From NCBI RefSeq assembly GCF_030056735.1, contig NZ_JASHKN010000002.1, positions 372,001-436,000 on the forward strand: a stretch of 64,000 nt of DNA, given 5' to 3'. The DNA is from Rhodococcus sp. IEGM 1409. GTDB lineage: Bacteria; Actinomycetota; Actinomycetes; Mycobacteriales; Mycobacteriaceae. The translations under genes were made by a program, and so were the position numbers. The notes beneath the pieces were generated by a model. It was given only the letters and a program-made list of their open reading frames with translations, was not told where the DNA came from and did no database searches. This document shows positions 1 through 64,000 of the stretch, one piece after another. Position 1 is the stretch's first letter; every line of letters starts with the position of its first letter.

Positions 1-158
1 TGCCTGACGGTGGCTCCACTTGCCAGTGCCGGTGCCGGTATCGGCGCCACTACCGGCGCGCTATTCGGCGCCCGAGTTCCGAAGTCGATCTTCGAGGGTT
101 ACGCTGCCTGCCGATGTCCGTGTAGGTATTTCGTAAGTTCGAGTGAGAGAGTCGATGT

Positions 159-1226
159 ATGGCCGGTAAGCTCCGGGCGCGTTTGACCAGGTCGGAAGCA
201 TTGACCGATCAGCCTGACTTCGCCCTAGTCGGGGTGCTGCGAATACCCCAGCTGCAGACCAGTCCAGCTCGGGCCATCTACAAGCGAGTTCTCATCGCGT
301 TGAGTGCTCTCGGCGCCGCCGTGTTGATCGTGTACATCGATCGTGCGGGCTACCGTGACGCTCAGGACAACGAACTTTCCCTGCTCGATTGCATCTACTA
401 TGCGACGGTTTCGCTCTCGACCACCGGCTACGGCGACATCACCCCGTTCACGCCGTCCGCGCGCCTGGTCAACGTCCTGTTGATCACGCCACTTCGAATC
501 TTCTTCTTGATCGTGTTGGTCGGCACCACACTTTCAGCTCTGACCGAGAGTTCGCGTCAGGCGTTCAAAATTCAGCGTTGGAGGCAGCACGTGCGTAATC
601 ACACCGTCGTCGTCGGATACGGCACCAAGGGACGTACGGCAATCGAAGCCATGCTCGGGGACGGTGTGCCGGCGTCGGAGATCGTGGTCGTCGACACAGA
701 TCAGGCCGTACTGGATTCCGCTGCCAGCAAGGGGTTGGTGACGGTATTCGGTTCGGCTACGAAATCGGACGTACTTCGGTTGGCAGGCGCACAGAATGCG
801 TCGTCGATCATCGTGGCAACCAACCGCGACGACACCGCAGTGCTCGTGACGCTGACAGCTCGGGAAATTGCGCCGAAGGCCAAGATCGCCGCAGCCATCC
901 GTGAAGCTGACAATGCGCATCTCCTCCGTCAGTCCGGCGCAGACTCGGTGGTCGTCTCGTCGGAGACAGCCGGCCGACTCCTCGGCATCGCGACCACGAC
1001 GCCGACCGTCGTGGAGATGATCGAAGACCTGCTGACTCCGGAAGCCGGATTCGCGATCGCCGAGCGTGCCGTCGAGCGTGACGAGGTCGGTGGCTCTCCG
1101 CGTCATCTCTCCGACATCGTGCTCGGAGTCGTTCGCGACGGCCGTCTGGTTCGCGTCGGTTCGCCCGAGGTGGACGCCGTCGAAGAGAACGATCGCCTGC
1201 TGTACATCCGGCGCGTCACGAACTGA
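159..1226 (+). CDS. Potassium channel with TrkA-N (RCK) domain
   Basis: Two-transmembrane ion channel fused to a cytoplasmic regulatory domain. Hydrophobic segments lie at about residues 42-60 and 105-125, flanking a pore loop with the potassium selectivity filter TTGYGD at residues 88-93. From about residue 148 a TrkA-N/RCK Rossmann domain begins (VVVGYGTKG), followed by a TrkA-C-like tail. It should gate potassium flux in response to nucleotide or ion binding. The ATG start has a purine-rich stretch (GAGAGA) upstream. It precedes nudC on the same strand, as its counterpart (Rv3200c) does in M. tuberculosis. The ligand and the physiological role cannot be read from sequence. Confidence 0.93.
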   Translation: MAGKLRARLTRSEALTDQPDFALVGVLRIPQLQTSPARAIYKRVLIALSALGAAVLIVYIDRAGYRDAQDNELSLLDCIYYATVSLSTTGYGDITPFTPSARLVNVLLITPLRIFFLIVLVGTTLSALTESSRQAFKIQRWRQHVRNHTVVVGYGTKGRTAIEAMLGDGVPASEIVVVDTDQAVLDSAASKGLVTVFGSATKSDVLRLAGAQNASSIIVATNRDDTAVLVTLTAREIAPKAKIAAAIREADNAHLLRQSGADSVVVSSETAGRLLGIATTTPTVVEMIEDLLTPEAGFAIAERAVERDEVGGSPRHLSDIVLGVVRDGRLVRVGSPEVDAVEENDRLLYIRRVTN

Positions 1227-1258
1227 GTGCTACCGAGCTTCGTGCGCGCAGTAATGTC

Positions 1259-2164
1259 GTGAGCGTGAACGACTTCCAGCTGACCGAAACACCTCTGCTC
1301 TCACGTTCGAGCGTCGGCCGCGCCGAGGAATTGCGGTCGGATGCCGCCGCGCTGACCACGGGTTGGGCGGATGCGCTGCTCCTACGTGTGAATTCACGGG
1401 GTCAGGTCAGGGTGTCGCCGGAAGGTCAATTGGTCTTCGCCGAGGCAACCGAACTGGGTCCCGCACCGGTGCGCGGTGCGGTGTTCCTGGGAATTCGCGA
1501 GAATCGCCACGTATGGGCGGTGCGGGTGTCGCTGCTGACAGGCACGTTGTCCGAATTGCGGATGCTTGGCGGAACACTCGACGACGCGGACGCCGGCCTG
1601 TTGACCGGTGCCGTCGCGATTCTCAACTGGCACGACAGTGCCGGATTCAGCGCTATCGACGGCGCACCGAGTGAGCCCACCATGTCCGGCTGGTCACGCA
1701 TCTCCACGTCCACTGGCCACGAGGAGTTTCCCCGAACCGATCCGGCGGTCATCTGCCTGGTGCATGACGGCGGCGATCGAGTTCTGCTCGCGCGTCAGCC
1801 GACCTGGCCGCAGCGGCGCTTCTCGATTCTCGCGGGATTCGTCGAGGCCGGGGAGTCGCTCGAAACGTGTGTTGTACGCGAGATCAAGGAAGAGGTCGGT
1901 ATCGACGTGCACAGCGTCCGATACCTCGGCAGCCAGCCCTGGCCGTTCCCCCGCTCGGTGATGTTGGGCTTCGCCGCAATCGGGGATCCCGCCGCTCCGC
2001 TGCTGTTCGCAGACGGCGAGATCGCCGAGGGCACCTGGTTCACCAAGGACGAGGTGCGCGCCGCTCTCGAACTCGGCGACTGGGGTTCGGAAGCGGACGC
2101 ACCACTGCTGCTACCCGGATCGATCTCCATCGCCCGCGGAATGCTCGAGAGCTGGGTCAAATAA
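1259..2164 (+). CDS. nudC: NAD(+) diphosphatase NudC (Nudix hydrolase)
   Basis: Hydrolyses NAD(H) to NMN(H) and AMP, and in several bacteria also removes NAD caps from RNA. The Nudix box (G-x5-E-x7-REIKEEVGI) spans about residues 193-215, and the NudC signature SQPWPFPRS sits at 225-233, which separates it from generic Nudix enzymes. The start is GTG. The four zinc-ribbon cysteines of the E. coli enzyme are missing: the equivalent stretch (about 130-160) reads FSAIDG where a FCxxCG-like motif is expected. The gene follows the potassium channel by 32 bases and faces mrx1, as in mycobacteria. Confidence 0.93.
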   Translation: MSVNDFQLTETPLLSRSSVGRAEELRSDAAALTTGWADALLLRVNSRGQVRVSPEGQLVFAEATELGPAPVRGAVFLGIRENRHVWAVRVSLLTGTLSELRMLGGTLDDADAGLLTGAVAILNWHDSAGFSAIDGAPSEPTMSGWSRISTSTGHEEFPRTDPAVICLVHDGGDRVLLARQPTWPQRRFSILAGFVEAGESLETCVVREIKEEVGIDVHSVRYLGSQPWPFPRSVMLGFAAIGDPAAPLLFADGEIAEGTWFTKDEVRAALELGDWGSEADAPLLLPGSISIARGMLESWVK

Positions 2165-2194
2165 GGGCTGGGTCAAATAGCAGCCTGAACAGAG

Positions 2195-2452
2195 CTACAG
2201 ACCGAGGGCCTGCTTGACCTGGTTGAGCGACGGGTTGGTCGCGACGCTGCCGTCGCCGTACTTCACGGTCGGAACGACGTGATTGCCACCGTTGACGCTG
2301 CCGACGAAGTCGGCTGCTGCTGGATCGTTCTCGATGTCGATCTCGGTGTACTCGATCCCCGACGCGTTGAGCTGCGTCTTGAGGCGGCGGCAGTAGCCAC
2401 ACCACGTAGTCGAGTAGATGGTCAGGGCAGGCGCGTTTTCGGTAGAAGTCAC
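2195..2452 (-). CDS. mrx1: Mycoredoxin (glutaredoxin-like, mycothiol-dependent)
   Basis: Small redox protein that reduces mycothiol-protein mixed disulfides in actinobacteria. The 85-residue reading from the GTG at 2452 carries the active-site motif CGYC at residues 18-21, the TVP cis-proline region (VVPTV) near residue 60 and a C-terminal helix, filling one glutaredoxin fold. The frame stays open upstream, but the GTG start gives the family length; longer starts would run into uvrD2 upstream sequence. It is divergent from uvrD2 with about 100 bases between starts. The same nudC-mrx1-uvrD2 neighbourhood occurs in M. tuberculosis (Rv3198A). Confidence 0.92.
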
Positions 2453-2555
2453 GGCCGATATAACACCACGACGCCGAGCGTTGTTCCGTATCGGCCCGTG
2501 TTCTCTTGCCCACATACCGTCGGGCGCGGCGAATGGCGTGTCGGAACCTCCTGCC

Positions 2556-4694
2556 ATGATGGTGCCCATGCCTGCGGACACCGGACTGGATCCAGAACAA
2601 TCGGCCGCCGTGCTCGCGCCACGCGGCCCGGTGTGTGTCCTCGCGGGCGCTGGAACAGGCAAAACCCGCACCATCACGCGCCGGATCGCGCATCTGGTTG
2701 CCGACGGTCATGTCTCGGCCGGGCAGGTGCTTGCCGTGACATTCACAGCTCGTGCGGCCGGCGAAATGCGTGGACGGCTTCGTGAGCTGGGGGTTGGTGG
2801 GACTGGGCCGCAGGTACAGGCTCGCACCTTTCACGCCGCAGCTCTTCGTCAACTGAAGTACTTCTGGCCGCAGGTGATCGGTGACACGCCGTGGCGTCTG
2901 CTCGACCGAAAGTTTGCGGTTGTCAGCAGTGCCGCAGCTCGTGTGGGATTGTCCACCAGCACTGAAAGCGTCCGGGACCTCGCCAGCGAAATCGAGTGGT
3001 CCAAGGCCTCACTGATCGCGCCGGAGGACTACCCACGCGCGATAGCCAAGATTCGTCGCGAGGCGCCGGTCGATGCCACCAAGGTTGCCCAGGTCTACGC
3101 GGCATACGAAGAGCTGAAGGCACGTGGCCAGGACGGTATGCTCCTGGATTTCGACGATCTACTACTTCACACCGCGGCTGCGCTCGAAGAGCATTCGACG
3201 GTTGCCGACGAGTTCCGCGAGCGGTACCGCTGCTTCGTGGTCGACGAGTATCAGGACGTCACCCCGCTTCAACAGCGCGTGCTCGACGCCTGGCTCGGCG
3301 ACCGCGACGATCTGACCGTGGTGGGCGATGCGAATCAGACCATCTACTCCTTCACCGGCGCCACCCCGAACTATCTGTTGGACTTCTCCCGCAAGTTCCC
3401 CGAGGCGACTGTCGTCCGGCTCGAACGCGACTACCGCTCCACGCCTGAGGTCGTGTCGTTGGCGAACCGCGTGATCGGTGCGGCGCGCGGGCGGATCGCC
3501 GGGACGCGTCTGCAGCTGATCGGGCAACGCGCACCGGGGCCCGAGCCGGAGTTCATGGAGTTCGACGACGAGCCGGCCGAGGCGCTCGGCGTTGCGCGGG
3601 CGATCAAACGGCTGATCGCGGCAGGCACCCCCGCCGCCGAGATCGCTGTTCTGTACCGGATCAATGCCCAGTCCGAGGCGCACGAGCAGGCGCTTACCAA
3701 GCTCGGCATCCCGTTCCAGGTGCGCGGTGGAGAGGGCTTCTTCACCCGCACCGAGGTCCGTCAGGCAGTGGCAGCGCTGCGCCAGTCCGCTGGACGCGAC
3801 GACCTCCCCGAAGGCGCAGACAACGGCGAAGCGCTGGTCTCACTCGTTCGCGCTGTACTCGCGCCGCTCGGCCTGACCAACGAAGAACCTTCGGGTACGC
3901 AGGCACGCGAGCGCTGGGCGTCGCTCTCGGCTCTCGTGGCGCTGACCGAAGAACAACTCGTCCACGAACCCGAACTGACGCTCACCGGGCTCCTGCAAGA
4001 GCTCACGGCCCGAGCCGAGGCGCGGCACCCACCGACAGTGCAGGGCGTGACGCTGGCTTCGCTCCACGCGGCCAAGGGACTCGAATGGGATGCGGTGTTC
4101 CTGGTCGGCCTCAACGACGGCACCCTGCCGATCCAACACGTTCTCGGCGACGCCAATTCGGGCGCCGACGACGTCGCGGTGGAAGAAGAGCGTCGGCTTC
4201 TCTACGTGGGGGTGACCCGCGCTCGCGAGCATCTGCAGCTTTCGTGGGCATTGGCTCGCAATGAGGGTGGACGCAAGTCCCGTCGCCGGTCGAGGTTCCT
4301 CAACGGGCTCATCCCGGAGGACTCGCCGGCCTCGCGCGTCGCCGCGCCGTCGTCGGGGAACAAGAAGCGTCCGCGCTGTCGCGTGTGCGGTAAACCGTTG
4401 ATCGGGACGTCGGCGACAATGCTCGGGCGCTGCGAGAAGTGCCCGTCGAATGTCGACCTGGAATTGCTCGAACATCTCAAGGCTTGGCGACTGGACAAAT
4501 CCCGTGAACTCAAAGTTCCGGCCTATGTCGTCTTCAGCGACAACACACTGATGGCTATTGCCGAACAACGACCACAAGACAATCGCGGACTGGTCTCGAT
4601 TCCCGGAATCGGGCCGAAGAAACTCGACAATTTCGGCGAAGACGTACTTGCTGTCATTCGCGGCGAACTGCGAGCGGCAACACTCGATATCTGA
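2556..4694 (+). CDS. uvrD2: ATP-dependent DNA helicase UvrD2
   Basis: Superfamily 1 (UvrD/Rep) helicase. Walker A AGAGTGKT is at about residues 30-37 and the Walker B DEYQD motif lies near residue 233. The C-terminal part has a tetracysteine cluster (CRVCG...CEKC) and an HRDC-type domain ([10 protein letters not shown]), the combination typical of actinobacterial UvrD2. The ATG at 2556 gives about 712 residues, near the mycobacterial length; ATGs at 2559 and 2568 are equally possible, and the longer open frame from 2418 would overlap mrx1. The protein should unwind DNA 3' to 5' in repair or replication. Confidence 0.95.
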
Positions 4695-4738
4695 CAACAC
4701 ATCTGAATCGACAACCGTGAGTTACATAACCGCAGGTC

Positions 4739-4776
4739 AAAAATAGGTTGTGCAGATTCGACAGATTCTCTACTCT
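4739..4776 (+). promoter_or_regulatory. WhiB7-type autoregulated promoter of whiB7
   Basis: AAAAAT (4739-4744) lies three bases upstream of a -35 hexamer TTGTGC (4748-4753), followed by a 17-bp spacer and a -10 hexamer TACTCT (4771-4776). An A/T block placed three bases before the -35 is the known signature of WhiB7-activated promoters, where the AT-hook of WhiB7 docks beside the primary sigma factor. Transcription would start near 4783, giving a leader of about 400 nt before whiB7. Confidence 0.8.
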
Positions 4777-4848
4777 GGTTTTCAGTGTTACGGGGCAACC
4801 TGTGCGCAGAAACTATCCGGACCGACACGAAATGGAGGTGGCAAATAA

Positions 4849-5025
4849 ATGACGAACTTGATCTCTTACGAAGCGTGCGCAAGCGCAAAGTTCGCAGTTG
4901 CCGCCCCCATGCTGCCGCGTGCAGCGGGATGGGCGCAGCATGCGTTCCGCCTGCGCCCTCAAGCAGCAGCAAAGAAAGCAGCTGTCGAGTCCGTGTTCTT
5001 AAGCCATCGAGGTATTTCTCGGTAG
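4849..5025 (+). CDS. whiB7 leader upstream ORF (58 codons)
   Basis: ATG at 4849 with GGAGG (4834-4838) ten bases upstream opens a 58-codon frame ending TAG at 5023. The product is Ala/Arg-rich (MTNLISYEACASAKF...) with no recognised domain. It lies inside the whiB7 leader, just before the attenuator hairpin, and corresponds to the upstream ORF known for mycobacterial whiB7, whose stalled or poor translation lets transcription continue into whiB7. An 8-bp inverted repeat (4931-4938 with 4951-4958) inside the ORF may form a competing structure. A six-codon frame (4832-4852) overlaps its start by ATGA but holds the Shine-Dalgarno itself. Confidence 0.75.
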   Translation: MTNLISYEACASAKFAVAAPMLPRAAGWAQHAFRLRPQAAAKKAAVESVFLSHRGISR

Positions 5026-5044
5026 GACACATCCGTTCACTTAC

Positions 5045-5086
5045 GGCCACGGACCCGCAGCCCCTGCGGACCGTGGCCTTTGTGTT
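5045..5086 (+). terminator. Attenuator hairpin in the whiB7 leader
   Basis: GGCCACGG (5045-5052) pairs with CCGTGGCC (5071-5078), and the inner CCGCAG (5055-5060) pairs with CTGCGG (5064-5069) around a CCC loop. TTTGTGTT follows directly. The hairpin lies 20 bases after the upstream ORF stop and about 110 bases before whiB7, where a conditional terminator is expected. Confidence 0.8.
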
Positions 5087-5186
5087 GGATACCCCTCTTG
5101 ATCTGGTTTCCGACTCGGCTCAGGTTCGCACCCATCGAACCCATATCGTGCGACACAGTTTCGCATCCGAGCACTAGGAGACCGAG

Positions 5187-5531
5187 TTGTCTGCCCAGAC
5201 AATCCGCGTGGAATCCGAAAACTCCACCACTGCAGTAACATCCACCGACGTCACTTCGGCTGCAGTGACGTTCATCGAGGTCGCGTCCACCCGCCGCGAC
5301 CTGCCGTGCCGGGCATCCAACCCCGATCTCTGGTTCGCCGAATCTCCGGCCGAACTCGAGCAGGCCAAGGCACTGTGCGCGCAGTGCCCCATCCGTTCCC
5401 GTTGTCTCAGTGCGGCTCTCGACCGCGCCGAGCCTTGGGGGGTATGGGGAGGCGAGATCCTTGATCAGGGGGCCGTCATAGCGCGCAAGAGACCGAGGGG
5501 GCGCCCACGCAAGCAACTCGTGTGCGCGTGA
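5187..5531 (+). CDS. whiB7: Transcriptional activator WhiB7 (antibiotic-response regulator)
   Basis: Iron-sulfur WhiB-family protein that binds the primary sigma factor and activates intrinsic antibiotic-resistance genes and its own promoter. Cluster ligands are C41, C64, C67 and C73 (C-x22-C-x2-C-x5-C), followed by the EPWGVWGG turn (82-89) and an AT-hook RPRGRPRK at 102-109, which identifies WhiB7 among WhiB proteins. The start is TTG at 5187, supported by AGGAG at 5176-5180. The first 36 residues are a Ser/Thr/Val-rich extension. Expression should be controlled by the autoregulated promoter and attenuator upstream. The uvrD2-whiB7-ABC1 gene order matches mycobacteria. Confidence 0.96.
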   Translation: MSAQTIRVESENSTTAVTSTDVTSAAVTFIEVASTRRDLPCRASNPDLWFAESPAELEQAKALCAQCPIRSRCLSAALDRAEPWGVWGGEILDQGAVIARKRPRGRPRKQLVCA

Positions 5532-5537
5532 GAGCCC

Positions 5538-5600
5538 TATTCGGCGGGGCCGGTGTCGTATTCGGCGGGGCCGGTGTCTTATTCGGCGGGGCCGGTGTCA
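5538..5600 (+). repeat. Three tandem 21-bp repeats at the end of the ABC1 gene
   Basis: Three consecutive 21-bp copies (5538-5558, 5559-5579, 5580-5600) differ only at their last base. Read on the minus strand each copy encodes DTGPAE plus a codon that is TAA, TAC or TAG. The innermost copy therefore provides the end and stop codon of the ABC1-family gene, and the other two lie just beyond it. Confidence 0.9.
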
Positions 5601-6922
5601 TCGAGAGCCGGCTCCGCGAACCCTGGCAACCAACGAGTCAGGATTTCCATGTACGGGGCATATGCGTCCAACTGGGCGCATATGCCGACCGAACCGAGAA
5701 GAACACGGAAGATCATCAAATACTCGGCCGGAAGGTTGAGTGCACGGGCCGTTCGGAACTGCGCACTGTTGAAGTCAGTGGCGGTTCCGGCGGCCTTTTG
5801 CAGCCATGACCGAGTGAAGTGAAATGACTCGGTCTGGATCGGGTCGGTGAACGGCCGCAGGTAATCTGCGATCTCCTTGTCGGTCACCGTGCGCCCCGGA
5901 ATCACGAAACCGTTGGCGCGCAACAACTCCGTCAACTCGTCGAATTGCTCTTCGACCGCCAAGCGCACCATCGTGCCGAGAACCCGTGGCAGTCCGTTCG
6001 GGAACGGCGCAGCAGCACCGAAGTCGATGACGCCGAGTCGCCCGTCCTCGAGAAGCATGAAGTTGCCGGGGTGCGGGTCACAGTGGAGCAACCCGACACG
6101 GGCCGGAGACGCGAAGTGGAATTCGGCGAGTAGTGCACCGGCAGCATTGCGCTGATCCGGCGTCCCACTTTCGATGATTCTGGTCAACGGGGTAGCCGTC
6201 ATCCATTCGGTCACGACCACTTTCGGCGCGCTCGCCACGACGTGCGGGATCACGAATTGCGCATCCCCGTCGAATTCTTTCGCAAAAGCTCGCTGATTGT
6301 TCGCCTCGATCCGATAGTCGAGTTCTTCCTCCGTGCGCGCGGTGAACTCCTCGATCACGGGTCGCACGTCGACACCGGGCATGACCGAACCGAACAGGCC
6401 GGCAAATCTGCCCAAGGTTTTGAGATCGGCGCGAAGAGCTTCGTCGGCGCCGGGGTACTGAACTTTGACGGCCACGTCGCGGCCGTCCGCCCAGACCGCT
6501 CGGTGAACCTGCCCGATGCTTGCCGACGCGGTCGGTTCGTCGTCGAACGACTGGAATCGGTCGCGCCACTTGGTTCCGAGTTGATGGTCGAGCATCTTGT
6601 GTACTTGCTTGGTCGGCAGCGGCGGTGCGGCGGCCTGCAGCTTGTTCAACGACTCACGGTACGGCTCCGCGAATTCCTCCGGAATAGCCGCCTCCATGAC
6701 GCTGAGCGCTTGCCCCAGCTTCATCGCGCCGCCCTTGAGTTCGCCCAGCACCGCGAACAATTGCTCGGCGGCCTTCGCGCTCAACTGTGCGTCGATCTCG
6801 CCTTTGTCGCCGCCGGCGAGCTTGCGTCCGAAGCCCATGGCGGCGCGACCGGCCATCCCCAGGGGGATGCTCGCGAGTTTGGCAGTACGGGCAGAACTCT
6901 TGCGTGGGATCTCGGACACCAC
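5579..6922 (-). CDS. ABC1/UbiB-family atypical protein kinase-like protein
   Basis: ADCK/UbiB-type protein of 447 residues, matching the length I recall for the mycobacterial homologue Rv3197. Visible hallmarks are the KxGQ motif (AMKLGQ), an alanine-rich nucleotide loop (ASASIGQVHRA), the AVKVQYP lysine motif, the catalytic-loop equivalent DPHPGNF and the metal motif VIDFG. Family members are ATPases linked to quinone or lipid metabolism; the partner here is unknown. Start is GTG at 6922 (or 6919), four bases after the stop of the preceding E1-like gene, so translation is probably coupled. The 3' end lies in a three-copy 21-bp repeat. It is convergent with whiB7. Confidence 0.88.
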   Translation of the reverse strand: MVSEIPRKSSARTAKLASIPLGMAGRAAMGFGRKLAGGDKGEIDAQLSAKAAEQLFAVLGELKGGAMKLGQALSVMEAAIPEEFAEPYRESLNKLQAAAPPLPTKQVHKMLDHQLGTKWRDRFQSFDDEPTASASIGQVHRAVWADGRDVAVKVQYPGADEALRADLKTLGRFAGLFGSVMPGVDVRPVIEEFTARTEEELDYRIEANNQRAFAKEFDGDAQFVIPHVVASAPKVVVTEWMTATPLTRIIESGTPDQRNAAGALLAEFHFASPARVGLLHCDPHPGNFMLLEDGRLGVIDFGAAAPFPNGLPRVLGTMVRLAVEEQFDELTELLRANGFVIPGRTVTDKEIADYLRPFTDPIQTESFHFTRSWLQKAAGTATDFNSAQFRTARALNLPAEYLMIFRVLLGSVGICAQLDAYAPYMEILTRWLPGFAEPALDDTGPAE

Positions 6923-6926
6923 ACCA

Positions 6927-7841
6927 TCATGTCTGACTGGGGCGTCCTTTGCCCGAAACAGGTGCCAGGTATTGGCAACTGCAGGATATTTGCCGAGGCC
7001 AGCGCCTCGTTGTGATTCGATACGGACGGAGCGCGATCTCGAGCGTCGACGACAGACTGGCCGCGGATGCGGCACCGCGCCGGTCCACCACACCAAGTGC
7101 CGCGTCGATCTCGGCCAGGGCCAGCGCGACACTTGCATGGATCATCGCCGATTCCGCGTGGCCCGCGCTGCCGAGTAGCTGCGCGGACAGATGAAGCCAG
7201 TGAGGGTCGAGTTCGGATCGGATGATGTCGGCGCACCGCAGGCAACTCGACTGACCCGGTAGGACAAGAGGGCCGACAACACCGTTGCCGTCCCGGATGC
7301 GGACGGAAAGGTGGGGGAGCCCGCATCGAACGAGATCGCTGACCAAGCGAGGATCTGTGACGACGTCGTCGGCCAAGACCACCAGTTGTTCGTTCCACGT
7401 GCGCACGACGTCGGTGTTGCGATAGCCCCGCGAGCGTCGCGTCGTGATCCCGCCGGTGACCAGTGCGCGCTCGACGGCGTCCGAGAGTGGACCGACGCCG
7501 TGGATCCGGACGGACGCGGTGCTTGTGCCGGCAGTGTGGACGAATCCGGAATCGGCGAGTTGCTCGAGCAACTCCTCCGTCACCGACGTCGAAATCCCGC
7601 GCTTCGACGCTTCCCAGAGGATGGTCGCGCGGGATCTCGAGCCGTCCATCGTGCGCAGGATCGACTTCACCGCCCGCGCATCGACCCCGACAGGCAGCGT
7701 CAGCAGGACGGCGCGTCCGGGTGTCCATCCCAGCTGCAGTCGACCGTCCGGGCGCGACAGAACAGCGATCCGTGGATCCCATCGGGGTCCCACGGATCGC
7801 TGTGTGTTCTGTGTCGTGCTGTTCTGCGTGTCACCGGTCAT
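6927..7841 (-). CDS. E1-like (ThiF/TOMM cyclodehydratase partner-like) protein
   Basis: 304-residue protein resembling the E1-like, leader-peptide-binding components of thiazole/oxazole-modified microcin systems. A degenerate Rossmann start (RIHGVGPLSDAVERAL) is seen near residue 112. Zinc-type cysteine pairs appear as SSCLRCAD followed by a conserved-looking HWLHLSAQL segment, and near the C terminus as SCSCQYL. No YcaO gene or precursor peptide is visible nearby, so it is an orphan. It is four bases upstream of the ABC1 kinase on the same strand, and the pair is conserved beside whiB7 in mycobacteria (Rv3196-Rv3197). Its biochemical role is unknown; the family assignment rests on motif resemblance. 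Confidence 0.65.
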   Translation of the reverse strand: MTGDTQNSTTQNTQRSVGPRWDPRIAVLSRPDGRLQLGWTPGRAVLLTLPVGVDARAVKSILRTMDGSRSRATILWEASKRGISTSVTEELLEQLADSGFVHTAGTSTASVRIHGVGPLSDAVERALVTGGITTRRSRGYRNTDVVRTWNEQLVVLADDVVTDPRLVSDLVRCGLPHLSVRIRDGNGVVGPLVLPGQSSCLRCADIIRSELDPHWLHLSAQLLGSAGHAESAMIHASVALALAEIDAALGVVDRRGAASAASLSSTLEIALRPYRITTRRWPRQISCSCQYLAPVSGKGRPSQT

Positions 7842-7942
7842 CGCTCGATGCTGGCATGACGCGCTGCCGGCGAGTCCGCATCAGCGGCAGTTATCCACAG
7901 GCCGTCAGCTTGGCTGAACTGCGAAAATGTGTCGAAGAAGAA

Positions 7943-9343
7943 TTACTTCTCTTCGTCGTCCTCGCGGGTCTTGTCCATCGCTGCCTCAGCCGCGCGCTCT
8001 TTTGCCTCGACGGCTTCGAGCTGGGCGATCGGGTCGTCGAAGTTGCCGGCTTCGCCGCCGCCGAGGACACGGACGACAAATCCCTCCGGTGCGTCGAGAT
8101 CGCTCGCATCGGGCATCAGGTCGGGATGCGACCAGACGCCGTCACGAGTATCCATACCGGCTTCCGCGGTGAGCTTCTGCCACAATCCGGCCGCTTCACG
8201 GACCTTGCGAGGACGAAGTTCCAGTCCGACCAGCGTCGCAAAGGTCTGTTCGGCAGGGCCGCCGGTGGCACGGCGACGCCGCAGCGTCTCGCTCATCGCG
8301 GCGACACCGGGCAGTCGCTCGCCGAGTGCGGCGGTGACGACCGTCTCCACCCAACCCTCGACCAGCGCAAGCAGTGTCTCGAGACGCTCGAGAGCGGCTT
8401 TCTGCTCGGGTGTGTTCTGCGGCTCGAACGTGCCCTGCTGCATCAGCGCTTCGAGCTTGCTCGGATCGGTGAGAGCGGACGGGTCGAGGTCCTTGGCAAA
8501 TTCTTCCATCGCCGAGAAGTCCATCGTGATCCCGCGGGCGTACTCCTCAACTGTGGCGAGAACACGCTGCCGCAGCCACGGAACGTGACTGTAAAGGCGC
8601 TGATGAGCTGCTTCCCTCGCGGCGAGGAACACCAGAACTTCCTGATGCGGCTGTTCGAGCCCCTCACTGAAAGCCTGAACCGCGGCGGGGAGAAGGGCCG
8701 CGGTGCCTTCGGGTCCGAGGGGCAAGCCGATGTCCGTGGAGGAGAGCACCTCGGTGGACAGTTGGCCCAGTGCCTGGCCCAACTGCGACCCGAAGGCGAG
8801 TCCGCCCATCTGGCCGAGTATGCCCAGCATCGGGCCCGCCATCTGCTGTGCTTCGGCCGGAAGTCCCTGGACCCACATGCCCGATACCTTCTCGGCCACC
8901 GGATCACAGAGTCGCTTCCACGTGTCGATCGTGTTGTCGAGCCAGTCGTTCGGAGTCCAGGCGAGGGTGCGGCTCGCTCCGGCGGGAAGCGTTGTCGCGG
9001 CGTCCAGCCACATCTCCGCCAGGTGTGCGGCGTCGGCGATCGCCTTGACATTGCCCTCGGTGATCGGTGCGACCGATCCGATCTGTTGGCGTGCCAGCTT
9101 CTTGGCGATGTCGTAGTTCACTGGGCCGGACGTTCCGCCCTGGCCCATCGACGAGCCCATTCCGCTCAGCATCTGACCGAACTGGGTGAGCATCTGGCCG
9201 AGTTGAGCCGGATCGAATCCCTCACCGCCCGCGCCGAACCCGAACGGCGTGTCACCACCCCCGAACGGATTGCCACCCGCCGCGTTCTTGTCGCGATCGG
9301 GATCGTCGTCGGAGTTGGAGAAGCCGAACGGCATATTGCTCAT
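7943..9343 (-). CDS. Zincin-like metallopeptidase-family protein (DUF2342)
   Basis: 466 residues with a Gly/Asp/Phe-rich N-terminal 60 residues (GGNPFGGGDTPFGFGAGG). The core matches the actinobacterial zincin-like family annotated as DUF2342 or 'coenzyme F420 biosynthesis associated': the helix REAAHQRLYSHVPWLR stands where HExxH would be, and LVEGWVETVV is the downstream helix in which relatives often carry His. HExxH is therefore not intact here, and peptidase activity is doubtful. It belongs to the Rv3195-like position of the conserved block and is divergent from the PDZ-Lon-like gene at 9467. Confidence 0.75.
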   Translation of the reverse strand: MSNMPFGFSNSDDDPDRDKNAAGGNPFGGGDTPFGFGAGGEGFDPAQLGQMLTQFGQMLSGMGSSMGQGGTSGPVNYDIAKKLARQQIGSVAPITEGNVKAIADAAHLAEMWLDAATTLPAGASRTLAWTPNDWLDNTIDTWKRLCDPVAEKVSGMWVQGLPAEAQQMAGPMLGILGQMGGLAFGSQLGQALGQLSTEVLSSTDIGLPLGPEGTAALLPAAVQAFSEGLEQPHQEVLVFLAAREAAHQRLYSHVPWLRQRVLATVEEYARGITMDFSAMEEFAKDLDPSALTDPSKLEALMQQGTFEPQNTPEQKAALERLETLLALVEGWVETVVTAALGERLPGVAAMSETLRRRRATGGPAEQTFATLVGLELRPRKVREAAGLWQKLTAEAGMDTRDGVWSHPDLMPDASDLDAPEGFVVRVLGGGEAGNFDDPIAQLEAVEAKERAAEAAMDKTREDDEEK

Positions 9344-9453
9344 ACCTCAACGGTACAAGGGTTGAGGGGTCGGAGTCGCCCTCCGAGTCACGCTGACGGC
9401 GAACACGCACGGCGCTCAGGCGGTGCGATCGGTGCTCCGGCGCCTTCGCGCTT

Positions 9454-9459
9454 TACTCT
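9454..9459 (+). promoter_or_regulatory. -10-like TACTCT placed for a leaderless start
   Basis: TACTCT ends seven bases before the GTG at 9467, and no convincing Shine-Dalgarno lies between. This spacing would make the GTG the first or second transcribed codon. Confidence 0.5.
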
Positions 9460-9466
9460 GGATCAG

Positions 9467-10489
9467 GTGAATCGACGGATAGTGACGCTCTTGGCCGCAC
9501 TCGCACCCATCGTCGTGTTGGGAGTCGTCGGAACAATGGTCACTGTTCCTTATGTCGCGCTCGGTCCGGGCCCCACCTTCAACACGCTCGGCGACGTCGA
9601 CGGTAAGCCCGTTGTCGACATCCAGGGGGCCGAGGTCGATCCCACCGACGGCAACCTCAACATGACAACGGTGTCTGTTCGCGACGGCCTCAACATCTTC
9701 GAAGCATTCGGGCTGTGGGCGAGTGGCAGCAACGGACTCGTCCCACGCTCGGAGATCTATCCGCCCGAGAAGTCGAAGGAAGAGATCCAGCAGGCCAACA
9801 CCGCCGACTTCCAGCAGTCCGAGGACAGTGCCGAGTTGGCCGCACTCCACTTTCTCGGCAAGCCGGTGGCACTCACTGTTTCGAAGGTGACCCCCGACGG
9901 TCCCGCTGCGGGTGCGCTGCAAGAGGGTGATGTCCTGGTCAAGATCGGTGACACTCCGGTGACCACCATCAGCGGCGTTCAGGACACGGTCGGGGCGATT
10001 ACACCCGGCACTCCGATCAACGTCACCGTCGTTCGCGCGGGTGTGGAGACCGTTGTGCCGGTCACGGTCGGGGCGCGGCCCAACAAGCCCGAATCGGGTT
10101 ACCTCGGCGTCACGCCGGACGAGGTCCCGGATGTCCCCTTCACCGTGCAGTTCAACCTTGCCGACATCGGTGGTCCTTCTGCCGGACTGATGTTCACACT
10201 GGCCTTGGTGGACAAGCTGACTCCGGGGGAGCTCAATGGCGGAAAGTTCGTGGCTGGAACGGGCACGATCGACTCCGCCGGTGAAGTGGGTCCGATCGGC
10301 GGCATCAGGTACAAGTTGATCGCCGCGTCCGAAGCAGGTGCGGAGACATTCCTCGTGCCAGCCCAGAATTGTGACGAGGCGAAACAGAATGCGCCGGACG
10401 GGCTTCGACTCGTCAAGGTCGACAACCTGCCCGGCGCAGTGGATTCACTCGAGAGCCTCAACACGGGCGGCGACGCACCCCGCTGCTGA
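9467..10489 (+). CDS. PDZ-domain Lon-like serine protease (YlbL family)
   Basis: 340-residue membrane-anchored protease. One transmembrane helix covers about residues 6-30, a PDZ domain covers about 130-200, and the C-terminal Lon-like domain has the Ser-Lys dyad S238 (GGPSAG) and K283 (GGIRYKLIAA). It should act on envelope or membrane-proximal proteins outside the cytoplasmic face. The frame is open for another 2 kb upstream, but that part is antisense to the zincin-like and E1-like genes and is not coding. GTG 9467 gives the same length I recall for the M. tuberculosis homologue Rv3194c. Confidence 0.9.
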   Translation: MNRRIVTLLAALAPIVVLGVVGTMVTVPYVALGPGPTFNTLGDVDGKPVVDIQGAEVDPTDGNLNMTTVSVRDGLNIFEAFGLWASGSNGLVPRSEIYPPEKSKEEIQQANTADFQQSEDSAELAALHFLGKPVALTVSKVTPDGPAAGALQEGDVLVKIGDTPVTTISGVQDTVGAITPGTPINVTVVRAGVETVVPVTVGARPNKPESGYLGVTPDEVPDVPFTVQFNLADIGGPSAGLMFTLALVDKLTPGELNGGKFVAGTGTIDSAGEVGPIGGIRYKLIAASEAGAETFLVPAQNCDEAKQNAPDGLRLVKVDNLPGAVDSLESLNTGGDAPRC

Positions 10490-10501
10490 AAGCTGTCTCT
10501 G

Positions 10502-11104
10502 TCAGTCTTCTTCGACCTCGTCGAGCGTCGCGTACAGCGCGTGCACGAGGTGAGGTGCAAGACCGTCGTAGGTGAGCAGTTCCAAGTCGCCGTACGGATC
10601 CGCATCCTCGTCGGGACGCATCTGCAACAGCGACAGTGACGGACCGTCACGCAGCACGCCGACGAACAGTCGAGCTTCGCGTCGATCGGGATGCGCGTTG
10701 GCAGTCAGCCGAGCGACCTCGTCCGCCGCGTGCTGATCGGTCAACACCGGCGCTGTGGCGTGATCGAGATCCGATTCCGCCTCGGGCGGTAGGACGACGA
10801 TTTCCTGCACCAGGATGCAACCCTGCACCGACTCGGGCCAATGCGTCGTTGCCAGGAACTCGTCGAGTGCCCGTGAACCGCCGATGATGTCCTCGGGGAG
10901 CGATTCCTGCTCGATCGGTGTGTATTCGGCGCCCTCGGCGAGTTGGTCCAGCAGTCCGGGTTCGGCCGCGGCGAGCATCTCGGTGGGTACCAACGCGTAC
11001 AGCTTCGGCGGTTGATCCCAGCCTTCGGCGTCGATGTGGTCGACTACTTCATGAACGCACCGGGCGAGGGCACTCGGTGATCTGCTCATATTCTCTTCAC
11101 TCAC
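10502..11104 (-). CDS. PPA1309-family protein of unknown function
   Basis: 200-residue acidic protein (start MSEENMSRSPSALARCVHEVVDHIDAEGW) with no membrane segment, signal or catalytic motif I recognise. The sequence resembles the actinobacterial family named PPA1309, including the GxPRLFAL-like opening (QPPKLYALVPT) and the C-terminal LAPHLVHALYATL. It is convergent with the PDZ-Lon-like gene (12 bases) and divergent from the UPF0182 membrane protein. Its function is unknown. Confidence 0.75.
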   Translation of the reverse strand: MSEENMSRSPSALARCVHEVVDHIDAEGWDQPPKLYALVPTEMLAAAEPGLLDQLAEGAEYTPIEQESLPEDIIGGSRALDEFLATTHWPESVQGCILVQEIVVLPPEAESDLDHATAPVLTDQHAADEVARLTANAHPDRREARLFVGVLRDGPSLSLLQMRPDEDADPYGDLELLTYDGLAPHLVHALYATLDEVEED

Positions 11105-11272
11105 ACGTTCATCCTCGCACCTTCTGCCTGGCTTCCCGCTCTCCGTGTTGTCAACCCGTGACCGTTGTTACGTAGAGTGGTCGGGAACGGCCAAGTCCAC
11201 TCGGGCGTGGCCGCAGTGATCGATGCAATCGGTTGCGACGCCACGGCGTCGCCAAATCTTGGAGCGTGGCAC

Positions 11273-14248
11273 GTGGGCATGCGGCCCCCCGCAGGTTTAC
11301 CCTCTCTGTCCAGACGCAGTCGAATCTTGTTGGTGGTGGCTGTCGTTGTGGCGGCCTTGCTGCTCGTGGGGCCGCGACTGATCGGCATGTACACGGACTG
11401 GTTGTGGTTCGGCGAAGTCGGCTTCCGTGGTGTCTTCACCAAGGTTCTGCTGACGCGATTCATTCTGTTCCTCGTAGTCGGAATTGTCGTCGGAGCCATC
11501 GTGTGGCTCGCGATGCTTCTCGCCTACCGTGCGCGTCCCGTCTTCGTCCCGGTCTCCGGACCCAATGATCCGATCGCGCGCTACCGGACGACCGTCATGT
11601 CGCGACTGCGTCTGTTCGGCGTGATCATTCCGATTGCGATCGGCATCCTGTCCGGTCTCATCGCGCAGTCCAACTGGGTCACCATCCAGTTGTTCCTCAA
11701 CGGCCAGGCTTTCGGTATCACCGATCCGCAGTTCAACATGGACGTCAGCTTCTACACGTTCGATCTGCCGTTCTACCGTTTCGTGTTGAACTGGTTGTTC
11801 GTCTCGATCCTGCTGGCCTTCGTGGCAAATCTGATAACCCACTACGTTTTCGGTGGAATCAAATTGGCCGGACGGGCGGGGACGTTCACTACCGCCGCTC
11901 GTGTGCAGTTAGCCATCCTGGCGGGAACTTTCGTACTGCTGAAGGCCGTCGCCTACTGGCTCGATCGCTACTCGTTGCTTTCGAGCGGCCGTAAAGAGCC
12001 CACGTTCACCGGCCCGGGTTACACGGACATCATGGCTGTGCTCCCGGCAAAGCTGATATTGATGTCCATCGCGATCATCTGTGCCTTGGCTTTCTTCGCT
12101 GCGATCTTCACCCGCGACCTCCGTATCCCGGCCATGGCCGTTGCTCTGCTGGTTCTCTCGTCAGTACTCGTCGGCGCAGTCTGGCCGATGATCGTCGAGC
12201 AGTTCTCGGTCAAGCCCAACGCGGCGGACAAGGAGAGTACGTACATCGAGCGGAACATCGCAGCCACCAGGCAGGCCTACGGAATCACGGACGACAAGGT
12301 CACATATCAGCCTTACTCAGGTGACGGTGACGCAGTTCCGCGCGAAGTGCCGGCAGATGTCACGACTATTGCCAATGCTCGTCTCCTCGATCCGAACATT
12401 CTGTCGCCAACCTTCACTCAGCAGCAGCAGCGCCAGAACTTCTACGGGTTCCCGCCCTCGCTCGACATCGATCGTTACGACATCGACGGAGAGATGCGCG
12501 ACTACATCGTGGCGGCGCGTGAGATCTCACCGAACAACCTGCAGGGAAACCAGACGGACTGGATCAACAAGCACACCGTCTACACCCACGGTGACGGCTT
12601 GGTGGCCGCTCCGGCGAACAAGATCACTGCGCCGGTCCTCGACCCGACGAAGGACAACGCGAACAACAACAATGCGGGCTACCCGATCTACACGGTCAGC
12701 GACATTGCCTCGCAGGACGCAGGAACACAGGTCATCAAGGTCGATCAGCCGCGCATCTACTACGGCGAGGTCATCGGTCAAGGCGCTGACGATTACGCAA
12801 TCGTCGGTGGTGCCGGTGGTTCGGAAGCTCGCGAGTACGACACGGAGCAGACCAAGTACACCTACACCGGTTCCGGCGGCGTCTCGATCGGAAACTGGGT
12901 CAATCGCCTGGCATTCGCGGCGAAGTACACGGAGAGAAACATTCTCTTCTCGGGTGCCGTCGGTTCGGACTCAAAGATCATCTACAACCGTGATCCTCGC
13001 GATCGCGTCGGTCAGGTTGCTCCGTGGTTGACCACTGACGGAGATGCGTACCCGGCCGCAGTCGACGGCAAGATCGTCTGGATCGTCGATGCGTACACCA
13101 CGCTGGAGAACTATCCGTACGCACAGCGCAGTTCACTGGACGGACTGGTCGCGGACAGTGTGGATGCAACGACCGGCCGCTTGCTGCCGAAGAAGGAAGT
13201 GTCGTACATCCGCAACTCGGTCAAGGCAACCGTCGATGCCTACGACGGCACCGTGACGCTCTATCAGGTCGACGACAACGACCCGGTTCTCAATGCGTGG
13301 AAGGGCGTGTTTCCGGACACGGTCAAGCCGCAGAGTGACATCTCGGACGATCTGAGGGCGCACTTCCGCTACCCTGAAGACCTGTTCAAGGTCCAGCGAG
13401 AAATGTTGGCGAAGTACCACGTCGACAATCCGACCGAGTTCTTCACCAACAACGCTTTCTGGTCGGTGCCCAACGAGCCGACGGTGGAGAATTCGAAGGA
13501 AAATGAACCGCCGTACTACGTGATGGTGGGGGACCAGGAAACCGGCGCGCCGTCGTTCCGGCTCACAAGTCCGATGGTGGGATTCCAGCGAGACTTCCTG
13601 TCGGCCTACATCACAGTGAATTCGGATCCGAAGGACTACGGCAAGATCACTGTTCTGCAGTTGCCCGTCAACAAACAGACGCAGGGTCCGTCACAGTCGC
13701 AGAACTCGATGATCTCGGATGCTCGCGTGGGCTCGGAGAAGGCACTGCTGGAGAGAACAAACACGATCCGATACGGCAACCAGTTGGCCTTGCCGATCGC
13801 AGAGGGTGGAATTCTCTACGTCGAACCTATGTATACCGAGCGAAGTAACACGACGACCTCGTTCCCGCAGCTCTCCCGAGTTCTGGTGAGTTACCAGGAG
13901 TCTGCGAAGGCGGGCAGCAGGGTTCGTGTCGGATACGCATCCACGTTGGCCGAGGCACTTGATCAGGTCTTCGACAATGGTGGAGCCGCGGGCGCTGCCA
14001 CGGCACCGGGTGGAACTGCCACGACGGAACCGCCGGCGGGAACCGAGACCACCCCCGCACCGACAGCGCCGACGACGCCTGCAGGTCCGGCATCATCGGG
14101 GGACGTGTCGAAGGCTCTGGCCGAGGTCAATTCGGCAATGGCGGCATTGAAGTCGGCGCAACAGAGCGGTGACTTCAGTGGTTACGGAGCCGCGCTGGAT
14201 CGCCTGCAGAAGGCCGTTGACGCTTACCAGGCGCTGCCGCCCAGCTAG
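11273..14248 (+). CDS. UPF0182 family large membrane protein
   Basis: 991-residue protein with about seven transmembrane segments in the first 330 residues (first: RILLVVAVVVAALLLVGP), then a large, probably extracytoplasmic domain and a Pro/Thr/Ala-rich linker near residue 910 before a C-terminal helical tail. UPF0182 proteins have no established biochemical function. The GTG at 11273 (VGMRPPAG) is chosen because GGAG at 11261-11264 is well spaced and mycobacterial homologues begin the same way; the open frame extends to 11165 without support. Equivalent to Rv3193c in the conserved block. A strong bidirectional terminator follows. Confidence 0.9.
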   Translation: MGMRPPAGLPSLSRRSRILLVVAVVVAALLLVGPRLIGMYTDWLWFGEVGFRGVFTKVLLTRFILFLVVGIVVGAIVWLAMLLAYRARPVFVPVSGPNDPIARYRTTVMSRLRLFGVIIPIAIGILSGLIAQSNWVTIQLFLNGQAFGITDPQFNMDVSFYTFDLPFYRFVLNWLFVSILLAFVANLITHYVFGGIKLAGRAGTFTTAARVQLAILAGTFVLLKAVAYWLDRYSLLSSGRKEPTFTGPGYTDIMAVLPAKLILMSIAIICALAFFAAIFTRDLRIPAMAVALLVLSSVLVGAVWPMIVEQFSVKPNAADKESTYIERNIAATRQAYGITDDKVTYQPYSGDGDAVPREVPADVTTIANARLLDPNILSPTFTQQQQRQNFYGFPPSLDIDRYDIDGEMRDYIVAAREISPNNLQGNQTDWINKHTVYTHGDGLVAAPANKITAPVLDPTKDNANNNNAGYPIYTVSDIASQDAGTQVIKVDQPRIYYGEVIGQGADDYAIVGGAGGSEAREYDTEQTKYTYTGSGGVSIGNWVNRLAFAAKYTERNILFSGAVGSDSKIIYNRDPRDRVGQVAPWLTTDGDAYPAAVDGKIVWIVDAYTTLENYPYAQRSSLDGLVADSVDATTGRLLPKKEVSYIRNSVKATVDAYDGTVTLYQVDDNDPVLNAWKGVFPDTVKPQSDISDDLRAHFRYPEDLFKVQREMLAKYHVDNPTEFFTNNAFWSVPNEPTVENSKENEPPYYVMVGDQETGAPSFRLTSPMVGFQRDFLSAYITVNSDPKDYGKITVLQLPVNKQTQGPSQSQNSMISDARVGSEKALLERTNTIRYGNQLALPIAEGGILYVEPMYTERSNTTTSFPQLSRVLVSYQESAKAGSRVRVGYASTLAEALDQVFDNGGAAGAATAPGGTATTEPPAGTETTPAPTAPTTPAGPASSGDVSKALAEVNSAMAALKSAQQSGDFSGYGAALDRLQKAVDAYQALPPS

Positions 14249-14269
14249 TCGACCTCGCTCGTGTGTCAC

Positions 14270-14305
14270 AGAAGGCCCACCATCCGATCGGATGGTGGGC
14301 CTTCT
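14270..14305 (+). terminator. Bidirectional rho-independent terminator
   Basis: A perfect 15-bp stem, GAAGGCCCACCATCC (14271-14285) with its complement at 14290-14304 around a GATC loop, sits between the convergent UPF0182 gene and the Rpf gene. The flanking A/T pair extends it by one base. It can end transcripts from both sides. Confidence 0.85.
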
Positions 14306-14336
14306 TGTGTGCTCAGGTGAAGCTGTATGAGCTGAA

Positions 14337-15212
<876 letters not shown>

Positions 15213-15341
15213 TTATGTGTTGATGCTCACGGGAATTTTGTGAAGCCAGTCACTCGGATTTGGGACTTTCAGGCGTGTATTTCACTCCAGCGCAGGCGAT
15301 TTGCGTTCCGTTCATCTGCTCGTGTAACTTTGTCCATGCAT

Positions 15342-15415
15342 CGCGGGGTGGAGCAGCTCGGTAGCTCGCTGGGCTCATAACCCAGAGGTCGCAGGTTCAA
15401 ATCCTGTCCCCGCTA
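15342..15415 (+). tRNA. Initiator tRNA-fMet (anticodon CAT)
   Basis: Full cloverleaf with CGCGGGG acceptor strand, AGCTCGGTAGCT D-arm, anticodon CAT at 15376-15378, and GGTTCAAATCC T-arm. Three consecutive G-C pairs flank the anticodon loop (GGG-CTCATAA-CCC) and the first position is an unpaired C opposite T, both marks of initiator tRNA. The 3' bases after A73 read CTA, so the CCA end must be added after transcription. Confidence 0.95.
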
Positions 15416-15420
15416 CTAGA

Positions 15421-15461
15421 AAAGGACCGCCGCACTGGATTCCAGTGCGGCGGTCCTTTTT
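15421..15461 (+). terminator. Rho-independent terminator after tRNA-fMet
   Basis: AAAGGACCGCCGCACTGG pairs with CCAGTGCGGCGGTCCTTT across a three-base loop, followed by a T run, starting six bases after the tRNA. Confidence 0.92.
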
Positions 15462-15475
15462 GCATGCGTCCGTCG

Positions 15476-15481
15476 TAGTGT
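15476..15481 (+). promoter_or_regulatory. -10-like TAGTGT placed for a leaderless start
   Basis: TAGTGT ends six bases before the GTG at 15488 and directly follows the tRNA terminator, so the lipase gene must have its own promoter within a very short space. Confidence 0.45.
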
Positions 15482-15487
15482 TGCGTC

Positions 15488-16264
15488 GTGCGACTTTCGA
15501 AGATCCTCTTGGCGATGACGGTGCTTACTTCGCTGGCGATTGCTGCACTGGTGCTCCCTGCGGGCAATGCCGCAGCCGGTGGATGGGGCACGACTGGGAA
15601 ACGCGTGGTTCTCATCGTTCCGGGCCAGCAGCTGTACAGCTCAGGTGAAGCCCATCAGGCGCCTTACCGCGCCCTCGACGAGGCACTGAAGGATGCGGGC
15701 TACGAGACGCATTTCGTTGATGCACCCGGCAAAGTGATTGCGGCCGACGCTGAACTGATCGCCAAGTCGATTCGCACCTACGCTGATGACGCTGATTCCG
15801 TCGGAGTGCTCGCGCACAGTGCGGGAGGATTGAGCTCCCGGTACTACGCGAAGTTCCTTGGTGGCTCGGACATCGTGGATTCGTTCGTCGCTGTTGGCGC
15901 ACCGCAGTACAGCAGCCCCGGTGGCTGCGTGCAAGGCCCCGCCGACGGCTACGACACCTGCATGTTCTCCGAAGTTCTCACCAAGCTCAATGCGGGTGAG
16001 GACACTCCTGGTTCCGCCTACTATTCGGTGGTACAGAGCTCGGGTGAGTGGGCGGACGGTCGGCTGGCCGGGGGCCAGTGCCGGGTGTACATCGATGGCG
16101 TTCCCGGTGCCGGAACCGGAGCAGACCACCTTGCCGAGCTCGAGCACCCGGAGGTGATCTCGGGAGCGATCAGTGCGTTGGGCCGCGACTGTGTCGGTAC
16201 GTTCGTGGACGAGAACGAGGGCGACATCACCTGGCCGGACACGTTGTTCCCGTCCTTCCGGTAG
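15488..16264 (+). CDS. Secreted lipase/esterase-like alpha/beta hydrolase
   Basis: 258 residues. A signal peptide (RLSKILLAMTVLTSLAIAALVLPAGNAAA) covers about the first 30 residues. The mature part has an alpha/beta-hydrolase nucleophile elbow AHSAGG with Ser at 111 and an aromatic-poor oxyanion region (VLIVPGQ). It resembles secreted triacylglycerol lipase/esterase proteins of actinobacteria with conserved Cys pairs (GGCVQG, DTCMF, GQCRV, RDCVG) that may form disulfides. A C-terminal His near DHLAELEHPEV may complete the triad. The GTG start at 15488 has a TAGTGT hexamer six bases upstream. The natural substrate is unknown. Confidence 0.8.
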   Translation: MRLSKILLAMTVLTSLAIAALVLPAGNAAAGGWGTTGKRVVLIVPGQQLYSSGEAHQAPYRALDEALKDAGYETHFVDAPGKVIAADAELIAKSIRTYADDADSVGVLAHSAGGLSSRYYAKFLGGSDIVDSFVAVGAPQYSSPGGCVQGPADGYDTCMFSEVLTKLNAGEDTPGSAYYSVVQSSGEWADGRLAGGQCRVYIDGVPGAGTGADHLAELEHPEVISGAISALGRDCVGTFVDENEGDITWPDTLFPSFR

Positions 16265-16309
16265 CGCTTCGGGGTCCGTGCTTCAGGTCCGCGTTTCAGG
16301 GTCTCGGCA

Positions 16310-16954
16310 TCAGACTCGGGTCGTTCGGACGAGTAGCCCGGCTACGTGCGCGCTCGCGGCTGTTCTCGCTCCCAAGGCGTCACCCGATTCGATCGCCGCG
16401 ACTATACGAGCGTGTTCGGTGACTGCGATCCGGCGATTGAGCTCGAGGCTCCACATGTCCGAACGGTAAAGATGTGACTGCCCATCCAGACGGTGTAATG
16501 CTTCACTGAGCGGGTGATTACATGCAGTCTCACGAATCAACGTGTGGAACTCGAGGTCCAGCTTCGAATCCCGTCGCTGGTCCGGCGGACTCTCGAGAAG
16601 TTCGCGTTGCACCTGCACCATCTTGCTGAGCTGCGACACGGTTTCGTGAGTGGCATTCGCCGTAGCGTTGAACGCTGCGAGACCGTCGAGCACCTCACGC
16701 ACCTCGAAAACAGCGCGCAGCGACTCCGCGTCCAGCGAATCGACTTTTGCACCCGCATTTCGGGTATGGACGGCGATGCCCTCGTAGATCAACTGCTGCA
16801 CGGCCTCGCGGACCGGCGTTCGACTGACATTGAGTTTGCTCGCCAGCGCGGGAACACTCAGTGGTGTCCCCGGCGCCAGCTCTCCCGAGAAGATCAGTTC
16901 GCGAAGCGTCTCGTGCACGGACTCGGTGAGCAAAGCTCGTTCGGTGGTGGTCAT
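16310..16954 (-). CDS. GntR-family regulator with FCD domain (FadR subfamily)
   Basis: 214-residue regulator. The N-terminal winged helix-turn-helix (LSVPALASKLNVSRTPVREAVQQLI) is followed by an all-helical FCD ligand domain with the metal-binding-type residues in LDLEFHTLI, TEHARIVAAI and ASAHV. ATG 16954 is preferred over the upstream GTG at 16978 because GAGG lies just before it. It is last in a minus-strand run after an ABC ATPase, permease and oxygenase, 60 bases from the oxygenase, and probably controls that run and the divergent genes through operators between 19772 and 19925. The effector is likely the imported substrate or an intermediate. Confidence 0.88.
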   Translation of the reverse strand: MTTTERALLTESVHETLRELIFSGELAPGTPLSVPALASKLNVSRTPVREAVQQLIYEGIAVHTRNAGAKVDSLDAESLRAVFEVREVLDGLAAFNATANATHETVSQLSKMVQVQRELLESPPDQRRDSKLDLEFHTLIRETACNHPLSEALHRLDGQSHLYRSDMWSLELNRRIAVTEHARIVAAIESGDALGARTAASAHVAGLLVRTTRV

Positions 16955-17014
16955 CTTGTCCTCACTTCGATCCTGCACGGTATTGACGGTACCCGGGAGC
17001 GCTACCCGGCACCG

Positions 17015-18070
17015 TTACCCGGCGGCGCGCACCCGGTCAGCGCTGCGACGGTCGACCTCGGGCGCCGTCGCGCCTTTCAGTCCGGCCACTTTGGCCGCGA
17101 TGTTCTCAGCGATCGTGATCGGCGGGTATCCCACTTCGCCCGGTGCGAGTGTTCCTGGCAGTGCTTCGATGACGGCGTCGTAGTTTCCGTCGAAAAAGAA
17201 TGCGGCAGAGCGACGTCGGATGATCTGACCGTCGACGATCGGCGGGTCGACTCGGTGCACTGTCGAGCGCCATCGGTCGTTCGTCCAGCGCGCCATCGCG
17301 TCACCGAGGTTGATCAAGAGTGCGCCGTCGGCAGGTTGGACGTCGTGCCACACGCCTTCGGTACTCAGAACTTGAAGGCCGGGAACCTGATCTGCCCACA
17401 GGATGGTCAAGATTCCGAAGTCGGTGCGAGCGCCCATTCCCGTCATGTCGCCGGAGATCCGGATCTCGCCCTCGGGCAGTGCGTAGTTGTTCATCTTCAT
17501 CGCGTCGATCGAGTGGTCGAGCATCGAATCGAAGTGCCCGGGCTGCAATCCGAGTGCGTCAGTGAAGGCGCACATCAGGATTCGTGCCAAACTCTGTGCC
17601 TGGCGGAAATACTCCTCGATTGCCGGTCGGAAGCCGGGCGCAGCGTCGGGCCAGGTGTTGGCGGCGTAGCTGGACTGGGGTAGGTCGACGCCCGGATAGT
17701 CGCTCACCTCTGTACCGACGACTATCGCTTCGTAGAAGTCGTTCATCTGGTTCGCAGACGCAACGCCCAGGCTCATGCTGAGTGACTCCGACTTCGGTGG
17801 TGAGTAGCCACGATTCTCGGACGAGGGGCGGCGATAGTTGTTCTTCACCGCAAGCGGGAGAGCAAAGAACTCGTCGAGAGCGTCGGCCAGTCCGTCGGTC
17901 GCTGATCGTGGAATATTGTGCCCGACAATCTGTATGAAGCCGACGTACCGGCACGCGCGATCGAGTTGAGCCGCGACCTCTGCACAGGCAGTGCTGTCAG
18001 TGGCGTTCGCAAGAGTTGTCTCGCCGTGGAGGTACGGGCTGATGTCGATGGTGGGTATTTCGAAGGTCAT
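17015..18070 (-). CDS. Isopenicillin-N-synthase-like 2OG-Fe(II) oxygenase with altered HxD motif
   Basis: 351 residues with the DIOX_N domain at the N terminus (GFIQIVGHNIP) and the 2OG-FeII oxygenase fold after it. The iron site should read H-x-D...H, but here it is R215-T-D217 (GARTDFGILTIL) with H272 (STVHRV) retained and the RxS co-substrate motif near 286-288. The arginine codon is CGC at 17426-17428 on the minus strand, one base from CAC for His. The sister oxygenase at 21209 has the intact motif. Overlap with the permease is ATGA, so it is part of the transport operon. Activity may be lost, altered or rescued by another ligand. Confidence 0.85.
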   Translation of the reverse strand: MTFEIPTIDISPYLHGETTLANATDSTACAEVAAQLDRACRYVGFIQIVGHNIPRSATDGLADALDEFFALPLAVKNNYRRPSSENRGYSPPKSESLSMSLGVASANQMNDFYEAIVVGTEVSDYPGVDLPQSSYAANTWPDAAPGFRPAIEEYFRQAQSLARILMCAFTDALGLQPGHFDSMLDHSIDAMKMNNYALPEGEIRISGDMTGMGARTDFGILTILWADQVPGLQVLSTEGVWHDVQPADGALLINLGDAMARWTNDRWRSTVHRVDPPIVDGQIIRRRSAAFFFDGNYDAVIEALPGTLAPGEVGYPPITIAENIAAKVAGLKGATAPEVDRRSADRVRAAG

Positions 18071-18972
18071 CTAAAGTCCTTGCGGCCGGACGTGTGCCAT
18101 TTACCGACGAGCACACGTGAGAGGAATCCAAAGGCAGAGAAGACGAGGACGCCGAACACCGACGCGATCACGATCGCGGCGATCAGGTCCTCGGACTGAA
18201 GGCGGCTTCGGTAGACGTCGAGCAGAGTTCCGATCCCGGGTTGTCCTTTGGCGAAGAACATGTCGCCGATGATGGCGCCGACGACAACAAGGCCGGACGC
18301 GGTACGGATACCGGTGAGAATGGCCGGCATTGCCGCTCGCAGTTCGAGTTTCACCAGTCGATCCCAACGCGAAGCTCGTCCGAGGGTGAAGAGTTCGTGC
18401 AGTCCGCGATCGACCGACTGTAATCCGAAGTGTGTGTTGGTGATGATCGGGAAGGCTGCGATGAGAACACACACCAGGGTACGAGCGGTCATGCCGTAGC
18501 CGAACCAGAGGCCGATGAGGGGCACTATGGCAAGGATGGGAATGACCTGCAGCACAACGGCGTACGGATAGACGATCCGCTCGATCCACTTGGCTTGGCT
18601 CATCAGCACGCCGGTTCCGACGCCGACTGCTACCGCGACAACGAAGCCGACCAGCGCAACCTGCGCCGTCACTGCGAGGGCTTCGAGCATGGGAGAGAGG
18701 TGTTTCCAGTCGAGCAGCGACTTGGTCAGCACCTGACTCGGTGGTGGGAGGAGAAACCGACGTTCGGGGGAGAGGACGAGGTAGCTGACGATCGACCAGG
18801 CAGCGACCGCGCCGGCAAGTGAGAGCAGCGGATAGAGGACGAGGGCACCGAGCGCTCTCATTCGAGAGGGCCGTCCGGTCTGTGCCTCTGCTTGTGTGGT
18901 GGTCGCAGAATCAGAGCGAACAGCGGTATTGCGTGTGGTGTTGCCTCGCCCAACTGCAAGAACTTCGGTCAT
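18067..18972 (-). CDS. ABC transporter permease (NitT/TauT type)
   Basis: 301 residues with about six transmembrane segments after a 40-residue polar N terminus. The cytoplasmic coupling loop of binding-protein-dependent permeases is visible (HELFTLGRASRWDRLVKLELRAAMPAILTG). It resembles SsuC/TauC-type permeases for nitrate, sulfonate, taurine or pyrimidine precursors. Both ends overlap neighbours by ATGA: the ATPase gene upstream and the oxygenase downstream, so all are cotranscribed and translationally coupled. The binding protein is encoded divergently at 20003. Confidence 0.9.
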   Translation of the reverse strand: MTEVLAVGRGNTTRNTAVRSDSATTTQAEAQTGRPSRMRALGALVLYPLLSLAGAVAAWSIVSYLVLSPERRFLLPPPSQVLTKSLLDWKHLSPMLEALAVTAQVALVGFVVAVAVGVGTGVLMSQAKWIERIVYPYAVVLQVIPILAIVPLIGLWFGYGMTARTLVCVLIAAFPIITNTHFGLQSVDRGLHELFTLGRASRWDRLVKLELRAAMPAILTGIRTASGLVVVGAIIGDMFFAKGQPGIGTLLDVYRSRLQSEDLIAAIVIASVFGVLVFSAFGFLSRVLVGKWHTSGRKDFR

Positions 18973-19751
18973 CGTAGGCTCCCGTGCAGACTGGCCGAGA
19001 TATCGGCGACGTATTCGGTGTAGCGGGCGTCGTAGCGCAGTTCCGGGCTACGTGGGTAAGGGAAATTGATGTCGACGACCGAATGTATTCGTCCGGGCCT
19101 GGCGGTCATGACAACCACCTTGCTTGCGAGGTACACGGCCTCGGATACCGAGTGCGTGATGAACAGCGAGGTGAATCCCTTGTCGGTGTACAACCTTTGA
19201 AGCTCCACCTGCATCTCCAGTCGGGTCATCTCGTCGAGTGCGCCGAAAGGTTCGTCGAGCAGCATCACAGCAGGTGCGAGCGTGAGGGCGCGAGCCAACG
19301 ACACGCGCATCTTCATTCCGCCGGACAACGCGTTGGGCAGTTGCTGCGCAAAGTCTGCAAGGCCCACCGCGCGGATTGCCTCGTCGGCGCGCAACTTTCG
19401 CGCTGCTTTGTCGCCGCCGCCGAGTTCGGCCGATAATTCGACGTTGGCCTGCACGGTTCGCCAGGGCAGGAGAGTCGGCTCCTGGAAGATGAAGCCAACT
19501 GATTCGGTGTCGAGGGCAACCGCACCGCTGGTCGGTCGCTCGAGGCCGGCGGCCATGCGCAACAAAGTCGACTTGCCACAGCCGGAGGGTCCGACCACGG
19601 CGACGAATTCTCCCCGCTCCACGTCCAGATCGATGCCGTCCAGCGCAACTGTGCCGGTGTCGAACTTCTTGACGACGTCGGAAAAGACCATCTGCATCGG
19701 CGCGGTGAGCTTGCGAGCGTCGGCATCCTGCATCGTGTTCGCGAGTTCCAT
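18969..19751 (-). CDS. ABC transporter ATP-binding protein (NitT/TauT type)
   Basis: 260 residues with Walker A GPSGCGKST, Q-loop FIFQEPTLLPWR, the signature region ALSGGMKMRVSLARAL, Walker B VMLLDEPFGALD and the H-loop FITHSVSEAV. It energises uptake with the permease at 18067 and the lipoprotein at 20003. GGAGG lies before the ATG. It is the first gene of the minus-strand operon and reads divergently from the binding-protein gene, with 250 bases of shared control region between them. Confidence 0.93.
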   Translation of the reverse strand: MELANTMQDADARKLTAPMQMVFSDVVKKFDTGTVALDGIDLDVERGEFVAVVGPSGCGKSTLLRMAAGLERPTSGAVALDTESVGFIFQEPTLLPWRTVQANVELSAELGGGDKAARKLRADEAIRAVGLADFAQQLPNALSGGMKMRVSLARALTLAPAVMLLDEPFGALDEMTRLEMQVELQRLYTDKGFTSLFITHSVSEAVYLASKVVVMTARPGRIHSVVDINFPYPRSPELRYDARYTEYVADISASLHGSLR

Positions 19752-20002
19752 CTGAGCCTCCGGTTTGATAATGCATGCAAAAGTTCTTCAAGATGTAAGA
19801 CACATCTTGGATTGCATGTATGTCGTCGAGATTGCTGAATGTAAATGTGAGGTGACATTGCAGGTAAGGGGAGGCTCTGGGCGTGCGTTACCTGATGGAA
19901 ACAACCAGACGATTGCATGTAATCCAAGTGCTGCAGAGTGTGCTCATCGGATCACCCTTCTTGGTTCGCCCACATCCCAATTGTTTTCACGAAGGAGACG
20001 CT
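19752..20002. promoter_or_regulatory. Divergent control region with inverted and direct repeats
   Basis: Between the two transport units are a perfect inverted repeat AAGATGT-AAGAC-ACATCTT (19790-19808), an 11-bp direct repeat GATTGCATGTA at 19810-19820 (first base differing by register) and 19911-19921, the second copy being palindromic as GATT-gcatgt-AATC, and a related palindrome TGCATGCA near 19772-19779. The GntR/FCD regulator at 16310 is the obvious candidate to bind them. GAAGGAGA precedes the GTG at 20003. Confidence 0.6.
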
Positions 20003-21193
20003 GTGTATTCGAATCGCAAGGTGAATTCCAATCGCAAGAGTGTGGGAGCGGCCGGCGTGGCACTGGCCATGTGTGCGGCCATCGGATTGACTGCTTGCAG
20101 CTCCAGCGAAGCCGAAACGGCCAAGGCCGAATCGCTCGAACCGGCTGCTGAGGCTCAGAACCTGACGGGACTCTGTCCGGAAAACGTTGTGGTTCAACTT
20201 CAATGGCAGCCGCAGTCGGACATGGGAGCACTGTTCGAGATGCTGGGTCCCGGGTACTCGGTCGACACCGATGACAAGTCCGTCAGTGGAACTCTCGTCG
20301 CAGAAGGGAAGGACACCGGAGTTGACCTGACATTGCGAGCAGGGGGACCGGCAATCGGGTTCCAGTCCGTGAGCTCCCAGATGTACGTCGACGATTCGAT
20401 CACCCTCGGCCTCGTGCACGGCGATCAGGTGATCGCGGCAGCAGCAAGTCAGCCCGTCGTGGCCGTCACTCCACTGCTCAAATACAGTCCGGCAATCCTC
20501 ATGTGGGACAAAGATTCTCATCCGGACTGGACGAGTGTTGCCGATATCGGCAGGTCCGACGCGAGCGTCGTCGTTTCCAAGGAGCAGCTCTTCCCGCAGT
20601 GGCTCGTGGCAAAAGGATTACTGAAGCAGTCCCAGCTCGACACGAGCTACGACGGAGCTCCCTCGCGATTCGTCGGTGACCCGACCATTGCTCAGCAAGG
20701 ATTCGCGAATTCGGAACCCTACACGTATGAGAAGGAGACGCCGGCGTGGGACAAGCCGGTTTCCTATGACCTGCTGAAAGATTCGGGTTTCGACATCTAT
20801 GCGTCCAATGTTTCCGTCCGTGCCGACAAGGTCGAGACACTCTCGCCGTGCTTGAGCAAGCTGGTTCCGATCATTCAGCAGGCCACGGCCGACTACATCA
20901 CCGCGCCGGATGCTGCGAATGCCGCCATTGTCGACGTCGTCTCGCAGGACGTGTCGTTCTCGCCGTACACCGAGGGTGAGGCAGCGTTCAGTGCCCAGCT
21001 CCTTAAAGAGAAGGGCCTGATCGCGAATGAGGCGGACGGCTCCGTCGGGACGTTCGACATGACCCGAGTCGCCCACACCGTCGAAGAACTGAAGCCCATC
21101 CTGATCGCCGGGGGTGCGGCGATACCGCAGTCACTGACCGCGGAAGAGATCTACACCGACAAGTTCACCGATCCGTCCATCGGAATCCGCTGA
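20003..21193 (+). CDS. ABC transporter substrate-binding lipoprotein (NMT1/THI5-like)
   Basis: 396 residues from the GTG at 20003, which has GAAGGAGA upstream; the open frame begins earlier but without support. The N terminus is a lipoprotein signal with lipobox LTAC at about residue 29-32, then a periplasmic-binding fold of the NitT/TauT/THI5 type (VVVQLQWQPQSDMGALFEMLG). It should deliver the substrate to the divergently encoded permease and ATPase. It is followed after 15 bases by the second oxygenase, tying import to oxidation. The ligand class cannot be fixed from sequence; members of the fold bind sulfonates, nitrate or pyrimidine precursors. Confidence 0.85.
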   Translation: MYSNRKVNSNRKSVGAAGVALAMCAAIGLTACSSSEAETAKAESLEPAAEAQNLTGLCPENVVVQLQWQPQSDMGALFEMLGPGYSVDTDDKSVSGTLVAEGKDTGVDLTLRAGGPAIGFQSVSSQMYVDDSITLGLVHGDQVIAAAASQPVVAVTPLLKYSPAILMWDKDSHPDWTSVADIGRSDASVVVSKEQLFPQWLVAKGLLKQSQLDTSYDGAPSRFVGDPTIAQQGFANSEPYTYEKETPAWDKPVSYDLLKDSGFDIYASNVSVRADKVETLSPCLSKLVPIIQQATADYITAPDAANAAIVDVVSQDVSFSPYTEGEAAFSAQLLKEKGLIANEADGSVGTFDMTRVAHTVEELKPILIAGGAAIPQSLTAEEIYTDKFTDPSIGIR

Positions 21194-21208
21194 AGGAGCT
21201 GACAGTAA

Positions 21209-22186
21209 ATGACTTACGACATGACAGAACTCAACCGCGAGACCCGCATGGGTGGCCTGGGCACCGAGACCACGGACCGCGAGGTCCGGAGAATCGATCT
21301 CGCGGACTTCGAGAACCGGCGCAGCGAGATCGCCGAGGAGTTGTGGTCGGCAGCGACCGACATCGGGTTCTTCCAAATCGTCAATCACGGAATCGATCTG
21401 GACCAGGTTCGCGAGGCGTTTGCGGCGGCCGAGGGATTCTTTGCGCTCCCCGCGGAAGTCAAAGCGCAGTATCCGCTCGAGAAGGGTTTCAACTCGGGCT
21501 GGGAGAGTATGACGCAGGTGCGTCCGTCTATCGGAACACCTGATCAGAAAGAGTCCTACCAGGTGACCCGGCCACACATGGGAGACCTGTGGCCCACAGC
21601 GGACGAATTGGCCGGATTCCGCGAGACGATCCTGGACTTCGAAGCCAAGTGCTGGGGCATTGCAATGGACCTGCTCTCGTGCTTCGCCGAGAAGCTGGGA
21701 TTCGAACGAGACTTCTTCACCAAGGCGCACGATCCGTCGGTGGAGAGTTACCAAAGCACACTGCGATTGCTGCATTACTTTCCCCTTGCCGCCGACGCGG
21801 ATGTCGAAGGGATGTGGCGTGCCGGTGCACACACCGATTTCGATTGCCTGACATTGCTATTCCAGCGTGACGGTCAGGGTGGTTTGCAACTGTGCCCAGG
21901 CAAGGAGATGGACACCCAGGAATGGACGACGGTGGTGCCGGCCGAGGAAGCGATCACCTGCAATATCGGCGACATGCTGATGAGATGGAGTGATGATGTC
22001 CTGCCGTCGAACTTTCATCGAGTGAAGAGCCCCGGAGTGACCGACTACCGGGGACCTCGCTACAGCCTCGCGTTCTTCGCTCAGGCGAACCGTGACGTGA
22101 CCATCGAGGGCCCTGCGGGCAAGTACCCTCCGATCACCGCTGAGGACTACATCGACCAGCGAGTGCGCGCGAACTTCGCCCGTTGA
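21209..22186 (+). CDS. Isopenicillin-N-synthase-like 2OG-Fe(II) oxygenase
   Basis: 325 residues. DIOX_N domain (DIGFFQIVNHGI, residues 51-62) followed by the catalytic fold with an intact iron triad H208-x-D210 (GAHTDFDCLTLL) and H270 (NFHRV), and the RxS motif R284-Y-S286 for 2-oxoglutarate or substrate binding. AAGGAG lies before the ATG. It is placed between the binding lipoprotein and the amidohydrolase, so it probably hydroxylates or oxidatively demethylates the imported compound. It is distinct in length and sequence from the oxygenase at 17015; the two might act on successive positions. Confidence 0.9.
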   Translation: MTYDMTELNRETRMGGLGTETTDREVRRIDLADFENRRSEIAEELWSAATDIGFFQIVNHGIDLDQVREAFAAAEGFFALPAEVKAQYPLEKGFNSGWESMTQVRPSIGTPDQKESYQVTRPHMGDLWPTADELAGFRETILDFEAKCWGIAMDLLSCFAEKLGFERDFFTKAHDPSVESYQSTLRLLHYFPLAADADVEGMWRAGAHTDFDCLTLLFQRDGQGGLQLCPGKEMDTQEWTTVVPAEEAITCNIGDMLMRWSDDVLPSNFHRVKSPGVTDYRGPRYSLAFFAQANRDVTIEGPAGKYPPITAEDYIDQRVRANFAR

Positions 22187-22226
22187 TCCGCACCCGTTCC
22201 GTCTCACACTTTCAGGAGAATTGTCG

Positions 22227-23555
22227 ATGACTACCGCACACCGGAACTTGGCCGACACGATCGTCACGGACGTCACGCTCTACAGCGGCGGCCAATGGCT
22301 GAGCGGCCGCGATGTTGTCGTCTCGAACGGCGTTGTCGAATCGATCGAGGTTTCCGCCGGGAGCGCCGGCGCGGGCAGTGTAGACGGATCGGGGGCGTAT
22401 CTGATCCCGGGGTTCGTCAACACCCACACGCACCTTCAACAGTCACTGATGCGTGGGATCGCCGAAGGGACACCGCTTCTCGAATGGTTGCTCGCGGTCG
22501 CGGAAGAGTCCGTCCAGATCACGCCGGAGCGCGCATACGCGGCCGCCGTCGCAGCATCGTTGGAAGCGTTGCGCAGCGGTACGACCACCCTGGTCGAACA
22601 CATGTGGCCGCACCCGTCCAGTGAAGTTCACGACGCCGTGATCCGGGCGTTGCGCGACACCGGGATTCGAGCCGTGTTGGGGCGTGGGGCCGCAGACAGG
22701 GCGGACACGACGAGGAAGTGGGGGTTTGATCCACGGCTGATGCAGCCACTCGGAGATGTTCTCGCACATACAGATCAGATGATGCACGACGTGGCCGGTT
22801 CCCGCGTCGACGTGGCAGTGGCGGTACCGAATCCGCGATCGCTGACCACGGAGGGGATGTCGGCAGTGCGTGAGTTCGCGCAGTCTCGCGACATGACGGT
22901 CTCGATCCACCTGCTCGAGACGCAGACGGATAACACCATGTGTACTGAACATGCAGGCATGAACGCTGTCGACTACCTCGATTCCCACGGATTTCTGTGG
23001 GATCGGGTGCTGGCGGTCCATTGTGTGGAACTCGACGATCGTGGCCAGAAAGTGTTGGCGGAGCGCGGCGTCGGAGTGTCGTACAACCCGGTCAGCAACA
23101 TGCGCCTCGGCAGCGGAATCGCACCGGTCCCGAGCTTCCTCGACGCGGGAATCGCGGTGGGGTTGGGCGTGGACGGTGCGGCCAGCAACGACACCCAGGA
23201 CATGCTGGAGACGCTGCGCACGGGCGCCTACGTGCAGCGAGCCGCGCGCGGCCGCGCCGACCTGTTCGGCTTCGGAGCCATGATCGACATCGCGTCCGGC
23301 GGTGCGAACGCAGCGCTCGGTCTACCCGCCAGGTCCGGCGGAATCTCCGTCGGTGATCCCGCTGACCTCACCATGATTCGGTTCGAACGAGACTTCGGTT
23401 GCCTCCCGGTACGAGATCCGGGTGCGTCCATTCTCACGACGGGCAGTCGTCAGATCGTCGACACGGTGTTGGTTGCAGGCGAGGTCGTGATTCGTGACGG
23501 GCATTCCACTCGCGTCGACGAGGCGGAATTGATCCGGACACTCAGCGCTTTGTGA
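22227..23555 (+). CDS. Amidohydrolase (AtzA / guanine-deaminase-like)
   Basis: 442-residue metal-dependent deaminase-type enzyme. The metal motif HTHLQQ (H67, H69) follows the usual GFVNTHTH entry; later landmarks are SIHLLET, VHCVELDD, VSYNPVSNMRLGSGIAPVPSFLDAG and GLGVDGAASND, the pattern of the chlorohydrolase / 8-oxoguanine-deaminase group acting on amino-substituted N-heterocycles. ATG 22227 has AGGAG ten bases upstream. It is the last gene of the plus-strand unit and ends six bases before the convergent acyl-CoA synthetase. In context it likely deaminates or dechlorinates the oxygenase product; the exact substrate is unknown. Confidence 0.87.
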   Translation: MTTAHRNLADTIVTDVTLYSGGQWLSGRDVVVSNGVVESIEVSAGSAGAGSVDGSGAYLIPGFVNTHTHLQQSLMRGIAEGTPLLEWLLAVAEESVQITPERAYAAAVAASLEALRSGTTTLVEHMWPHPSSEVHDAVIRALRDTGIRAVLGRGAADRADTTRKWGFDPRLMQPLGDVLAHTDQMMHDVAGSRVDVAVAVPNPRSLTTEGMSAVREFAQSRDMTVSIHLLETQTDNTMCTEHAGMNAVDYLDSHGFLWDRVLAVHCVELDDRGQKVLAERGVGVSYNPVSNMRLGSGIAPVPSFLDAGIAVGLGVDGAASNDTQDMLETLRTGAYVQRAARGRADLFGFGAMIDIASGGANAALGLPARSGGISVGDPADLTMIRFERDFGCLPVRDPGASILTTGSRQIVDTVLVAGEVVIRDGHSTRVDEAELIRTLSAL

Positions 23556-23561
23556 CTGCGA

Positions 23562-25199
23562 TCAGTCCTCGCTGACCTCCATCTCGATGAGGACGCGGCG
23601 CAACAGCTTTCCCGTGGCGTTGCGGGGAAGTTCGTCGATGAAGATGATCTCGCGGGGAACCTTGTAACGGGCCAGGTTGGACCGAACGTGGTCTTTCAAT
23701 TCGTCGGAGTTCTGCTCGGCGCCGTGAGCGGCGACGACAAAGGCTCGTAGGCGGTGGCCGAAGTCGGCGTCTTCGACTCCGATCACGGCGGCTTCCAGGA
23801 CGTCCTCCCGGTCGGCGAGGAGGTTCTCGACCTCGAGCGGGTAGACGTTCTCGCCGCCGGAAACGATCATGTCGTCGTCGCGGCCGTCGACGAAGAGGAG
23901 GCCGTTGGCGTCGAAGTGTCCGACGTCGCCGGTGGAGAGAAGTCCGTCGATACGTTCCTTGTCCCGCCCGTCGGTGTAGCCCTCGAAGCTCAGTCCGCTC
24001 GCGACGAAGATTCGGCCGATCGTGTGGGGAGTGGTGATTTTCCTGTTGTTTTCGTCGAAGAGTTCGACGTGGCACGTCACTGGAGCCCGGCCCGCGGTTC
24101 CCGGAGCGATGGTCAGATCCTCGGGAGTCGCGACCGTGGCCACGGCGACCTCGGTGGATCCGTACAGGTTGTAGAGGACGTATCCGAACGAGGCAGTGAC
24201 TCGCTTACACAGGTCGGGCGAGAGCGACGAACCTGCCGAGAAGATGATCTTCAGGTTCGACGTGTCGTACTTGGACAGCACCGCGGGACCGAGGTCGATG
24301 ATGCGAGTGAGCATCGTCGGGACCACTACCAGACTGTCGCACTTGTATTGGGCGACAAGTCTGATCGTGTTCTCCGGGTCGAACTTTCGATGCATGATCA
24401 CGGTCTGCCCGAGCGCCAACGCGAGAGCGAACTGCGAGACACCGGTTCCGTGGAAGGCCGGGGCGGCCATCATCATGGTCTGTCCACGGCGCAACGGGAC
24501 ACGGTCGAGGAACTGCGCCGAAGCGAGCGGCGAGGTGTGGCCACGCGGCGCACCCTTGGGAGTTCCAGTCGTACCGCTGGTGAGGAGGACGAAGCCACCG
24601 TTTTTCTCGGGAGCCTGCACCGAGGACGTGGTGCGTCCGGCGATGGCCTCGTCGAGAGTCGTCGCTGAGGAGCTTTCGGCGGACGCGTCCGTCTCCGGCC
24701 ACGAGCGATACCGGACGACGTCGCCTGGCAAGGCATCGGCGATGTTCGCGAACTCGTCGTCGTAGACGAAGGCGACCACCTTCTCGCGCGCGGCGACGTC
24801 CACGAGTTGGGGCCGAGCGAAGCCCGTGTTCATGAGGACGAGCTTGGTTCCGTTCTTTGCCGCAGCCAGCATGGTCAGCACCAAGCCACGATGGTTGCGG
24901 CACATCGCGCCCATGACGGAGTCGGACGTGATGCCGTCCGCCTGCCATGCACGGACCAGTGCGTTGCTCTGACGTTCGAGTTCGGCGTAGGTGATGGGCC
25001 CGCGCTCGTCGACGATGGCAACCGCGTCGTAGCCGTTCTCGGCGTGGGCGTGAACCGGTCCGGCAAAGGGTCCGTATTTGTCCACCGCTGCAATGGATTT
25101 GAGTCCGCGGTCGAGGCGGGGAAATGGGACGAGTCCGGCTCGGAACATGACCCCCGCCGCGCCGATGGTGTCAGTGACCTTGGTGACCAATCCGGGCAT
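23562..25199 (-). CDS. Long-chain acyl-CoA synthetase / AMP-dependent ligase (FadD-like)
   Basis: 545 residues of the ANL adenylate-forming superfamily. The P-loop is LLTSGTTGTPKGAPRGH, the A5 region is NLYGSTEVA, the A7 motif is LLSTGDVGHFD, and the C-terminal lysine motif is RNATGKLLRR. It activates a carboxylic acid as its AMP ester and then CoA thioester. It resembles mycobacterial FadD12-like ligases. AGAGG precedes the ATG. Two acyl-CoA dehydrogenase genes upstream on the same strand fit a fatty- or aryl-acid degradation role, though a 170-base gap with a hairpin separates them. Confidence 0.9.
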   Translation of the reverse strand: MPGLVTKVTDTIGAAGVMFRAGLVPFPRLDRGLKSIAAVDKYGPFAGPVHAHAENGYDAVAIVDERGPITYAELERQSNALVRAWQADGITSDSVMGAMCRNHRGLVLTMLAAAKNGTKLVLMNTGFARPQLVDVAAREKVVAFVYDDEFANIADALPGDVVRYRSWPETDASAESSSATTLDEAIAGRTTSSVQAPEKNGGFVLLTSGTTGTPKGAPRGHTSPLASAQFLDRVPLRRGQTMMMAAPAFHGTGVSQFALALALGQTVIMHRKFDPENTIRLVAQYKCDSLVVVPTMLTRIIDLGPAVLSKYDTSNLKIIFSAGSSLSPDLCKRVTASFGYVLYNLYGSTEVAVATVATPEDLTIAPGTAGRAPVTCHVELFDENNRKITTPHTIGRIFVASGLSFEGYTDGRDKERIDGLLSTGDVGHFDANGLLFVDGRDDDMIVSGGENVYPLEVENLLADREDVLEAAVIGVEDADFGHRLRAFVVAAHGAEQNSDELKDHVRSNLARYKVPREIIFIDELPRNATGKLLRRVLIEMEVSED

Positions 25200-25292
25200 A
25201 CGTGAACCTCTTCCGAGCGTCGTTGTAGGACTGATTACACACTAATGCGCAAACGCGGCTCGGTGGTGGAGTTTCCGGATGGCGACCGAGCA

Positions 25293-25328
25293 CTCCGCCC
25301 CGCCATCTCGGAAGGTGGCGGGGCGGAG
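25293..25328. terminator. GC-rich hairpin between acyl-CoA dehydrogenase and FadD-like gene
   Basis: CTCCGCCCCGCCA (25293-25305) pairs perfectly with TGGCGGGGCGGAG (25316-25328) over a ten-base loop. It lies just after the dehydrogenase stop on the minus strand and could end that transcript, but the T-rich tract is on the plus-strand side, so intrinsic termination of minus-strand transcripts is uncertain. Confidence 0.55.
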
Positions 25329-25370
25329 CGTGTGCGATGTTGTTTTTCTGGTGTCCGACCTACGGGACCG

Positions 25371-26576
25371 TCACTTCAGTTCGGCGGACGACTTTCCGAG
25401 CAGGCGGCGTGCGACGATCAGCTGCTGGATCTGCTGGGTGCCCTCGAAGATATCGAGAATCTTCGAGTCGCGGCCCCACTTTTCGAGCAACGGGCGCTGC
25501 GAGTAACCGTAAGTGCCGGCCAACTCCACGGCCTTGAGCGTCACGTCGGTGCCAGTGCGGCCGGCCTTCGCCTTGGACATCGAAGCTTCGAGCGAGTTCG
25601 GCTTCTTGTTGTCGGCCATCCACGCCGCGCGCAGAGACAGCAGGTACGCGGCCTCCCAATCGGCTTCCAAACGGATGAACTCGGCTGCAGCTGCATGTTG
25701 GTTGTAGACCGGTGTGTCGTAGGAGATCTCGACTCCGGCTTCGGTCAGGACGGCGCGCAGTTCTTCGAGAGCTGCGCGTCCGACGCCGACGGCCATGGCT
25801 GCAACGAGGGGCCGGGTGTTGTCGAACGTCTGCATGACGCCGGCAAAGCCCTGCTCCACGTTGACCTCCGGGCTGCCGAGGATGTTGTCTGCCGGAATGC
25901 GGCAATCCTGGAGCAGGAGGACGGCGGTGTCCGAAGCCTTGATGCCCAGCTTGTGCTCGAGACGAGCGACGCTCAGGCCCGGGGCGTCACGCGGTACGAC
26001 GAACGACTTGATGGCCGCGCGGCCCTTCGACTTGTCGACCGACGCCCACACGACGATGTGCGTCGAACGCTCACCGGCGGTGACGAAGATCTTCTCGCCG
26101 TTGAGGACCCACTCGTCGCCGTCGAGAACCGCGGTGGTGGTCACGGCGGCGGAGTCGGAACCGAAACTTGGTTCGGTGATGGCCATCGAGGCCCACACCT
26201 TGCCGAAACGTTCGAGCTGCTCGTCGGTGGACACTGCGGCGATCGCTGCGTTGCCGAGTCCCTGGTAGGGGATCGAGAGCATGAGTCCGACGTCGCCCCA
26301 CGATGTTTCGAGCGAGTTGAGGAGCGCGGACATGTTGCCGCCGTTGGCGTTGCCGCCCTTGGCGCTCGCGTCGGAACGTCCGCCGCTGGCACCGCCGATG
26401 TCTCCACCGGAATCGGAGAGGCCTTCGACCATGGCGGCCATGGTGTCGAGCTCGACGGGGTACTCGTGCTCGGCCAGATCGTACTTACGGGAAATGGGTC
26501 GGAAGATCTGCGCCGCGACCTGATGTGCCTGGTTCGCTGATGCTTTGAGCTTCTTGGGAAGTTCGAGGTTGATCAT
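25371..26576 (-). CDS. Acyl-CoA dehydrogenase (FadE-like)
   Basis: 401-residue flavoenzyme for alpha,beta-dehydrogenation of an acyl-CoA. The FAD-contact segment WASMAITEPSFGSDSAAVTT and the C-terminal catalytic-loop motif KILDIFEGTQQIQQLIVARRLLG are intact, with the Glu of IFEGT as the likely base. An inserted Gly/Ser-rich stretch (SDSGGDIGGASGGRSDASAKGG, about residues 55-76) is unusual for the family. AGGAGAACC precedes the ATG. It lies 27 bases after the other acyl-CoA dehydrogenase, so the two are cotranscribed and may form a heteromer or act in sequence. Confidence 0.92.
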   Translation of the reverse strand: MINLELPKKLKASANQAHQVAAQIFRPISRKYDLAEHEYPVELDTMAAMVEGLSDSGGDIGGASGGRSDASAKGGNANGGNMSALLNSLETSWGDVGLMLSIPYQGLGNAAIAAVSTDEQLERFGKVWASMAITEPSFGSDSAAVTTTAVLDGDEWVLNGEKIFVTAGERSTHIVVWASVDKSKGRAAIKSFVVPRDAPGLSVARLEHKLGIKASDTAVLLLQDCRIPADNILGSPEVNVEQGFAGVMQTFDNTRPLVAAMAVGVGRAALEELRAVLTEAGVEISYDTPVYNQHAAAAEFIRLEADWEAAYLLSLRAAWMADNKKPNSLEASMSKAKAGRTGTDVTLKAVELAGTYGYSQRPLLEKWGRDSKILDIFEGTQQIQQLIVARRLLGKSSAELK

Positions 26577-26603
26577 CGTGGTTCTCCTGGAAGTTCAGCG
26601 GCG

Positions 26604-28046
26604 TCAGATGAGGACGATGCCCTCGGCAACGCCGATGGCACGGAGGTCGCGGTACCAGCGCTCGACCGGGTGTTCCTTGGTGAACCCGTGTCCACCGAGG
26701 AGTTGCACACCGTCGAGGCCGATCTGCATGCCCTTCTCGGAAGCCAGCTTCCGGGCCAGAGCGGATTCGCGGGCGAAGGACAAGCCCTGCTCGGCGCGTG
26801 AAGCGCCGCGAAGCGTGACCAGACGAAGTCCGTCGAGTTCGATGCCGATGTTGGCGACCATGAAGGCAACCGCCTGGCGGTGGCTGATCGGCTCGCCGAA
26901 CGCTTCGCGCTCGTTGACGTACGGAATCACGTAGTCGAGAACTGCCTGGCTGGTGCCGACGGCCATGGACGCCCAACCGAGGCGGGCCAGGCGAATGGCG
27001 TCGGCGTATTCGGCCTTGCGCTGATCGGCGTCACCGTCACCGAGCAGTGCGGACTCCGACACCGCGACGTCGGTGAGGATCAGGCGACCCAGACCGGCGG
27101 CGCGCAGACCCATGCTGGGATCTGCTTCGACGACGAGTCCCTTGGTGTCGGACTCGACGATGAAGAAGGACGGCTTGCCGTCGAGTTCTGCAGCGATGAC
27201 GAAGAGCTCGGATGTGGCCGCTGCCGGCACCAGGCTCTTGACGCCGTTGAGCTTGTAGCCGCTGGGGGAGCGAACTGCCTTGGTCTGCAGGGCAAACGGA
27301 TCGAACAGTGCGCGAGGCTCGTTGACCACCACTGCTGCGCCGGGGACCTGCTCGCCGGTGAACGCCGGGAGGTAGGTCTTCTGCTGCGCGTCGGTGCCCC
27401 ACTGCGTCAGTGCGACTGCGACACCACTGGGTGCGAGGATCGGCAGTGCCAGGCCCATGTCTCCGTGCGCAAGTGCCTCGGCAACAAGAGAGTTGGTGAC
27501 CGCGCCACGATCGGCGGCCGCTCCGTCGAGTTCTTCGGGAACGTTGATCAGCGTGATACCGAGCTCGGCCGCACGCTTGGAGAGATCGGCGGGTGCCTGA
27601 GCTGCACCGTCGGCGTCGTAGGCCGCGGGACGCAGAATTTCGGCCGCGAACTCGCGCACGGTCTCGACGATCATCTTCTGATCGTCGTCCGGGGTGAGGT
27701 CGAAGTAGTCGGCATTCTTGCTCGGGTTGTCAGGGAGGCGCTTGGGTGCACCGTTGCCCGAGACCTTCTGGAATCCACGAGTAGCGGCGCCCAGGGTTTT
27801 GAAGCCTGTCTTGGTGCCCTCGTAGGTCACGCGATCGATGGTCTGACGCAGATTGAACTTCTCGGCCAGTTCCGAACCGGTGATCTTGGTAAGCACACGC
27901 ATGGCTGCGCCCATGGCGTCGCGTTTGATCGGGTTCAGGCCGACGGCGGACGTGTCGCGGGGCGCACCCTTGGCGCCGCCGCGCTGCGCGCCCGATTCGC
28001 TGCGCTGAGCGCTCTTGTCGGGGGCAACACTGTCTTGCTTGGTCAT
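26604..28046 (-). CDS. Acyl-CoA dehydrogenase with N-terminal extension (FadE-like)
   Basis: 480 residues from ATG 28046. A basic, low-complexity N terminus and a helical segment of about 100 residues (LTKITGSELAEKFNLRQTIDR) precede the dehydrogenase fold, which starts near TPDDDQKMIVETVREFAAEI and ends with GGHGFTKEHPVERWYRDLRAIGVAEGIVLI, the catalytic Glu lying in AEG. An ATG at 28100 would add 18 residues, but it lies inside a putative promoter and operator, so the downstream ATG is preferred. It heads the operon with the second dehydrogenase. Confidence 0.85.
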   Translation of the reverse strand: MTKQDSVAPDKSAQRSESGAQRGGAKGAPRDTSAVGLNPIKRDAMGAAMRVLTKITGSELAEKFNLRQTIDRVTYEGTKTGFKTLGAATRGFQKVSGNGAPKRLPDNPSKNADYFDLTPDDDQKMIVETVREFAAEILRPAAYDADGAAQAPADLSKRAAELGITLINVPEELDGAAADRGAVTNSLVAEALAHGDMGLALPILAPSGVAVALTQWGTDAQQKTYLPAFTGEQVPGAAVVVNEPRALFDPFALQTKAVRSPSGYKLNGVKSLVPAAATSELFVIAAELDGKPSFFIVESDTKGLVVEADPSMGLRAAGLGRLILTDVAVSESALLGDGDADQRKAEYADAIRLARLGWASMAVGTSQAVLDYVIPYVNEREAFGEPISHRQAVAFMVANIGIELDGLRLVTLRGASRAEQGLSFARESALARKLASEKGMQIGLDGVQLLGGHGFTKEHPVERWYRDLRAIGVAEGIVLI

Positions 28047-28091
28047 GATCACCAGCTGTTTCTCGGTGTTGGGGCGTTGGACGATCCTTAT

Positions 28092-28107
28092 CTTACTCAT
28101 CAGTAAG
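28092..28107. promoter_or_regulatory. Candidate TetR-type operator for the acyl-CoA dehydrogenase operon
   Basis: CTTACT-CATC-AGTAAG is a perfect 6-bp inverted repeat. On the minus strand it overlaps a possible promoter (TCGACA, 18 bp, TAAGAT), so a repressor bound here would block transcription of both dehydrogenases. Dyads of this kind are common for TetR regulators of fatty-acid genes; no TetR gene is in the window. Confidence 0.5.
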
Positions 28108-28143
28108 GTCTGTTGTCGAGAAACAGCAAAATGATGCGCGTCA

Positions 28144-28149
28144 TAGGCT
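28144..28149 (+). promoter_or_regulatory. -10-like TAGGCT placed for a leaderless start
   Basis: TAGGCT ends six bases before the GTG at 28156 of the histidine kinase gene, with no Shine-Dalgarno between. Confidence 0.45.
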
Positions 28150-28155
28150 CGACGG

Positions 28156-29292
28156 GTGAACCGGACAGAGGTGCCAGATCGGATACAGCGCTACGTGCCG
28201 CTGGTGGTGGTTCCTTGCCTGTTGATCGCCAGCACGTATCCCGGGGAGTATCGAGTCCCGCTCACCTACTGGATCTTCTCGATCCTGTCGGCGCTCGTCT
28301 TCGTCGCCGGCCGTCGATGGCCGGTCCTCGCCTCCCTGGCTATCTCGGCGCTGGCCATTCCGATGTTCGTCGCCGACGCCTGGGGGCTGTCGGAACTTGT
28401 CCCGTATCTCGGCGCGGTAGCCGTTGTCGATGTCACGATGCGGGCCGATCGCAGAGAGTTGGTCGCCGTTTCGGCAGCAGGCTGGTGCGGTTCGGTGCTC
28501 GCGGGGATCTGGTTCGAATCTCACGAAGCGCTCTGGTCGGTCACCACTGCTGTGAAAGTGCTTGCGTACGTGGGATTGCCGCTGCTGCTCGGACTGTATC
28601 TGCGCTCGCAGCGTGAATTGGCTGCGAACAATCTTGCGCGGACCCGCGCTGCGGAGCGGAGCGCCCTCGCCCGCGAACTGCACGACCTGGTTGCGCACCA
28701 CATGGCGTCGATCGTCCTGAGAATCGGCGTGGCTCAGCATGTCTTGGCGCCCCAGGACGAGGCCGTGCGTGAGGTCCTCGCGGATGTGCGTGCGACGGCG
28801 TCGGATGCGCTGACCGATATTCGTCGCCTTCTGGTCGCACTTCGTGATCCCTCGCTCGGCGAGGTCGCTCTGGTCGAGCCGGATGCCGTCGACGCTGAAA
28901 TCGAGGCGGCGGTCGATCGTGTGCGTGCGGCGGGTTTCGAGGTGCAGGCGGACTTCGATGTTCAGGGGAACGTCGAGTCGGGCGCAGCTGATCTCGATGC
29001 GATCGGCAGGCTGACGTTGTTGCGGGTGATTCAGGAGTCGCTGACCAACGTCATGAAACACGGCGATCGGAAGGGCTCCGTCTCGGTCTCGGTCGGTCGT
29101 GATGACAACCGGGTGGATGTCAGGGTGGTCAACGATGGCGGGGGGTCTCCCCGGAATGCTGGTCACGGACTGGTGGGAATGCGTGAGCGTGCAGAATTGG
29201 TCGGCGGCGAGATGACTGCCGGCACCAACAGCGACGGGAAATGGGAAGTCCACGTGAGTATTCCACTCGTTACCTCAGGCGGTGACTCGTGA
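28156..29292 (+). CDS. Two-component sensor histidine kinase (NarL/DesK type)
   Basis: 378 residues. The N-terminal half has about five transmembrane segments with short loops (residues about 15-150). The DHp/HisKA_3 motif is ARELHDLVAHHMA with phosphoacceptor H176. The HATPase domain shows LLRVIQESLTNVMKHG (N-box) and HGLVGMRERAELVGG (G-box). Little extracytoplasmic sequence suggests sensing in the membrane. It overlaps the response regulator gene by GTGA. The signal is unknown; the neighbouring multicopper oxidase reads convergently and need not be its target. Confidence 0.92.
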   Translation: MNRTEVPDRIQRYVPLVVVPCLLIASTYPGEYRVPLTYWIFSILSALVFVAGRRWPVLASLAISALAIPMFVADAWGLSELVPYLGAVAVVDVTMRADRRELVAVSAAGWCGSVLAGIWFESHEALWSVTTAVKVLAYVGLPLLLGLYLRSQRELAANNLARTRAAERSALARELHDLVAHHMASIVLRIGVAQHVLAPQDEAVREVLADVRATASDALTDIRRLLVALRDPSLGEVALVEPDAVDAEIEAAVDRVRAAGFEVQADFDVQGNVESGAADLDAIGRLTLLRVIQESLTNVMKHGDRKGSVSVSVGRDDNRVDVRVVNDGGGSPRNAGHGLVGMRERAELVGGEMTAGTNSDGKWEVHVSIPLVTSGGDS

Positions 29293-29927
29293 TCAGCGTG
29301 CTGATCGTGGACGACCAGCGACTGGTGCGCGCTGGTTTGCGGATGTTATGCACGGCAGCCGAGGACATGACCGTAGCGGGTGAGGCGTCGAACGGGGTCG
29401 AGGCGGTAGCGCTCGCTGCCGAACTGGATCCCGACGTGATTCTTATGGACTTGCGGATGCCCGGGCTCGACGGGATCGGTGCCACACAGCAGATCGTCAA
29501 GGCCGGTCGGCGAGCACGCATTCTCGTGCTGACAACCTTCGACGACGACGATCACCTGTATCCCGCGCTCGCCGCCGGGGCTTCGGGTTTTCTGGTGAAA
29601 GACACCGAACCGACCGAGTTGCTCAGCGCCATTCGACGGATCGCCGAGGGTGAACTCGTGTTCTCCCCGGAACTGCTTCGCCGCGTCGTGGATCGGGCGG
29701 TGGTCGGCGCAGACGCCGATACTGCTGTGACGGAGCAGGTTCCGCTGACCGAGCGCGAATCACAGGTCCTCGCATTGGTTGCGGAAGGGCAGAGCAATCA
29801 GGAGATCGCGGACGCGCTCCATCTGGGTGTGACCACGGTCAAGACGCACGTGGCGAACCTGATGTCGAAGACCGGCTGCGACAATCGGGTTCGCCTCGCC
29901 GTGTACCACCTGCAGAACCGTCAGTGA
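29289..29927 (+). CDS. LuxR/NarL-family response regulator
   Basis: 212 residues. The receiver domain has the acidic pair D8/D9 and the phosphorylation site D54 (VILMDLRMPG), with the conserved Thr (VLTTF) and Lys (FLVKD) downstream. The C-terminal LuxR helix-turn-helix (LTERESQVLALVAEGQSNQEIADALHLGVTTVKTHVANLMSK) binds DNA. It is translated from a GTG overlapping the kinase stop and forms its cognate pair. Its 3' end overlaps the convergent multicopper oxidase gene by seven bases. Confidence 0.94.
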   Translation: MISVLIVDDQRLVRAGLRMLCTAAEDMTVAGEASNGVEAVALAAELDPDVILMDLRMPGLDGIGATQQIVKAGRRARILVLTTFDDDDHLYPALAAGASGFLVKDTEPTELLSAIRRIAEGELVFSPELLRRVVDRAVVGADADTAVTEQVPLTERESQVLALVAEGQSNQEIADALHLGVTTVKTHVANLMSKTGCDNRVRLAVYHLQNRQ

Positions 29928-31459
29928 CCGGAGTGCGAACCAGACGACGGCATCGGCATGTCCATCCGCATGTCCATCTGCATCGGCATGGCTTTCTGTC
30001 CTGGCTCGAGGACGAGGAATTGGCCCATCATGCCTTGGTCCTCGTGCATCAGCAGGTGGCAGTGGAACATGTACGGGAAGGTGGGATCGGTGTACTCGGA
30101 CCACTGGAGCGCGACGCGAATCCTGCTGCCGGGCGGTGTGTAAACAGTGTCCTTGAGTCCGCGCAAGTGAGGCGGGGGAGTGCGGCCGTCGACGTCGAGG
30201 ATCTGGAATTGCACGTCGTGGACGTGGAAGTTGTGAGGCCAGTTGTCCTTGTTGGTGATCGTCCACACTTCGGTCGCGCCAACCTCGGCCTCGAAGTCGA
30301 TGCGGTTCATGTCCATTCGTTGCCCGTTGATCATGTACCACTGCAGATCGAAGGTTCGGGAAATGCTTGCCTTCGAAGGGTCGAGGCGCGACAGGGTAGC
30401 CAACTGCGGCGGGAGAGTCGACCGTGACGCGCGGGTGCCGACGCCCCGAAGTTCGACGATGTCGAAGCGGTCGTTCATGCCGAAGTTCTCTGCGTCGGAG
30501 GAGTTCACGCCACCGCCGTCCTCGATCGGGAACGACACCAATGTGGTCGTCGCACCGGGGTCGACGCGAACCACGATCTCGGCTCGTTCGCCGGGGCTGA
30601 GCTGAATCCGCTTGATCGGAATCGGCGATTCGAGCAGTCCGCCGTCGGTGGCGACCAGATCGAAGGTCCGGTCGTCGGGGAATCCCAGGTTGTAAAGACG
30701 ACCGGAAGAGCCGTTCAGGATGCGCAACCTGACAACCCCGGTGGTGACGTCGAGGTAGGCGTCGGAGATGCCGTTGGTGACGATCGTGTCGCCGAGCAGG
30801 CCGATGTCGGTCGGGTCGGACTCGTCGAAACTGCCGTCGGCGAGGAATCGACGATCCTGGATTATCAATGGAACATCGTCAACCCCATAGGTTTTGGGGA
30901 TGTCCAGCCTGACGGTGTCGGCGTCGTCGATCAGGAACAGCCCGGCGAGACCGCGCTGGACGTGCCGTTCGGTGGATCCGTGCGGGTGTGGGTGATACCA
31001 GAGCGTCGAGGCCGCTTGTTCGATCGTCCACGCCGGTTCCCAGCGCCCGCCGGCTTCGATGGTCTGGTGCGGGCCACCGTCGAACCTTGCGGGCAGATGC
31101 ATGCCGTGCCAATGGACGGTCGTCGGCTCGGCCAGTGTGTTGTCGATCGTGAATGCCACAGATTCTCCGCGTGCGGCTCGAACAGTCGGTCCCAGGATGG
31201 ATCCGTTGAACCCCCAAGTGTCGGTGAGCTTTCCCGCGACGATCTCGGTGGTTCCGGCACCGGCGCGGAGTGTGAAGTGGCGAACACCGGCGTCGTCGAC
31301 CGTCGATTCGGCCAGCGGCGGAACCGGTAGCGGCCGAGAGGTTCCGGGTACCGCCTGCGCGGCGCTTCTTGCTGTCGAGTTGGCCCCGCAGCCCACCGCG
31401 AGCCCGAGAGGCGCGGCGGCCAGACCGAACAGAATCGTGCGCCTGGAAATCCGGTTCAT
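29921..31459 (-). CDS. Multicopper oxidase (CueO/CotA-like)
   Basis: About 512 residues. A Tat-type signal is likely (NRISRRTILFGLAAAPLGLAVGC), with a Cys at its end that could be lipidated. All four copper motifs are present: TVHWHGMH, WYHPHPHG, NFHVHD and MFHCHLLMHEDQGMMG with the type 1 Cys. The C terminus is Met-rich (MPMQMDMRMDMPMP), typical of copper-handling oxidases that oxidise Cu(I). The second ATG (31459) is better spaced from AGGAG than the first at 31462. A 10-bp inverted repeat sits immediately upstream. It probably protects the envelope from copper. Confidence 0.92.
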   Translation of the reverse strand: MNRISRRTILFGLAAAPLGLAVGCGANSTARSAAQAVPGTSRPLPVPPLAESTVDDAGVRHFTLRAGAGTTEIVAGKLTDTWGFNGSILGPTVRAARGESVAFTIDNTLAEPTTVHWHGMHLPARFDGGPHQTIEAGGRWEPAWTIEQAASTLWYHPHPHGSTERHVQRGLAGLFLIDDADTVRLDIPKTYGVDDVPLIIQDRRFLADGSFDESDPTDIGLLGDTIVTNGISDAYLDVTTGVVRLRILNGSSGRLYNLGFPDDRTFDLVATDGGLLESPIPIKRIQLSPGERAEIVVRVDPGATTTLVSFPIEDGGGVNSSDAENFGMNDRFDIVELRGVGTRASRSTLPPQLATLSRLDPSKASISRTFDLQWYMINGQRMDMNRIDFEAEVGATEVWTITNKDNWPHNFHVHDVQFQILDVDGRTPPPHLRGLKDTVYTPPGSRIRVALQWSEYTDPTFPYMFHCHLLMHEDQGMMGQFLVLEPGQKAMPMQMDMRMDMPMPSSGSHSGH

Positions 31460-31467
31460 CATTCTCC

Positions 31468-31502
31468 TGGAAGTAGTGCGTGATCAACTACTTCCAGTCA
31501 AC
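31468..31502. promoter_or_regulatory. Inverted repeat and -35-like hexamer upstream of the multicopper oxidase
   Basis: TGGAAGTAGT (31468-31477) and its exact complement ACTACTTCCA (31487-31496) are separated by nine bases. On the minus strand TTGACT (rc of 31497-31502) abuts the repeat, and TACTTC lies about 20 bp downstream inside the other arm. A dyad in a long -35/-10 spacer is the layout of MerR-type (CueR-like) promoters; a simple repressor operator or an mRNA hairpin next to the AGGAG are alternatives. Confidence 0.5.
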
Positions 31503-31596
31503 GGGCCGCGACGTCGTACCGAATCCTGCCGACGGGCCTGTCGGGACTCCTCCCTCGGACCCTTGCGACGGGTGGGATGTTCTGGTAATCGAATGG

Positions 31597-32379
31597 TTAC
31601 CGCAGGCGGGCTAGAACGTCTTCGTGCAGCAGGCCGTTGGTGGCGACCGCACTGCCGCCGTGTGGACCTGCGCCGCCGTCCAGATCGGTGAACGCGCCGC
31701 CGGCCTCACGGACCAAAACATCGAGCGCTGCCAGATCCCACAGGGAAACCTCGGGTTCGGCAGCGATGTCGACGGCACCTTCGGCCACGAGGCAGTAGGA
31801 GAAAAAGTCGCCGTAACCGCGCACGCGCCACACATGGTCGGTGAATTCGACGAACTGATCGCGAATTCCGCGGTCCTTCCAGCCGGACAGGCTCGAGAAG
31901 CTCAGGCTCGCCGATTCACTGCGATCGACGGCGGATACCTGGATCGCCCGCGCATCACCGTCCCCGAAAGATGTATGTGCGCCCAAACCCGTTGCAGCCC
32001 ACCATCGCCGATTCAGTGCGGGTGCGCTCACGACGCCGATGGCCGGGACGCCGTCCTCGAGCAAGCTGATCAGCGTGGCCCACACCGGTACGTTGCGGAC
32101 GAAGTTCTTGGTCCCGTCGATGGGATCGACCACCCACTGCCTGCCCTCGAAGACTGCGTCGCCGCCGAATTCTTCGCCGAGCACGGAGTCTGCAGGCCGA
32201 TGCTCACCGAGCGTCGCGCGCACTGCCCGCTCGACAGCGAGGTCGGCGTCGGAGACAGGGGTGAGGTCCGGCTTGTCGTCCACTCGAAGATCGAGGGCGC
32301 CGAAGCGGGCGCGAGTGATCGCGTCAGCCTCGTCGGCGATACGGAGGGCGAGTGCGAGGTCGGATGCGCGATCGGTCAC
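31597..32379 (-). CDS. hisN: Histidinol-phosphatase HisN (inositol monophosphatase family)
   Basis: 260 residues, matching the actinobacterial HisN that removes phosphate from histidinol phosphate. Metal and catalytic motifs of the inositol-phosphatase fold are present: GEEFG (E69), DPIDGTKNF (D85, D88) and the late [15 protein letters not shown]. The length and the motif [16 protein letters not shown] match HisN rather than SuhB. No other his gene is nearby, as is usual for this gene in actinobacteria. It lies 19 bases after the carbonic anhydrase gene on the same strand. Inositol-1-phosphatase activity cannot be excluded. Confidence 0.85.
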
Positions 32380-32398
32380 GGGTACACAACCTACCGGC

Positions 32399-32893
32399 TC
32401 AAACGGGGAGGACTTCGTTCAGCTTTCCGGTCGCGACGTCGAAGACGAATCCGCGTAGGGACGTCGTCGCGGTGATGAACGGACTGTTCTCGATGCGCTT
32501 CAACGACTGACGGACGTCCTCGTCGATGTCGGGGAACGATTCGGCAGCCCAGTTGGGTTTGATGCCGATCTCGTCTTGGATCGAACGCTTGAAGTCGTCG
32601 TCGGTGAACGTCAGCATTCCGCAGTCGGTGTGATGGATGAGGATGATCTCGGTAGTTCCCAGCAGTCGCTGGCTGATGGCCAGGGAACGGATCTCGTCGT
32701 CGGTGACGACTCCACCCGCATTGCGGATGACGTGCGATTCTCCTTCCTTGATTCCCAGTACCCGATAGACGTCGATGCGGGCGTCCATGCAGGCGAGAAC
32801 GGCAACGTGTTTGCTGGGTGGGAGGGGGAGCGGTCCAGTGAACTGCTCGGCGTAGACGGCGTTGTTCTGGAGGTATTCGTCGGTGACAGTCAT
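32399..32893 (-). CDS. Beta-class carbonic anhydrase
   Basis: 164 residues interconverting CO2 and bicarbonate. Zinc ligands are C35 (ACMDARIDV, with the Asp-Arg dyad D37-R39), H88 and C91 (HHTDCGM). It is the short type similar to M. tuberculosis Rv1284. The ATG at 32893 gives the family length; the frame stays open another 230 bases upstream, overlapping the prfB region. It is divergent from prfB and runs toward hisN. A 21-bp direct repeat lies in the shared upstream region. Confidence 0.92.
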
Positions 32894-32955
32894 CGTTCCA
32901 GTAGGTTCCCTCGGACCGACGTTGGCAAGGCTTCGAGTCCCGGTGATCCCAATAC

Positions 32956-33000
32956 GTGACGCACGGCAGAGCCGAGAAGGTGACGCACGGCAGAGCCGAG
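32956..33000 (+). repeat. Direct repeat between carbonic anhydrase and prfB
   Basis: Two identical 21-bp copies (32956-32976 and 32980-33000) separated by three bases, in the 133-base divergent intergenic region. The unit contains CGGCAGAGCCG, which is itself partly palindromic. Confidence 0.9.
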
Positions 33001-33012
33001 GGCGGCACCCGG

Positions 33013-33018
33013 TAGCCT
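33013..33018 (+). promoter_or_regulatory. -10-like TAGCCT upstream of prfB
   Basis: TAGCCT ends eight bases before the GTG at 33027; no Shine-Dalgarno is seen, consistent with leaderless initiation. Confidence 0.45.
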
Positions 33019-33026
33019 TGAGAACC

Positions 33027-34133
33027 GTGCATCCCGACGTAATTGCAGACCTGAACGCCCTCGACACCACCCTTCGCACCTGCGAATCGGTTGTGGACGT
33101 CGAGGAGCTGCGCCGACGCATCGACGAGCTCGAGCATCAGGCAGCCGACCCGGGTCTGTGGAACGACCAGGAACACGCCCAGCAGGTCACGAGCCAGCTC
33201 TCCCACGCGCAGGCCGAATTGCGGCGCATCGTGGCACTGCGCGAGCGGCTCGACGAGATGCCGATCCTCTACGAATTGGCCGAAGACGAAGGCCCCGACG
33301 CGCTGGCCGATGCCGACGCCGAGCGAGCCAGCCTGCGTGAAGACATCGCGGCGATGGAAGTCAAGACCATGCTCTCGGGCGAGTACGACGAGCGCGACGC
33401 ACTGATCAACATCCGCTCCGGTGCCGGCGGAATCGATGCCGCGGACTGGGCCGAGATGCTCATGCGCATGTACATCCGCTGGGCTGAGAAGCACGACTAC
33501 GGCGTCGAGGTCTACGACACGTCGTACGCCGAAGAAGCCGGACTCAAGAGCGCGACGTTCGCGATCAAGGGCCCGTACACCTACGGAACGCTGTCCGTCG
33601 AGATGGGCACCCACCGGCTCGTCCGGATCAGTCCGTTCGACAACCAGGGCCGTCGGCAGACGTCTTTTGCCGAGGTCGAGGTGCTGCCGGTCGTCGAGAC
33701 CACCGACCACATCGAGGTCAACGAGAACGACATCCGCGTCGACGTCTACCGGTCTTCCGGTCCCGGCGGTCAGTCGGTCAACACGACGGACTCCGCTGTT
33801 CGTTTGACCCACATCCCGACGGGCATCGTGGTGACCTGTCAGAACGAGAAGTCACAGCTTCAGAACAAGGTGTCGGCGATGCGCGTTCTGCAGGCCAAGC
33901 TGCTCGCGGTCAAGCGTCAGGAAGAGCGCGCCGAGATGGATGCCCTCAAGGGCGACAGCGGCAGCTCGTGGGGCAACCAGATGCGCTCCTACGTCCTGCA
34001 CCCGTACCAGATGGTCAAGGATCTACGGACCGAGTACGAGGTCAACAACCCGTCGGCGGTACTCGACGGAGATATCGACGGTTTCCTCGAGGCCGGCATC
34101 CGCTGGCGCATGAGCGAAGACCAGTCCGCATAG
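33027..34133 (+). CDS. prfB: Peptide chain release factor 2
   Basis: 368 residues. Recognises UGA and UAA stop codons and triggers peptide release. The stop-codon tripeptide SPF is at 202-204 ([11 protein letters not shown]) and the catalytic GGQ is at 247-249 (SSGPGGQSV). The frame runs uninterrupted from the GTG at 33027, so there is no programmed +1 frameshift like that of E. coli prfB. It starts a plus-strand run that continues with the MscS-like channel, a Pro-rich protein, ftsE, ftsX and smpB, the same order as Rv3105c-Rv3100c. Confidence 0.96.
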
Positions 34134-34155
34134 CGTTCGATTATCGAAAGGCACG

Positions 34156-35040
34156 ATGACTCTCCTCAGACCTGGGCAGAACCTGCTCGATTGGCTGCAG
34201 ACCACCGGGCTGCCTGTCCTCCTGACAGTGCTCGGCGCGTTGATACTCGCCCGTTTGGTCAGTTGGGGCGGCAACAAGGTCACCGACCAGATCGATTCCA
34301 ATTACCAGTTGGGTGACGCCCTGGTCCGCTCGGAGGCGACGAAACATCGACATTCGGTCGCTCAGGTCATCACCTGGGTGGTCATCACGTTCATCTACAT
34401 CATCGCGACGCTGCAAGTTCTCGACCAGTTGAACCTGCCGATCGGCAGTCTGGTGGCACCGGCGACGGTCCTCGGTGCCGCTCTCGGTTTCGGCGCTCAG
34501 CGCGTCGTGCAGGACATTCTTGCCGGATTCTTCATCATCACCGAACGTCAGTACGGCTTCGGTGACACGGTGCGACTCGCGATCACGGGGTCGTCCGACG
34601 ACGCGGACGGCGTCATCGAGGACGTGACCTTGCGTGTGACGCGGATGCGTAATTCCGACGGCGAGGTCATCACCGTTCCCAACGGCCAGATCGTGAAAGC
34701 AACCAACCTGTCCAAGGATTGGGCACGCGCCGTCATCGACGTTCCGGTTCCGGCGACTGCCGACCTCACCCGGGTCAACGAGGTACTTCGCCAGGTCGGA
34801 GTCGACGCGATGGCCGACCGCGGACTCAAGAAACTGCTGCTCGACGAGCCCACTGTCATGGGCGTCGAAAGCCTCGAGGTCGATCAGGTCAACGTGCGGA
34901 TGGTTGCGCGCACGCTTCCTGGCAAACAATTCCAGGTCGGACGCGCTCTTCGCGTCCGCGTCGCCGCTGCACTGCGACGGCAGGGGATCACGGTGTCACC
35001 GGATCTGCACACCGTACGGACCGAGGAGGCGAGCGAATGA
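34156..35040 (+). CDS. MscS-family mechanosensitive ion channel-like protein
   Basis: 294 residues with transmembrane segments near residues 15-33, 73-95 and the pore-lining helix (IGSLVAPATVLGAALGFGAQRVVQDILAGFFI), followed by the MscS beta domain (GDTVRL, GVIEDVTLRVTRMRNSDGEVITVPNGQI) and a C-terminal alpha/beta part. It should open under membrane tension to release solutes. It follows prfB by 22 bases and overlaps the next gene by ATGA, so it belongs to the prfB-ftsEX neighbourhood. Confidence 0.9.
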   Translation: MTLLRPGQNLLDWLQTTGLPVLLTVLGALILARLVSWGGNKVTDQIDSNYQLGDALVRSEATKHRHSVAQVITWVVITFIYIIATLQVLDQLNLPIGSLVAPATVLGAALGFGAQRVVQDILAGFFIITERQYGFGDTVRLAITGSSDDADGVIEDVTLRVTRMRNSDGEVITVPNGQIVKATNLSKDWARAVIDVPVPATADLTRVNEVLRQVGVDAMADRGLKKLLLDEPTVMGVESLEVDQVNVRMVARTLPGKQFQVGRALRVRVAAALRRQGITVSPDLHTVRTEEASE

Positions 35041-35522
35041 CCGATCAGGAACCGCGCCGCGGACTCGACAGACTGTTTCACCTGGACTGGCTACCGTCAC
35101 GGCTCTTCGGCGGCCGGATGCGAACTTCGACCTTCATCCTCATAGTGGCGTGGATACTGACGTATCTGCTGCACACTTACCTCAATCCTCAGGAACAGAC
35201 CGCAGCGACACCACCGCCGAGCACCGACACGTCGCAGACCGAGCCGTACGTCGCTCCGTCGGTCAAACCGTCGACGACGACCCCCGTGCCGTCGTCGACC
35301 GAGCCGACGACCACATCCGAGACCCCGTCCTCGGAAACGAGTACGGGCACTTCCGGTTCTCCGACGCCGACTTCGGGTCCCGCGCCTGCCCCGGGTAACG
35401 CCGAACAGTCCGCGACCACAGTGCCGACCACTCCTGCGACGACGACCGTCCCGCAACCAGGCGCGGCAATGCAGGCGCCGACGTCGGTGCCGCAGTCACC
35501 TGCGACCACCGGTAACGGATAA
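35037..35522 (+). CDS. Proline/threonine-rich single-pass membrane protein
   Basis: 161 residues. A 45-residue N-terminal part containing RLFHLDWLPSRLFGGR is followed by one transmembrane helix (about 31-47, TFILIVAWILTYLLHTYL) and a long low-complexity Pro/Thr/Ser/Ala tail (about 110 residues), probably extracytoplasmic. It overlaps the MscS-like gene by ATGA; the longer frame upstream is a shadow. A Pro-rich protein occupies the same place before ftsE in M. tuberculosis (Rv3103c), suggesting a link to envelope or division, but no function is known. Confidence 0.85.
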   Translation: MTDQEPRRGLDRLFHLDWLPSRLFGGRMRTSTFILIVAWILTYLLHTYLNPQEQTAATPPPSTDTSQTEPYVAPSVKPSTTTPVPSSTEPTTTSETPSSETSTGTSGSPTPTSGPAPAPGNAEQSATTVPTTPATTTVPQPGAAMQAPTSVPQSPATTGNG

Positions 35523-35571
35523 GGACGAGGGTCGTCGCGCGTGGCGCCAAGGTCACCGTTAGATAACGGCT

Positions 35572-35577
35572 AGACTG
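35572..35577 (+). promoter_or_regulatory. -10-like TAGACT upstream of ftsE
   Basis: TAGACT ends seven bases before the GTG at 35585 with no Shine-Dalgarno, suggesting a separate leaderless promoter for ftsEX inside the cluster. Confidence 0.5.
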
Positions 35578-35584
35578 GCTAGTT

Positions 35585-36274
35585 GTGATCAGCATGAAGA
35601 ATGTGTCGAAGTCCTACAAGGCCTCCACCAGGCCGGCGCTCGACAAAGTCAGTGTCGAGGTGGAGAAGGGGGAGTTCGTCTTCCTCATCGGCCCCTCCGG
35701 CTCTGGCAAGTCGACGTTCATGCGGTTGCTGCTCAAGATGGAGTCGCCCACGTCGGGCGATATCGAGGTCGCGGATTTCCACGTCAACAAGTTGGCGGCC
35801 CGCCGTGTGCCGAAGCTTCGTCAGAGCATGGGCTGTGTGTTCCAGGACTTCCGCTTGCTTCAGCAGAAGACAGTCTCCGAGAACGTGGCCTTTGCGTTGG
35901 AAGTCATCGGCAAGCCCCGCAACGTCATCGCGCGCACTGTTCCCGAGGTTCTCGACATGGTCGGTCTGGCCGGTAAGGCCGATCGACTGCCCACTGAGCT
36001 TTCCGGCGGCGAGCAGCAGCGCGTCGCTATCGCTCGTGCATTCGTGAATCGCCCGCTCGTGCTCCTCGCCGACGAGCCCACCGGCAACCTGGACCCCGAA
36101 ACGAGCCAGGACATCATGCTGCTGCTCGAGCGGATCAACCGCACGGGCACCACCGTCGTCATGGCGACCCACGATCATCACATCGTCGACTCCATGCGTC
36201 GACGCGTCATCGAACTCGATCTCGGCAAGGTGACCAGAGACGAAGCGCGGGGTGTGTACGGCGTCGGCAGGTAG
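35585..36274 (+). CDS. ftsE: Cell division ATP-binding protein FtsE
   Basis: 229 residues. ABC ATPase that with FtsX couples cytokinesis to cell-wall hydrolase activation. Walker A is GPSGSGKST, the signature is [14 protein letters not shown], and Walker B is [15 protein letters not shown] at 35585 is the start; an ATG at 35594 is an alternative. It is followed by ftsX after 81 bases that contain an 8-bp inverted repeat (36307-36314 with 36321-36328). Confidence 0.96.
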
Positions 36275-36306
36275 CGCCGACTACGACCACACGTCCCGTA
36301 CGCCCA

Positions 36307-36328
36307 CCGGTTGTCGTGAAACAACCGG
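36307..36328 (+). repeat. Inverted repeat between ftsE and ftsX
   Basis: CCGGTTGT and ACAACCGG enclose a six-base loop (CGTGAA). No T run follows, so it is more likely an mRNA stability or processing element than a terminator. Confidence 0.6.
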
Positions 36329-36355
36329 CCTCTCGAAAAGGAATCGGATTCCCCG

Positions 36356-37261
36356 ATGCGCGCCAGCTTTATTTTCAGCGAAGTCCTGACCGGCCTACGC
36401 CGCAACATCACGATGACCATCGCCATGATCTTGACGACGGCGATCTCCCTCGGTCTCTTCGGCGGTGGTCTGCTGGTCGTGCAGATGGCAGGCAAGACCC
36501 AGCAGATCTTCCTCGAACGCGTCGAGGTGCAGATCTTTTTGACCGACGACATCTCTTCGGCCGATCCCGGTTGCGAGCAGGAGATCTGCAGTTCGCTGCG
36601 CAAGGAACTCGAGCAGACTCCGTCCGTCGTCGCAGTGCAGTACCTCAACCGTGAAGACGCCGTGAAGGACGCCACCGAACGCGTGTTCAAGGACCAGCCC
36701 GAACTGGCAGCGCTGGTGAGCCCGGACAGCTTCCCGGCGTCGTTCAAGGTCAAGCTCAGTGACCCGGAGCGGTTCGGCGTCATCAACGACACCTTCGGTT
36801 CGAGGCCCGGCGTCGAGAGTGTGCTCAATCAGCGCGAGTTGGTGGACCGACTCTTCAGCGTGCTCGGTGGAGTGCGCAACGCGGCATTCGCGATCGCGAT
36901 CGTCCAGGCGATCGCAGCGATCCTGCTGATCGCCAACATGGTCCAGATCGCGGCGTTCACGCGTCGTACCGAAGTCAACATCATGAGGCTGGTCGGCGCG
37001 ACGCGTTGGTACACCCAGCTTCCGTTCCTCCTCGAAGCCGTCGTCGCGGCCTTGATCGGTGCGGTGCTCGCCATCGCCGGACTGTTCACGGCGAAGAACG
37101 TCTTCATCGACGGGGTCCTGTCCGACGTCTACGAAGCCAACATCGTGGCGCGGATTTCCAACAGCGACGTGCTGTTCGTCTCGCCGATCCTCGTGCTTGC
37201 CGGTGTAGGAATGGCCGCGGTGACGGCGTACGTGACGCTGCGTCTGTACGTCCGCGAATAA
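36356..37261 (+). CDS. ftsX: Cell division protein FtsX
   Basis: 301 residues with four transmembrane segments: one near residues 21-42, then an extracytoplasmic loop of about 125 residues containing a Cys pair (PGCEQEICSSL), then three C-terminal segments (about 175-195, 222-245, 270-292). It signals across the membrane to peptidoglycan hydrolases in complex with FtsE. AAGGAA precedes the ATG. Confidence 0.95.
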   Translation: MRASFIFSEVLTGLRRNITMTIAMILTTAISLGLFGGGLLVVQMAGKTQQIFLERVEVQIFLTDDISSADPGCEQEICSSLRKELEQTPSVVAVQYLNREDAVKDATERVFKDQPELAALVSPDSFPASFKVKLSDPERFGVINDTFGSRPGVESVLNQRELVDRLFSVLGGVRNAAFAIAIVQAIAAILLIANMVQIAAFTRRTEVNIMRLVGATRWYTQLPFLLEAVVAALIGAVLAIAGLFTAKNVFIDGVLSDVYEANIVARISNSDVLFVSPILVLAGVGMAAVTAYVTLRLYVRE

Positions 37262-37338
37262 TCGGTTTGCACGAGCTTCTATGCTGGGACAGTAAGACAC
37301 TATTCAACCGTAAGACAGCGGACTGAGAGGCCCGGACA

Positions 37339-37812
37339 GTGAAGGAAAAGGGCCGCAAGGTCATTGCGACCAATCGCAAAGCACGTCACAACTACACGAT
37401 CATCGACACCTACGAGGCCGGTATCGCGCTCGTCGGGACCGAGGTCAAGAGTCTGCGTGAAGGCAAGGCATCACTCGTCGACGCGTTTGCCACCGTGGAC
37501 AACGGCGAAGTGTGGCTGCGCTCGTTGCACATTCCGGAGTACACGCAGGGCACGTGGAACAACCATTCGCCGCGTCGTACCCGAAAGCTCCTGCTGCACA
37601 AGCGTGAGATCGAGCACCTCGTGGGCAAGACTCGCGAGGGAAACCAGACGCTGGTCCCGCTGTCGATGTACTTCAACGACGGCAAGGTCAAGGTCGAACT
37701 CGCGCTGGCAAAGGGTAAACAGGACTACGACAAGCGCCAGGACATGGCCAAGCGCACCGCCGAGCGCGAGGTGACCCGCGAGCTCGGTCGTCGTATCAAG
37801 GGCATGCGCTGA
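37339..37812 (+). CDS. smpB: SsrA-binding protein SmpB
   Basis: 157 residues, the protein partner of tmRNA in rescuing stalled ribosomes. Recognisable features are the OB-barrel opening [36 protein letters not shown] and the basic C-terminal tail ([21 protein letters not shown]...RRIKGMR) that enters the mRNA channel. The start is GTG. Its RNA partner ssrA lies downstream at 41955 on the same strand. The stop overlaps a possible CTG start of the next gene. Confidence 0.97.
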
Positions 37813-37832
37813 CCTCCATCCTGCTTGCCCTC

Positions 37833-38678
37833 GTGGCGGCAGTTGCCTACGGAGTCAGCGACTTCGTCGGCGGAGTTGCGTCACGACGAGTTGCCGCACT
37901 GCGCGTGGTGATCGTCTCGTATCCGCTCTCGCTCGTCATCGTGTTGATCGCAGCACCTTTCGTTTCCGGGACGCTGACGCTGAACGGGTTGATCTGGGGT
38001 GCGATCGCCGGCATCACGAGTGGGCTGGCGGTGTGGTGGTTCTATCTTGCGCTGGCGACCGGCCCCATGTCGGTGGTCTCGCCACTCACCGCCGTTCTGG
38101 TGGCGGGTATTCCGGTGCTCGTCGGATTCGCTTTCGGTGAGCGGCCGGGACTGATCGCGTACCTGGGTATCGTCGTCGCGTTGGTCGCCGTCGTTCTGGT
38201 CAGTCGCGAGTCGCCCGACGACACCGCGGGTGAGGTTGCCGGCGGGATCACTCTCCGCTTCACCAGACAAGTGGCGTTGCTGACCGTCGGAAGCGGTGGC
38301 GCATTTGCACTCTCGTTCATCGCACTTCACCAGATCGGCGAGGGCAGCGGGCTGTGGGCATTGGCCGTATCTCGCGGCGCCGCGACCGTCGTGGTGTGGT
38401 TGGTCGCGTTGGCGGCCGGTCACTTTGTTCTCCCGCGAGGTGAGCCACTCAAGCTCGCGGTGTACGTCAGCGTCCTCGACGTCGTCGCCAACGGGACGAT
38501 GATCTACGCCTTCCAAGGCGGAATGCTCTCGCTCGTCAGCGTGATCGGTTCGCTGTATCCGGCTGCGACGGTTCTGCTCGCGATGGTGATGCTGGGCGAG
38601 CGGGTCAGCCGCGTGCAACAAGCGGGAATGCTGTTGGCGCTGGCGGCAGTCGGCATGATTGCCGTCGCGGGCGCGTAG
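37833..38678 (+). CDS. EamA/DMT-family transporter
   Basis: 281 residues from GTG 37833 with about ten hydrophobic helices in two EamA repeats, typical of drug/metabolite exporters. The N terminus at this GTG cuts into the first helix. In the same frame a CTG at 37809 overlaps the smpB stop (CTGA) and would restore eight residues (TSILLALV) of the helix, so the true start may be a non-canonical CTG coupled to smpB termination. The exported substrate is unknown. Confidence 0.82.
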   Translation: MAAVAYGVSDFVGGVASRRVAALRVVIVSYPLSLVIVLIAAPFVSGTLTLNGLIWGAIAGITSGLAVWWFYLALATGPMSVVSPLTAVLVAGIPVLVGFAFGERPGLIAYLGIVVALVAVVLVSRESPDDTAGEVAGGITLRFTRQVALLTVGSGGAFALSFIALHQIGEGSGLWALAVSRGAATVVVWLVALAAGHFVLPRGEPLKLAVYVSVLDVVANGTMIYAFQGGMLSLVSVIGSLYPAATVLLAMVMLGERVSRVQQAGMLLALAAVGMIAVAGA

Positions 38679-38713
38679 TTCCTTTTCGGCGGCCAGCTTT
38701 CCAGCGAGTCTGT

Positions 38714-39298
38714 TCAGCCGCGTCTGTCGGCCGGGGCGGCGCGTAGGTGAACTCGCTCGCCCTGTTTCCCGAAGAGACTGATTGCCTCGGCCGGTCGACC
38801 GTCGGCAGCGCTGATGCGGTGCGGGATATGTGTGTCGAACTCGGCTGCCTCGCCGGCACCCATGATGAAATCACGGTCGCCGAGTTGGAGTCTGATGCGC
38901 CCGGACAGAACGTAGACCCACTCGTAGCCCTCGTGAGATCCTGGCTCGCGATCGTCGTCGGTGGGGGAGATGATCATCTTGTAGGCCTGCAGATTGCCGG
39001 GCTGACTCGTCAGCGGAATGACCGTCATACATCCGACCGTCCGAGGTTCTTCTCGCACGCGGGGATCTTTGATCTTACTGTTCACGAGGTCGTCCAACGG
39101 GACACCGTGTGCCTTGGCGATCGGCAGCAGAAGCTCCAGGTTGGCTCGGCGAGTACCTGATTCGAGTCTCGACAGTGTGCTCACGCTGATGTCGGTGGCC
39201 TCCGACAAATCGGCCAAGGTCATGTCGGACTGCTGGCGCAACGCACGTAGGCGAGGGCCGATGCCGGCTAGTACGGCTTCGAACGATGTTTCGGTCAT
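38714..39298 (-). CDS. XRE-family regulator with cupin domain
   Basis: 194 residues. An N-terminal HTH_3 domain (LRALRQQSDMTLADLSEATDISVSTLSRLESGTRRANLELL) is fused to a C-terminal cupin_2 domain (EPGSHEGYEWVYVLSGRIRLQLGDRDF...DTHIPHRI). Such regulators bind small ligands in the cupin pocket. ATG 39298 is preferred to an ATG eight codons upstream. It is divergent from a thioredoxin-reductase-like gene; the 65-base gap holds a small dyad TTGCC-aaagc-GGCAA (39308-39322) that it could bind. Confidence 0.88.
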   Translation of the reverse strand: MTETSFEAVLAGIGPRLRALRQQSDMTLADLSEATDISVSTLSRLESGTRRANLELLLPIAKAHGVPLDDLVNSKIKDPRVREEPRTVGCMTVIPLTSQPGNLQAYKMIISPTDDDREPGSHEGYEWVYVLSGRIRLQLGDRDFIMGAGEAAEFDTHIPHRISAADGRPAEAISLFGKQGERVHLRAAPADRRG

Positions 39299-39363
39299 GC
39301 ACTCATTTTGCCAAAGCGGCAACAGTGTTTGTCAATATTGCGTCTACTTGTCATTCTGGATTC

Positions 39364-40311
39364 ATGACGCAGAACTCATTCGACGTAGCAGTAATCGGAG
39401 CCGGCGCGGCAGGCCTCAACGCCGCACTCATTCTCGGTCAGGCACGCAGGTCCGTGATCGTCTTCGACAACGGATCGCCACGAAACGCGGCTGCCGATCA
39501 CATGAACGGATTCCTCTCCCGTGACGGTATGAACCCTGCCGAACTGTTGACCATCGGCAGAGGTGAGGTCCGCAAATTCGGCGGCGAGTTCCATGACGGC
39601 ACAGTCGTCTCTGTGACACGGGACGATGACGGTTTCTTGGTCGAACTCGCTGACGGCAGCAAGATTCCGGTACGCAAAGTCCTTGTCGCAACGGGCCTGA
39701 CGGACCGTCTACCGGCGGAACTCGAAGTCTTCGGTGAGCGTTGGGGCCGCGACGTGTTGCACTGCCCGTACTGCCACGGGTACAGCGTGCGTGATCAGTC
39801 GCTCGGCGTGATCGCCAAGAGCGCGGAGTTCGCGATGCACCAGGCACTCATGGTGCGCCAGTGGTCCGACGACGTGGTTCTCTTCCTCCATCGAATCGCG
39901 GAACTGAGTGCCGAAGATCGGGAAAAGCTTGCAGCTCGCGATGTTTCGATCGTCGAGGGTGAGGTCGCCGGTCCCACCGTAGAGGATGATCGGTTGGTGG
40001 GCGTGCGATTGGTGGACGGCACTGTGGTCGCGCGTTCGGCAGTATTTGTCGGCGGCGCCCTCACGATGGATCCCAACGATGCGATCTTGCGAACATTCGG
40101 CGCGCAGCGCGCAGAGACGATGATGGGCGATTTCGTCACTGTCGACATGATGGGGGCCACAAGCGAGCCCGGCGTGTTCGCGGCAGGCAACGTCGTCGAC
40201 CCGGGTGCCCAGGTCATCATGGCCGCAGCCGCCGGGGCGAAGGCCGGAGCGGGGATCAACATGATGTTGACGAACGACGACCTCGAGGTTGCACTCGCGC
40301 TTCGGAGCTGA
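39364..40311 (+). CDS. FAD/NAD(P)-dependent oxidoreductase, thioredoxin-reductase-like
   Basis: 315 residues. FAD-binding GAGAAG follows the N-terminal strand (VAVIGAGAAGLNAAL), and a CPYC pair lies in LHCPYCHGYSV at about residues 137-140, where thioredoxin reductase has its redox Cys pair. The C-terminal FAD motif is GVFAAGNVVDPGAQ. A glycine-rich NADPH motif is not clearly intact, so the electron donor may differ. It is divergent from, and probably controlled by, the XRE-cupin regulator. A role in disulfide reduction or in a detoxification reaction is likely. Confidence 0.85.
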   Translation: MTQNSFDVAVIGAGAAGLNAALILGQARRSVIVFDNGSPRNAAADHMNGFLSRDGMNPAELLTIGRGEVRKFGGEFHDGTVVSVTRDDDGFLVELADGSKIPVRKVLVATGLTDRLPAELEVFGERWGRDVLHCPYCHGYSVRDQSLGVIAKSAEFAMHQALMVRQWSDDVVLFLHRIAELSAEDREKLAARDVSIVEGEVAGPTVEDDRLVGVRLVDGTVVARSAVFVGGALTMDPNDAILRTFGAQRAETMMGDFVTVDMMGATSEPGVFAAGNVVDPGAQVIMAAAAGAKAGAGINMMLTNDDLEVALALRS

Positions 40312-40319
40312 ATTCTGCG

Positions 40320-40325
40320 TAGCGT
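40320..40325 (+). promoter_or_regulatory. -10-like TAGCGT upstream of the SDR-DUF2867 gene
   Basis: TAGCGT ends six bases before the ATG at 40332 (three before an in-frame GTG at 40329), fitting leaderless initiation. Confidence 0.4.
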
Positions 40326-40331
40326 GGGGTG

Positions 40332-41888
40332 ATGGACGCAGTGAGAGTGTTGATCACGGGTGCGACCGGATACATCGGCGGACGTCTTGCCCCTCGCCTG
40401 GTCGATGAGGGCCACCACGTGCGGGTGGTGGTGCGAAGTCCCGAGAAGCTTCGCGATGTGCCCTGGCATGATTCGGTGGAGATCAAGCGTGGAGATTTGA
40501 CCGACAGTGATTCACTCGCAGGTGTTTTCGACAACATCGACGTGGTCTACTACCTCGTTCACGCCATGGGCGGGGGAGGGTCTTTCTCTGACATCGACAA
40601 GCGGAGCGCGCAGAACGTCGCCGCCGCCGCACGCGATGCGGGGGTGCGCCGGATCGTCTACCTCGGTGGGCTTCATCCGTCCGACCGAGAGTTGTCGACT
40701 CACTTGCAGTCTCGGCTCGAGGTCGGTCGGATCCTGCTCGACTCCGAGGTTCCGACGGTTGTGTTCCAGGCTGGAGTGGTGATCGGATCGGGTTCGGCGT
40801 CCTTCGAAATGGTGCGCCACTTGACCAATCGGCTTCCGGTGATGACCACACCCAAGTGGGTGCACAACAACATCCAGCCGATCGCGGTGCGTGACGTACT
40901 CCACTATCTGATCGCAGCTGCGGCAACAACGCCGGAGGTCAACCGCGCCTTCGATATCGGTGGGCCAGATGTCATGCAGTACGGCGAGATGATGAACACC
41001 TACGCTGACGTCGCAGGATTAGTACGCCGACGTATCCTCGTCTTGCCCGTCCTCACGCCGAGGCTGGCAGGTCACTGGGTGGGATTGGTCACCCCGATTC
41101 CACGAGGCTTGGCGATGCCATTGATCGAGTCACTGCAGAACGACGCGGTGATGCACGATCACGACATCGACGACTTCATCCCGCCCCCCGCCGGTGGCCT
41201 CACGCCGTATCGGGAAGCAGTGCGTTTGGCGCTTCGGAAGATCGAGACGGGTGAGGTGGAAACGGCGTGGTCGGGCGCGACGATCGCGGGAGCACCGTCC
41301 GATCCTCTTCCATCCGACCCGGATTGGGCTGGTGAAGCGGTCTACGTCGATCATCGCGAGCGGGACTGCTCGGCGGATCCGAAAACCCTCTGGTCGGTGG
41401 TCGAGTCGATCGGCGGTGAGAATGGTTGGTATTCATTCCCTTTGGCGTGGGCGATCCGGGGGTGGATGGATCGAGCAGTTGGCGGTGTCGGGCTACGCCG
41501 AGGTCGACGCGATCCCCGGCGACTCAACACCGGTGAAGCCCTGGACTTCTGGCGCGTCGAAGAGATAGATCGCGGCTCGCTTCTGCGGTTGCGCGCCGAG
41601 ATGAAGGTCCCGGGCGGCGCTTGGTTGGAGTTGCGGGTATCGGAAGGCCCAGCCGGTGCAGACGGACGGCCGGTGGGTTCGCATCTCGATCAGCGTGCGG
41701 TCTTCTTCCCTCGCGGGCTCGCAGGCCGGGCGTACTGGTACTCGATCCTGCCTTTCCACGGAGTTGTCTTCCAAGGGATGATCACCAATATCACCGGTGC
41801 TGCCGAGCGTGAGATGGCTGCAGTGCAGGAAACGGCTGGGGCGAGGGATACGGCTGGGGCGAGGGACACGGAAAGTGCCGCCGATTAA
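40332..41888 (+). CDS. SDR (NmrA-like) domain fused to DUF2867
   Basis: About 518 residues. The N-terminal 300 residues are an extended/atypical short-chain dehydrogenase (GATGYIGGRLAPRLV, then YYLVHAMGGGG), resembling NAD(P)-binding epimerase-like proteins. The C-terminal 180 residues match DUF2867 (AVYVDHRERDCSADPKTLWSVVESIGGENGWYSF...ILPFHGVVFQGM). The fusion is common in actinobacteria, but the reaction is unknown. The extreme C terminus contains a duplicated 6-codon unit (TAGARD) from an 18-bp tandem repeat at 41832-41867. It precedes ssrA by 66 bases. Confidence 0.85.
   Translation: MDAVRVLITGATGYIGGRLAPRLVDEGHHVRVVVRSPEKLRDVPWHDSVEIKRGDLTDSDSLAGVFDNIDVVYYLVHAMGGGGSFSDIDKRSAQNVAAAARDAGVRRIVYLGGLHPSDRELSTHLQSRLEVGRILLDSEVPTVVFQAGVVIGSGSASFEMVRHLTNRLPVMTTPKWVHNNIQPIAVRDVLHYLIAAAATTPEVNRAFDIGGPDVMQYGEMMNTYADVAGLVRRRILVLPVLTPRLAGHWVGLVTPIPRGLAMPLIESLQNDAVMHDHDIDDFIPPPAGGLTPYREAVRLALRKIETGEVETAWSGATIAGAPSDPLPSDPDWAGEAVYVDHRERDCSADPKTLWSVVESIGGENGWYSFPLAWAIRGWMDRAVGGVGLRRGRRDPRRLNTGEALDFWRVEEIDRGSLLRLRAEMKVPGGAWLELRVSEGPAGADGRPVGSHLDQRAVFFPRGLAGRAYWYSILPFHGVVFQGMITNITGAAEREMAAVQETAGARDTAGARDTESAAD
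41832..41867 (+). repeat. Two tandem 18-bp repeats in the SDR-DUF2867 C terminus
   Basis: Copies at 41832-41849 and 41850-41867 differ at the last base and encode the duplicated TAGARD. Confidence 0.85.
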
Positions 41889-41954
41889 TTGGTATGACTT
41901 CCGAACTTCGGCGCGTTATAGTGAATAGCCCCACGAAAGACGCGGGGCACACAC

Positions 41955-42322
41955 GGGGCTGAACGGTTTCGACTGCGTGTGTTGAGTTAGGGGAAGCGTG
42001 TCGGTGCAGGCAAGAGACCACCGTAAGCGTCGCTGCAAACCTATAAGCGCCGATTCCAATCAGCGCGACTACGCTCTCGCTGCCTAAGTAGCGAAGCGTG
42101 TCTGTCAGCCCGGGGTTGCCCTCGACCCGGTTCCTGGCATCAGCTAGAGGGCTTTACTGTTCGGCTCGGTCACGGAGTCGAATGGGACATCAAACAGTGA
42201 CTGGGATCGTCATCCTGGCTTGTTCGCGAGACTGGGAGATCCAAGTAGAGACTTAGCGAACTGCACACGGAGAAGCCCTAGCGATTCAACGTAGGACCCG
42301 GGTTCAATTCCCGGCAGCTCCA
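41955..42322 (+). ncRNA. ssrA: Transfer-messenger RNA (tmRNA)
   Basis: The 5' end GGGGCTGAACGGTTTCGACT is the conserved tmRNA start; the 3' end GGGTTCAATTCCCGGCAGCTCCA forms the T-arm and acceptor strand complementary to it. The CCA end is not encoded. The tag frame begins with GCC at 42049 and reads ADSNQRDYALAA before TAA at 42085. Together with SmpB (37339) it rescues stalled ribosomes and marks the peptide for proteolysis. Confidence 0.97.
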
Positions 42323-42326
42323 CAAC

Positions 42327-42368
42327 AGGTCGGGCCGGAGAGCACACGCTCTCCGGCCCGACCTTTTT
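42327..42368 (+). terminator. Rho-independent terminator after ssrA
   Basis: A perfect 17-bp stem (42327-42343 with 42348-42364) around ACAC is followed by TTTTT. It lies between ssrA and the convergent phosphatase gene and could serve both. Confidence 0.93.
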
Positions 42369-42426
42369 GCTGCCTTGCTGCTGTCTTGTTGCGGCGCTTT
42401 GCTGCCGCACTCGGGCCTTCTTGCGA

Positions 42427-43416
42427 TCAGGAGCCGAAGAATCCCAGGTCGACGGAGCCGACGAAGCCGGGAGCTTCCTTGGCTAGCGGCTTGCCGTCCA
42501 GATCGGCAGGCAATGAAACGCCCAGGCTCTGGAGGATTGTCGGAGTGATGTCGGCGATCGTGTACGTGTCGGTGGTCTTACCGGCCGCGTATCCCGCACC
42601 GCGTGCAATGACGAATGTCGTTGCTTCCGCCGGTGTCTGACCGCCATGCCCACCGGCGGGCTTGTGCCCGTGATCCGCAGTGACCAGTACAGTCCACTTC
42701 TCACCGGTCTTCGCTGCGCGCTGATCGACAGCATCGACAATCTTGCCCACCTGGGCGTCGACCGAGGCAATCGACTCTTCGTACGCAGCGCCGTTGGTGC
42801 CGCCGCTGTGCCCCGCGCCGTCCACCTGATCGAGTTGGGTGAAGATCAGGTCAGGTCCCTTGTCGGTGATGTCCCGGGCGACAGCGTCTGCCGTCGCAGC
42901 GTCGGTGGCCGCTTCGGAACCTGCATCATCAGTGGTCACGACAACGTCAGCTTTCGGAGCGCCGCTGGAGGCGATGTTGTCGATGCCGCCCCAGGTGGAG
43001 ATCGATTCGGTGAGGAGGGAGGGCTTTGCTGCTTCCAATCGGGTGAAGACGCTTGGGTAGAGGTCGAAGCGGGCGCCCGCGTACGTGTTGTCCTTGACTC
43101 CGTGCTTGGTGTCCCAGACTCCGGTCAGGATGGTCGACCACGACGGTCCGGAGATGGTGGTGTGGCCGAGGATGGAAGATTCTCCGCTGGTTCCTTCGGC
43201 GATCAGCCTCTGGAGACGGGGAGCGTCGGCGGTCTTGATGTGGCTGAACATAGTGCCGTCGAGGCCGATGACAACTGTCTTCTCGGTGGCCGACGGGTTG
43301 AGGTTGGACGAGCCGGGAATTGCTGCAGCGGTTGCAGTTCCGGCTGCTATCGCGCCGGCGAGGAGGAGTGTGATGGCGGCTGAGGTGCGTGCGATTTTCT
43401 TGGTCACGCTAAGCAT
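42427..43416 (-). CDS. Secreted alkaline-phosphatase-superfamily protein (phosphodiesterase-like)
   Basis: 329 residues. An N-terminal signal peptide ends near TATAAAIPG (about 33). The metal/nucleophile site is VVIGLDGTMFSHI, with Asp and a Thr in the nucleophile position, followed by LGHTTISGPSWSTILTG, LDQVDGAGHSGG and TADHGHKPAGGHGG, the two His/Asp metal clusters of the type I phosphodiesterase/nucleotide pyrophosphatase group. It is exported and probably cleaves phosphate mono- or diesters. Two DasR/NagR-like palindromes lie upstream, hinting at control by amino-sugar status. Confidence 0.85.
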   Translation of the reverse strand: MLSVTKKIARTSAAITLLLAGAIAAGTATAAAIPGSSNLNPSATEKTVVIGLDGTMFSHIKTADAPRLQRLIAEGTSGESSILGHTTISGPSWSTILTGVWDTKHGVKDNTYAGARFDLYPSVFTRLEAAKPSLLTESISTWGGIDNIASSGAPKADVVVTTDDAGSEAATDAATADAVARDITDKGPDLIFTQLDQVDGAGHSGGTNGAAYEESIASVDAQVGKIVDAVDQRAAKTGEKWTVLVTADHGHKPAGGHGGQTPAEATTFVIARGAGYAAGKTTDTYTIADITPTILQSLGVSLPADLDGKPLAKEAPGFVGSVDLGFFGS

Positions 43417-43425
43417 CTTGCGATA

Positions 43426-43502
43426 GGACTAGACCAATTGCACTACCTGGATGCGAGGGTTGTCCGATTGTTCACGGCGAGTTCAAATTGGACTAGACCA
43501 AT
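43426..43502. promoter_or_regulatory. Two DasR/NagR-like (dre) sites upstream of the phosphatase gene
   Basis: GGACTAGACCAATTG (43426-43440) and TTGGACTAGACCAATG (43488-43503) share GGACTAGACCAAT. The second matches the dre core TGGTCTAGACCA at 11 of 12 positions, the first at 10 of 12. They lie about 10 and 72 bases upstream of the phosphatase start. Confidence 0.5.
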
Positions 43503-43507
43503 GTTGT

Positions 43508-44791
43508 TCATGCTGCCCAGCTGTCGAGGATGACGCTGACCGCGTGATCGAGGTGGAGGGGCTCGCCGTCCCATGTAGGGACGATCGCATCGTCGGGTAT
43601 GTCTCCGCGCAGTAGGCCATCGGCGAATCCCTCGGTCGGAGGTGCTGGGTCGATGGCGTCTCCATTGGCGTAAAGGAACTCGAACTTCTGCTCGCCGAGT
43701 GCAGTGATCGTGAACTGGCCGTCGTGCAGCGCGCGGTGGCAGGTTCCACAAAGCATGATCAAGTTGTCCAAGTCCGTGGTGCCGCCGCGTCCCCAGAATT
43801 TGACGTGGTGCGCGTGCAGGAAACGAGTCCGCCCGCAACCTGGTGTGCGGCAACATCCGTCGCGGTAAATCAATGCCAACATTTGTTTGGCGCTGACGAC
43901 GCGGGTCCGTCGGCCCAGATTCAGAACGCATCCCCCCTTTGTCGTTCCCAGACGAAGTTTCGCGTTGCAGAGCACTTCCTCGGCGGCATTTTGGGGGAGC
44001 GCGGGTCCACTCGGTACTCGGACGGTGTTCGCTTCGTGGAAGAACACAACTTCGTTGACGGCGGCCTTGGACGTGCGGTCTGCGACCGCGGTGGTGGCGA
44101 GGTCGGCCATTGCGACCAGGCCTGGCCCGATGTTTCCGACTGGGTTCTTTGTGGCCGTCTCGTCGACGGGGCGGATGGCGGTGGTTCGGGTGCGTTCACG
44201 TTCCGCCACCGCCAACGCTGCGAGGATTCGGGCGCCGTCCTGCGCCGGCAGGCGTCCTTTGATGACAAATTCGCCCGTATCGGGGTCCCAATACCAGCGG
44301 ACCCGAGGGTGTTCGAGCGCTCTGCGTTTGCCGGATTCGTTGTCGGTTGCTTTACGCAGACCGGCGGCGAGACGATCGATCTGGGCTGCGGGTGCTTCAC
44401 AGCCGAACCGAACCATCTGCTTTTCGTTGGACGGCGTGGTGACCCGGGTGAGTGCGCGAACCTTCGAATAGGACAGGCGGCCTTGTTCGAAGGCCTTCCG
44501 CATCTCGGGCAATGATCGGAGCGCTTTGGCGACGCGAACGTATTCCCTGCCGGTGTGCAGGCTCATTCCACATTTCCACGACAGCCAGTGGGCGCACGAG
44601 TGCAGTCCAGGGCCGGTCCAGCCGCGGTCTTCGTCGAATTTCGACAGGAGGGTGAGGAATCGGGCGGTGGCCGCGGCGATCTGGCCGGCGAGAGCGCAGA
44701 TTTCGGAGCCGAGTTCCTCCACGTCCTCTCGGGCGAAACCCCGCGTTTCTTCATCGATCAGTGCTGCGTTATCGATCAGTGCTGCGTTCAT
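43508..44791 (-). CDS. DUF222/HNH endonuclease family protein (13E12-repeat-like)
   Basis: 427 residues. The DUF222 domain covers roughly residues 25-300 (CAHWLSWKCGMSLHTGREYVRVAKALRSLP), followed by a C-terminal HNH motif with zinc Cys pairs (CCRTPGCGRTRFLHAHHVKFWGRGGTTDLDNLIMLCGTCHRALHDG). The family is abundant in actinobacteria (13E12 repeat proteins of M. tuberculosis) and presumed to be DNA nucleases. The N terminus shows a duplicated six-residue unit (NAALID) from an 18-bp tandem repeat. A LexA-like box 31 bases upstream suggests induction by DNA damage. Confidence 0.9.
   Translation of the reverse strand: MNAALIDNAALIDEETRGFAREDVEELGSEICALAGQIAAATARFLTLLSKFDEDRGWTGPGLHSCAHWLSWKCGMSLHTGREYVRVAKALRSLPEMRKAFEQGRLSYSKVRALTRVTTPSNEKQMVRFGCEAPAAQIDRLAAGLRKATDNESGKRRALEHPRVRWYWDPDTGEFVIKGRLPAQDGARILAALAVAERERTRTTAIRPVDETATKNPVGNIGPGLVAMADLATTAVADRTSKAAVNEVVFFHEANTVRVPSGPALPQNAAEEVLCNAKLRLGTTKGGCVLNLGRRTRVVSAKQMLALIYRDGCCRTPGCGRTRFLHAHHVKFWGRGGTTDLDNLIMLCGTCHRALHDGQFTITALGEQKFEFLYANGDAIDPAPPTEGFADGLLRGDIPDDAIVPTWDGEPLHLDHAVSVILDSWAA
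44753..44788 (+). repeat. Two tandem 18-bp repeats at the start of the DUF222/HNH gene
   Basis: Identical copies at 44753-44770 and 44771-44788 encode, on the minus strand, NAALID twice right after the start codon. This could be a length-variable microrepeat. Confidence 0.9.
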
Positions 44792-44821
44792 CGTTGCCCC
44801 CGGCGCGCGTCCGACATTGTT

Positions 44822-44837
44822 TCGAATGTATGTTCGA
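44822..44837. promoter_or_regulatory. LexA/SOS-like box upstream of the DUF222/HNH gene
   Basis: TCGAATGTATGTTCGA differs by one base from the actinobacterial SOS consensus TCGAAC-N4-GTTCGA. It sits 31 bases upstream of the DUF222/HNH start on the promoter side. Confidence 0.7.
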
Positions 44838-44884
44838 TATTAGATGTGGGTACCGACACACATCCATGGATGCGGACTGAAAGC

Positions 44885-44900
44885 GTCCCCGCGGGGACGT
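44885..44900. terminator. Palindrome after the GNAT gene
   Basis: CGTCCCCGCGGGGACG is a perfect 16-bp palindrome directly after the GNAT stop on the minus strand. It can form a stem but lacks a T run, so termination is uncertain. Confidence 0.45.
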
Positions 44901-45719
44901 CTAACTGGAGCCGATCGAGTACTCGGTGTAGGTGCCGACATCCTCGAAGCCGAGGTTTCGATAGAGCTGCGCGCCGTCGCTGGACGCCTGAAGTACGGCG
45001 ATTCGGGCACCCCGCGCGCGGGCGATGTCGAGTGCGGCAAGTGTGACCGCCGAGCCGAATCCGCGTCGGCGGGCCGTTTCGAGTGTGACGACGCCGTACA
45101 GTCCGGCGACGCCGGCAGCAAAATGGACCTCTGCTCCGGCGACGGGACGGGAGTTCGCGTACCCCACGACAAACGAACTGCGCGAACGCTCATCGAGGAC
45201 GGCATCGGCAGTTTCTTCGAAGAAACCAATTACTGCCGCCGAGGGCGGCGACCAATTAGCGGCCATCACGGCGGCATAGTCGGCGAGCTGTGAACGAGTC
45301 GTCACTCGCTGAACGGAGAGTTCCGGGACAGGCGTTGGGTGCGGGACGACCTCTAGGTCCGCCGTCATCGCTCGTTCTTCCTCGGAGCGCGCGCAGCCGA
45401 GGGCTGACAACCGAGCGCCGAGGTCAGAGGGCGTGTCGCGCGGACCCGTCCACCAGGAGAACGGACGTCCCGTTGCTCGAATCGACGAGAGAATTCCGAG
45501 CAGTCGTCGGTCTTTGTCTGGGCCTTCATCAGGTACGGCTAAGCGAGCGCCAGCGATGATGTTGAAAGTGTCGTCGGCGAGGCCGCCGTCTGCGACGACA
45601 ACATCTGCAGCGAGAGTGACCGACGCCGTCGGTAGGTGTTCATGCAGGTGGCAGGCATGGGAGACCAAGTTGGCGTCCATGGCGTCGAGGACGTCACCGA
45701 CGGCTGCTTCACGATTCAC
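44901..45719 (-). CDS. GNAT-family N-acetyltransferase
   Basis: 272 residues. The N-terminal half (to about 130) is a degenerate GNAT-like or unrelated domain; the C-terminal half has the acetyl-CoA site (VVTLETARRRGFGSAVTLAALDIARARGARIAVLQASSDGAQLYRNLGFEDVGTYTEYS) with an R-R-x-G-x-G loop. The acceptor substrate is unknown. It is divergent from the six-gene lipid operon starting at 45772, with 52 bases between starts, so the two promoters are very close. Confidence 0.88.
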   Translation of the reverse strand: MNREAAVGDVLDAMDANLVSHACHLHEHLPTASVTLAADVVVADGGLADDTFNIIAGARLAVPDEGPDKDRRLLGILSSIRATGRPFSWWTGPRDTPSDLGARLSALGCARSEEERAMTADLEVVPHPTPVPELSVQRVTTRSQLADYAAVMAANWSPPSAAVIGFFEETADAVLDERSRSSFVVGYANSRPVAGAEVHFAAGVAGLYGVVTLETARRRGFGSAVTLAALDIARARGARIAVLQASSDGAQLYRNLGFEDVGTYTEYSIGSS

Positions 45720-45771
45720 AAAGAAATTCTACGAGCCCCATCCAAATGGTTTTCGGCTCCGAATACCTTGC

Positions 45772-46404
45772 ATGACGCCTAAGCGACGGCAAGAGCAGGA
45801 CGGTGACCAGCACCTGGTGGTACTCGTGCTGCCTGGGGGAAAGGTCTCGAGCCATCGCCCTGCCCGAGCCTGGCAGCTGTCCAACCTTCGGATGTGTCCG
45901 TTCACCGCTCAGCTTCGCCGCTCCGGTGTGACCGCGGTGCAGGTTCGGTACCGGGTCCGTGGTTGGAACGGCGCCGAGCGCAGTCCGGTCGCCGATGCAC
46001 GAGCCGCACTGGAGTCGATCACGAAACGTGATGCACAAGATCAGGTGATCCTGCTGGGGCACTCGATGGGCGGACGAGTTGCCGCTGAACTGTGTGGCGA
46101 TCCGGCGGTGGTCGGCGTGGTTGCGCTGGCGCCGTGGTGGCCGGAAGGAACACCGGTTGCCCTGCGTTCGGACACCCCACTGGTAGTGCTCCACGGCACG
46201 GCCGACTCGTGGACCGACCCGGCAGGGTCTCGTCGGAAAGTTGACGAACTGCAGAAGTCGGGAAAGAGCGCTGAATGGCTCGGCATCGACGGCGCAGGTC
46301 ACTTCATGCTCCGCCGGGCCGCGACCTGGCATCGCCTCGTCGCCGATGCAGTTGCAGGGATGAGTCGCGGGGTAGCCGCAACGAAGACGGGAGAACGACG
46401 ATGA
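45772..46404 (+). CDS. Alpha/beta hydrolase (dienelactone-hydrolase/BAAT-like)
   Basis: 210 residues. Nucleophile elbow GHSMGG (VILLGHSMGGRVAAEL), an acid in HGTADSWTDP and a His in GAGHFMLRR give a complete catalytic triad. No signal peptide is visible. The ATG at 45772 is chosen because the frame upstream is antisense to the GNAT gene. Its stop overlaps the FAD oxidoreductase start by ATGA, making it the first gene of a six-gene chain. It may process an acyl ester or thioester used or made by the pathway. Confidence 0.85.
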   Translation: MTPKRRQEQDGDQHLVVLVLPGGKVSSHRPARAWQLSNLRMCPFTAQLRRSGVTAVQVRYRVRGWNGAERSPVADARAALESITKRDAQDQVILLGHSMGGRVAAELCGDPAVVGVVALAPWWPEGTPVALRSDTPLVVLHGTADSWTDPAGSRRKVDELQKSGKSAEWLGIDGAGHFMLRRAATWHRLVADAVAGMSRGVAATKTGERR

Positions 46405-47681
46405 GTTCCGACAAGCGCAGGGTTGCAGTCGTCGGCAGTGGGGTCGCGGGCCTGACAGCGGCGTGGGTGCTGAGTAAGGACAGTGACGTCACGCTTTACG
46501 AAGCGGATTCACGGCTCGGTGGGCACGCGGACACCCATTCGGTCACCGACCCGGAAGGGCGAAGCCTCGCCATCGACACCGGATTCATCGTCCACAACGA
46601 CCGCACCTATCCGACATTGTTGCGATTGTTCGCAGAACTCGATGTGCCTACGCAGGAATCCGATATGAGTATGTCGGTCAGGTGTGGGGGTTGCGGGCTC
46701 GAGTACTCGGGCGGGCAAGGGTTGCGCGGCGTTCTGCCGACGCCGGGGTTGCTGGTGAATGGCAGTTTTCTGTCGATGCTGATGGAGGTCAAGCGCTTCC
46801 ATCGCCGTGCCCGCGCGTTGCTCGACAACACGGATCCGTCCGCACCCGACCAGACACTGGGAGTGTTTCTGCGCAGCGGCCGGTTCTCCGACTACTTCAC
46901 CGCTCATTTCATGACGCCGCTGGTGTCGGCAGTCTGGTCGTGTGATCCCGGCTCGGCGCTGAAATATCCTGCGCGGTATCTGTTCTCGTTCCTCGATCAT
47001 CACGGAATGTTGAGTGTGACGGGATCGCCGACCTGGCGGACGGTCACCGGGGGGTCGGCTGAATACGTTCGCCTCGTTGCCAAGAGTATCGGCGACATCA
47101 GGCTGAACACCCCGGTGCGCGCGATCCACCGGTTCGGCGATCGCGTTGACATTCGCGACGGCGACGACCAAATCCAGACCTTCGACGCAGCTGTGGTCGC
47201 AACGCATCCGCAGCAAGCGCTGAAGATTTTGGCCGAGCCGACGGCCGTCGAATCCCAGGTCCTCGGCGCAATGCCGTACTCCGTCAATCACACCCAACTT
47301 CACACCGACGAAAATGTGCTGCCCGACAATACCAATGCGCGCGCGTCATGGAACTACTACATCCCTGAATGCAACGCGAAGCCCGATCACGTTCTGGTCA
47401 GCTATGACATGACAAGGTTGCAACGGCTCCCAGATACCGGCCGGCGCTACATAGTGACCTTGGGGGGCGACAAGATGGTGTCGCCGGAGTCGGTAATCGA
47501 TCAGATGACCTACGAGCATCCGCAGTACACGCCGACCTCCGTCGCCGCTCAGGGACGGCTTCCCGAGTTGGACTCGAACGTGCTCGCGTTTGCCGGCGCG
47601 TACCACGGATGGGGCTTCCACGAGGACGGTGCACTGTCGGGCCTGCGCGCCGCCGAACGCGTCGGAGGTCGGTGGCCGTGA
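46401..47681 (+). CDS. FAD-dependent amine-oxidase-family oxidoreductase
   Basis: 426 residues. The N-terminal dinucleotide-binding motif VAVVGSGVAGLTAAWVLSK with downstream EADSRLGGHADT places it in the protoporphyrinogen-oxidase/phytoene-desaturase-like group. The C terminus ends with the FAD motif VLAFAGAYHGWGFHEDGALSG. Proteins of this group next to DUF1365 and cyclopropane-synthase-like genes are thought to oxidise or reduce acyl chains. It overlaps both neighbours by four bases. The acceptor is unknown. Confidence 0.88.
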   Translation: MSSDKRRVAVVGSGVAGLTAAWVLSKDSDVTLYEADSRLGGHADTHSVTDPEGRSLAIDTGFIVHNDRTYPTLLRLFAELDVPTQESDMSMSVRCGGCGLEYSGGQGLRGVLPTPGLLVNGSFLSMLMEVKRFHRRARALLDNTDPSAPDQTLGVFLRSGRFSDYFTAHFMTPLVSAVWSCDPGSALKYPARYLFSFLDHHGMLSVTGSPTWRTVTGGSAEYVRLVAKSIGDIRLNTPVRAIHRFGDRVDIRDGDDQIQTFDAAVVATHPQQALKILAEPTAVESQVLGAMPYSVNHTQLHTDENVLPDNTNARASWNYYIPECNAKPDHVLVSYDMTRLQRLPDTGRRYIVTLGGDKMVSPESVIDQMTYEHPQYTPTSVAAQGRLPELDSNVLAFAGAYHGWGFHEDGALSGLRAAERVGGRWP

Positions 47682-48415
47682 CCGCACCCATCACGCCGTC
47701 CATCGTTCACACGAGCATTCGGCATGTACGAACGCAACCGTTGCACAACGAGTTCGAGTACCGAAGCTACAGCTGGCTCGTCGACGTCGACGATTTGCCC
47801 GAGCTCCCGAAGGCATTGCGTCCCCTGGCGACGTTCGACGCCGGAGATCACCTCGGCGACCCCACCCGATCGATTCGTACCAACGTCGAGACCTTTCTGG
47901 CGACCAACGGATTCGACTTCTCCGGTGGCCGGATCCTCATGCTTGCGAACGCACGTGTGTTCGGCCATGTTTTCAACCCGCTGAGCGTGTTCTGGTGCTT
48001 GAACGACGACGGCAGTCAGCGGTGTGTCGTGGCGGAGGTTCACAACACTTACGGTGAGCGGCACTGCTACCTGCTCGAACCCGACGAACGTGGCGCCGCT
48101 CGCACGACCAAAGAGTTCTACGTGTCTCCGTTCAACGATCTGGACGGCGAGTACCGGATGCGACTCCCGCTACCTGACACCGCGCTCGCGCTCTCGATAG
48201 TTCTGGCCCGAGACGGCAAGGCGCCATTCGTAGCCACGGTGTCAGGTCGTTGCGTGCCGGCAACGACGCGCGAGATCGTTCGCAGTGCGCTCTCCGTCCC
48301 GCTGGCTCCGCTCCGAGTCGCCGCGCAGATCAGATTTCAAGGAATCCGGCTGTGGGCCAGGCGCTTACCCATCATTCCCCGACCGCAACATCACCCGCAG
48401 GAGGCAGTGCAATGA
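47678..48415 (+). CDS. DUF1365 family protein
   Basis: 245 residues. The family signature is seen in PSIVHTSIRHVRTQPLHNEFEYRSYSWLVDVDDLPEL, LMLANARVFGHVFNPLSVFWCL and EVHNTYGERHCYLL. No cofactor motif or membrane helix is recognised; the protein is basic at its C terminus. GGAGG nine bases upstream supports the GTG at 47678, which overlaps the previous stop as GTGA. DUF1365 has no proven activity but almost always accompanies a cyclopropane-fatty-acid-synthase-like gene, as here. Confidence 0.88.
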   Translation: MTAPITPSIVHTSIRHVRTQPLHNEFEYRSYSWLVDVDDLPELPKALRPLATFDAGDHLGDPTRSIRTNVETFLATNGFDFSGGRILMLANARVFGHVFNPLSVFWCLNDDGSQRCVVAEVHNTYGERHCYLLEPDERGAARTTKEFYVSPFNDLDGEYRMRLPLPDTALALSIVLARDGKAPFVATVSGRCVPATTREIVRSALSVPLAPLRVAAQIRFQGIRLWARRLPIIPRPQHHPQEAVQ

Positions 48416-49701
48416 CCACAACCACTCTCGGCACCGAACCTTCCGCTCACACGATCGAAACCGAGCGGTGGCCAGGCGTTGCCACGGTGCCCAGCGGCTT
48501 CAAAGTGCGGGTTGCGTCGCCGGTTGCCCGCGCTCTGTTTCACAAGGCGGTCGCGCGCTTGCCGCTGCGTGTTCAGATGCCGAACGGTGAATTCTCCGGC
48601 GGCGGTAGCCCGGATTCGCCGTTGATGGTCATTCATCGCCCGGACGACTTCGCCGCTCGTGTGGGCGACAGTGGCTTGATCGGATTCGGCGAGTCGTACA
48701 TGGCGGGCGATTGGGAAGCTTCCGACCTCACCGCGGTCCTGGAAGTCTTCGCCTCCCGCGTGGCGACGCTGATTCCCGACTTCCTGCAGCGGTTGCGAGG
48801 CCTGTACATTCCGAAGCAGCCTCGCAGTGAGCGGAATTCGACGCAGAACACGCGCTCGAACATCTCCAGGCACTACGACCTCTCGAACGAGATGTTCGAA
48901 CTGTTCCTTGACGACACGATGACCTATTCCAGTGCACTCTTCGAGGATCTGTCGGTAGGAGCGTCCCCGTCGTGGGAAGTGTTCGCGGCTGCTCAGCACC
49001 GGAAGATCGATCGCCTGCTGGACGGCGCGGGTGTCGGTCCAGGTTCACGAGTGCTCGAAATCGGTACAGGCTGGGGAGAATTGGCGATCCGGGCGGCAGA
49101 GCGCGGCGCAACGGTGCGCTCGGTGACTCTTTCGGTCGAACAGCAGGAATTGGCAGCGAAGCGGATCAGCGCTGCGGGACTGGCAGATCGCGTTCAGGTC
49201 GACCTTCTCGACTATCGGCAGGTGCAGGGGGAGTACGACGCCGTTGTGTCGGTCGAGATGATCGAGGCCGTTGGCCACCAGTACTGGGGAAGCTACTTCC
49301 AGACGATCGACGCTCTGTTGGCGCCCGGTGGGCGCGCGGCTATCCAAGCGATCACGATGCCCCACGATCGAATGCTCGCGACCCGCAACACCTATACCTG
49401 GGTGCACAAGTACATCTTCCCCGGTGGGTTTCTTCCGTCGGTGCGGGCGATCGAGGATGTCACAGAACGTTTGACGACGCTCCGGGTGCGTGAGCGGATG
49501 TCGATGGGCGATCACTACGCGCAGACGTTGCGGCTGTGGGACGAGCGTTTCAGCGCTCGCACCGACGAGGCGTCTGCGCTCGGGTTCGACGCAGTGTTCG
49601 CGCGCATGTGGCATTTCTATCTCTGCTATTCCGAGGCGGGCTTCCGATCGGGGTATCTCGACGTCCAGCAAATTGTTCTCGATCGGAGGAACCAGCGATG
49701 A
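48412..49701 (+). CDS. Cyclopropane-fatty-acyl-phospholipid synthase-family methyltransferase 1
   Basis: 429 residues. SAM-dependent C-methyltransferase acting on unsaturated acyl chains of phospholipids. The N-terminal domain is followed by SRHYDLSNEMFELFLDDTMTYSSALFE and the SAM site VLEIGTGWGELAIRAAERGA. The acidic residue near SVEMIEAVGHQYW is kept, but the usual E-H-V-G reads E-A-V-G, and the Cys of the YSCAYW motif is Ser. GAGG precedes the ATG; overlap with both neighbours is four bases. Product could be a cyclopropane or a mid-chain methyl group. Confidence 0.87.
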   Translation: MTTTTLGTEPSAHTIETERWPGVATVPSGFKVRVASPVARALFHKAVARLPLRVQMPNGEFSGGGSPDSPLMVIHRPDDFAARVGDSGLIGFGESYMAGDWEASDLTAVLEVFASRVATLIPDFLQRLRGLYIPKQPRSERNSTQNTRSNISRHYDLSNEMFELFLDDTMTYSSALFEDLSVGASPSWEVFAAAQHRKIDRLLDGAGVGPGSRVLEIGTGWGELAIRAAERGATVRSVTLSVEQQELAAKRISAAGLADRVQVDLLDYRQVQGEYDAVVSVEMIEAVGHQYWGSYFQTIDALLAPGGRAAIQAITMPHDRMLATRNTYTWVHKYIFPGGFLPSVRAIEDVTERLTTLRVRERMSMGDHYAQTLRLWDERFSARTDEASALGFDAVFARMWHFYLCYSEAGFRSGYLDVQQIVLDRRNQR

Positions 49702-51014
49702 CCGCTACGATGGATCGAACGATTAAGGGTGCCGGCGTTGCGGGCCGTCTGTCGGAAATTCTCAGTCCACTTGTCGGCGGCGAGCTTCCGGTGCGGTTGA
49801 CTGCATGGGACGGCAGCATCGCAGGACCCGAGGATGCTCCGAAGGTGACGCTCTACAGCCCGAACATTTTGCGACGCTTGCTCTGGAATCCCGGAGAGTT
49901 GGGAGCTGCGCAGGCATATGTTCTCGGCGAACTCGACGTCGAGGGCGATCTGGGCGATGCGCTCATACACGTGTGGAAGGTGTCTGCCGAGCGGGGACTC
50001 GGGTCGATTACCCCGACACCGTCGCTCGTCCTGGCTGCGGTCAAGGCCGCGCGGTCATTTGGTGTTTTCGGGAGACCTTTGGCTCCACCGGCGTCGCAGG
50101 CCCAAGTGAAAGGCCGCTTGCACAGTCTTGCCCGCGACCGCGAGGCGATCGGGCACCACTACGATTTGTCGAACGATTTTTACGAGCTGATCCTCGACGA
50201 GAACATGGCGTACTCCTCGGGTTACTGGACTTCCGATTCACCTGAATACACGCTCGAAGACTCGCAGACAGACAAGCTGGACCTGGTGTGCCGCAAGGTC
50301 GGCCTTGATCGAGCGCGAGGCTTGCGGTTTCTCGATGTCGGCTGTGGTTGGGGCTCGCTGAGTCTGCATGCGGCGCGGGAGTACGGCGCTCGGGTTGTCG
50401 GCATCACGATCTCGGCTGAGCAGAAGGCCTTTGTCGACGCGAAGATCCGCGCACTTGGTTTGGAAGACTGGGTCGAGATCCGATTACAAGATTATCGCGA
50501 GATCCCCGATGGTCCGTTCGATGCGGTCGCTTCGATCGAGATGGGTGAGCACGTCGGCGAAAACAACTACCCGACGTACGTGAAAGCGCTCCACGACAAC
50601 GTTATTGCGGGTGGGCGTGTGCTGATTCAGCAGATGTCGCGCACCGGCGCGCATCCCGGGGGAGGTCCGTTCATCGAGTCGTTCATCGCGCCGGACATGC
50701 ACATGAGGCCGGTCGGTCGCACCGTTGCGATGATCGAGGAAGGTGGACTCGAAGTCCGCGACGTCCACGCCCTGCGTGAGCACTACGTGCGCACAGTGGA
50801 CGCTTGGATCGAGACTTTCGAATCGAATTGGGACCGCGTCGTGGAACTTGTGGGCGTCGAAGTCGCTCGGGTGTGGCGTCTATACCTCGTCGGGGGAGGA
50901 ATGGCTTTTCGGGACGGCAGGATGGGCGTCGATCAGATTTTGTCGGTCCGGCCGCTCGGTGATGGTCGATCGGGCATGGAACCGTTACGGCCGCAGTGGG
51001 TGCCGCGGCGATGA
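49698..51014 (+). CDS. Cyclopropane-fatty-acyl-phospholipid synthase-family methyltransferase 2
   Basis: 438 residues, paralogous in family to the preceding gene but clearly different in sequence. Motifs are IGHHYDLSNDFYELILDENMAYSSGYW, the SAM site FLDVGCGWGSLSLHAAREYGARVVGITIS and SIEMGEHVGENNYPTY, closer to canonical synthases (E-H-V-G kept). The Cys of YSCAYW is again Ser. Two tandem methyltransferases suggest successive or alternative modification of the same acyl chain. Start ATG overlaps the previous stop by four bases. Confidence 0.88.
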   Translation: MTATMDRTIKGAGVAGRLSEILSPLVGGELPVRLTAWDGSIAGPEDAPKVTLYSPNILRRLLWNPGELGAAQAYVLGELDVEGDLGDALIHVWKVSAERGLGSITPTPSLVLAAVKAARSFGVFGRPLAPPASQAQVKGRLHSLARDREAIGHHYDLSNDFYELILDENMAYSSGYWTSDSPEYTLEDSQTDKLDLVCRKVGLDRARGLRFLDVGCGWGSLSLHAAREYGARVVGITISAEQKAFVDAKIRALGLEDWVEIRLQDYREIPDGPFDAVASIEMGEHVGENNYPTYVKALHDNVIAGGRVLIQQMSRTGAHPGGGPFIESFIAPDMHMRPVGRTVAMIEEGGLEVRDVHALREHYVRTVDAWIETFESNWDRVVELVGVEVARVWRLYLVGGGMAFRDGRMGVDQILSVRPLGDGRSGMEPLRPQWVPRR

Positions 51015-51814
51015 ACGGATTCGACTGGGGCGCGTTCGGTGTGGTCACGCTCACGAGTCTGCTGGCGATCGCCATCGGAATGGCAGTGACGGCCACCATC
51101 GGCGTGCGAATCGGGCGGCACAATGTCGTCGACGTTTCCTGGGGTGCCGGTTTCGTGGTGATCGCACTCGTGTCAGCGGCAGTCGGAAGCGGCGACCTCT
51201 GGCGTCGACTGTTGATGCTTGCGCTCGTGGCGATCTGGGGTCTGCGTTTGGCGACCCATATGGCGATCCGCTCGCGCGGCAAGGGTGAAGATCCGCGGTA
51301 CGAGGAAATGCTCGGACGAACGACGGGTAACCGAACGCTCTACGCGATCCGCAAGATCTATCTCACGCAAGGGATTTCATTGTGGTTCGTGTCCCTGCCG
51401 ATCCAGGTCGCTGCGGTGTCGCACGGCAGCTTCGGGCTTCTTGTCGTACTCGGTATCGCGCTGTGGATTGTCGGCGTCACGTTCGAGACGGTTGGCGATC
51501 GGCAGATGGAGGAGTTCAAATCCGATCCGGGCAGCCGTGGACACATCATGGATCAAGGTTTGTGGGCGTGGACGCGTCATCCCAACTATTTCGGCGACGC
51601 GTGCGTCTGGTGGGGGATCTTCCTCGTCTCGGCGTCGGTGTGGCCGGGGGTGTTGACCATCCTCTCGCCGATCGCCATGACGTACTTCCTGGTCTTCGCC
51701 ACCGGAGCGCGGTTGCTCGAGCGACACATGGAACAGCGCCCGGGCTATCGCGAGTATCAGCAGCGGACAAGCTACTTCATTCCGCGCCCGCCGAAAGCCC
51801 GATCCGGGACGTAG
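51011..51814 (+). CDS. DUF1295 (steroid-5-alpha-reductase-like) membrane protein
   Basis: 267 residues with about six transmembrane helices and the C-terminal signature GHIMDQGLWAWTRHPNYFGDACVWWGIFL of the DUF1295/ICMT-like fold, which in related enzymes binds NADPH or SAM at the membrane. It closes the six-gene overlap chain and probably reduces or otherwise modifies the acyl product. Short-chain reductase activity is inferred only from fold. Confidence 0.87.
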   Translation: MNGFDWGAFGVVTLTSLLAIAIGMAVTATIGVRIGRHNVVDVSWGAGFVVIALVSAAVGSGDLWRRLLMLALVAIWGLRLATHMAIRSRGKGEDPRYEEMLGRTTGNRTLYAIRKIYLTQGISLWFVSLPIQVAAVSHGSFGLLVVLGIALWIVGVTFETVGDRQMEEFKSDPGSRGHIMDQGLWAWTRHPNYFGDACVWWGIFLVSASVWPGVLTILSPIAMTYFLVFATGARLLERHMEQRPGYREYQQRTSYFIPRPPKARSGT

Positions 51815-51837
51815 GCTCTTTCGGGTGAGGCGAGAGC

Positions 51838-52215
51838 ATGGGTGATCTGAAGCTGCCGGCTGCGGTAAGCGCGGTTGCCGTCGGTGGAGCATTGGGGGCA
51901 CTGAGCCGATACGGCCTGGGAGAGCTGTTCCCCCACATCTGGACGACGCTGGTCATCAACGTCGTCGGCTCGCTCATTCTCGGCATACTCGCGGCCCTGC
52001 TGGTCCACAACAAGGTGGGGTATCTCTTTCTCGGCACCGGGTTCTGCGGCGGCTTCACGACCTTCTCGTCATTCGCGGTTCACGCGGTGACGGAGAGTCC
52101 GTGGCGATCGATTCTCTATGTACTCGGGACGCTGATTCCCGCCATCCTCGCCGCAGCGCTGGGCAAAGGGCTCGGTGAACGCTGGATCCGCGCGCGGGAC
52201 GGAGTGTCGGCATGA
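51838..52215 (+). CDS. crcB: Fluoride channel CrcB/Fluc subunit 1
   Basis: 125 residues with four transmembrane helices. The Fluc signature GALSRYGLGELFP, INVVGSLILGI (pore Asn) and GFCGGFTTFSSFAVHAV (Phe box and TFS motif) are present. It overlaps the second crcB by ATGA, and paired genes encode heterodimeric channels in Gram-positive bacteria. It begins 23 bases after the DUF1295 gene and may share that transcript. No fluoride riboswitch is recognised upstream. Confidence 0.93.
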   Translation: MGDLKLPAAVSAVAVGGALGALSRYGLGELFPHIWTTLVINVVGSLILGILAALLVHNKVGYLFLGTGFCGGFTTFSSFAVHAVTESPWRSILYVLGTLIPAILAAALGKGLGERWIRARDGVSA

Positions 52216-52556
52216 CGGTGCTCCTGGTGGCACTCGGCGGCGGCGCGGGTGCGAGTGGCCGGTACCTGCTGGCGCGGTATGTGCCCGCTTACAAGGGATT
52301 CCCGGCTGCGACGTTCGCCGCGAACGTGATCGGCTGCTTCCTACTCGGATTGTTCACCGGGGCCGCTCTTTCCGCCGAGATGGCCGCGCTCCTGGCGACT
52401 GGCTTCTGCGGTGGCTTGTCCACCTACTCGACCTTCGCGACCGAGAATGTGGGCATGGTCGAGCGGCGTCGGACGATGCTCTCTCTGATCTACATCGTCG
52501 TCAGTCTGATCGTCGGCTTGTCCGCTGCGTGGGTGGGAATCCAGATCACGGACTGA
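52212..52556 (+). CDS. crcB: Fluoride channel CrcB/Fluc subunit 2
   Basis: 114 residues, four transmembrane helices. It has [28 protein letters not shown] and [17 protein letters not shown], the same pore signature as its partner. Start ATG overlaps the previous stop. It exports fluoride as a dual-topology heterodimer with the first subunit. Confidence 0.93.
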
Positions 52557-52653
52557 CGTATTCGGCGTCGAGCGTGCACGCCACGCGGCCAGGGTAGACA
52601 ATTGTTCACAGTCGCGTCGACACAGTGGTCGACCACCGGGCCGAGGGGGATTC

Positions 52654-54291
52654 GTGGCGCACGAACGAGCAGGACAAGTGGCTCTGCCAGAGGATCTGAT
52701 CGACGTTCCTCATCTGGTCACCGCGTATTACACGCGCACCCCGGATCCCGAGAACCCGATGCAGCAGGTACTTTTCGGCACTTCCGGACATCGCGGTTCC
52801 AGTCTCGATTCCGCCTTCAACGAAGCTCACATTCTGGCCACGACCCAGGCGATCGTCGAGTACCGCGCTTCGCAAGGTATCGACGGTCCGCTGTTCATCG
52901 GCCGCGATACACATGCTCTGTCCGAACCCGCCTGGCTCTCCGCGTTGGAGGTCCTTGTCGCCAACGACGTCGTCGTTCTTGTCGACTCACGCGACGCCTA
53001 CACGCCCACCCCGGCCGTCAGTCACGCGATTTTGCGGTACAACTCGACGGGGCCGGAGGCCAAGGCCGACGGTATCGTCGTGACACCGTCACACAATCCG
53101 CCGCGTGACGGCGGCTTCAAATACAACCCGCCGCACGGCGGACCCGCCGACACGGATGCGACGTCGGTTATCGCCGATCGAGCGAACGAGCTACTGCGCA
53201 AAGGACTTTCCGGGGTAAGACGCGTCACGGCAGCGCAGGCGCTGGACCGCGTCGAACGCTACGACTTCCTCCGCTACTACGTCGAAGACCTCCCCTCTGT
53301 TCTCAATCTCGATGCGATCCGCGACGCCGGAATCCGGATCGGTGCAGACCCCCTCGGCGGGGCAAGTGTCCACTACTGGGGCGCGATCGCCGAAACTCAT
53401 CGACTCGACCTCGAAGTGGTGAATCCTCTTGTCGATCCGACCTGGCGGTTCATGACGCTGGACACAGACGGCAAGATCCGCATGGACTGCTCGTCGCCCG
53501 ACGCGATGGCGTCGCTGATCGGGATTCGGGATCGCTACGACATCGCGACCGGAAACGATGCGGACTCCGACCGCCACGGCATCGTCACTCCCGACGGCGG
53601 TTTGATGAACCCGAATCACTATCTCGCCGTTGCCATCGAGTACCTGTTCGCGAACCGGCCAGGGTGGGGCGCAGATACCAAGGTCGGCAAGACCCTCGTG
53701 AGTTCCTCGATGATCGACCGCGTGGTCAGCAGCCTGGGCCGCGAATTGCTCGAGGTTCCGGTCGGGTTCAAGTGGTTCGTTCCAGGATTGCTCGACGGGT
53801 CTGTGGGGTTCGGCGGCGAGGAAAGCGCCGGCGCGTCCTTCCTCCGACACGACGGTTCCGTTTGGACGACGGACAAGGACGGCATCATCCTTGCGCTGCT
53901 CGCATCGGAAATCACCGCTGTGACGGGAAAGTCTCCGTCAGCGCACTACGCCGCGTTGGCCGAGAAGTTCGGGAGCCCCGCGTACGCACGTATCGATGCG
54001 CCCGCAACACGCGCCCAGAAGGCAGTCCTGGCAAAGCTGTCTCCTGATCAGGTGAGTGCAACCGAACTGGCGGGTGAACCGATCACCGCGACACTGACAG
54101 CGGCGCCTGGAAACGGTGCGGCCATCGGTGGTCTCAAGGTGACGACGGAAAATGCGTGGTTTGCAGCGAGGCCGTCCGGCACGGAGGACGTGTACAAGAT
54201 CTATGCCGAGTCGATGAAGGGCACCGATCATCTGGCTCAGGTCCAGGCAGCGGCCAAGGACTTGGTGTCCGGCGTCTTGAAGGCGAACTAG
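52654..54291 (+). CDS. pgm: Phosphoglucomutase (alpha-D-glucose-1,6-bisphosphate-dependent)
   Basis: 545 residues. Interconverts glucose 1-phosphate and glucose 6-phosphate. FGTSGHRGS (residues 41-49) and the phosphoserine loop [11 protein letters not shown] with Ser at about 146 are present, then the metal loop [10 protein letters not shown], the sugar loop GEESAGASF and the phosphate loop [15 protein letters not shown]. The start is GTG with GAGGGG upstream. It is monocistronic or joined to the MFS gene after 42 bases. Confidence 0.95.
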
Positions 54292-54333
54292 CTCGCGGAC
54301 CCCTCATGTCGCCCGGCTAGAATTCCGGGCGAC

Positions 54334-55587
54334 ATGAAAACTCGTGCAGCCAAGCTGCCACAGGAAATTTGGGTACTGGTCGCCGCCAGCTTCGTCATCG
54401 CCCTCGGGTTCGGATTGGTCGCTCCGGCACTACCGCAGTTCGCGCGAAGCTTCGATGTATCGGTCACCGCCGCCACGATCGTGATCTCGTCTTTCGCGTT
54501 CATGCGATTGGTGTTCGCGCCGATGAGCGGCTCTTTGGTACAGAAACTCGGTGAGCGGCCGGTCTACATCGTCGGCCTTCTGATCGTCGCGGTCTCGACC
54601 GGCGCGTGCGCTTTCGCGGGGGAGTACTGGCAACTTCTGCTGTTCCGGTCATTGGGCGGCATCGGGTCGACCATGTTCACGGTGTCGGCTCTCGGGCTGA
54701 TCATTCGCATGTCACCGCCGGACAGTCGCGGCCGTGTGTCGGGTCTGTACGCGACAAGCTTTCTCATGGGATCGATCGGCGGGCCGCTGGTCGGCGGTGC
54801 GCTGTTGCAGTTCGGTCTCCGGATGCCGTTCGTCATCTACGCAATTGCGTTGGTGATCGCCGCGCTCGTTGTCTTCGTGAGCCTGCGTGGATCTCACCTG
54901 GCGTCACCGGACAAGGCTGTCGATGTGAAGTCGATGACTCTCACCGAAGGCCTCCAGTCGCCGGTGTATCGGGCAGCGCTCGGATCGAACCTCGCCTTCG
55001 GCGGCGTGATCTTCGGAGTTCGCGTTGCCATGGTCCCTCTGTTCGTCGTCGAGTTCCTCGGCCGAGACCCCTCGATTGCGGCCTACGCCCTCACGATCTT
55101 TGCCGTCGGCAATGCGTTGGTATTGATCGTTTCCGGACGACTCTCGGACCGCTTCGGACGCAAGCCCTTTGTCGTGAGCGGCCTGCTCATCTGTGGTGCG
55201 GGCACAATCGCGATGGGATTCACGGACAACCTCGTGGTGTTCTTTGCCATCGCTGCAGTGACGGGCGTCGGTTCAGGGCTCATGAGCCCGGCTCAACAAG
55301 CAGCAGTTGCCGATGTGCTCGGGTCGACGGCTCGCGGCGGACCCGTCCTGGCGGTATTCCAGATGATGTCGGACATCGGTGGGGTAGTGGCGCCGATTTG
55401 TGCCGGGCTGATCGCCCAGCATGTGTCGTACTCGGCAGCCTTCGCGGTGATGGGAGCCGTCGTCGTCGTGTCGGCTACGGGTTGGTTGTTCGTCCCGTCG
55501 CGAACGAAGCCAGTCGAATCCGTCGTCGAAGATATGACTGATGTGACGGTGCTTACGGATACGCCTGCGCGGACAAACCTGGACTGA
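54334..55587 (+). CDS. MFS transporter
   Basis: 417 residues with twelve predicted helices. The loop 2-3 motif appears as GSLVQKLGERPVY and the second half as GRLSDRFGRKPFV, marking a proton-driven drug or metabolite exporter of the DHA1 type. A TAGAAT hexamer lies ten bases before the ATG. It precedes a MauE-DsbA-like pair by 25 bases. The substrate cannot be inferred. Confidence 0.9.
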   Translation: MKTRAAKLPQEIWVLVAASFVIALGFGLVAPALPQFARSFDVSVTAATIVISSFAFMRLVFAPMSGSLVQKLGERPVYIVGLLIVAVSTGACAFAGEYWQLLLFRSLGGIGSTMFTVSALGLIIRMSPPDSRGRVSGLYATSFLMGSIGGPLVGGALLQFGLRMPFVIYAIALVIAALVVFVSLRGSHLASPDKAVDVKSMTLTEGLQSPVYRAALGSNLAFGGVIFGVRVAMVPLFVVEFLGRDPSIAAYALTIFAVGNALVLIVSGRLSDRFGRKPFVVSGLLICGAGTIAMGFTDNLVVFFAIAAVTGVGSGLMSPAQQAAVADVLGSTARGGPVLAVFQMMSDIGGVVAPICAGLIAQHVSYSAAFAVMGAVVVVSATGWLFVPSRTKPVESVVEDMTDVTVLTDTPARTNLD

Positions 55588-55599
55588 CCGGGCATTCTG

Positions 55600-55605
55600 T
55601 ACTCT
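55600..55605 (+). promoter_or_regulatory. -10-like TACTCT placed for a leaderless start
   Basis: TACTCT ends seven bases before the GTG at 55613 of the MauE-like gene, with no Shine-Dalgarno between. Confidence 0.5.
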
Positions 55606-55612
55606 CGATCGC

Positions 55613-56101
55613 GTGGCAATTCGCATCGTGAGTCTTGTAGCCCGATTGGGCTTGGCGGCCGTCTGGCTGATTTCAGGCGGGCTCAAGTTCCTTGATCCCG
55701 TGCAGACGAAGATCGCGGTGCGTGCCTATCAACTGTTGCCTGAGTCACTGGTGGGTCCGGTGGCGACGGCTCTTCCCCTGGTCGAAATAGTCCTGGGACT
55801 GCTGATCCTCGTCGGTCTGGCGGTTCGAGTATCCGCCGCAGTCTCGGTGGTGATTCTCACGGTCCTCATTGCGGTGATCATTTCGGTGTGGGCCAGGGGA
55901 TTGTCCATCGACTGTGGATGTTTCGGCGGCGGCGGTGCTGCTGACGTCGGTGCTTGGGACTATCTGAAGGAGATACTCCGGGACCTCGGCTTCATGGCGC
56001 TTGCCGTGTGGCTGCTCGTGTTCCCGCGTTCGCCGCTGGCATTGGGCCCCGGATCACGCGCGGCGTTCTCAGTGGATACTCAGTCTTCAGTGGCAAGGTA
56101 A
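55613..56101 (+). CDS. MauE/DoxX-family redox-associated membrane protein
   Basis: 162 residues with four transmembrane helices and a cysteine pair in SIDCGCFGGGGA between helices 3 and 4. MauE-like proteins transfer reducing or oxidising equivalents across the membrane to thiol partners. The next gene encodes a DsbA-like thioredoxin-fold protein 42 bases away, so the two likely form an envelope disulfide-exchange pair. The start is GTG. Confidence 0.87.
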   Translation: MAIRIVSLVARLGLAAVWLISGGLKFLDPVQTKIAVRAYQLLPESLVGPVATALPLVEIVLGLLILVGLAVRVSAAVSVVILTVLIAVIISVWARGLSIDCGCFGGGGAADVGAWDYLKEILRDLGFMALAVWLLVFPRSPLALGPGSRAAFSVDTQSSVAR

Positions 56102-56143
56102 GCAATCGGTAAATCGTTTCGACGCACGAAGGACTGCATCAGC

Positions 56144-56884
56144 GTGAGCACCAAGAGCAGCAAGAACAAATACTCGCCCGAACCGGTCTCGAGCCGCTCC
56201 ACCTACATCATCGGTGGCCTCGCAGTACTCGTGATCGCGGCCCTCGTCATCGGCGGTGTCTTGTGGACGAACAACAAGAACAAGCCCCAGAACGACGGTT
56301 ACGGCTCCGTGCAGAATTCCGAAGTTGCCGTCACGGTGCAGGACAACGGCGTGGTGCTGCTCGGCAAGCCCAGCGCCGCAACGACCATTGATCTCTTCGA
56401 GGATCCGCTGTGCCCGGCCTGCGCGGCTCTCGAGCACCTCAGTGGCCAGGCGCTCTCGGCTGCCGTCGACAACGGTGACGTCGCTGTTCGCTACCACATG
56501 CTGAACTTCCTCAATCGGGCGTCGGGCAGCGGTGACTACTCCACGCGGGCCGGCGCCGCTCTGCTGTGCGTTGCCCAGAGTGGCGACGCGATCGCGTACT
56601 CCGCATTCCACACAAAGCTTTTCGCGACTGACACGCAGCCTGCGGAGGGCGGCAGCAGCGACCACACCAACGACGACCTCGCCCAGATCGCTCGGGATGC
56701 GGGAGCATCCGAGGACGTGGCAACCTGCATCTCTTCCGGTACCAACGTCGAGGCCGCCGCAGCCAACGCCGCAATTGCCAGCCAGGCGCTCAAGGATGCC
56801 GGATCGACCGGGACCCCCACCGTCGTGGCGAACGGCAAGATCGTTGACACACGCAGTAGCGACTGGGTTTCCAAGCTTTCCTGA
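56144..56884 (+). CDS. Membrane-anchored DsbA-like thioredoxin-fold protein
   Basis: 246 residues. One N-terminal transmembrane helix (about 22-41) anchors an extracytoplasmic domain with active site CPAC at 90-93 (EDPLCPACAALE) and the cis-proline loop TGTPTVVANG. It should oxidise or isomerise disulfides in exported proteins, working with the MauE-like neighbour. Two other cysteines (LLCVAQ and ATCISS) may form a structural disulfide. Confidence 0.9.
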   Translation: MSTKSSKNKYSPEPVSSRSTYIIGGLAVLVIAALVIGGVLWTNNKNKPQNDGYGSVQNSEVAVTVQDNGVVLLGKPSAATTIDLFEDPLCPACAALEHLSGQALSAAVDNGDVAVRYHMLNFLNRASGSGDYSTRAGAALLCVAQSGDAIAYSAFHTKLFATDTQPAEGGSSDHTNDDLAQIARDAGASEDVATCISSGTNVEAAAANAAIASQALKDAGSTGTPTVVANGKIVDTRSSDWVSKLS

Positions 56885-56974
56885 TGACGGTCCACGAACG
56901 CTTCGGAAATTCCGAACGATAACGGGCGAGTATTGTCGCTATTCACGAATCAATTGGTCGATCAACATTGATTC

Positions 56975-58606
56975 ATGGAAACCGTCGAACGAGCAAAGTC
57001 GCACGCAGTTCCGCAACGCACGGTGTCGTTGAGTGAGCTCCTCGAAGGTGTCGGCGCGTCGATTCTCGCTGCGCCTCGGGGAGCGGACCTCTCGCACGAG
57101 GTCGGATCGGTAGCAATCTACGAGCCCGGTGTGGAGTCTGAGCTCGGTCCCGCATCCGTGGTTCTTCTCGTCGGAGTCGAGGGTCGGGTGAAAATGGCTT
57201 CGACGGCGTCGCTGCTGCGCGGCTCCGGCGTCCAGGTTGTAGTGATTCGCGGCAGGCCTGGCCAGGGTGCCGATGATGGCGAAGTCGCTTCATGGAGTGG
57301 CGTCACTGTGTTGTCTGCGTCGCGCGGCGTTTCCTGGGCAGACCTGACCGGACTTATCCAGCGAGCCTTGTCTGTTCCTGGCTCGAGTCGCCCGGTCGGC
57401 TCGGATGGCGACCTGTTCACCTTCGCCAATGCTGTCAGCGCGCTCTTGGACGCACCGATCACTATCGAGGATCGCAATTCTCACGTCATCGCCTTTTCCG
57501 GTCGGCAGGACGAGGGTGACGATTCCCGGATTGCGACCGTTCTGGAGCGGCAGGTTCCCGACCAATACCGTCGGCTGATCGAAGAAGCCGGCATCTTCGA
57601 CAAGATCTACCGCAGTAGCGAGCCGGTGTGGATCTCGGGCGCGTCACTGGGTACTCGCCTCGATCGCGTCGCGGTCGCCATTCGTGCCGGCGACGAGTAC
57701 CTGGGATCGATGTGGGCCGCCGTGGACGGCAACCTGACACTTGCTCGAACGCGCGCGTTGGCGGATTCGGCTCAGCTCGTCGCCGTTCGCATGATCGAAC
57801 TTCGCACAGCGGCCGATCCAGTGAAGCGGCGGCAGTCGGAGTTGCTTGCGGACCTTGTGGAAGGCGGATCCGCTGCAGTATCGGCTACGGAACGCGCTGG
57901 GCTGGGCTCGGGTTCGGCGATGGTGATCGCGCTCGGTAGACGCTCGGGCCTTCACCGTGACAGACCGGACGGGACAGCTCATCTCGGGCGGCTTGTGGAT
58001 GCCTTCGCCGTGCACCTCGGAGCGGTATACGGCCAGTCGGTAGTCGCGATGATCAACGGCATCGGATATGCAGTGGTCGCGCTTCCCAGTCGATCGCACG
58101 GCGCAGACGCAGATGCAGATGCCGCACGCATCTCGTCGGATTTTCTCGACCGAGTCGGTGCGCATGGCGACACAATCCTTGGGGTCGGTCGAGTTATGTC
58201 CCGGCCAGAGGACCTCGGACGATCACGGCGCGACGCCGATCATGCGCTCGATATTCTGCGTACGCGACGCATCGACGGATGCGTGACTACCTTCCGGTCG
58301 GTGTACGTCGACGCACTGCTGTTACAGGTGTCACGGGAGTCCGCTGCCGAAGGCTTTTCTCTCTTGGGCCCGCTCACTGCTATCGCGCGCCACGACGAGG
58401 AACACTCGACGGTGTACCTGTCGACTCTCGAGGCGTGGTTAAGCGCATTCGGTGACATCGGAGAGGCATCTGCATCGCTTCACGTGCACCCCAACACTTT
58501 TCGGTACCGTTTGAGTAAGCTGCGAAGTCTGCAGCTCTTCGATCTCGACGACGCCGACACTCGGTTTCGCCTCATGGTTCACCTGCGGATACGGCATCTC
58601 CAATGA
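56975..58606 (+). CDS. PucR/CdaR-family transcriptional regulator
   Basis: 543 residues. An N-terminal PucR-like domain (SLSELLEGVGASILAAPRG) is followed by a GGDEF-like/central region and the C-terminal HTH_30 (EHSTVYLSTLEAWLSAFGDIGEASASLHVHPNTFRYRLSKLR). Such regulators control purine, amino-acid and polyamine degradation. It precedes the LysR gene and the catabolic run at 59.8-64 kb on the same strand and is a candidate activator of it, but a separate target cannot be excluded. Confidence 0.9.
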   Translation: METVERAKSHAVPQRTVSLSELLEGVGASILAAPRGADLSHEVGSVAIYEPGVESELGPASVVLLVGVEGRVKMASTASLLRGSGVQVVVIRGRPGQGADDGEVASWSGVTVLSASRGVSWADLTGLIQRALSVPGSSRPVGSDGDLFTFANAVSALLDAPITIEDRNSHVIAFSGRQDEGDDSRIATVLERQVPDQYRRLIEEAGIFDKIYRSSEPVWISGASLGTRLDRVAVAIRAGDEYLGSMWAAVDGNLTLARTRALADSAQLVAVRMIELRTAADPVKRRQSELLADLVEGGSAAVSATERAGLGSGSAMVIALGRRSGLHRDRPDGTAHLGRLVDAFAVHLGAVYGQSVVAMINGIGYAVVALPSRSHGADADADAARISSDFLDRVGAHGDTILGVGRVMSRPEDLGRSRRDADHALDILRTRRIDGCVTTFRSVYVDALLLQVSRESAAEGFSLLGPLTAIARHDEEHSTVYLSTLEAWLSAFGDIGEASASLHVHPNTFRYRLSKLRSLQLFDLDDADTRFRLMVHLRIRHLQ

Positions 58607-58700
58607 TCAGAACGGCGGCTTCGGAGATTCCTGGCCGTTCGAATGCAACAATCGATCCGTTCGGCTGCGCGGTGAGCTTGTCCGAGTACGAGGGAGACCT

Positions 58701-59585
58701 GTGGATCTGCATCGCTTGACCCTGCTCCGCGAACTCAACTACCGTGGGACTATCGCTGCTGTTGCACAAGCGCTTTCGTACAGTCCTTCCACAATATCTG
58801 CACAGCTTTCGCAGCTGGAGACCGAGATCGGCGTTCCCTTGTTGGAACCTGTGGGCAGGCGCCTGCGTCTGACCCCCCAGGCGCAGATTCTCGTCAGGCA
58901 CACGGAGTCGATTCTGCTCCAAGTCGAGACGGCGGAAGCGGAGATAGCGCATTCGATGCACGAGTTGAGCGGCACCGTACGAATCGCGTTGTTTCAGACT
59001 GCGGCACTTGCCCTGTTGCCTTCTGTTCTGAGTGCACTCTCACTCGCCCATCCGATGTTGCGCATCGAATTCGCGCAGGCGGAAACGGAACAGGCCTTGC
59101 CTCAACTCCTTCACGATTTCGACTTGGTCGTCGGTGAGGAATATCCCGGCCATCTTCTTCCTCGTCAGACGAATGTGGCGATGGTCGAACTCGCCCGTGA
59201 TCCGATCAGGCTCGCGGGGGCCGGCGACCGGGAGGGCGATGCAGCGGATCTGTCGGAATTCGCGGATCGAGCCTGGGTCATGGAGCCGGTCGGCGCAGCC
59301 TCTCGCGCTTGGGCGGTAGAGCGCTGCCGTGCATCAGGTTTCGAACCTGATGTGCCGTACGAGACTGATGATGTCGTAGTGCATCGGAGGCTGGCCGAAG
59401 CGGGGTTGGCGCTCGCGCTCCTGCCCGACCTCCTCTTTGTCGGAGCGTCGCCGTCCTTGCCTCTCGTTCGGATCGGTGAACCGGAGTTCTACTCGCGAAG
59501 CCTCTTCATGGCGAGTAGGTCGGGTAGCAGTGCCCACCCAGCGATCTTGGCCTGTCAAGCGGCCTTTGCCACCGCTGCCGACTGA
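58701..59585 (+). CDS. LysR-family transcriptional regulator
   Basis: 294 residues. An N-terminal winged helix-turn-helix (LTLLRELNYRGTIAAVAQALSYSPSTISAQLSQLETEIGVPLLE) is joined to a two-lobed substrate-binding domain. The GTG start at 58701 has a GAGGGAG-like sequence upstream. It is transcribed in the same direction as, and 231 bases before, the ammonia-lyase-like gene, so it probably regulates the peptide/D-amino-acid genes. The 231-base gap shows no clear hairpin or further ORF. Confidence 0.92.
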   Translation: MDLHRLTLLRELNYRGTIAAVAQALSYSPSTISAQLSQLETEIGVPLLEPVGRRLRLTPQAQILVRHTESILLQVETAEAEIAHSMHELSGTVRIALFQTAALALLPSVLSALSLAHPMLRIEFAQAETEQALPQLLHDFDLVVGEEYPGHLLPRQTNVAMVELARDPIRLAGAGDREGDAADLSEFADRAWVMEPVGAASRAWAVERCRASGFEPDVPYETDDVVVHRRLAEAGLALALLPDLLFVGASPSLPLVRIGEPEFYSRSLFMASRSGSSAHPAILACQAAFATAAD

Positions 59586-59816
59586 AGATGGATCGGCTCG
59601 CGACGGACTTCTGATCGCACAGTCGCGCATCGACTCGGGAACGTCGAAGACATTCTGGGACTGATCACGGTGAACGCGCAGACGGCGTCGCCGGGCCTGC
59701 GGAGCTTGACCAAGTGGATGTGATTGACGGCGTAGTGGATCCGTCGACTTCGACGAACTCGTTTCGACGGATATTTGCGCTTTTCATTCATCGAACTCCC
59801 CGAAAGTATGGAACTC

Positions 59817-60971
59817 ATGACTGCAACTGAAGATCCGTCCTGGTACACGAACCCCGGCGCACGCTCATGGCAAACTACGCAGTTGGGCAGTGACGCCCAC
59901 ACCTTTCATCGCGGTCTGCCCGGTTACATTCCGACGCCACTCGTCGAAATCTCGCCTCTGGCAGATGAATTGAACGTGAGTAAGGTCTTCGTCAAAGACG
60001 AATCCTCGAGGCTTGGACTCCCAGCTTTCAAGATCCTCGGTGCTTCCTATGCAATATCGAGGGCATTGTCGAAGCGATTCGGATACGCCGACGAGGCACT
60101 GCCCTTGCGCGAGTTGCGAGATCGACTGGTAGACGAATCAGTGCGACTTGTTGCCGCGACGGATGGAAATCACGGACGTGCGGTGGCTCATGTTGCTCGT
60201 GACCTCGGTCTACCCGCTCGGATCTTTTATCCGGCGTCCTTGACAGTTGCTGCCAAGGACGCAATCGCGGAGGAAGGCGCGGAAACGGTGGAGATGGACA
60301 CGTCTTACGACGAACTAGTCGCGGCTGCATCGGAATCCGCGCAATGTGAGGGATCGCGTGCCGTTCTGATCCAGGACACGGCTTGGCCTGGATACGAAGA
60401 GGTGCCACGCTGGATCGTCGAGGGATATTCGACGCTCTTCGCGGAAGCTGACGAACAGCTACTCGGGGCGGGAATCGACCGTCTCGACCTGGTGGTCGTC
60501 CCCGTCGGGGTCGGCTCGCTGGCGCAGGCCGCGGTGAGGCATTACCGCTCGATTCCACACCCGCCAGTGATACTCACCGTGGAAGCGGAGCGCGCGCCTG
60601 CGCTGGTCGCATCGCTTCACTCCGGGCGAAGCGTGTCGGTGCCGACCACCGACACGATCATGGCCGGCCTGAACTGCGGCACCCCGTCAGCGGTGGCGTG
60701 GCCGTCGCTCTTCGCCGGGGTCGATGCCGCCGTGACTGTGACCGAGGACGAGTCGGTTGCCGGCGTAGGTCGATTTGCCGAGCTGGGGATCGACGCAGGG
60801 CCCTGCGGTGCAGCGACTCTCGCCGGGGCCAGGAGCATGTTGATCGATCCGGTAAGGCGGGCGGAGACGTTGGTGCGTGCTGACGCCGTCGTGCTTCTGT
60901 TCAGCACGGAAGGGAGCGCTGCGAACCCGCTCCCGGCTCCGGTCGTCACAATGGGCGTTGTGCCCTCGTGA
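59817..60971 (+). CDS. PLP-dependent diaminopropionate ammonia-lyase-like enzyme
   Basis: 384 residues of fold-type II PLP enzymes. Schiff-base lysine is K72 in GLPAFKILGAS and the phosphate-binding/substrate loop is ATDGNHGRAVAHVA, both typical of diaminopropionate ammonia-lyase (YgeX-like), which releases ammonia from 2,3-diaminopropionate and some D-amino acids. ATG 59817 is chosen; ATG 59808 would add three residues. Downstream genes for a D-aminoacylase-like enzyme and an aminopeptidase fit a role in degrading D- or unusual amino acids. Confidence 0.85.
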   Translation: MTATEDPSWYTNPGARSWQTTQLGSDAHTFHRGLPGYIPTPLVEISPLADELNVSKVFVKDESSRLGLPAFKILGASYAISRALSKRFGYADEALPLRELRDRLVDESVRLVAATDGNHGRAVAHVARDLGLPARIFYPASLTVAAKDAIAEEGAETVEMDTSYDELVAAASESAQCEGSRAVLIQDTAWPGYEEVPRWIVEGYSTLFAEADEQLLGAGIDRLDLVVVPVGVGSLAQAAVRHYRSIPHPPVILTVEAERAPALVASLHSGRSVSVPTTDTIMAGLNCGTPSAVAWPSLFAGVDAAVTVTEDESVAGVGRFAELGIDAGPCGAATLAGARSMLIDPVRRAETLVRADAVVLLFSTEGSAANPLPAPVVTMGVVPS

Positions 60972-60999
60972 TCACCTCACCGCATCGAAGGAGATCATG

Positions 61000-62625
61000 A
61001 TGACGCCGAGCATCATCGTGCGAAATGGAACTGTGCTGGATGGATTGGGGAGCCCACCAAGACAGGTGGATGTAGCGATCTCGGGTGACACGATCGTGGA
61101 AGTCGGTGTGGTCGGGGAAGTACCCGGAGCAATCGAGATCGATGCTCGAGGGTGCATGGTTGCCCCTGGATTCGTGAATGTGCTCAGCCACAGCTATTTC
61201 ACGTTGCAACAAGATCCTCGGGGGCTCTCGGATCTCTACCAGGGGGTGACCACCCAAATCTTCGGCGAAGGTGTCTCGCTCGGCCCGGTGACGGGTGTCA
61301 TGACTCCGGCAATGCTCGGTCTGGGTGCGATTCCCTCAGGAGTGCAGTCACATTGGACGAGGTTGCACCATTTTCTCGATGCCTTGGCAATGAAGGGCGT
61401 CGGATTCAATGTCGGGAGCTTCGTCGGTGCGGCAAATCTGCGCATGGCGGTCGCGGGGAACGACGAGCGCCCACTGACCGATGCGGAGTTGGCCGCTGCC
61501 TGTGCACTGCTCGACGAGGAGCTCGAAAGTGGAGCTCTCGGTGTGGGTTCCGCATTGATCTATCCGCCAGGGAGTTACGCCGATACCGAGGAACTACGAG
61601 CATTTTCCCGCGTACTCGCCAAGTACGATGCAGTCCATATCAGTCACCTTCGCAGCGAGGGACTTCGATTTCTGGAAAGTGTCGAAGAATTGATCGATAT
61701 CGCTCGCACAACGGGTGCTCGTGCAGAGATCTACCATCTCAAGGTCGCCGGGAGGGCGCACTGGTACAAGATGTCTCGGGCGCTCGAGTTGGTCGATTCA
61801 GCCCGAGCCGACGGAGTGCGAATCACCGCAGACATTTATCCGTACGAGGCCGGAAACACGCTTCTATCGGCGTCGCTACCACCTGAGTATCGCAGCAACG
61901 ACAGTGGGAAACTACGCGCGCACCTCGCCTCGACCGGTGATCGAGCCGAAATTCGATACAGAATGTCCCACGAGGACGAAGACTGGGAGAACCTCTTCGC
62001 TGCCTCCGGCGGTGCCGAGGGGGTGACGATCTTGTCGCCCGTACCGTCCCTGGGCATCCACGCCGGTGAAACTGTGGCTTCGATCGCACGAAGGCTCGAG
62101 CATTCGGACCCCGTCGAATCTGTGTTGGCAGTTCTCGACGCTCTACCTGCCGCCGAGGCCGCGTACTTCATTGCTACGGAAGAGAACACCCGCGCAGCTT
62201 TCGAGCGACCGTGGGTTTCCGTCGGATCGGACGCCGATGCGCAGAGTACGGGTGAGCTCTTCTCCGGGCAAGCAGTTCATCCCCGCTCGTTCGGCACGTT
62301 CGCTCGAATCCTCAGTCGGTACAGCCGCGGTGACGGTGGGCAAACGATCGAAGAATGTGTTCGTCGTATGACGTCCCTGCCCGCCGAGAACTTTGGTCTG
62401 GCCAATCGCGGGTATCTGGCCCCAGGGGCGTTCGCAGATCTCGCAATCTTCGATTCCGATCGCGTCGAGGATCGAGCGACGTACGACAACCCCGCCGTGT
62501 ATGCAGCCGGCATGCGACACGTTCTGGTCAACGGAAAGCCCGTGCTGTCCGAAGGCATACCAACTGGCGAACTAACGGGACGGGCGCTTCGACGATCGCG
62601 CACGTCAGGGGGCGCAAGATGCTGA
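61000..62625 (+). CDS. N-acyl-D-amino-acid deacylase-like amidohydrolase
   Basis: About 541 residues. D-aminoacylase-type amidohydrolase that would remove the acyl group from N-acyl-D-amino acids. The usual entry motif GFIDxHxH reads GFVNVLSHSY, so the first metal His is Leu (CTC for CAC) and the preceding Asp is Asn. Other likely ligands remain: HISHLRSEG, EIYHLKVAG and GSDADAQ. AAGGAG lies six bases before ATG 61000, and ATG 60997 is an alternative. It overlaps the aminopeptidase start by seven bases. A one-metal enzyme or altered substrate range is possible. Confidence 0.8.
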   Translation: MTPSIIVRNGTVLDGLGSPPRQVDVAISGDTIVEVGVVGEVPGAIEIDARGCMVAPGFVNVLSHSYFTLQQDPRGLSDLYQGVTTQIFGEGVSLGPVTGVMTPAMLGLGAIPSGVQSHWTRLHHFLDALAMKGVGFNVGSFVGAANLRMAVAGNDERPLTDAELAAACALLDEELESGALGVGSALIYPPGSYADTEELRAFSRVLAKYDAVHISHLRSEGLRFLESVEELIDIARTTGARAEIYHLKVAGRAHWYKMSRALELVDSARADGVRITADIYPYEAGNTLLSASLPPEYRSNDSGKLRAHLASTGDRAEIRYRMSHEDEDWENLFAASGGAEGVTILSPVPSLGIHAGETVASIARRLEHSDPVESVLAVLDALPAAEAAYFIATEENTRAAFERPWVSVGSDADAQSTGELFSGQAVHPRSFGTFARILSRYSRGDGGQTIEECVRRMTSLPAENFGLANRGYLAPGAFADLAIFDSDRVEDRATYDNPAVYAAGMRHVLVNGKPVLSEGIPTGELTGRALRRSRTSGGARC

Positions 62626-64000
62626 CCTTGCGCGATGGGTCTGTCCTTGCATTGACCGATCGGGTCAATCACCCGGCGGAGGTGCTGATTGTCGCGATCT
62701 ACCAGGATCCGGCCGGGCCGGTGATTGCCGGCCCAGCAATAGCTGTCGACGCGCGGACCGCCGCCGAGTTGGCTGCCCTCTTGTCGGCTGTCGGCGCTAC
62801 CGGGAAACCTGAAGAGGTCACGAGAATCCCAGCACCCTCGGAGACAGGTGTACGCAGTGTGGTGGCCGTGGGCCTAGGGAAGGAATTTGCCGTCGACGAC
62901 GAGCAGATACGCAGGTCTGCGGGTGCTGCCGCGCGCACACTGAACGGAGTCGAATCCGTGGTGTGCACGATGTCCCTGCTCGATCTGGCCGCCACTGCTG
63001 AAGGTCTGGCGCTCGGTGCGTTTTCGTTCGACGCTCACAAGTCGTATCGATCCGACAGGGTTAGCAGCGGTCGGTTGTCGACGATCCACCTCGTGGTGAG
63101 AACTCCGTTGTGCGAGAGTCTTCTCAGCGTGCTCCGCCGATCGGTGGCCCTCATCGACGCGGTGACCTCGGTCCGTCAGCTGGTCAACACTCCGCCAAAC
63201 TTCCTGTACCCCGCGGAGTTTGCGCGGCGCATCCAGGATTGTGCCCAAGGGTCAGGCGTCGTCGTGCACGTTCTCGACGAATCAGATCTTTGCAGAGGGG
63301 GATTCGGTGGGATTCTCGGCGTGGGACAAGGCTCGATCAGACCGCCCAGACTGGTCCGCGCGCACTACTCGTGTGCCGTCGCCGAAGCACCGACGGTTGC
63401 ACTGGTCGGCAAAGGAATTACGTTCGACACCGGCGGAATCTCGATCAAAGCGGCAGTCGGGATGGAACACATGACTTCCGACATGGCCGGCGCCGCAGCT
63501 GTCCTGTTCACGTGCATGCTTGCCGCTGAACTTGCTGTTCCGGTCAATGTGATCGCCTACGCTCCGATGGCGGAGAACATGCCGTCGGGCTCGGCACAAC
63601 GTCCAGGTGACGTCGTGACTCAGTACGGCGGCACGACCGTCGAAGTCGTCGATACCGACGCCGAAGGGCGACTCGTGCTTGCCGACGCGATCGCGCGCGC
63701 TTGCGAAGACGAGCCGGACTACCTCATCGATGTTGCCACCCTGACCGGTGCGCAGACCGTCGCACTCGGAAGCCGAACGTCGGGGGTGATGGGGACCACC
63801 GACTTCCGCGATCGGGTAGCAGCAATTGGCCTCGAAGTCGGGGAGCACGCGTGGGCGATGCCCTTGCCCGAGGAACTGTGTGAGGTTCTCGAATCCGACG
63901 TAGCAGATATCAAAAACATTGCCCCACAACGTGAAGGGGGCATGCTCGTTGCAGGATTATTTCTGCGAGAGTTCGTCACGTCATCGGTTCAGTGGGCACA
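62619..64000 (+). CDS. pepA: Leucyl aminopeptidase, M17 family (3' end beyond window)
   Basis: The frame is open from ATG 62619 to the window edge (460 codons), so the gene is incomplete at its 3' end. The catalytic domain shows the di-zinc site GKGITFDTGGISIKA, EHMTSDMAGAAAVL, and the M17 signature DTDAEGRLVLADA with catalytic Arg. The Lys normally following MK in the MKxDM motif is Thr. The N-terminal regulatory domain is also present. It removes N-terminal residues from peptides and overlaps the D-aminoacylase stop, indicating a shared operon. Confidence 0.92.
   Translation, partial: MLTLRDGSVLALTDRVNHPAEVLIVAIYQDPAGPVIAGPAIAVDARTAAELAALLSAVGATGKPEEVTRIPAPSETGVRSVVAVGLGKEFAVDDEQIRRSAGAAARTLNGVESVVCTMSLLDLAATAEGLALGAFSFDAHKSYRSDRVSSGRLSTIHLVVRTPLCESLLSVLRRSVALIDAVTSVRQLVNTPPNFLYPAEFARRIQDCAQGSGVVVHVLDESDLCRGGFGGILGVGQGSIRPPRLVRAHYSCAVAEAPTVALVGKGITFDTGGISIKAAVGMEHMTSDMAGAAAVLFTCMLAAELAVPVNVIAYAPMAENMPSGSAQRPGDVVTQYGGTTVEVVDTDAEGRLVLADAIARACEDEPDYLIDVATLTGAQTVALGSRTSGVMGTTDFRDRVAAIGLEVGEHAWAMPLPEELCEVLESDVADIKNIAPQREGGMLVAGLFLREFVTSSVQWA

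Follow-up and report, generated by a model that had tools for sequence, protein, structure and literature searches.

The whiB7 gene controls intrinsic resistance to many ribosome-targeting drugs across the actinobacteria, and how one upstream open reading frame (uORF) can sense so many drugs is the question at stake. The trp operon of E. coli has an amino-acid attenuator with sensor codons and mutually exclusive terminator and antiterminator, and the erm leader peptides (e.g. ErmDL) mostly control translation of the erm mRNA. For whiB7/wblC a uORF attenuation mechanism is stated in parts of PMC11550727, PMC10727445, PMC9618640 and PMC13393426, and the A/T block and its requirement are described in a section of PMC3905903. 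Antibiotic-induced stalling within the whiB7 uORF is stated as untested in a passage of PMC12121999 (2025). A literature search for whiB7 together with a stalling motif and macrolides, or with alanine codons, returned nothing in a coverage outside which most subscription papers fall, and a search for whiB7 and Rhodococcus returned nothing on this leader by title or start of the abstract.

The leader described here is ordinary in kind, being a Rhodococcus member of the known whiB7/wblC attenuators. As other papers describe from Lee 2022 and from Burian and Thompson 2018 for the Mycobacterium and Streptomyces leaders, it has a uORF, a predicted Rho-independent terminator and a predicted antiterminator made from uORF and terminator sequences, and its A/T block lies 3 bp from the -35. 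It differs from these leaders in its Rhodococcus sequence and in the antiterminator core, which starts 34 nt before the stop codon and not 22 nt as in several Mycobacterium leaders. Dinan 2014 (PMC4128351, in part) describes the whiB7 leader in M. marinum and M. bovis, where the uORF likewise begins about 10 nt after its Shine-Dalgarno sequence and the terminator, too, has a U-rich tail; neither an antiterminator nor an arrest motif figures in the portion of PMC4128351 consulted. The ilvB1 attenuator of M. tuberculosis (PMC13236596, in part) is similar in its uORF sensor codons, in its exclusive terminator and antiterminator and in the ribosome at the stop codon that permits termination, whereas the sensor proposed here combines alanine codons with a drug arrest motif and acts on a resistance regulator. 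As in the erm leaders, an arrest of the +X+ type is proposed as the trigger (the rule being taken from part of PMC6238534), although here transcription would be controlled. What seems less ordinary is the placing of a +X+ motif and of alanine codons just upstream of the antiterminator. A better antiterminator is also proposed for this leader, and the comparison gives predictions, precise to the codon and by species, of where ribosomes would stop.

The window, i.e. the whole stretch of DNA that was analysed, comprises 64,000 nucleotides of Rhodococcus sp. IEGM 1409 (contig NZ_JASHKN010000002.1, positions 372,001 to 436,000 of the forward strand). The features of the leader, in window positions, are as follows.

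4735..4745, + strand: A/T block AAAAATA (4739-4745) preceded by GGTC, the presumed WhiB7 AT-hook site (sequence; role from parts of PMC3905903 and PMC10727445)
4748..4776, + strand: putative promoter, with -35 TTGTGC (4748-4753), 17-nt spacer (4754-4770) and -10 TACTCT (4771-4776) (sequence)
4834..4838, + strand: Shine-Dalgarno GGAGG of the uORF, 10 nt 5' of the ATG (sequence)
4849..5025, + strand: alanine-rich uORF of 58 codons, ATG at 4849 to TAG at 5025 (sequence, ORF translation)
4931..4958, + strand: 8-bp inverted repeat GGGCGCAG/CTGCGCCC, arms 4931-4938 and 4951-4958 (sequence)
4948..4956, + strand: R34-L35-R36, +X+ motif and candidate macrolide arrest site (motif counts; meaning from part of PMC6238534)
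4963..4971, + strand: A39-A41, GCA GCA GCA, the last alanine codons at which the modelled ribosome leaves the antiterminator strand free (codon profile, ribosome model)
4982..4995, + strand: 5' strand of the predicted antiterminator, CUG.CG.GUCCGUG, core 4989-4995 in codons 47-49 (complementarity, folding)
5048..5060, + strand: 3' strand of the predicted antiterminator, i.e. terminator 5' arm and loop, CACGGAC.CGCAG (complementarity, folding)
5045..5078, + strand: predicted intrinsic terminator hairpin, arms GGCCACGG/CCGTGGCC plus upper stem, then TTTGTGTT (sequence, folding)
5187..5531, + strand: whiB7, TTG start, 114 aa, with EPWGVWGGE and the AT-hook RGRPRK, and AGGAG upstream of the start (ORF translation, Pfam, solved-structure search)

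Layout of the leader and its relatives

The earlier note had read this stretch as a whiB7 attenuation leader with an autoregulatory-type promoter, and the sequence agrees with the published mycobacterial and Streptomyces descriptions in the parts of them available. The A/T block, -35, 17-bp spacer, -10, 58-codon uORF, hairpin and whiB7 follow one another in the order claimed, and the uORF indeed has its own Shine-Dalgarno sequence in the leader. An A/T-rich block lying about 3 bp 5' of the -35, a mark of this class in the portion of PMC10727445 cited, is present, and transcription is expected to start near 4783. A generic consensus scan calls no promoter in the leader, and no curated Rfam model (of 4227) matches within 4700-5200 even at E <= 1. 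A scan of the same genome with the promoter motif gave 3 matches against 1 with the reversed pattern, and another scan 12 against 2.

The terminator-like hairpin that had been noted ahead of whiB7 is predicted to be far stronger than chance (-27.0 kcal/mol against -12.4 for shuffles, z -5.8), and this folding places a predicted Rho-independent terminator between the uORF and whiB7. Its T-tail is interrupted (TTTGTGTT), and a generic terminator scan sees just a 5-pair piece (1 found, 0.9 expected).

Counting own and shared genomes, WhiB7 is present in 27/28 genomes of the genus, 241/301 of the family, 59/61 of the order and 72/79 of the class. The named loci are the best 80 among the matches listed, and sequences were taken from part of all matches. 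After 10 of the 218 collected loci had been removed as non-whiB7 leaders (7 paralogue matches, 3 pattern matches), 208 remained, a number that is not a species count because several loci are one strain under two records. A terminator was called in 204 of these 208 (it was not found in L090, L127, L149 and L150), and 202 of the 204 have a uORF as well, namely 139/140 in the family and 63/64 in other families. Nor was a terminator found in L258, a uORF in L271 or L091, or an antiterminator element in L142. The uORF stop codon precedes the terminator by 10-30 nt in 198/202 (family 135/139, others 63/63) when stops are sought 5-60 nt before the hairpin; an earlier script without this limit gave 12-36 nt on the first set. 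The A/T block, -35 and -10 are found at most 400 nt upstream of the uORF in all 139 family loci that have one, and outside the family the promoter block precedes the uORF in 59/63 loci. Loci without a uORF were excluded from the pair tests, L091 and L142 from the motif test, and leaders with uncertain terminators from the ribosome-position test of relatives, in which 114 of 115 leaders were used. Group labels (hoagii group etc.) were assigned by likeness to named loci.

The uORFs of the family are 37-127 aa long and their peptides are strongly divergent. Codon-position tests on the uORF body gave mixed results: the third position is in excess in the fascians, hoagii and erythropolis groups, and such an excess is absent from the opacus group and slight in Nocardia and Mycobacterium. 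The peptide differs from the mycobacterial one, just as the earlier note had stated: most of it drifts, and what is kept are the +X+ motif, the alanine codons and the antiterminator codons.

Two minor observations concern the 5' part of the leader. The A/T block is extended in the 5' direction as GGTnn(n)AAA (window 4735-4745) in 137/139 family leaders and in 1/63 outside the family, and this is possibly an extended activator site special to the window's family. Moreover, a 6-codon ORF (ATG GAG GTG GCA AAT AAA TGA, window 4832-4852) overlaps the Shine-Dalgarno sequence and has the letters ATGA in common with the uORF start. Its ATG is in frame with the uORF in L013-L017.

Predicted antiterminator and switch

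The leader is very probably a uORF-controlled transcription attenuator of whiB7, of the known whiB7/wblC kind. What sequence and folding show are its parts, their conservation, the best fit of uORF tail and terminator arm within each leader and a predicted switch. Near the uORF 3' end a GUCCGUG-like element is complementary to the terminator 5' arm CACGGAC, and when the window transcript is folded before the terminator 3' arm exists a 12-pair antiterminator is predicted, 4982-4995 with 5048-5060 (-28.6 kcal/mol, z -3.0, 2/200 shuffles as low). Sequence and fold predict an antiterminator composed of uORF and terminator sequences, with weak column-wise covariation.

The pairing is also predicted in relatives. 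In an alignment-free comparison the uORF tails of the family bind their own terminator arm at -21.28 and swapped arms at -18.80 (sd 0.27), with 0/5000 permutations as low (74 arms); the corresponding values in other families are -21.68 and -19.10, again with 0/5000 (55 arms). Leader by leader, pairing with the own arm is better than the average over swapped arms in 89/117 family leaders and 51/62 others. These permutation statistics, like those from shuffles and pairing, treat related sequences as independent. In alignment A1 (65 rows) 86.7% of the core cells pair (0/500 shuffles as high; no more than 41.2% after sliding), 13 cells are changed on both sides against 6.8 when shuffled (1/500 as high), and the outermost pair is G-C in 32, A-U in 12 and G-U in 6 of the 65 leaders. 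By eye, pairing is kept with differing letters in GUCCGUG x CACGGAC, AUCCGUG x CACGGAU and ACCCGUG x CACGGGU, and in a further variant GCGAUUC+CCGU x ACGG+GAAUCGC with 0-2 unpaired bases between the parts on either strand. Column-wise covariation in A1 is weak: 2 pairs are changed on both sides (357/500 shuffles as high), further pair types are fewer than in shuffles (500/500 as high) and the covariation score is reached by 22/500. A1 includes Gordonia-like rows that MAFFT had misaligned, and they weigh against the structure. Tails pair over at least 5 bp in 65/65 leaders against 45-57 of 65 when their codons are shuffled (20 shuffles), a weak test of presence by minimum free energy because GC-rich tails pair anyway.

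The earlier note had proposed the inner repeat at 4931-4958 as the alternative structure that lets the polymerase pass. The repeat does exist, with 8 exact base pairs and a fold of -19.3 kcal/mol (z -2.2, 5/200 shuffles as low), but the role assigned to it did not hold: its hairpin cannot compete directly with the terminator because the two share no strand, and the region is absent from L016 and L017 (37-aa uORF, R. globerulus-like relatives) and altered in L013-L015. By eye the repeat was not seen in L018-L021 and L028 either. In the alignment of leaders, which had been suggested as a check, the repeat is not kept, whereas 4982-4995 x 5048-5060 is kept across the family. The repeat was ruled out as antiterminator by this lack of conservation in relatives, and such a role for its hairpin is very unlikely; 4982-4995 x 5048-5060 is the better antiterminator predicted for this leader.

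The kinetics, stalling, readthrough and autoregulation in Rhodococcus sp. IEGM 1409 are those that we infer for such a switch. During normal translation, a ribosome over the uORF 3' end would mask 4982-4995, the terminator 5045-5078 would form and the polymerase would stop. If translation of the uORF failed, or if a ribosome stalled with its A site at or before about codon 42, 4982-4995 would be left free and could pair with 5048-5060 before the terminator 3' arm is made, so that transcription would continue into whiB7. WhiB7 would then boost its own promoter through the A/T block.

With a modelled footprint that reaches 12 nt past the A-site codon, the antiterminator of the window has a predicted probability of 0.91-0.98 for the A sites tested up to codon 42; the value falls to 0.76 at codon 43 and is 0 from codon 44. 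A modelled ribosome on the stop codon does not reach the terminator. For an untranslated uORF the fold of 4849-5060 likewise contains the antiterminator, which is in line with the induction of whiB7/wblC on disrupted or stalled uORF translation given in parts of the published work. At equilibrium the terminator is favoured by 12.6 kcal/mol in the fold of 4979-5090 (-48.6 against -36.0 with the antiterminator enforced), and therefore the model needs kinetic control. Among 114 family leaders, 32 retain at least 5 pairs between tail and terminator when the A site is placed 3 codons beyond the antiterminator, and 53 keep pairing of this kind at A sites +1 to +4. The model thus puts the switch at codons 42-44 in the window and makes it less sharp in many relatives.

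In the window fold a short hairpin lies between the antiterminator strand and the stop codon; it seemed to recur, but it was not recovered by RNAalifold in 40 aligned leaders. Outside the family, many uORFs of L187-L215 end in R.WSPPV or PPRG.PV, and the letters beside their stop codon are complementary to those just before the terminator (both by eye); these leaders apparently use a different antiterminator.

Arginine and alanine codons of the uORF

As an extension of the attenuator it is proposed that the uORF is also a composite arrest sensor. The +X+ motif would halt macrolide-bound ribosomes and the tandem alanine codons would halt those that lack Ala-tRNA (and perhaps those that have bound chloramphenicol). 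Either arrest would come no later than the last codon at which the antiterminator is still left free. We regard this reading as evenly balanced between right and wrong. The other reading to be weighed is that any slowing in the first ~42 codons works and that the pattern of arginine and alanine stems from base composition, RNA elements or the chemistry of the nascent chain and plays no part in drug sensing. This unspecific stalling is quite possible, without being the explanation we would expect. Much of the uORF drifts, as it would allow, and the model finds any A site up to codon 42 permissive.

The composite sensor draws on the +X(+) motif, known for erythromycin arrest (PMC6238534, in part), which the window's nascent chain carries as R34-L35-R36. 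The motif (R/K-X-R/K), placed so that the second charge precedes the antiterminator codon by 4-13 codons, occurs in 88 of 115 distinct family uORFs (138 before duplicates were removed), compared with 8.7 on average and 20 at most in 500 residue shuffles; the -13 to -4 window was chosen after viewing the peptides, which counts against the reading. Collapsed at 60% identity, 47/70 still have it (local-shuffle mean 16.6, maximum 26 of 1000), and charges 1, 3 and 4 apart occur in 22, 21 and 9 of 70 with about 16 expected, i.e. with no clear enrichment. This specificity of spacing argues for the composite sensor and against unspecific stalling.

Loci fetched later, some of them from strains already in the first set, gave 34/46 by the same definition (shuffle mean 11.8, maximum 21 of 500), and 25/35 after removal of peptides identical to the first set (7.4, maximum 13 of 500). 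Both counts favour the composite sensor, but truly new peptides are few: without those similar to the first set, 4/9 have the motif (1.1, maximum 5).

The position of the motif is likewise suggestive. The second charge is at -6 in 28 leaders, at -5 in 11, at -4 in 1 and at -3 in 2, so that it drops where a 26-nt footprint (PMC13236596, in part) would begin to mask the antiterminator, a fall that speaks against unspecific stalling. With the A site at the second charge, pairing of the tail with the terminator arm is retained in 86/87 leaders, which agrees with the composite sensor in what is a weak test, because pairing often persists past the antiterminator. The spread of the second charge (sd) is 2.0 codons to the antiterminator, 2.2 to the stop codon and 23.4 from the start, a comparison that is partly circular because the -13 to -4 window bounds the first value.

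Several results weigh on the other side. Out-of-frame +X+ is common (31 and 48 of 115; 16 and 28 of 70), perhaps partly because alanine repeats yield arginine when read in another frame. A CGN codon encodes the second charge in 87/88, so that an RNA cause of the pattern is possible; at the first charge, however, the codons vary (CGC 34, CGT 31, AAG 22, CGG 1), and this variety, together with the exchange of lysine and arginine, speaks against unspecific stalling. Gordonia/Williamsia-like leaders mostly lack +X+ (2/12) although the Gordonia-like uORFs are alanine-rich (25.1%), L017 lacks it too, and in the window R36 is at -12, farther out than usual. In other families +X+ is modest (25/62 within 6-30 codons of the stop; shuffle mean 12.7, maximum 22 of 300) and there is no strong alanine bias (13.8%), yet the attenuator is kept, as unspecific stalling would have it.

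A second +X+ cluster lies 3' of the antiterminator, in the window at 4996-5025 and in family uORFs with its second charge at +5 to +11. It may reflect RNA pairing near the stop codon, and the composite sensor does not account for it.

The alanine codons are the second element of the composite sensor. In the Rhodococcus, fascians, hoagii, ruber and Mycobacterium uORF groups 25-37% of the in-frame codons are alanine, compared with 2-10% in the two alternative frames, an in-frame enrichment in favour of this reading; alanine reaches 15.5% in Nocardia uORFs and 11.5% in 15 long ORFs of the window. Runs of at least 3 alanines in the 12 codons before the antiterminator are found in 68/115 (shuffle mean 28.9, maximum 43 of 500). 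They lie at about -6 to -3 in the five groups profiled and are present in most Rhodococcus and Mycobacterium uORFs. Ala44-45 of the window, however, is on the blocking side of the modelled switch. According to part of PMC11505993, alanine, serine or threonine at the penultimate place favours chloramphenicol stalling, a preference that would suit the composite sensor. Papers that cite Poulton 2024 report an involvement of whiB7 in alanine starvation in mycobacteria. An arrest by chloramphenicol at the alanine run is weakly argued, because Ala41 of the window just clears the core in the model and the runs of other groups lie partly at -4 and -3.

For the Rhodococcus/Nocardia/Mycobacterium family, then, the whiB7 uORF may be a built-in series of sites for arrest by drugs, with a +X+ stop for macrolides ahead of the alanine stops, which selection has set about as near the antiterminator as the ribosome footprint allows, the peptide being otherwise largely free to drift; to this we would assign an even chance. 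If so, the weaker alanine bias of Nocardia and the few +X+ motifs of Gordonia-like leaders would mean that species differ in the drugs and starvations that induce intrinsic resistance.

The whiB7 uORFs of Nocardia are long (106-127 aa, 13 aligned; L088, L089, L093, L098, L104, L107, L110, L113) and contain two largely conserved blocks, centred on SASRGILA..QGI.LS and QDKP..GWHPT, which may represent a different type of arrest sequence. That the uORF encodes a small protein with a separate function, the terminator being just a transcript boundary, is scarcely credible, since good start signals and these Nocardia blocks face the wide range of lengths, the divergent sequences, the regular spacing to the terminator and the window peptide's failure to match Pfam or NCBIfam (which missed WhiB7 as well).

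The whiB7 gene and its surroundings

The product of 5187..5531 has both the WhiB domain (Pfam Whib, 60 bits) and the AT-hook of WhiB7. The best solved chain is M. tuberculosis WhiB7 (7kif, 121.7 bits), and among the matches listed the protein is 98% identical to WhiB7 from an R. erythropolis contig, in keeping with an R. erythropolis-like genome; the NCBIfam search gave no match to WhiB7 itself. The gene is flanked by a UvrD-like helicase gene (HRDC domain) and an ABC1-kinase gene. Shortly 3' of the whiB7 stop three 20-bp copies of TATTCGGCGGGGCCGGTGTC with a period of 21 (window 5538-5599) extend into the end of the ABC1-kinase gene. In addition, the window carries a tmRNA gene at 41955-42325 (143.6 bits).
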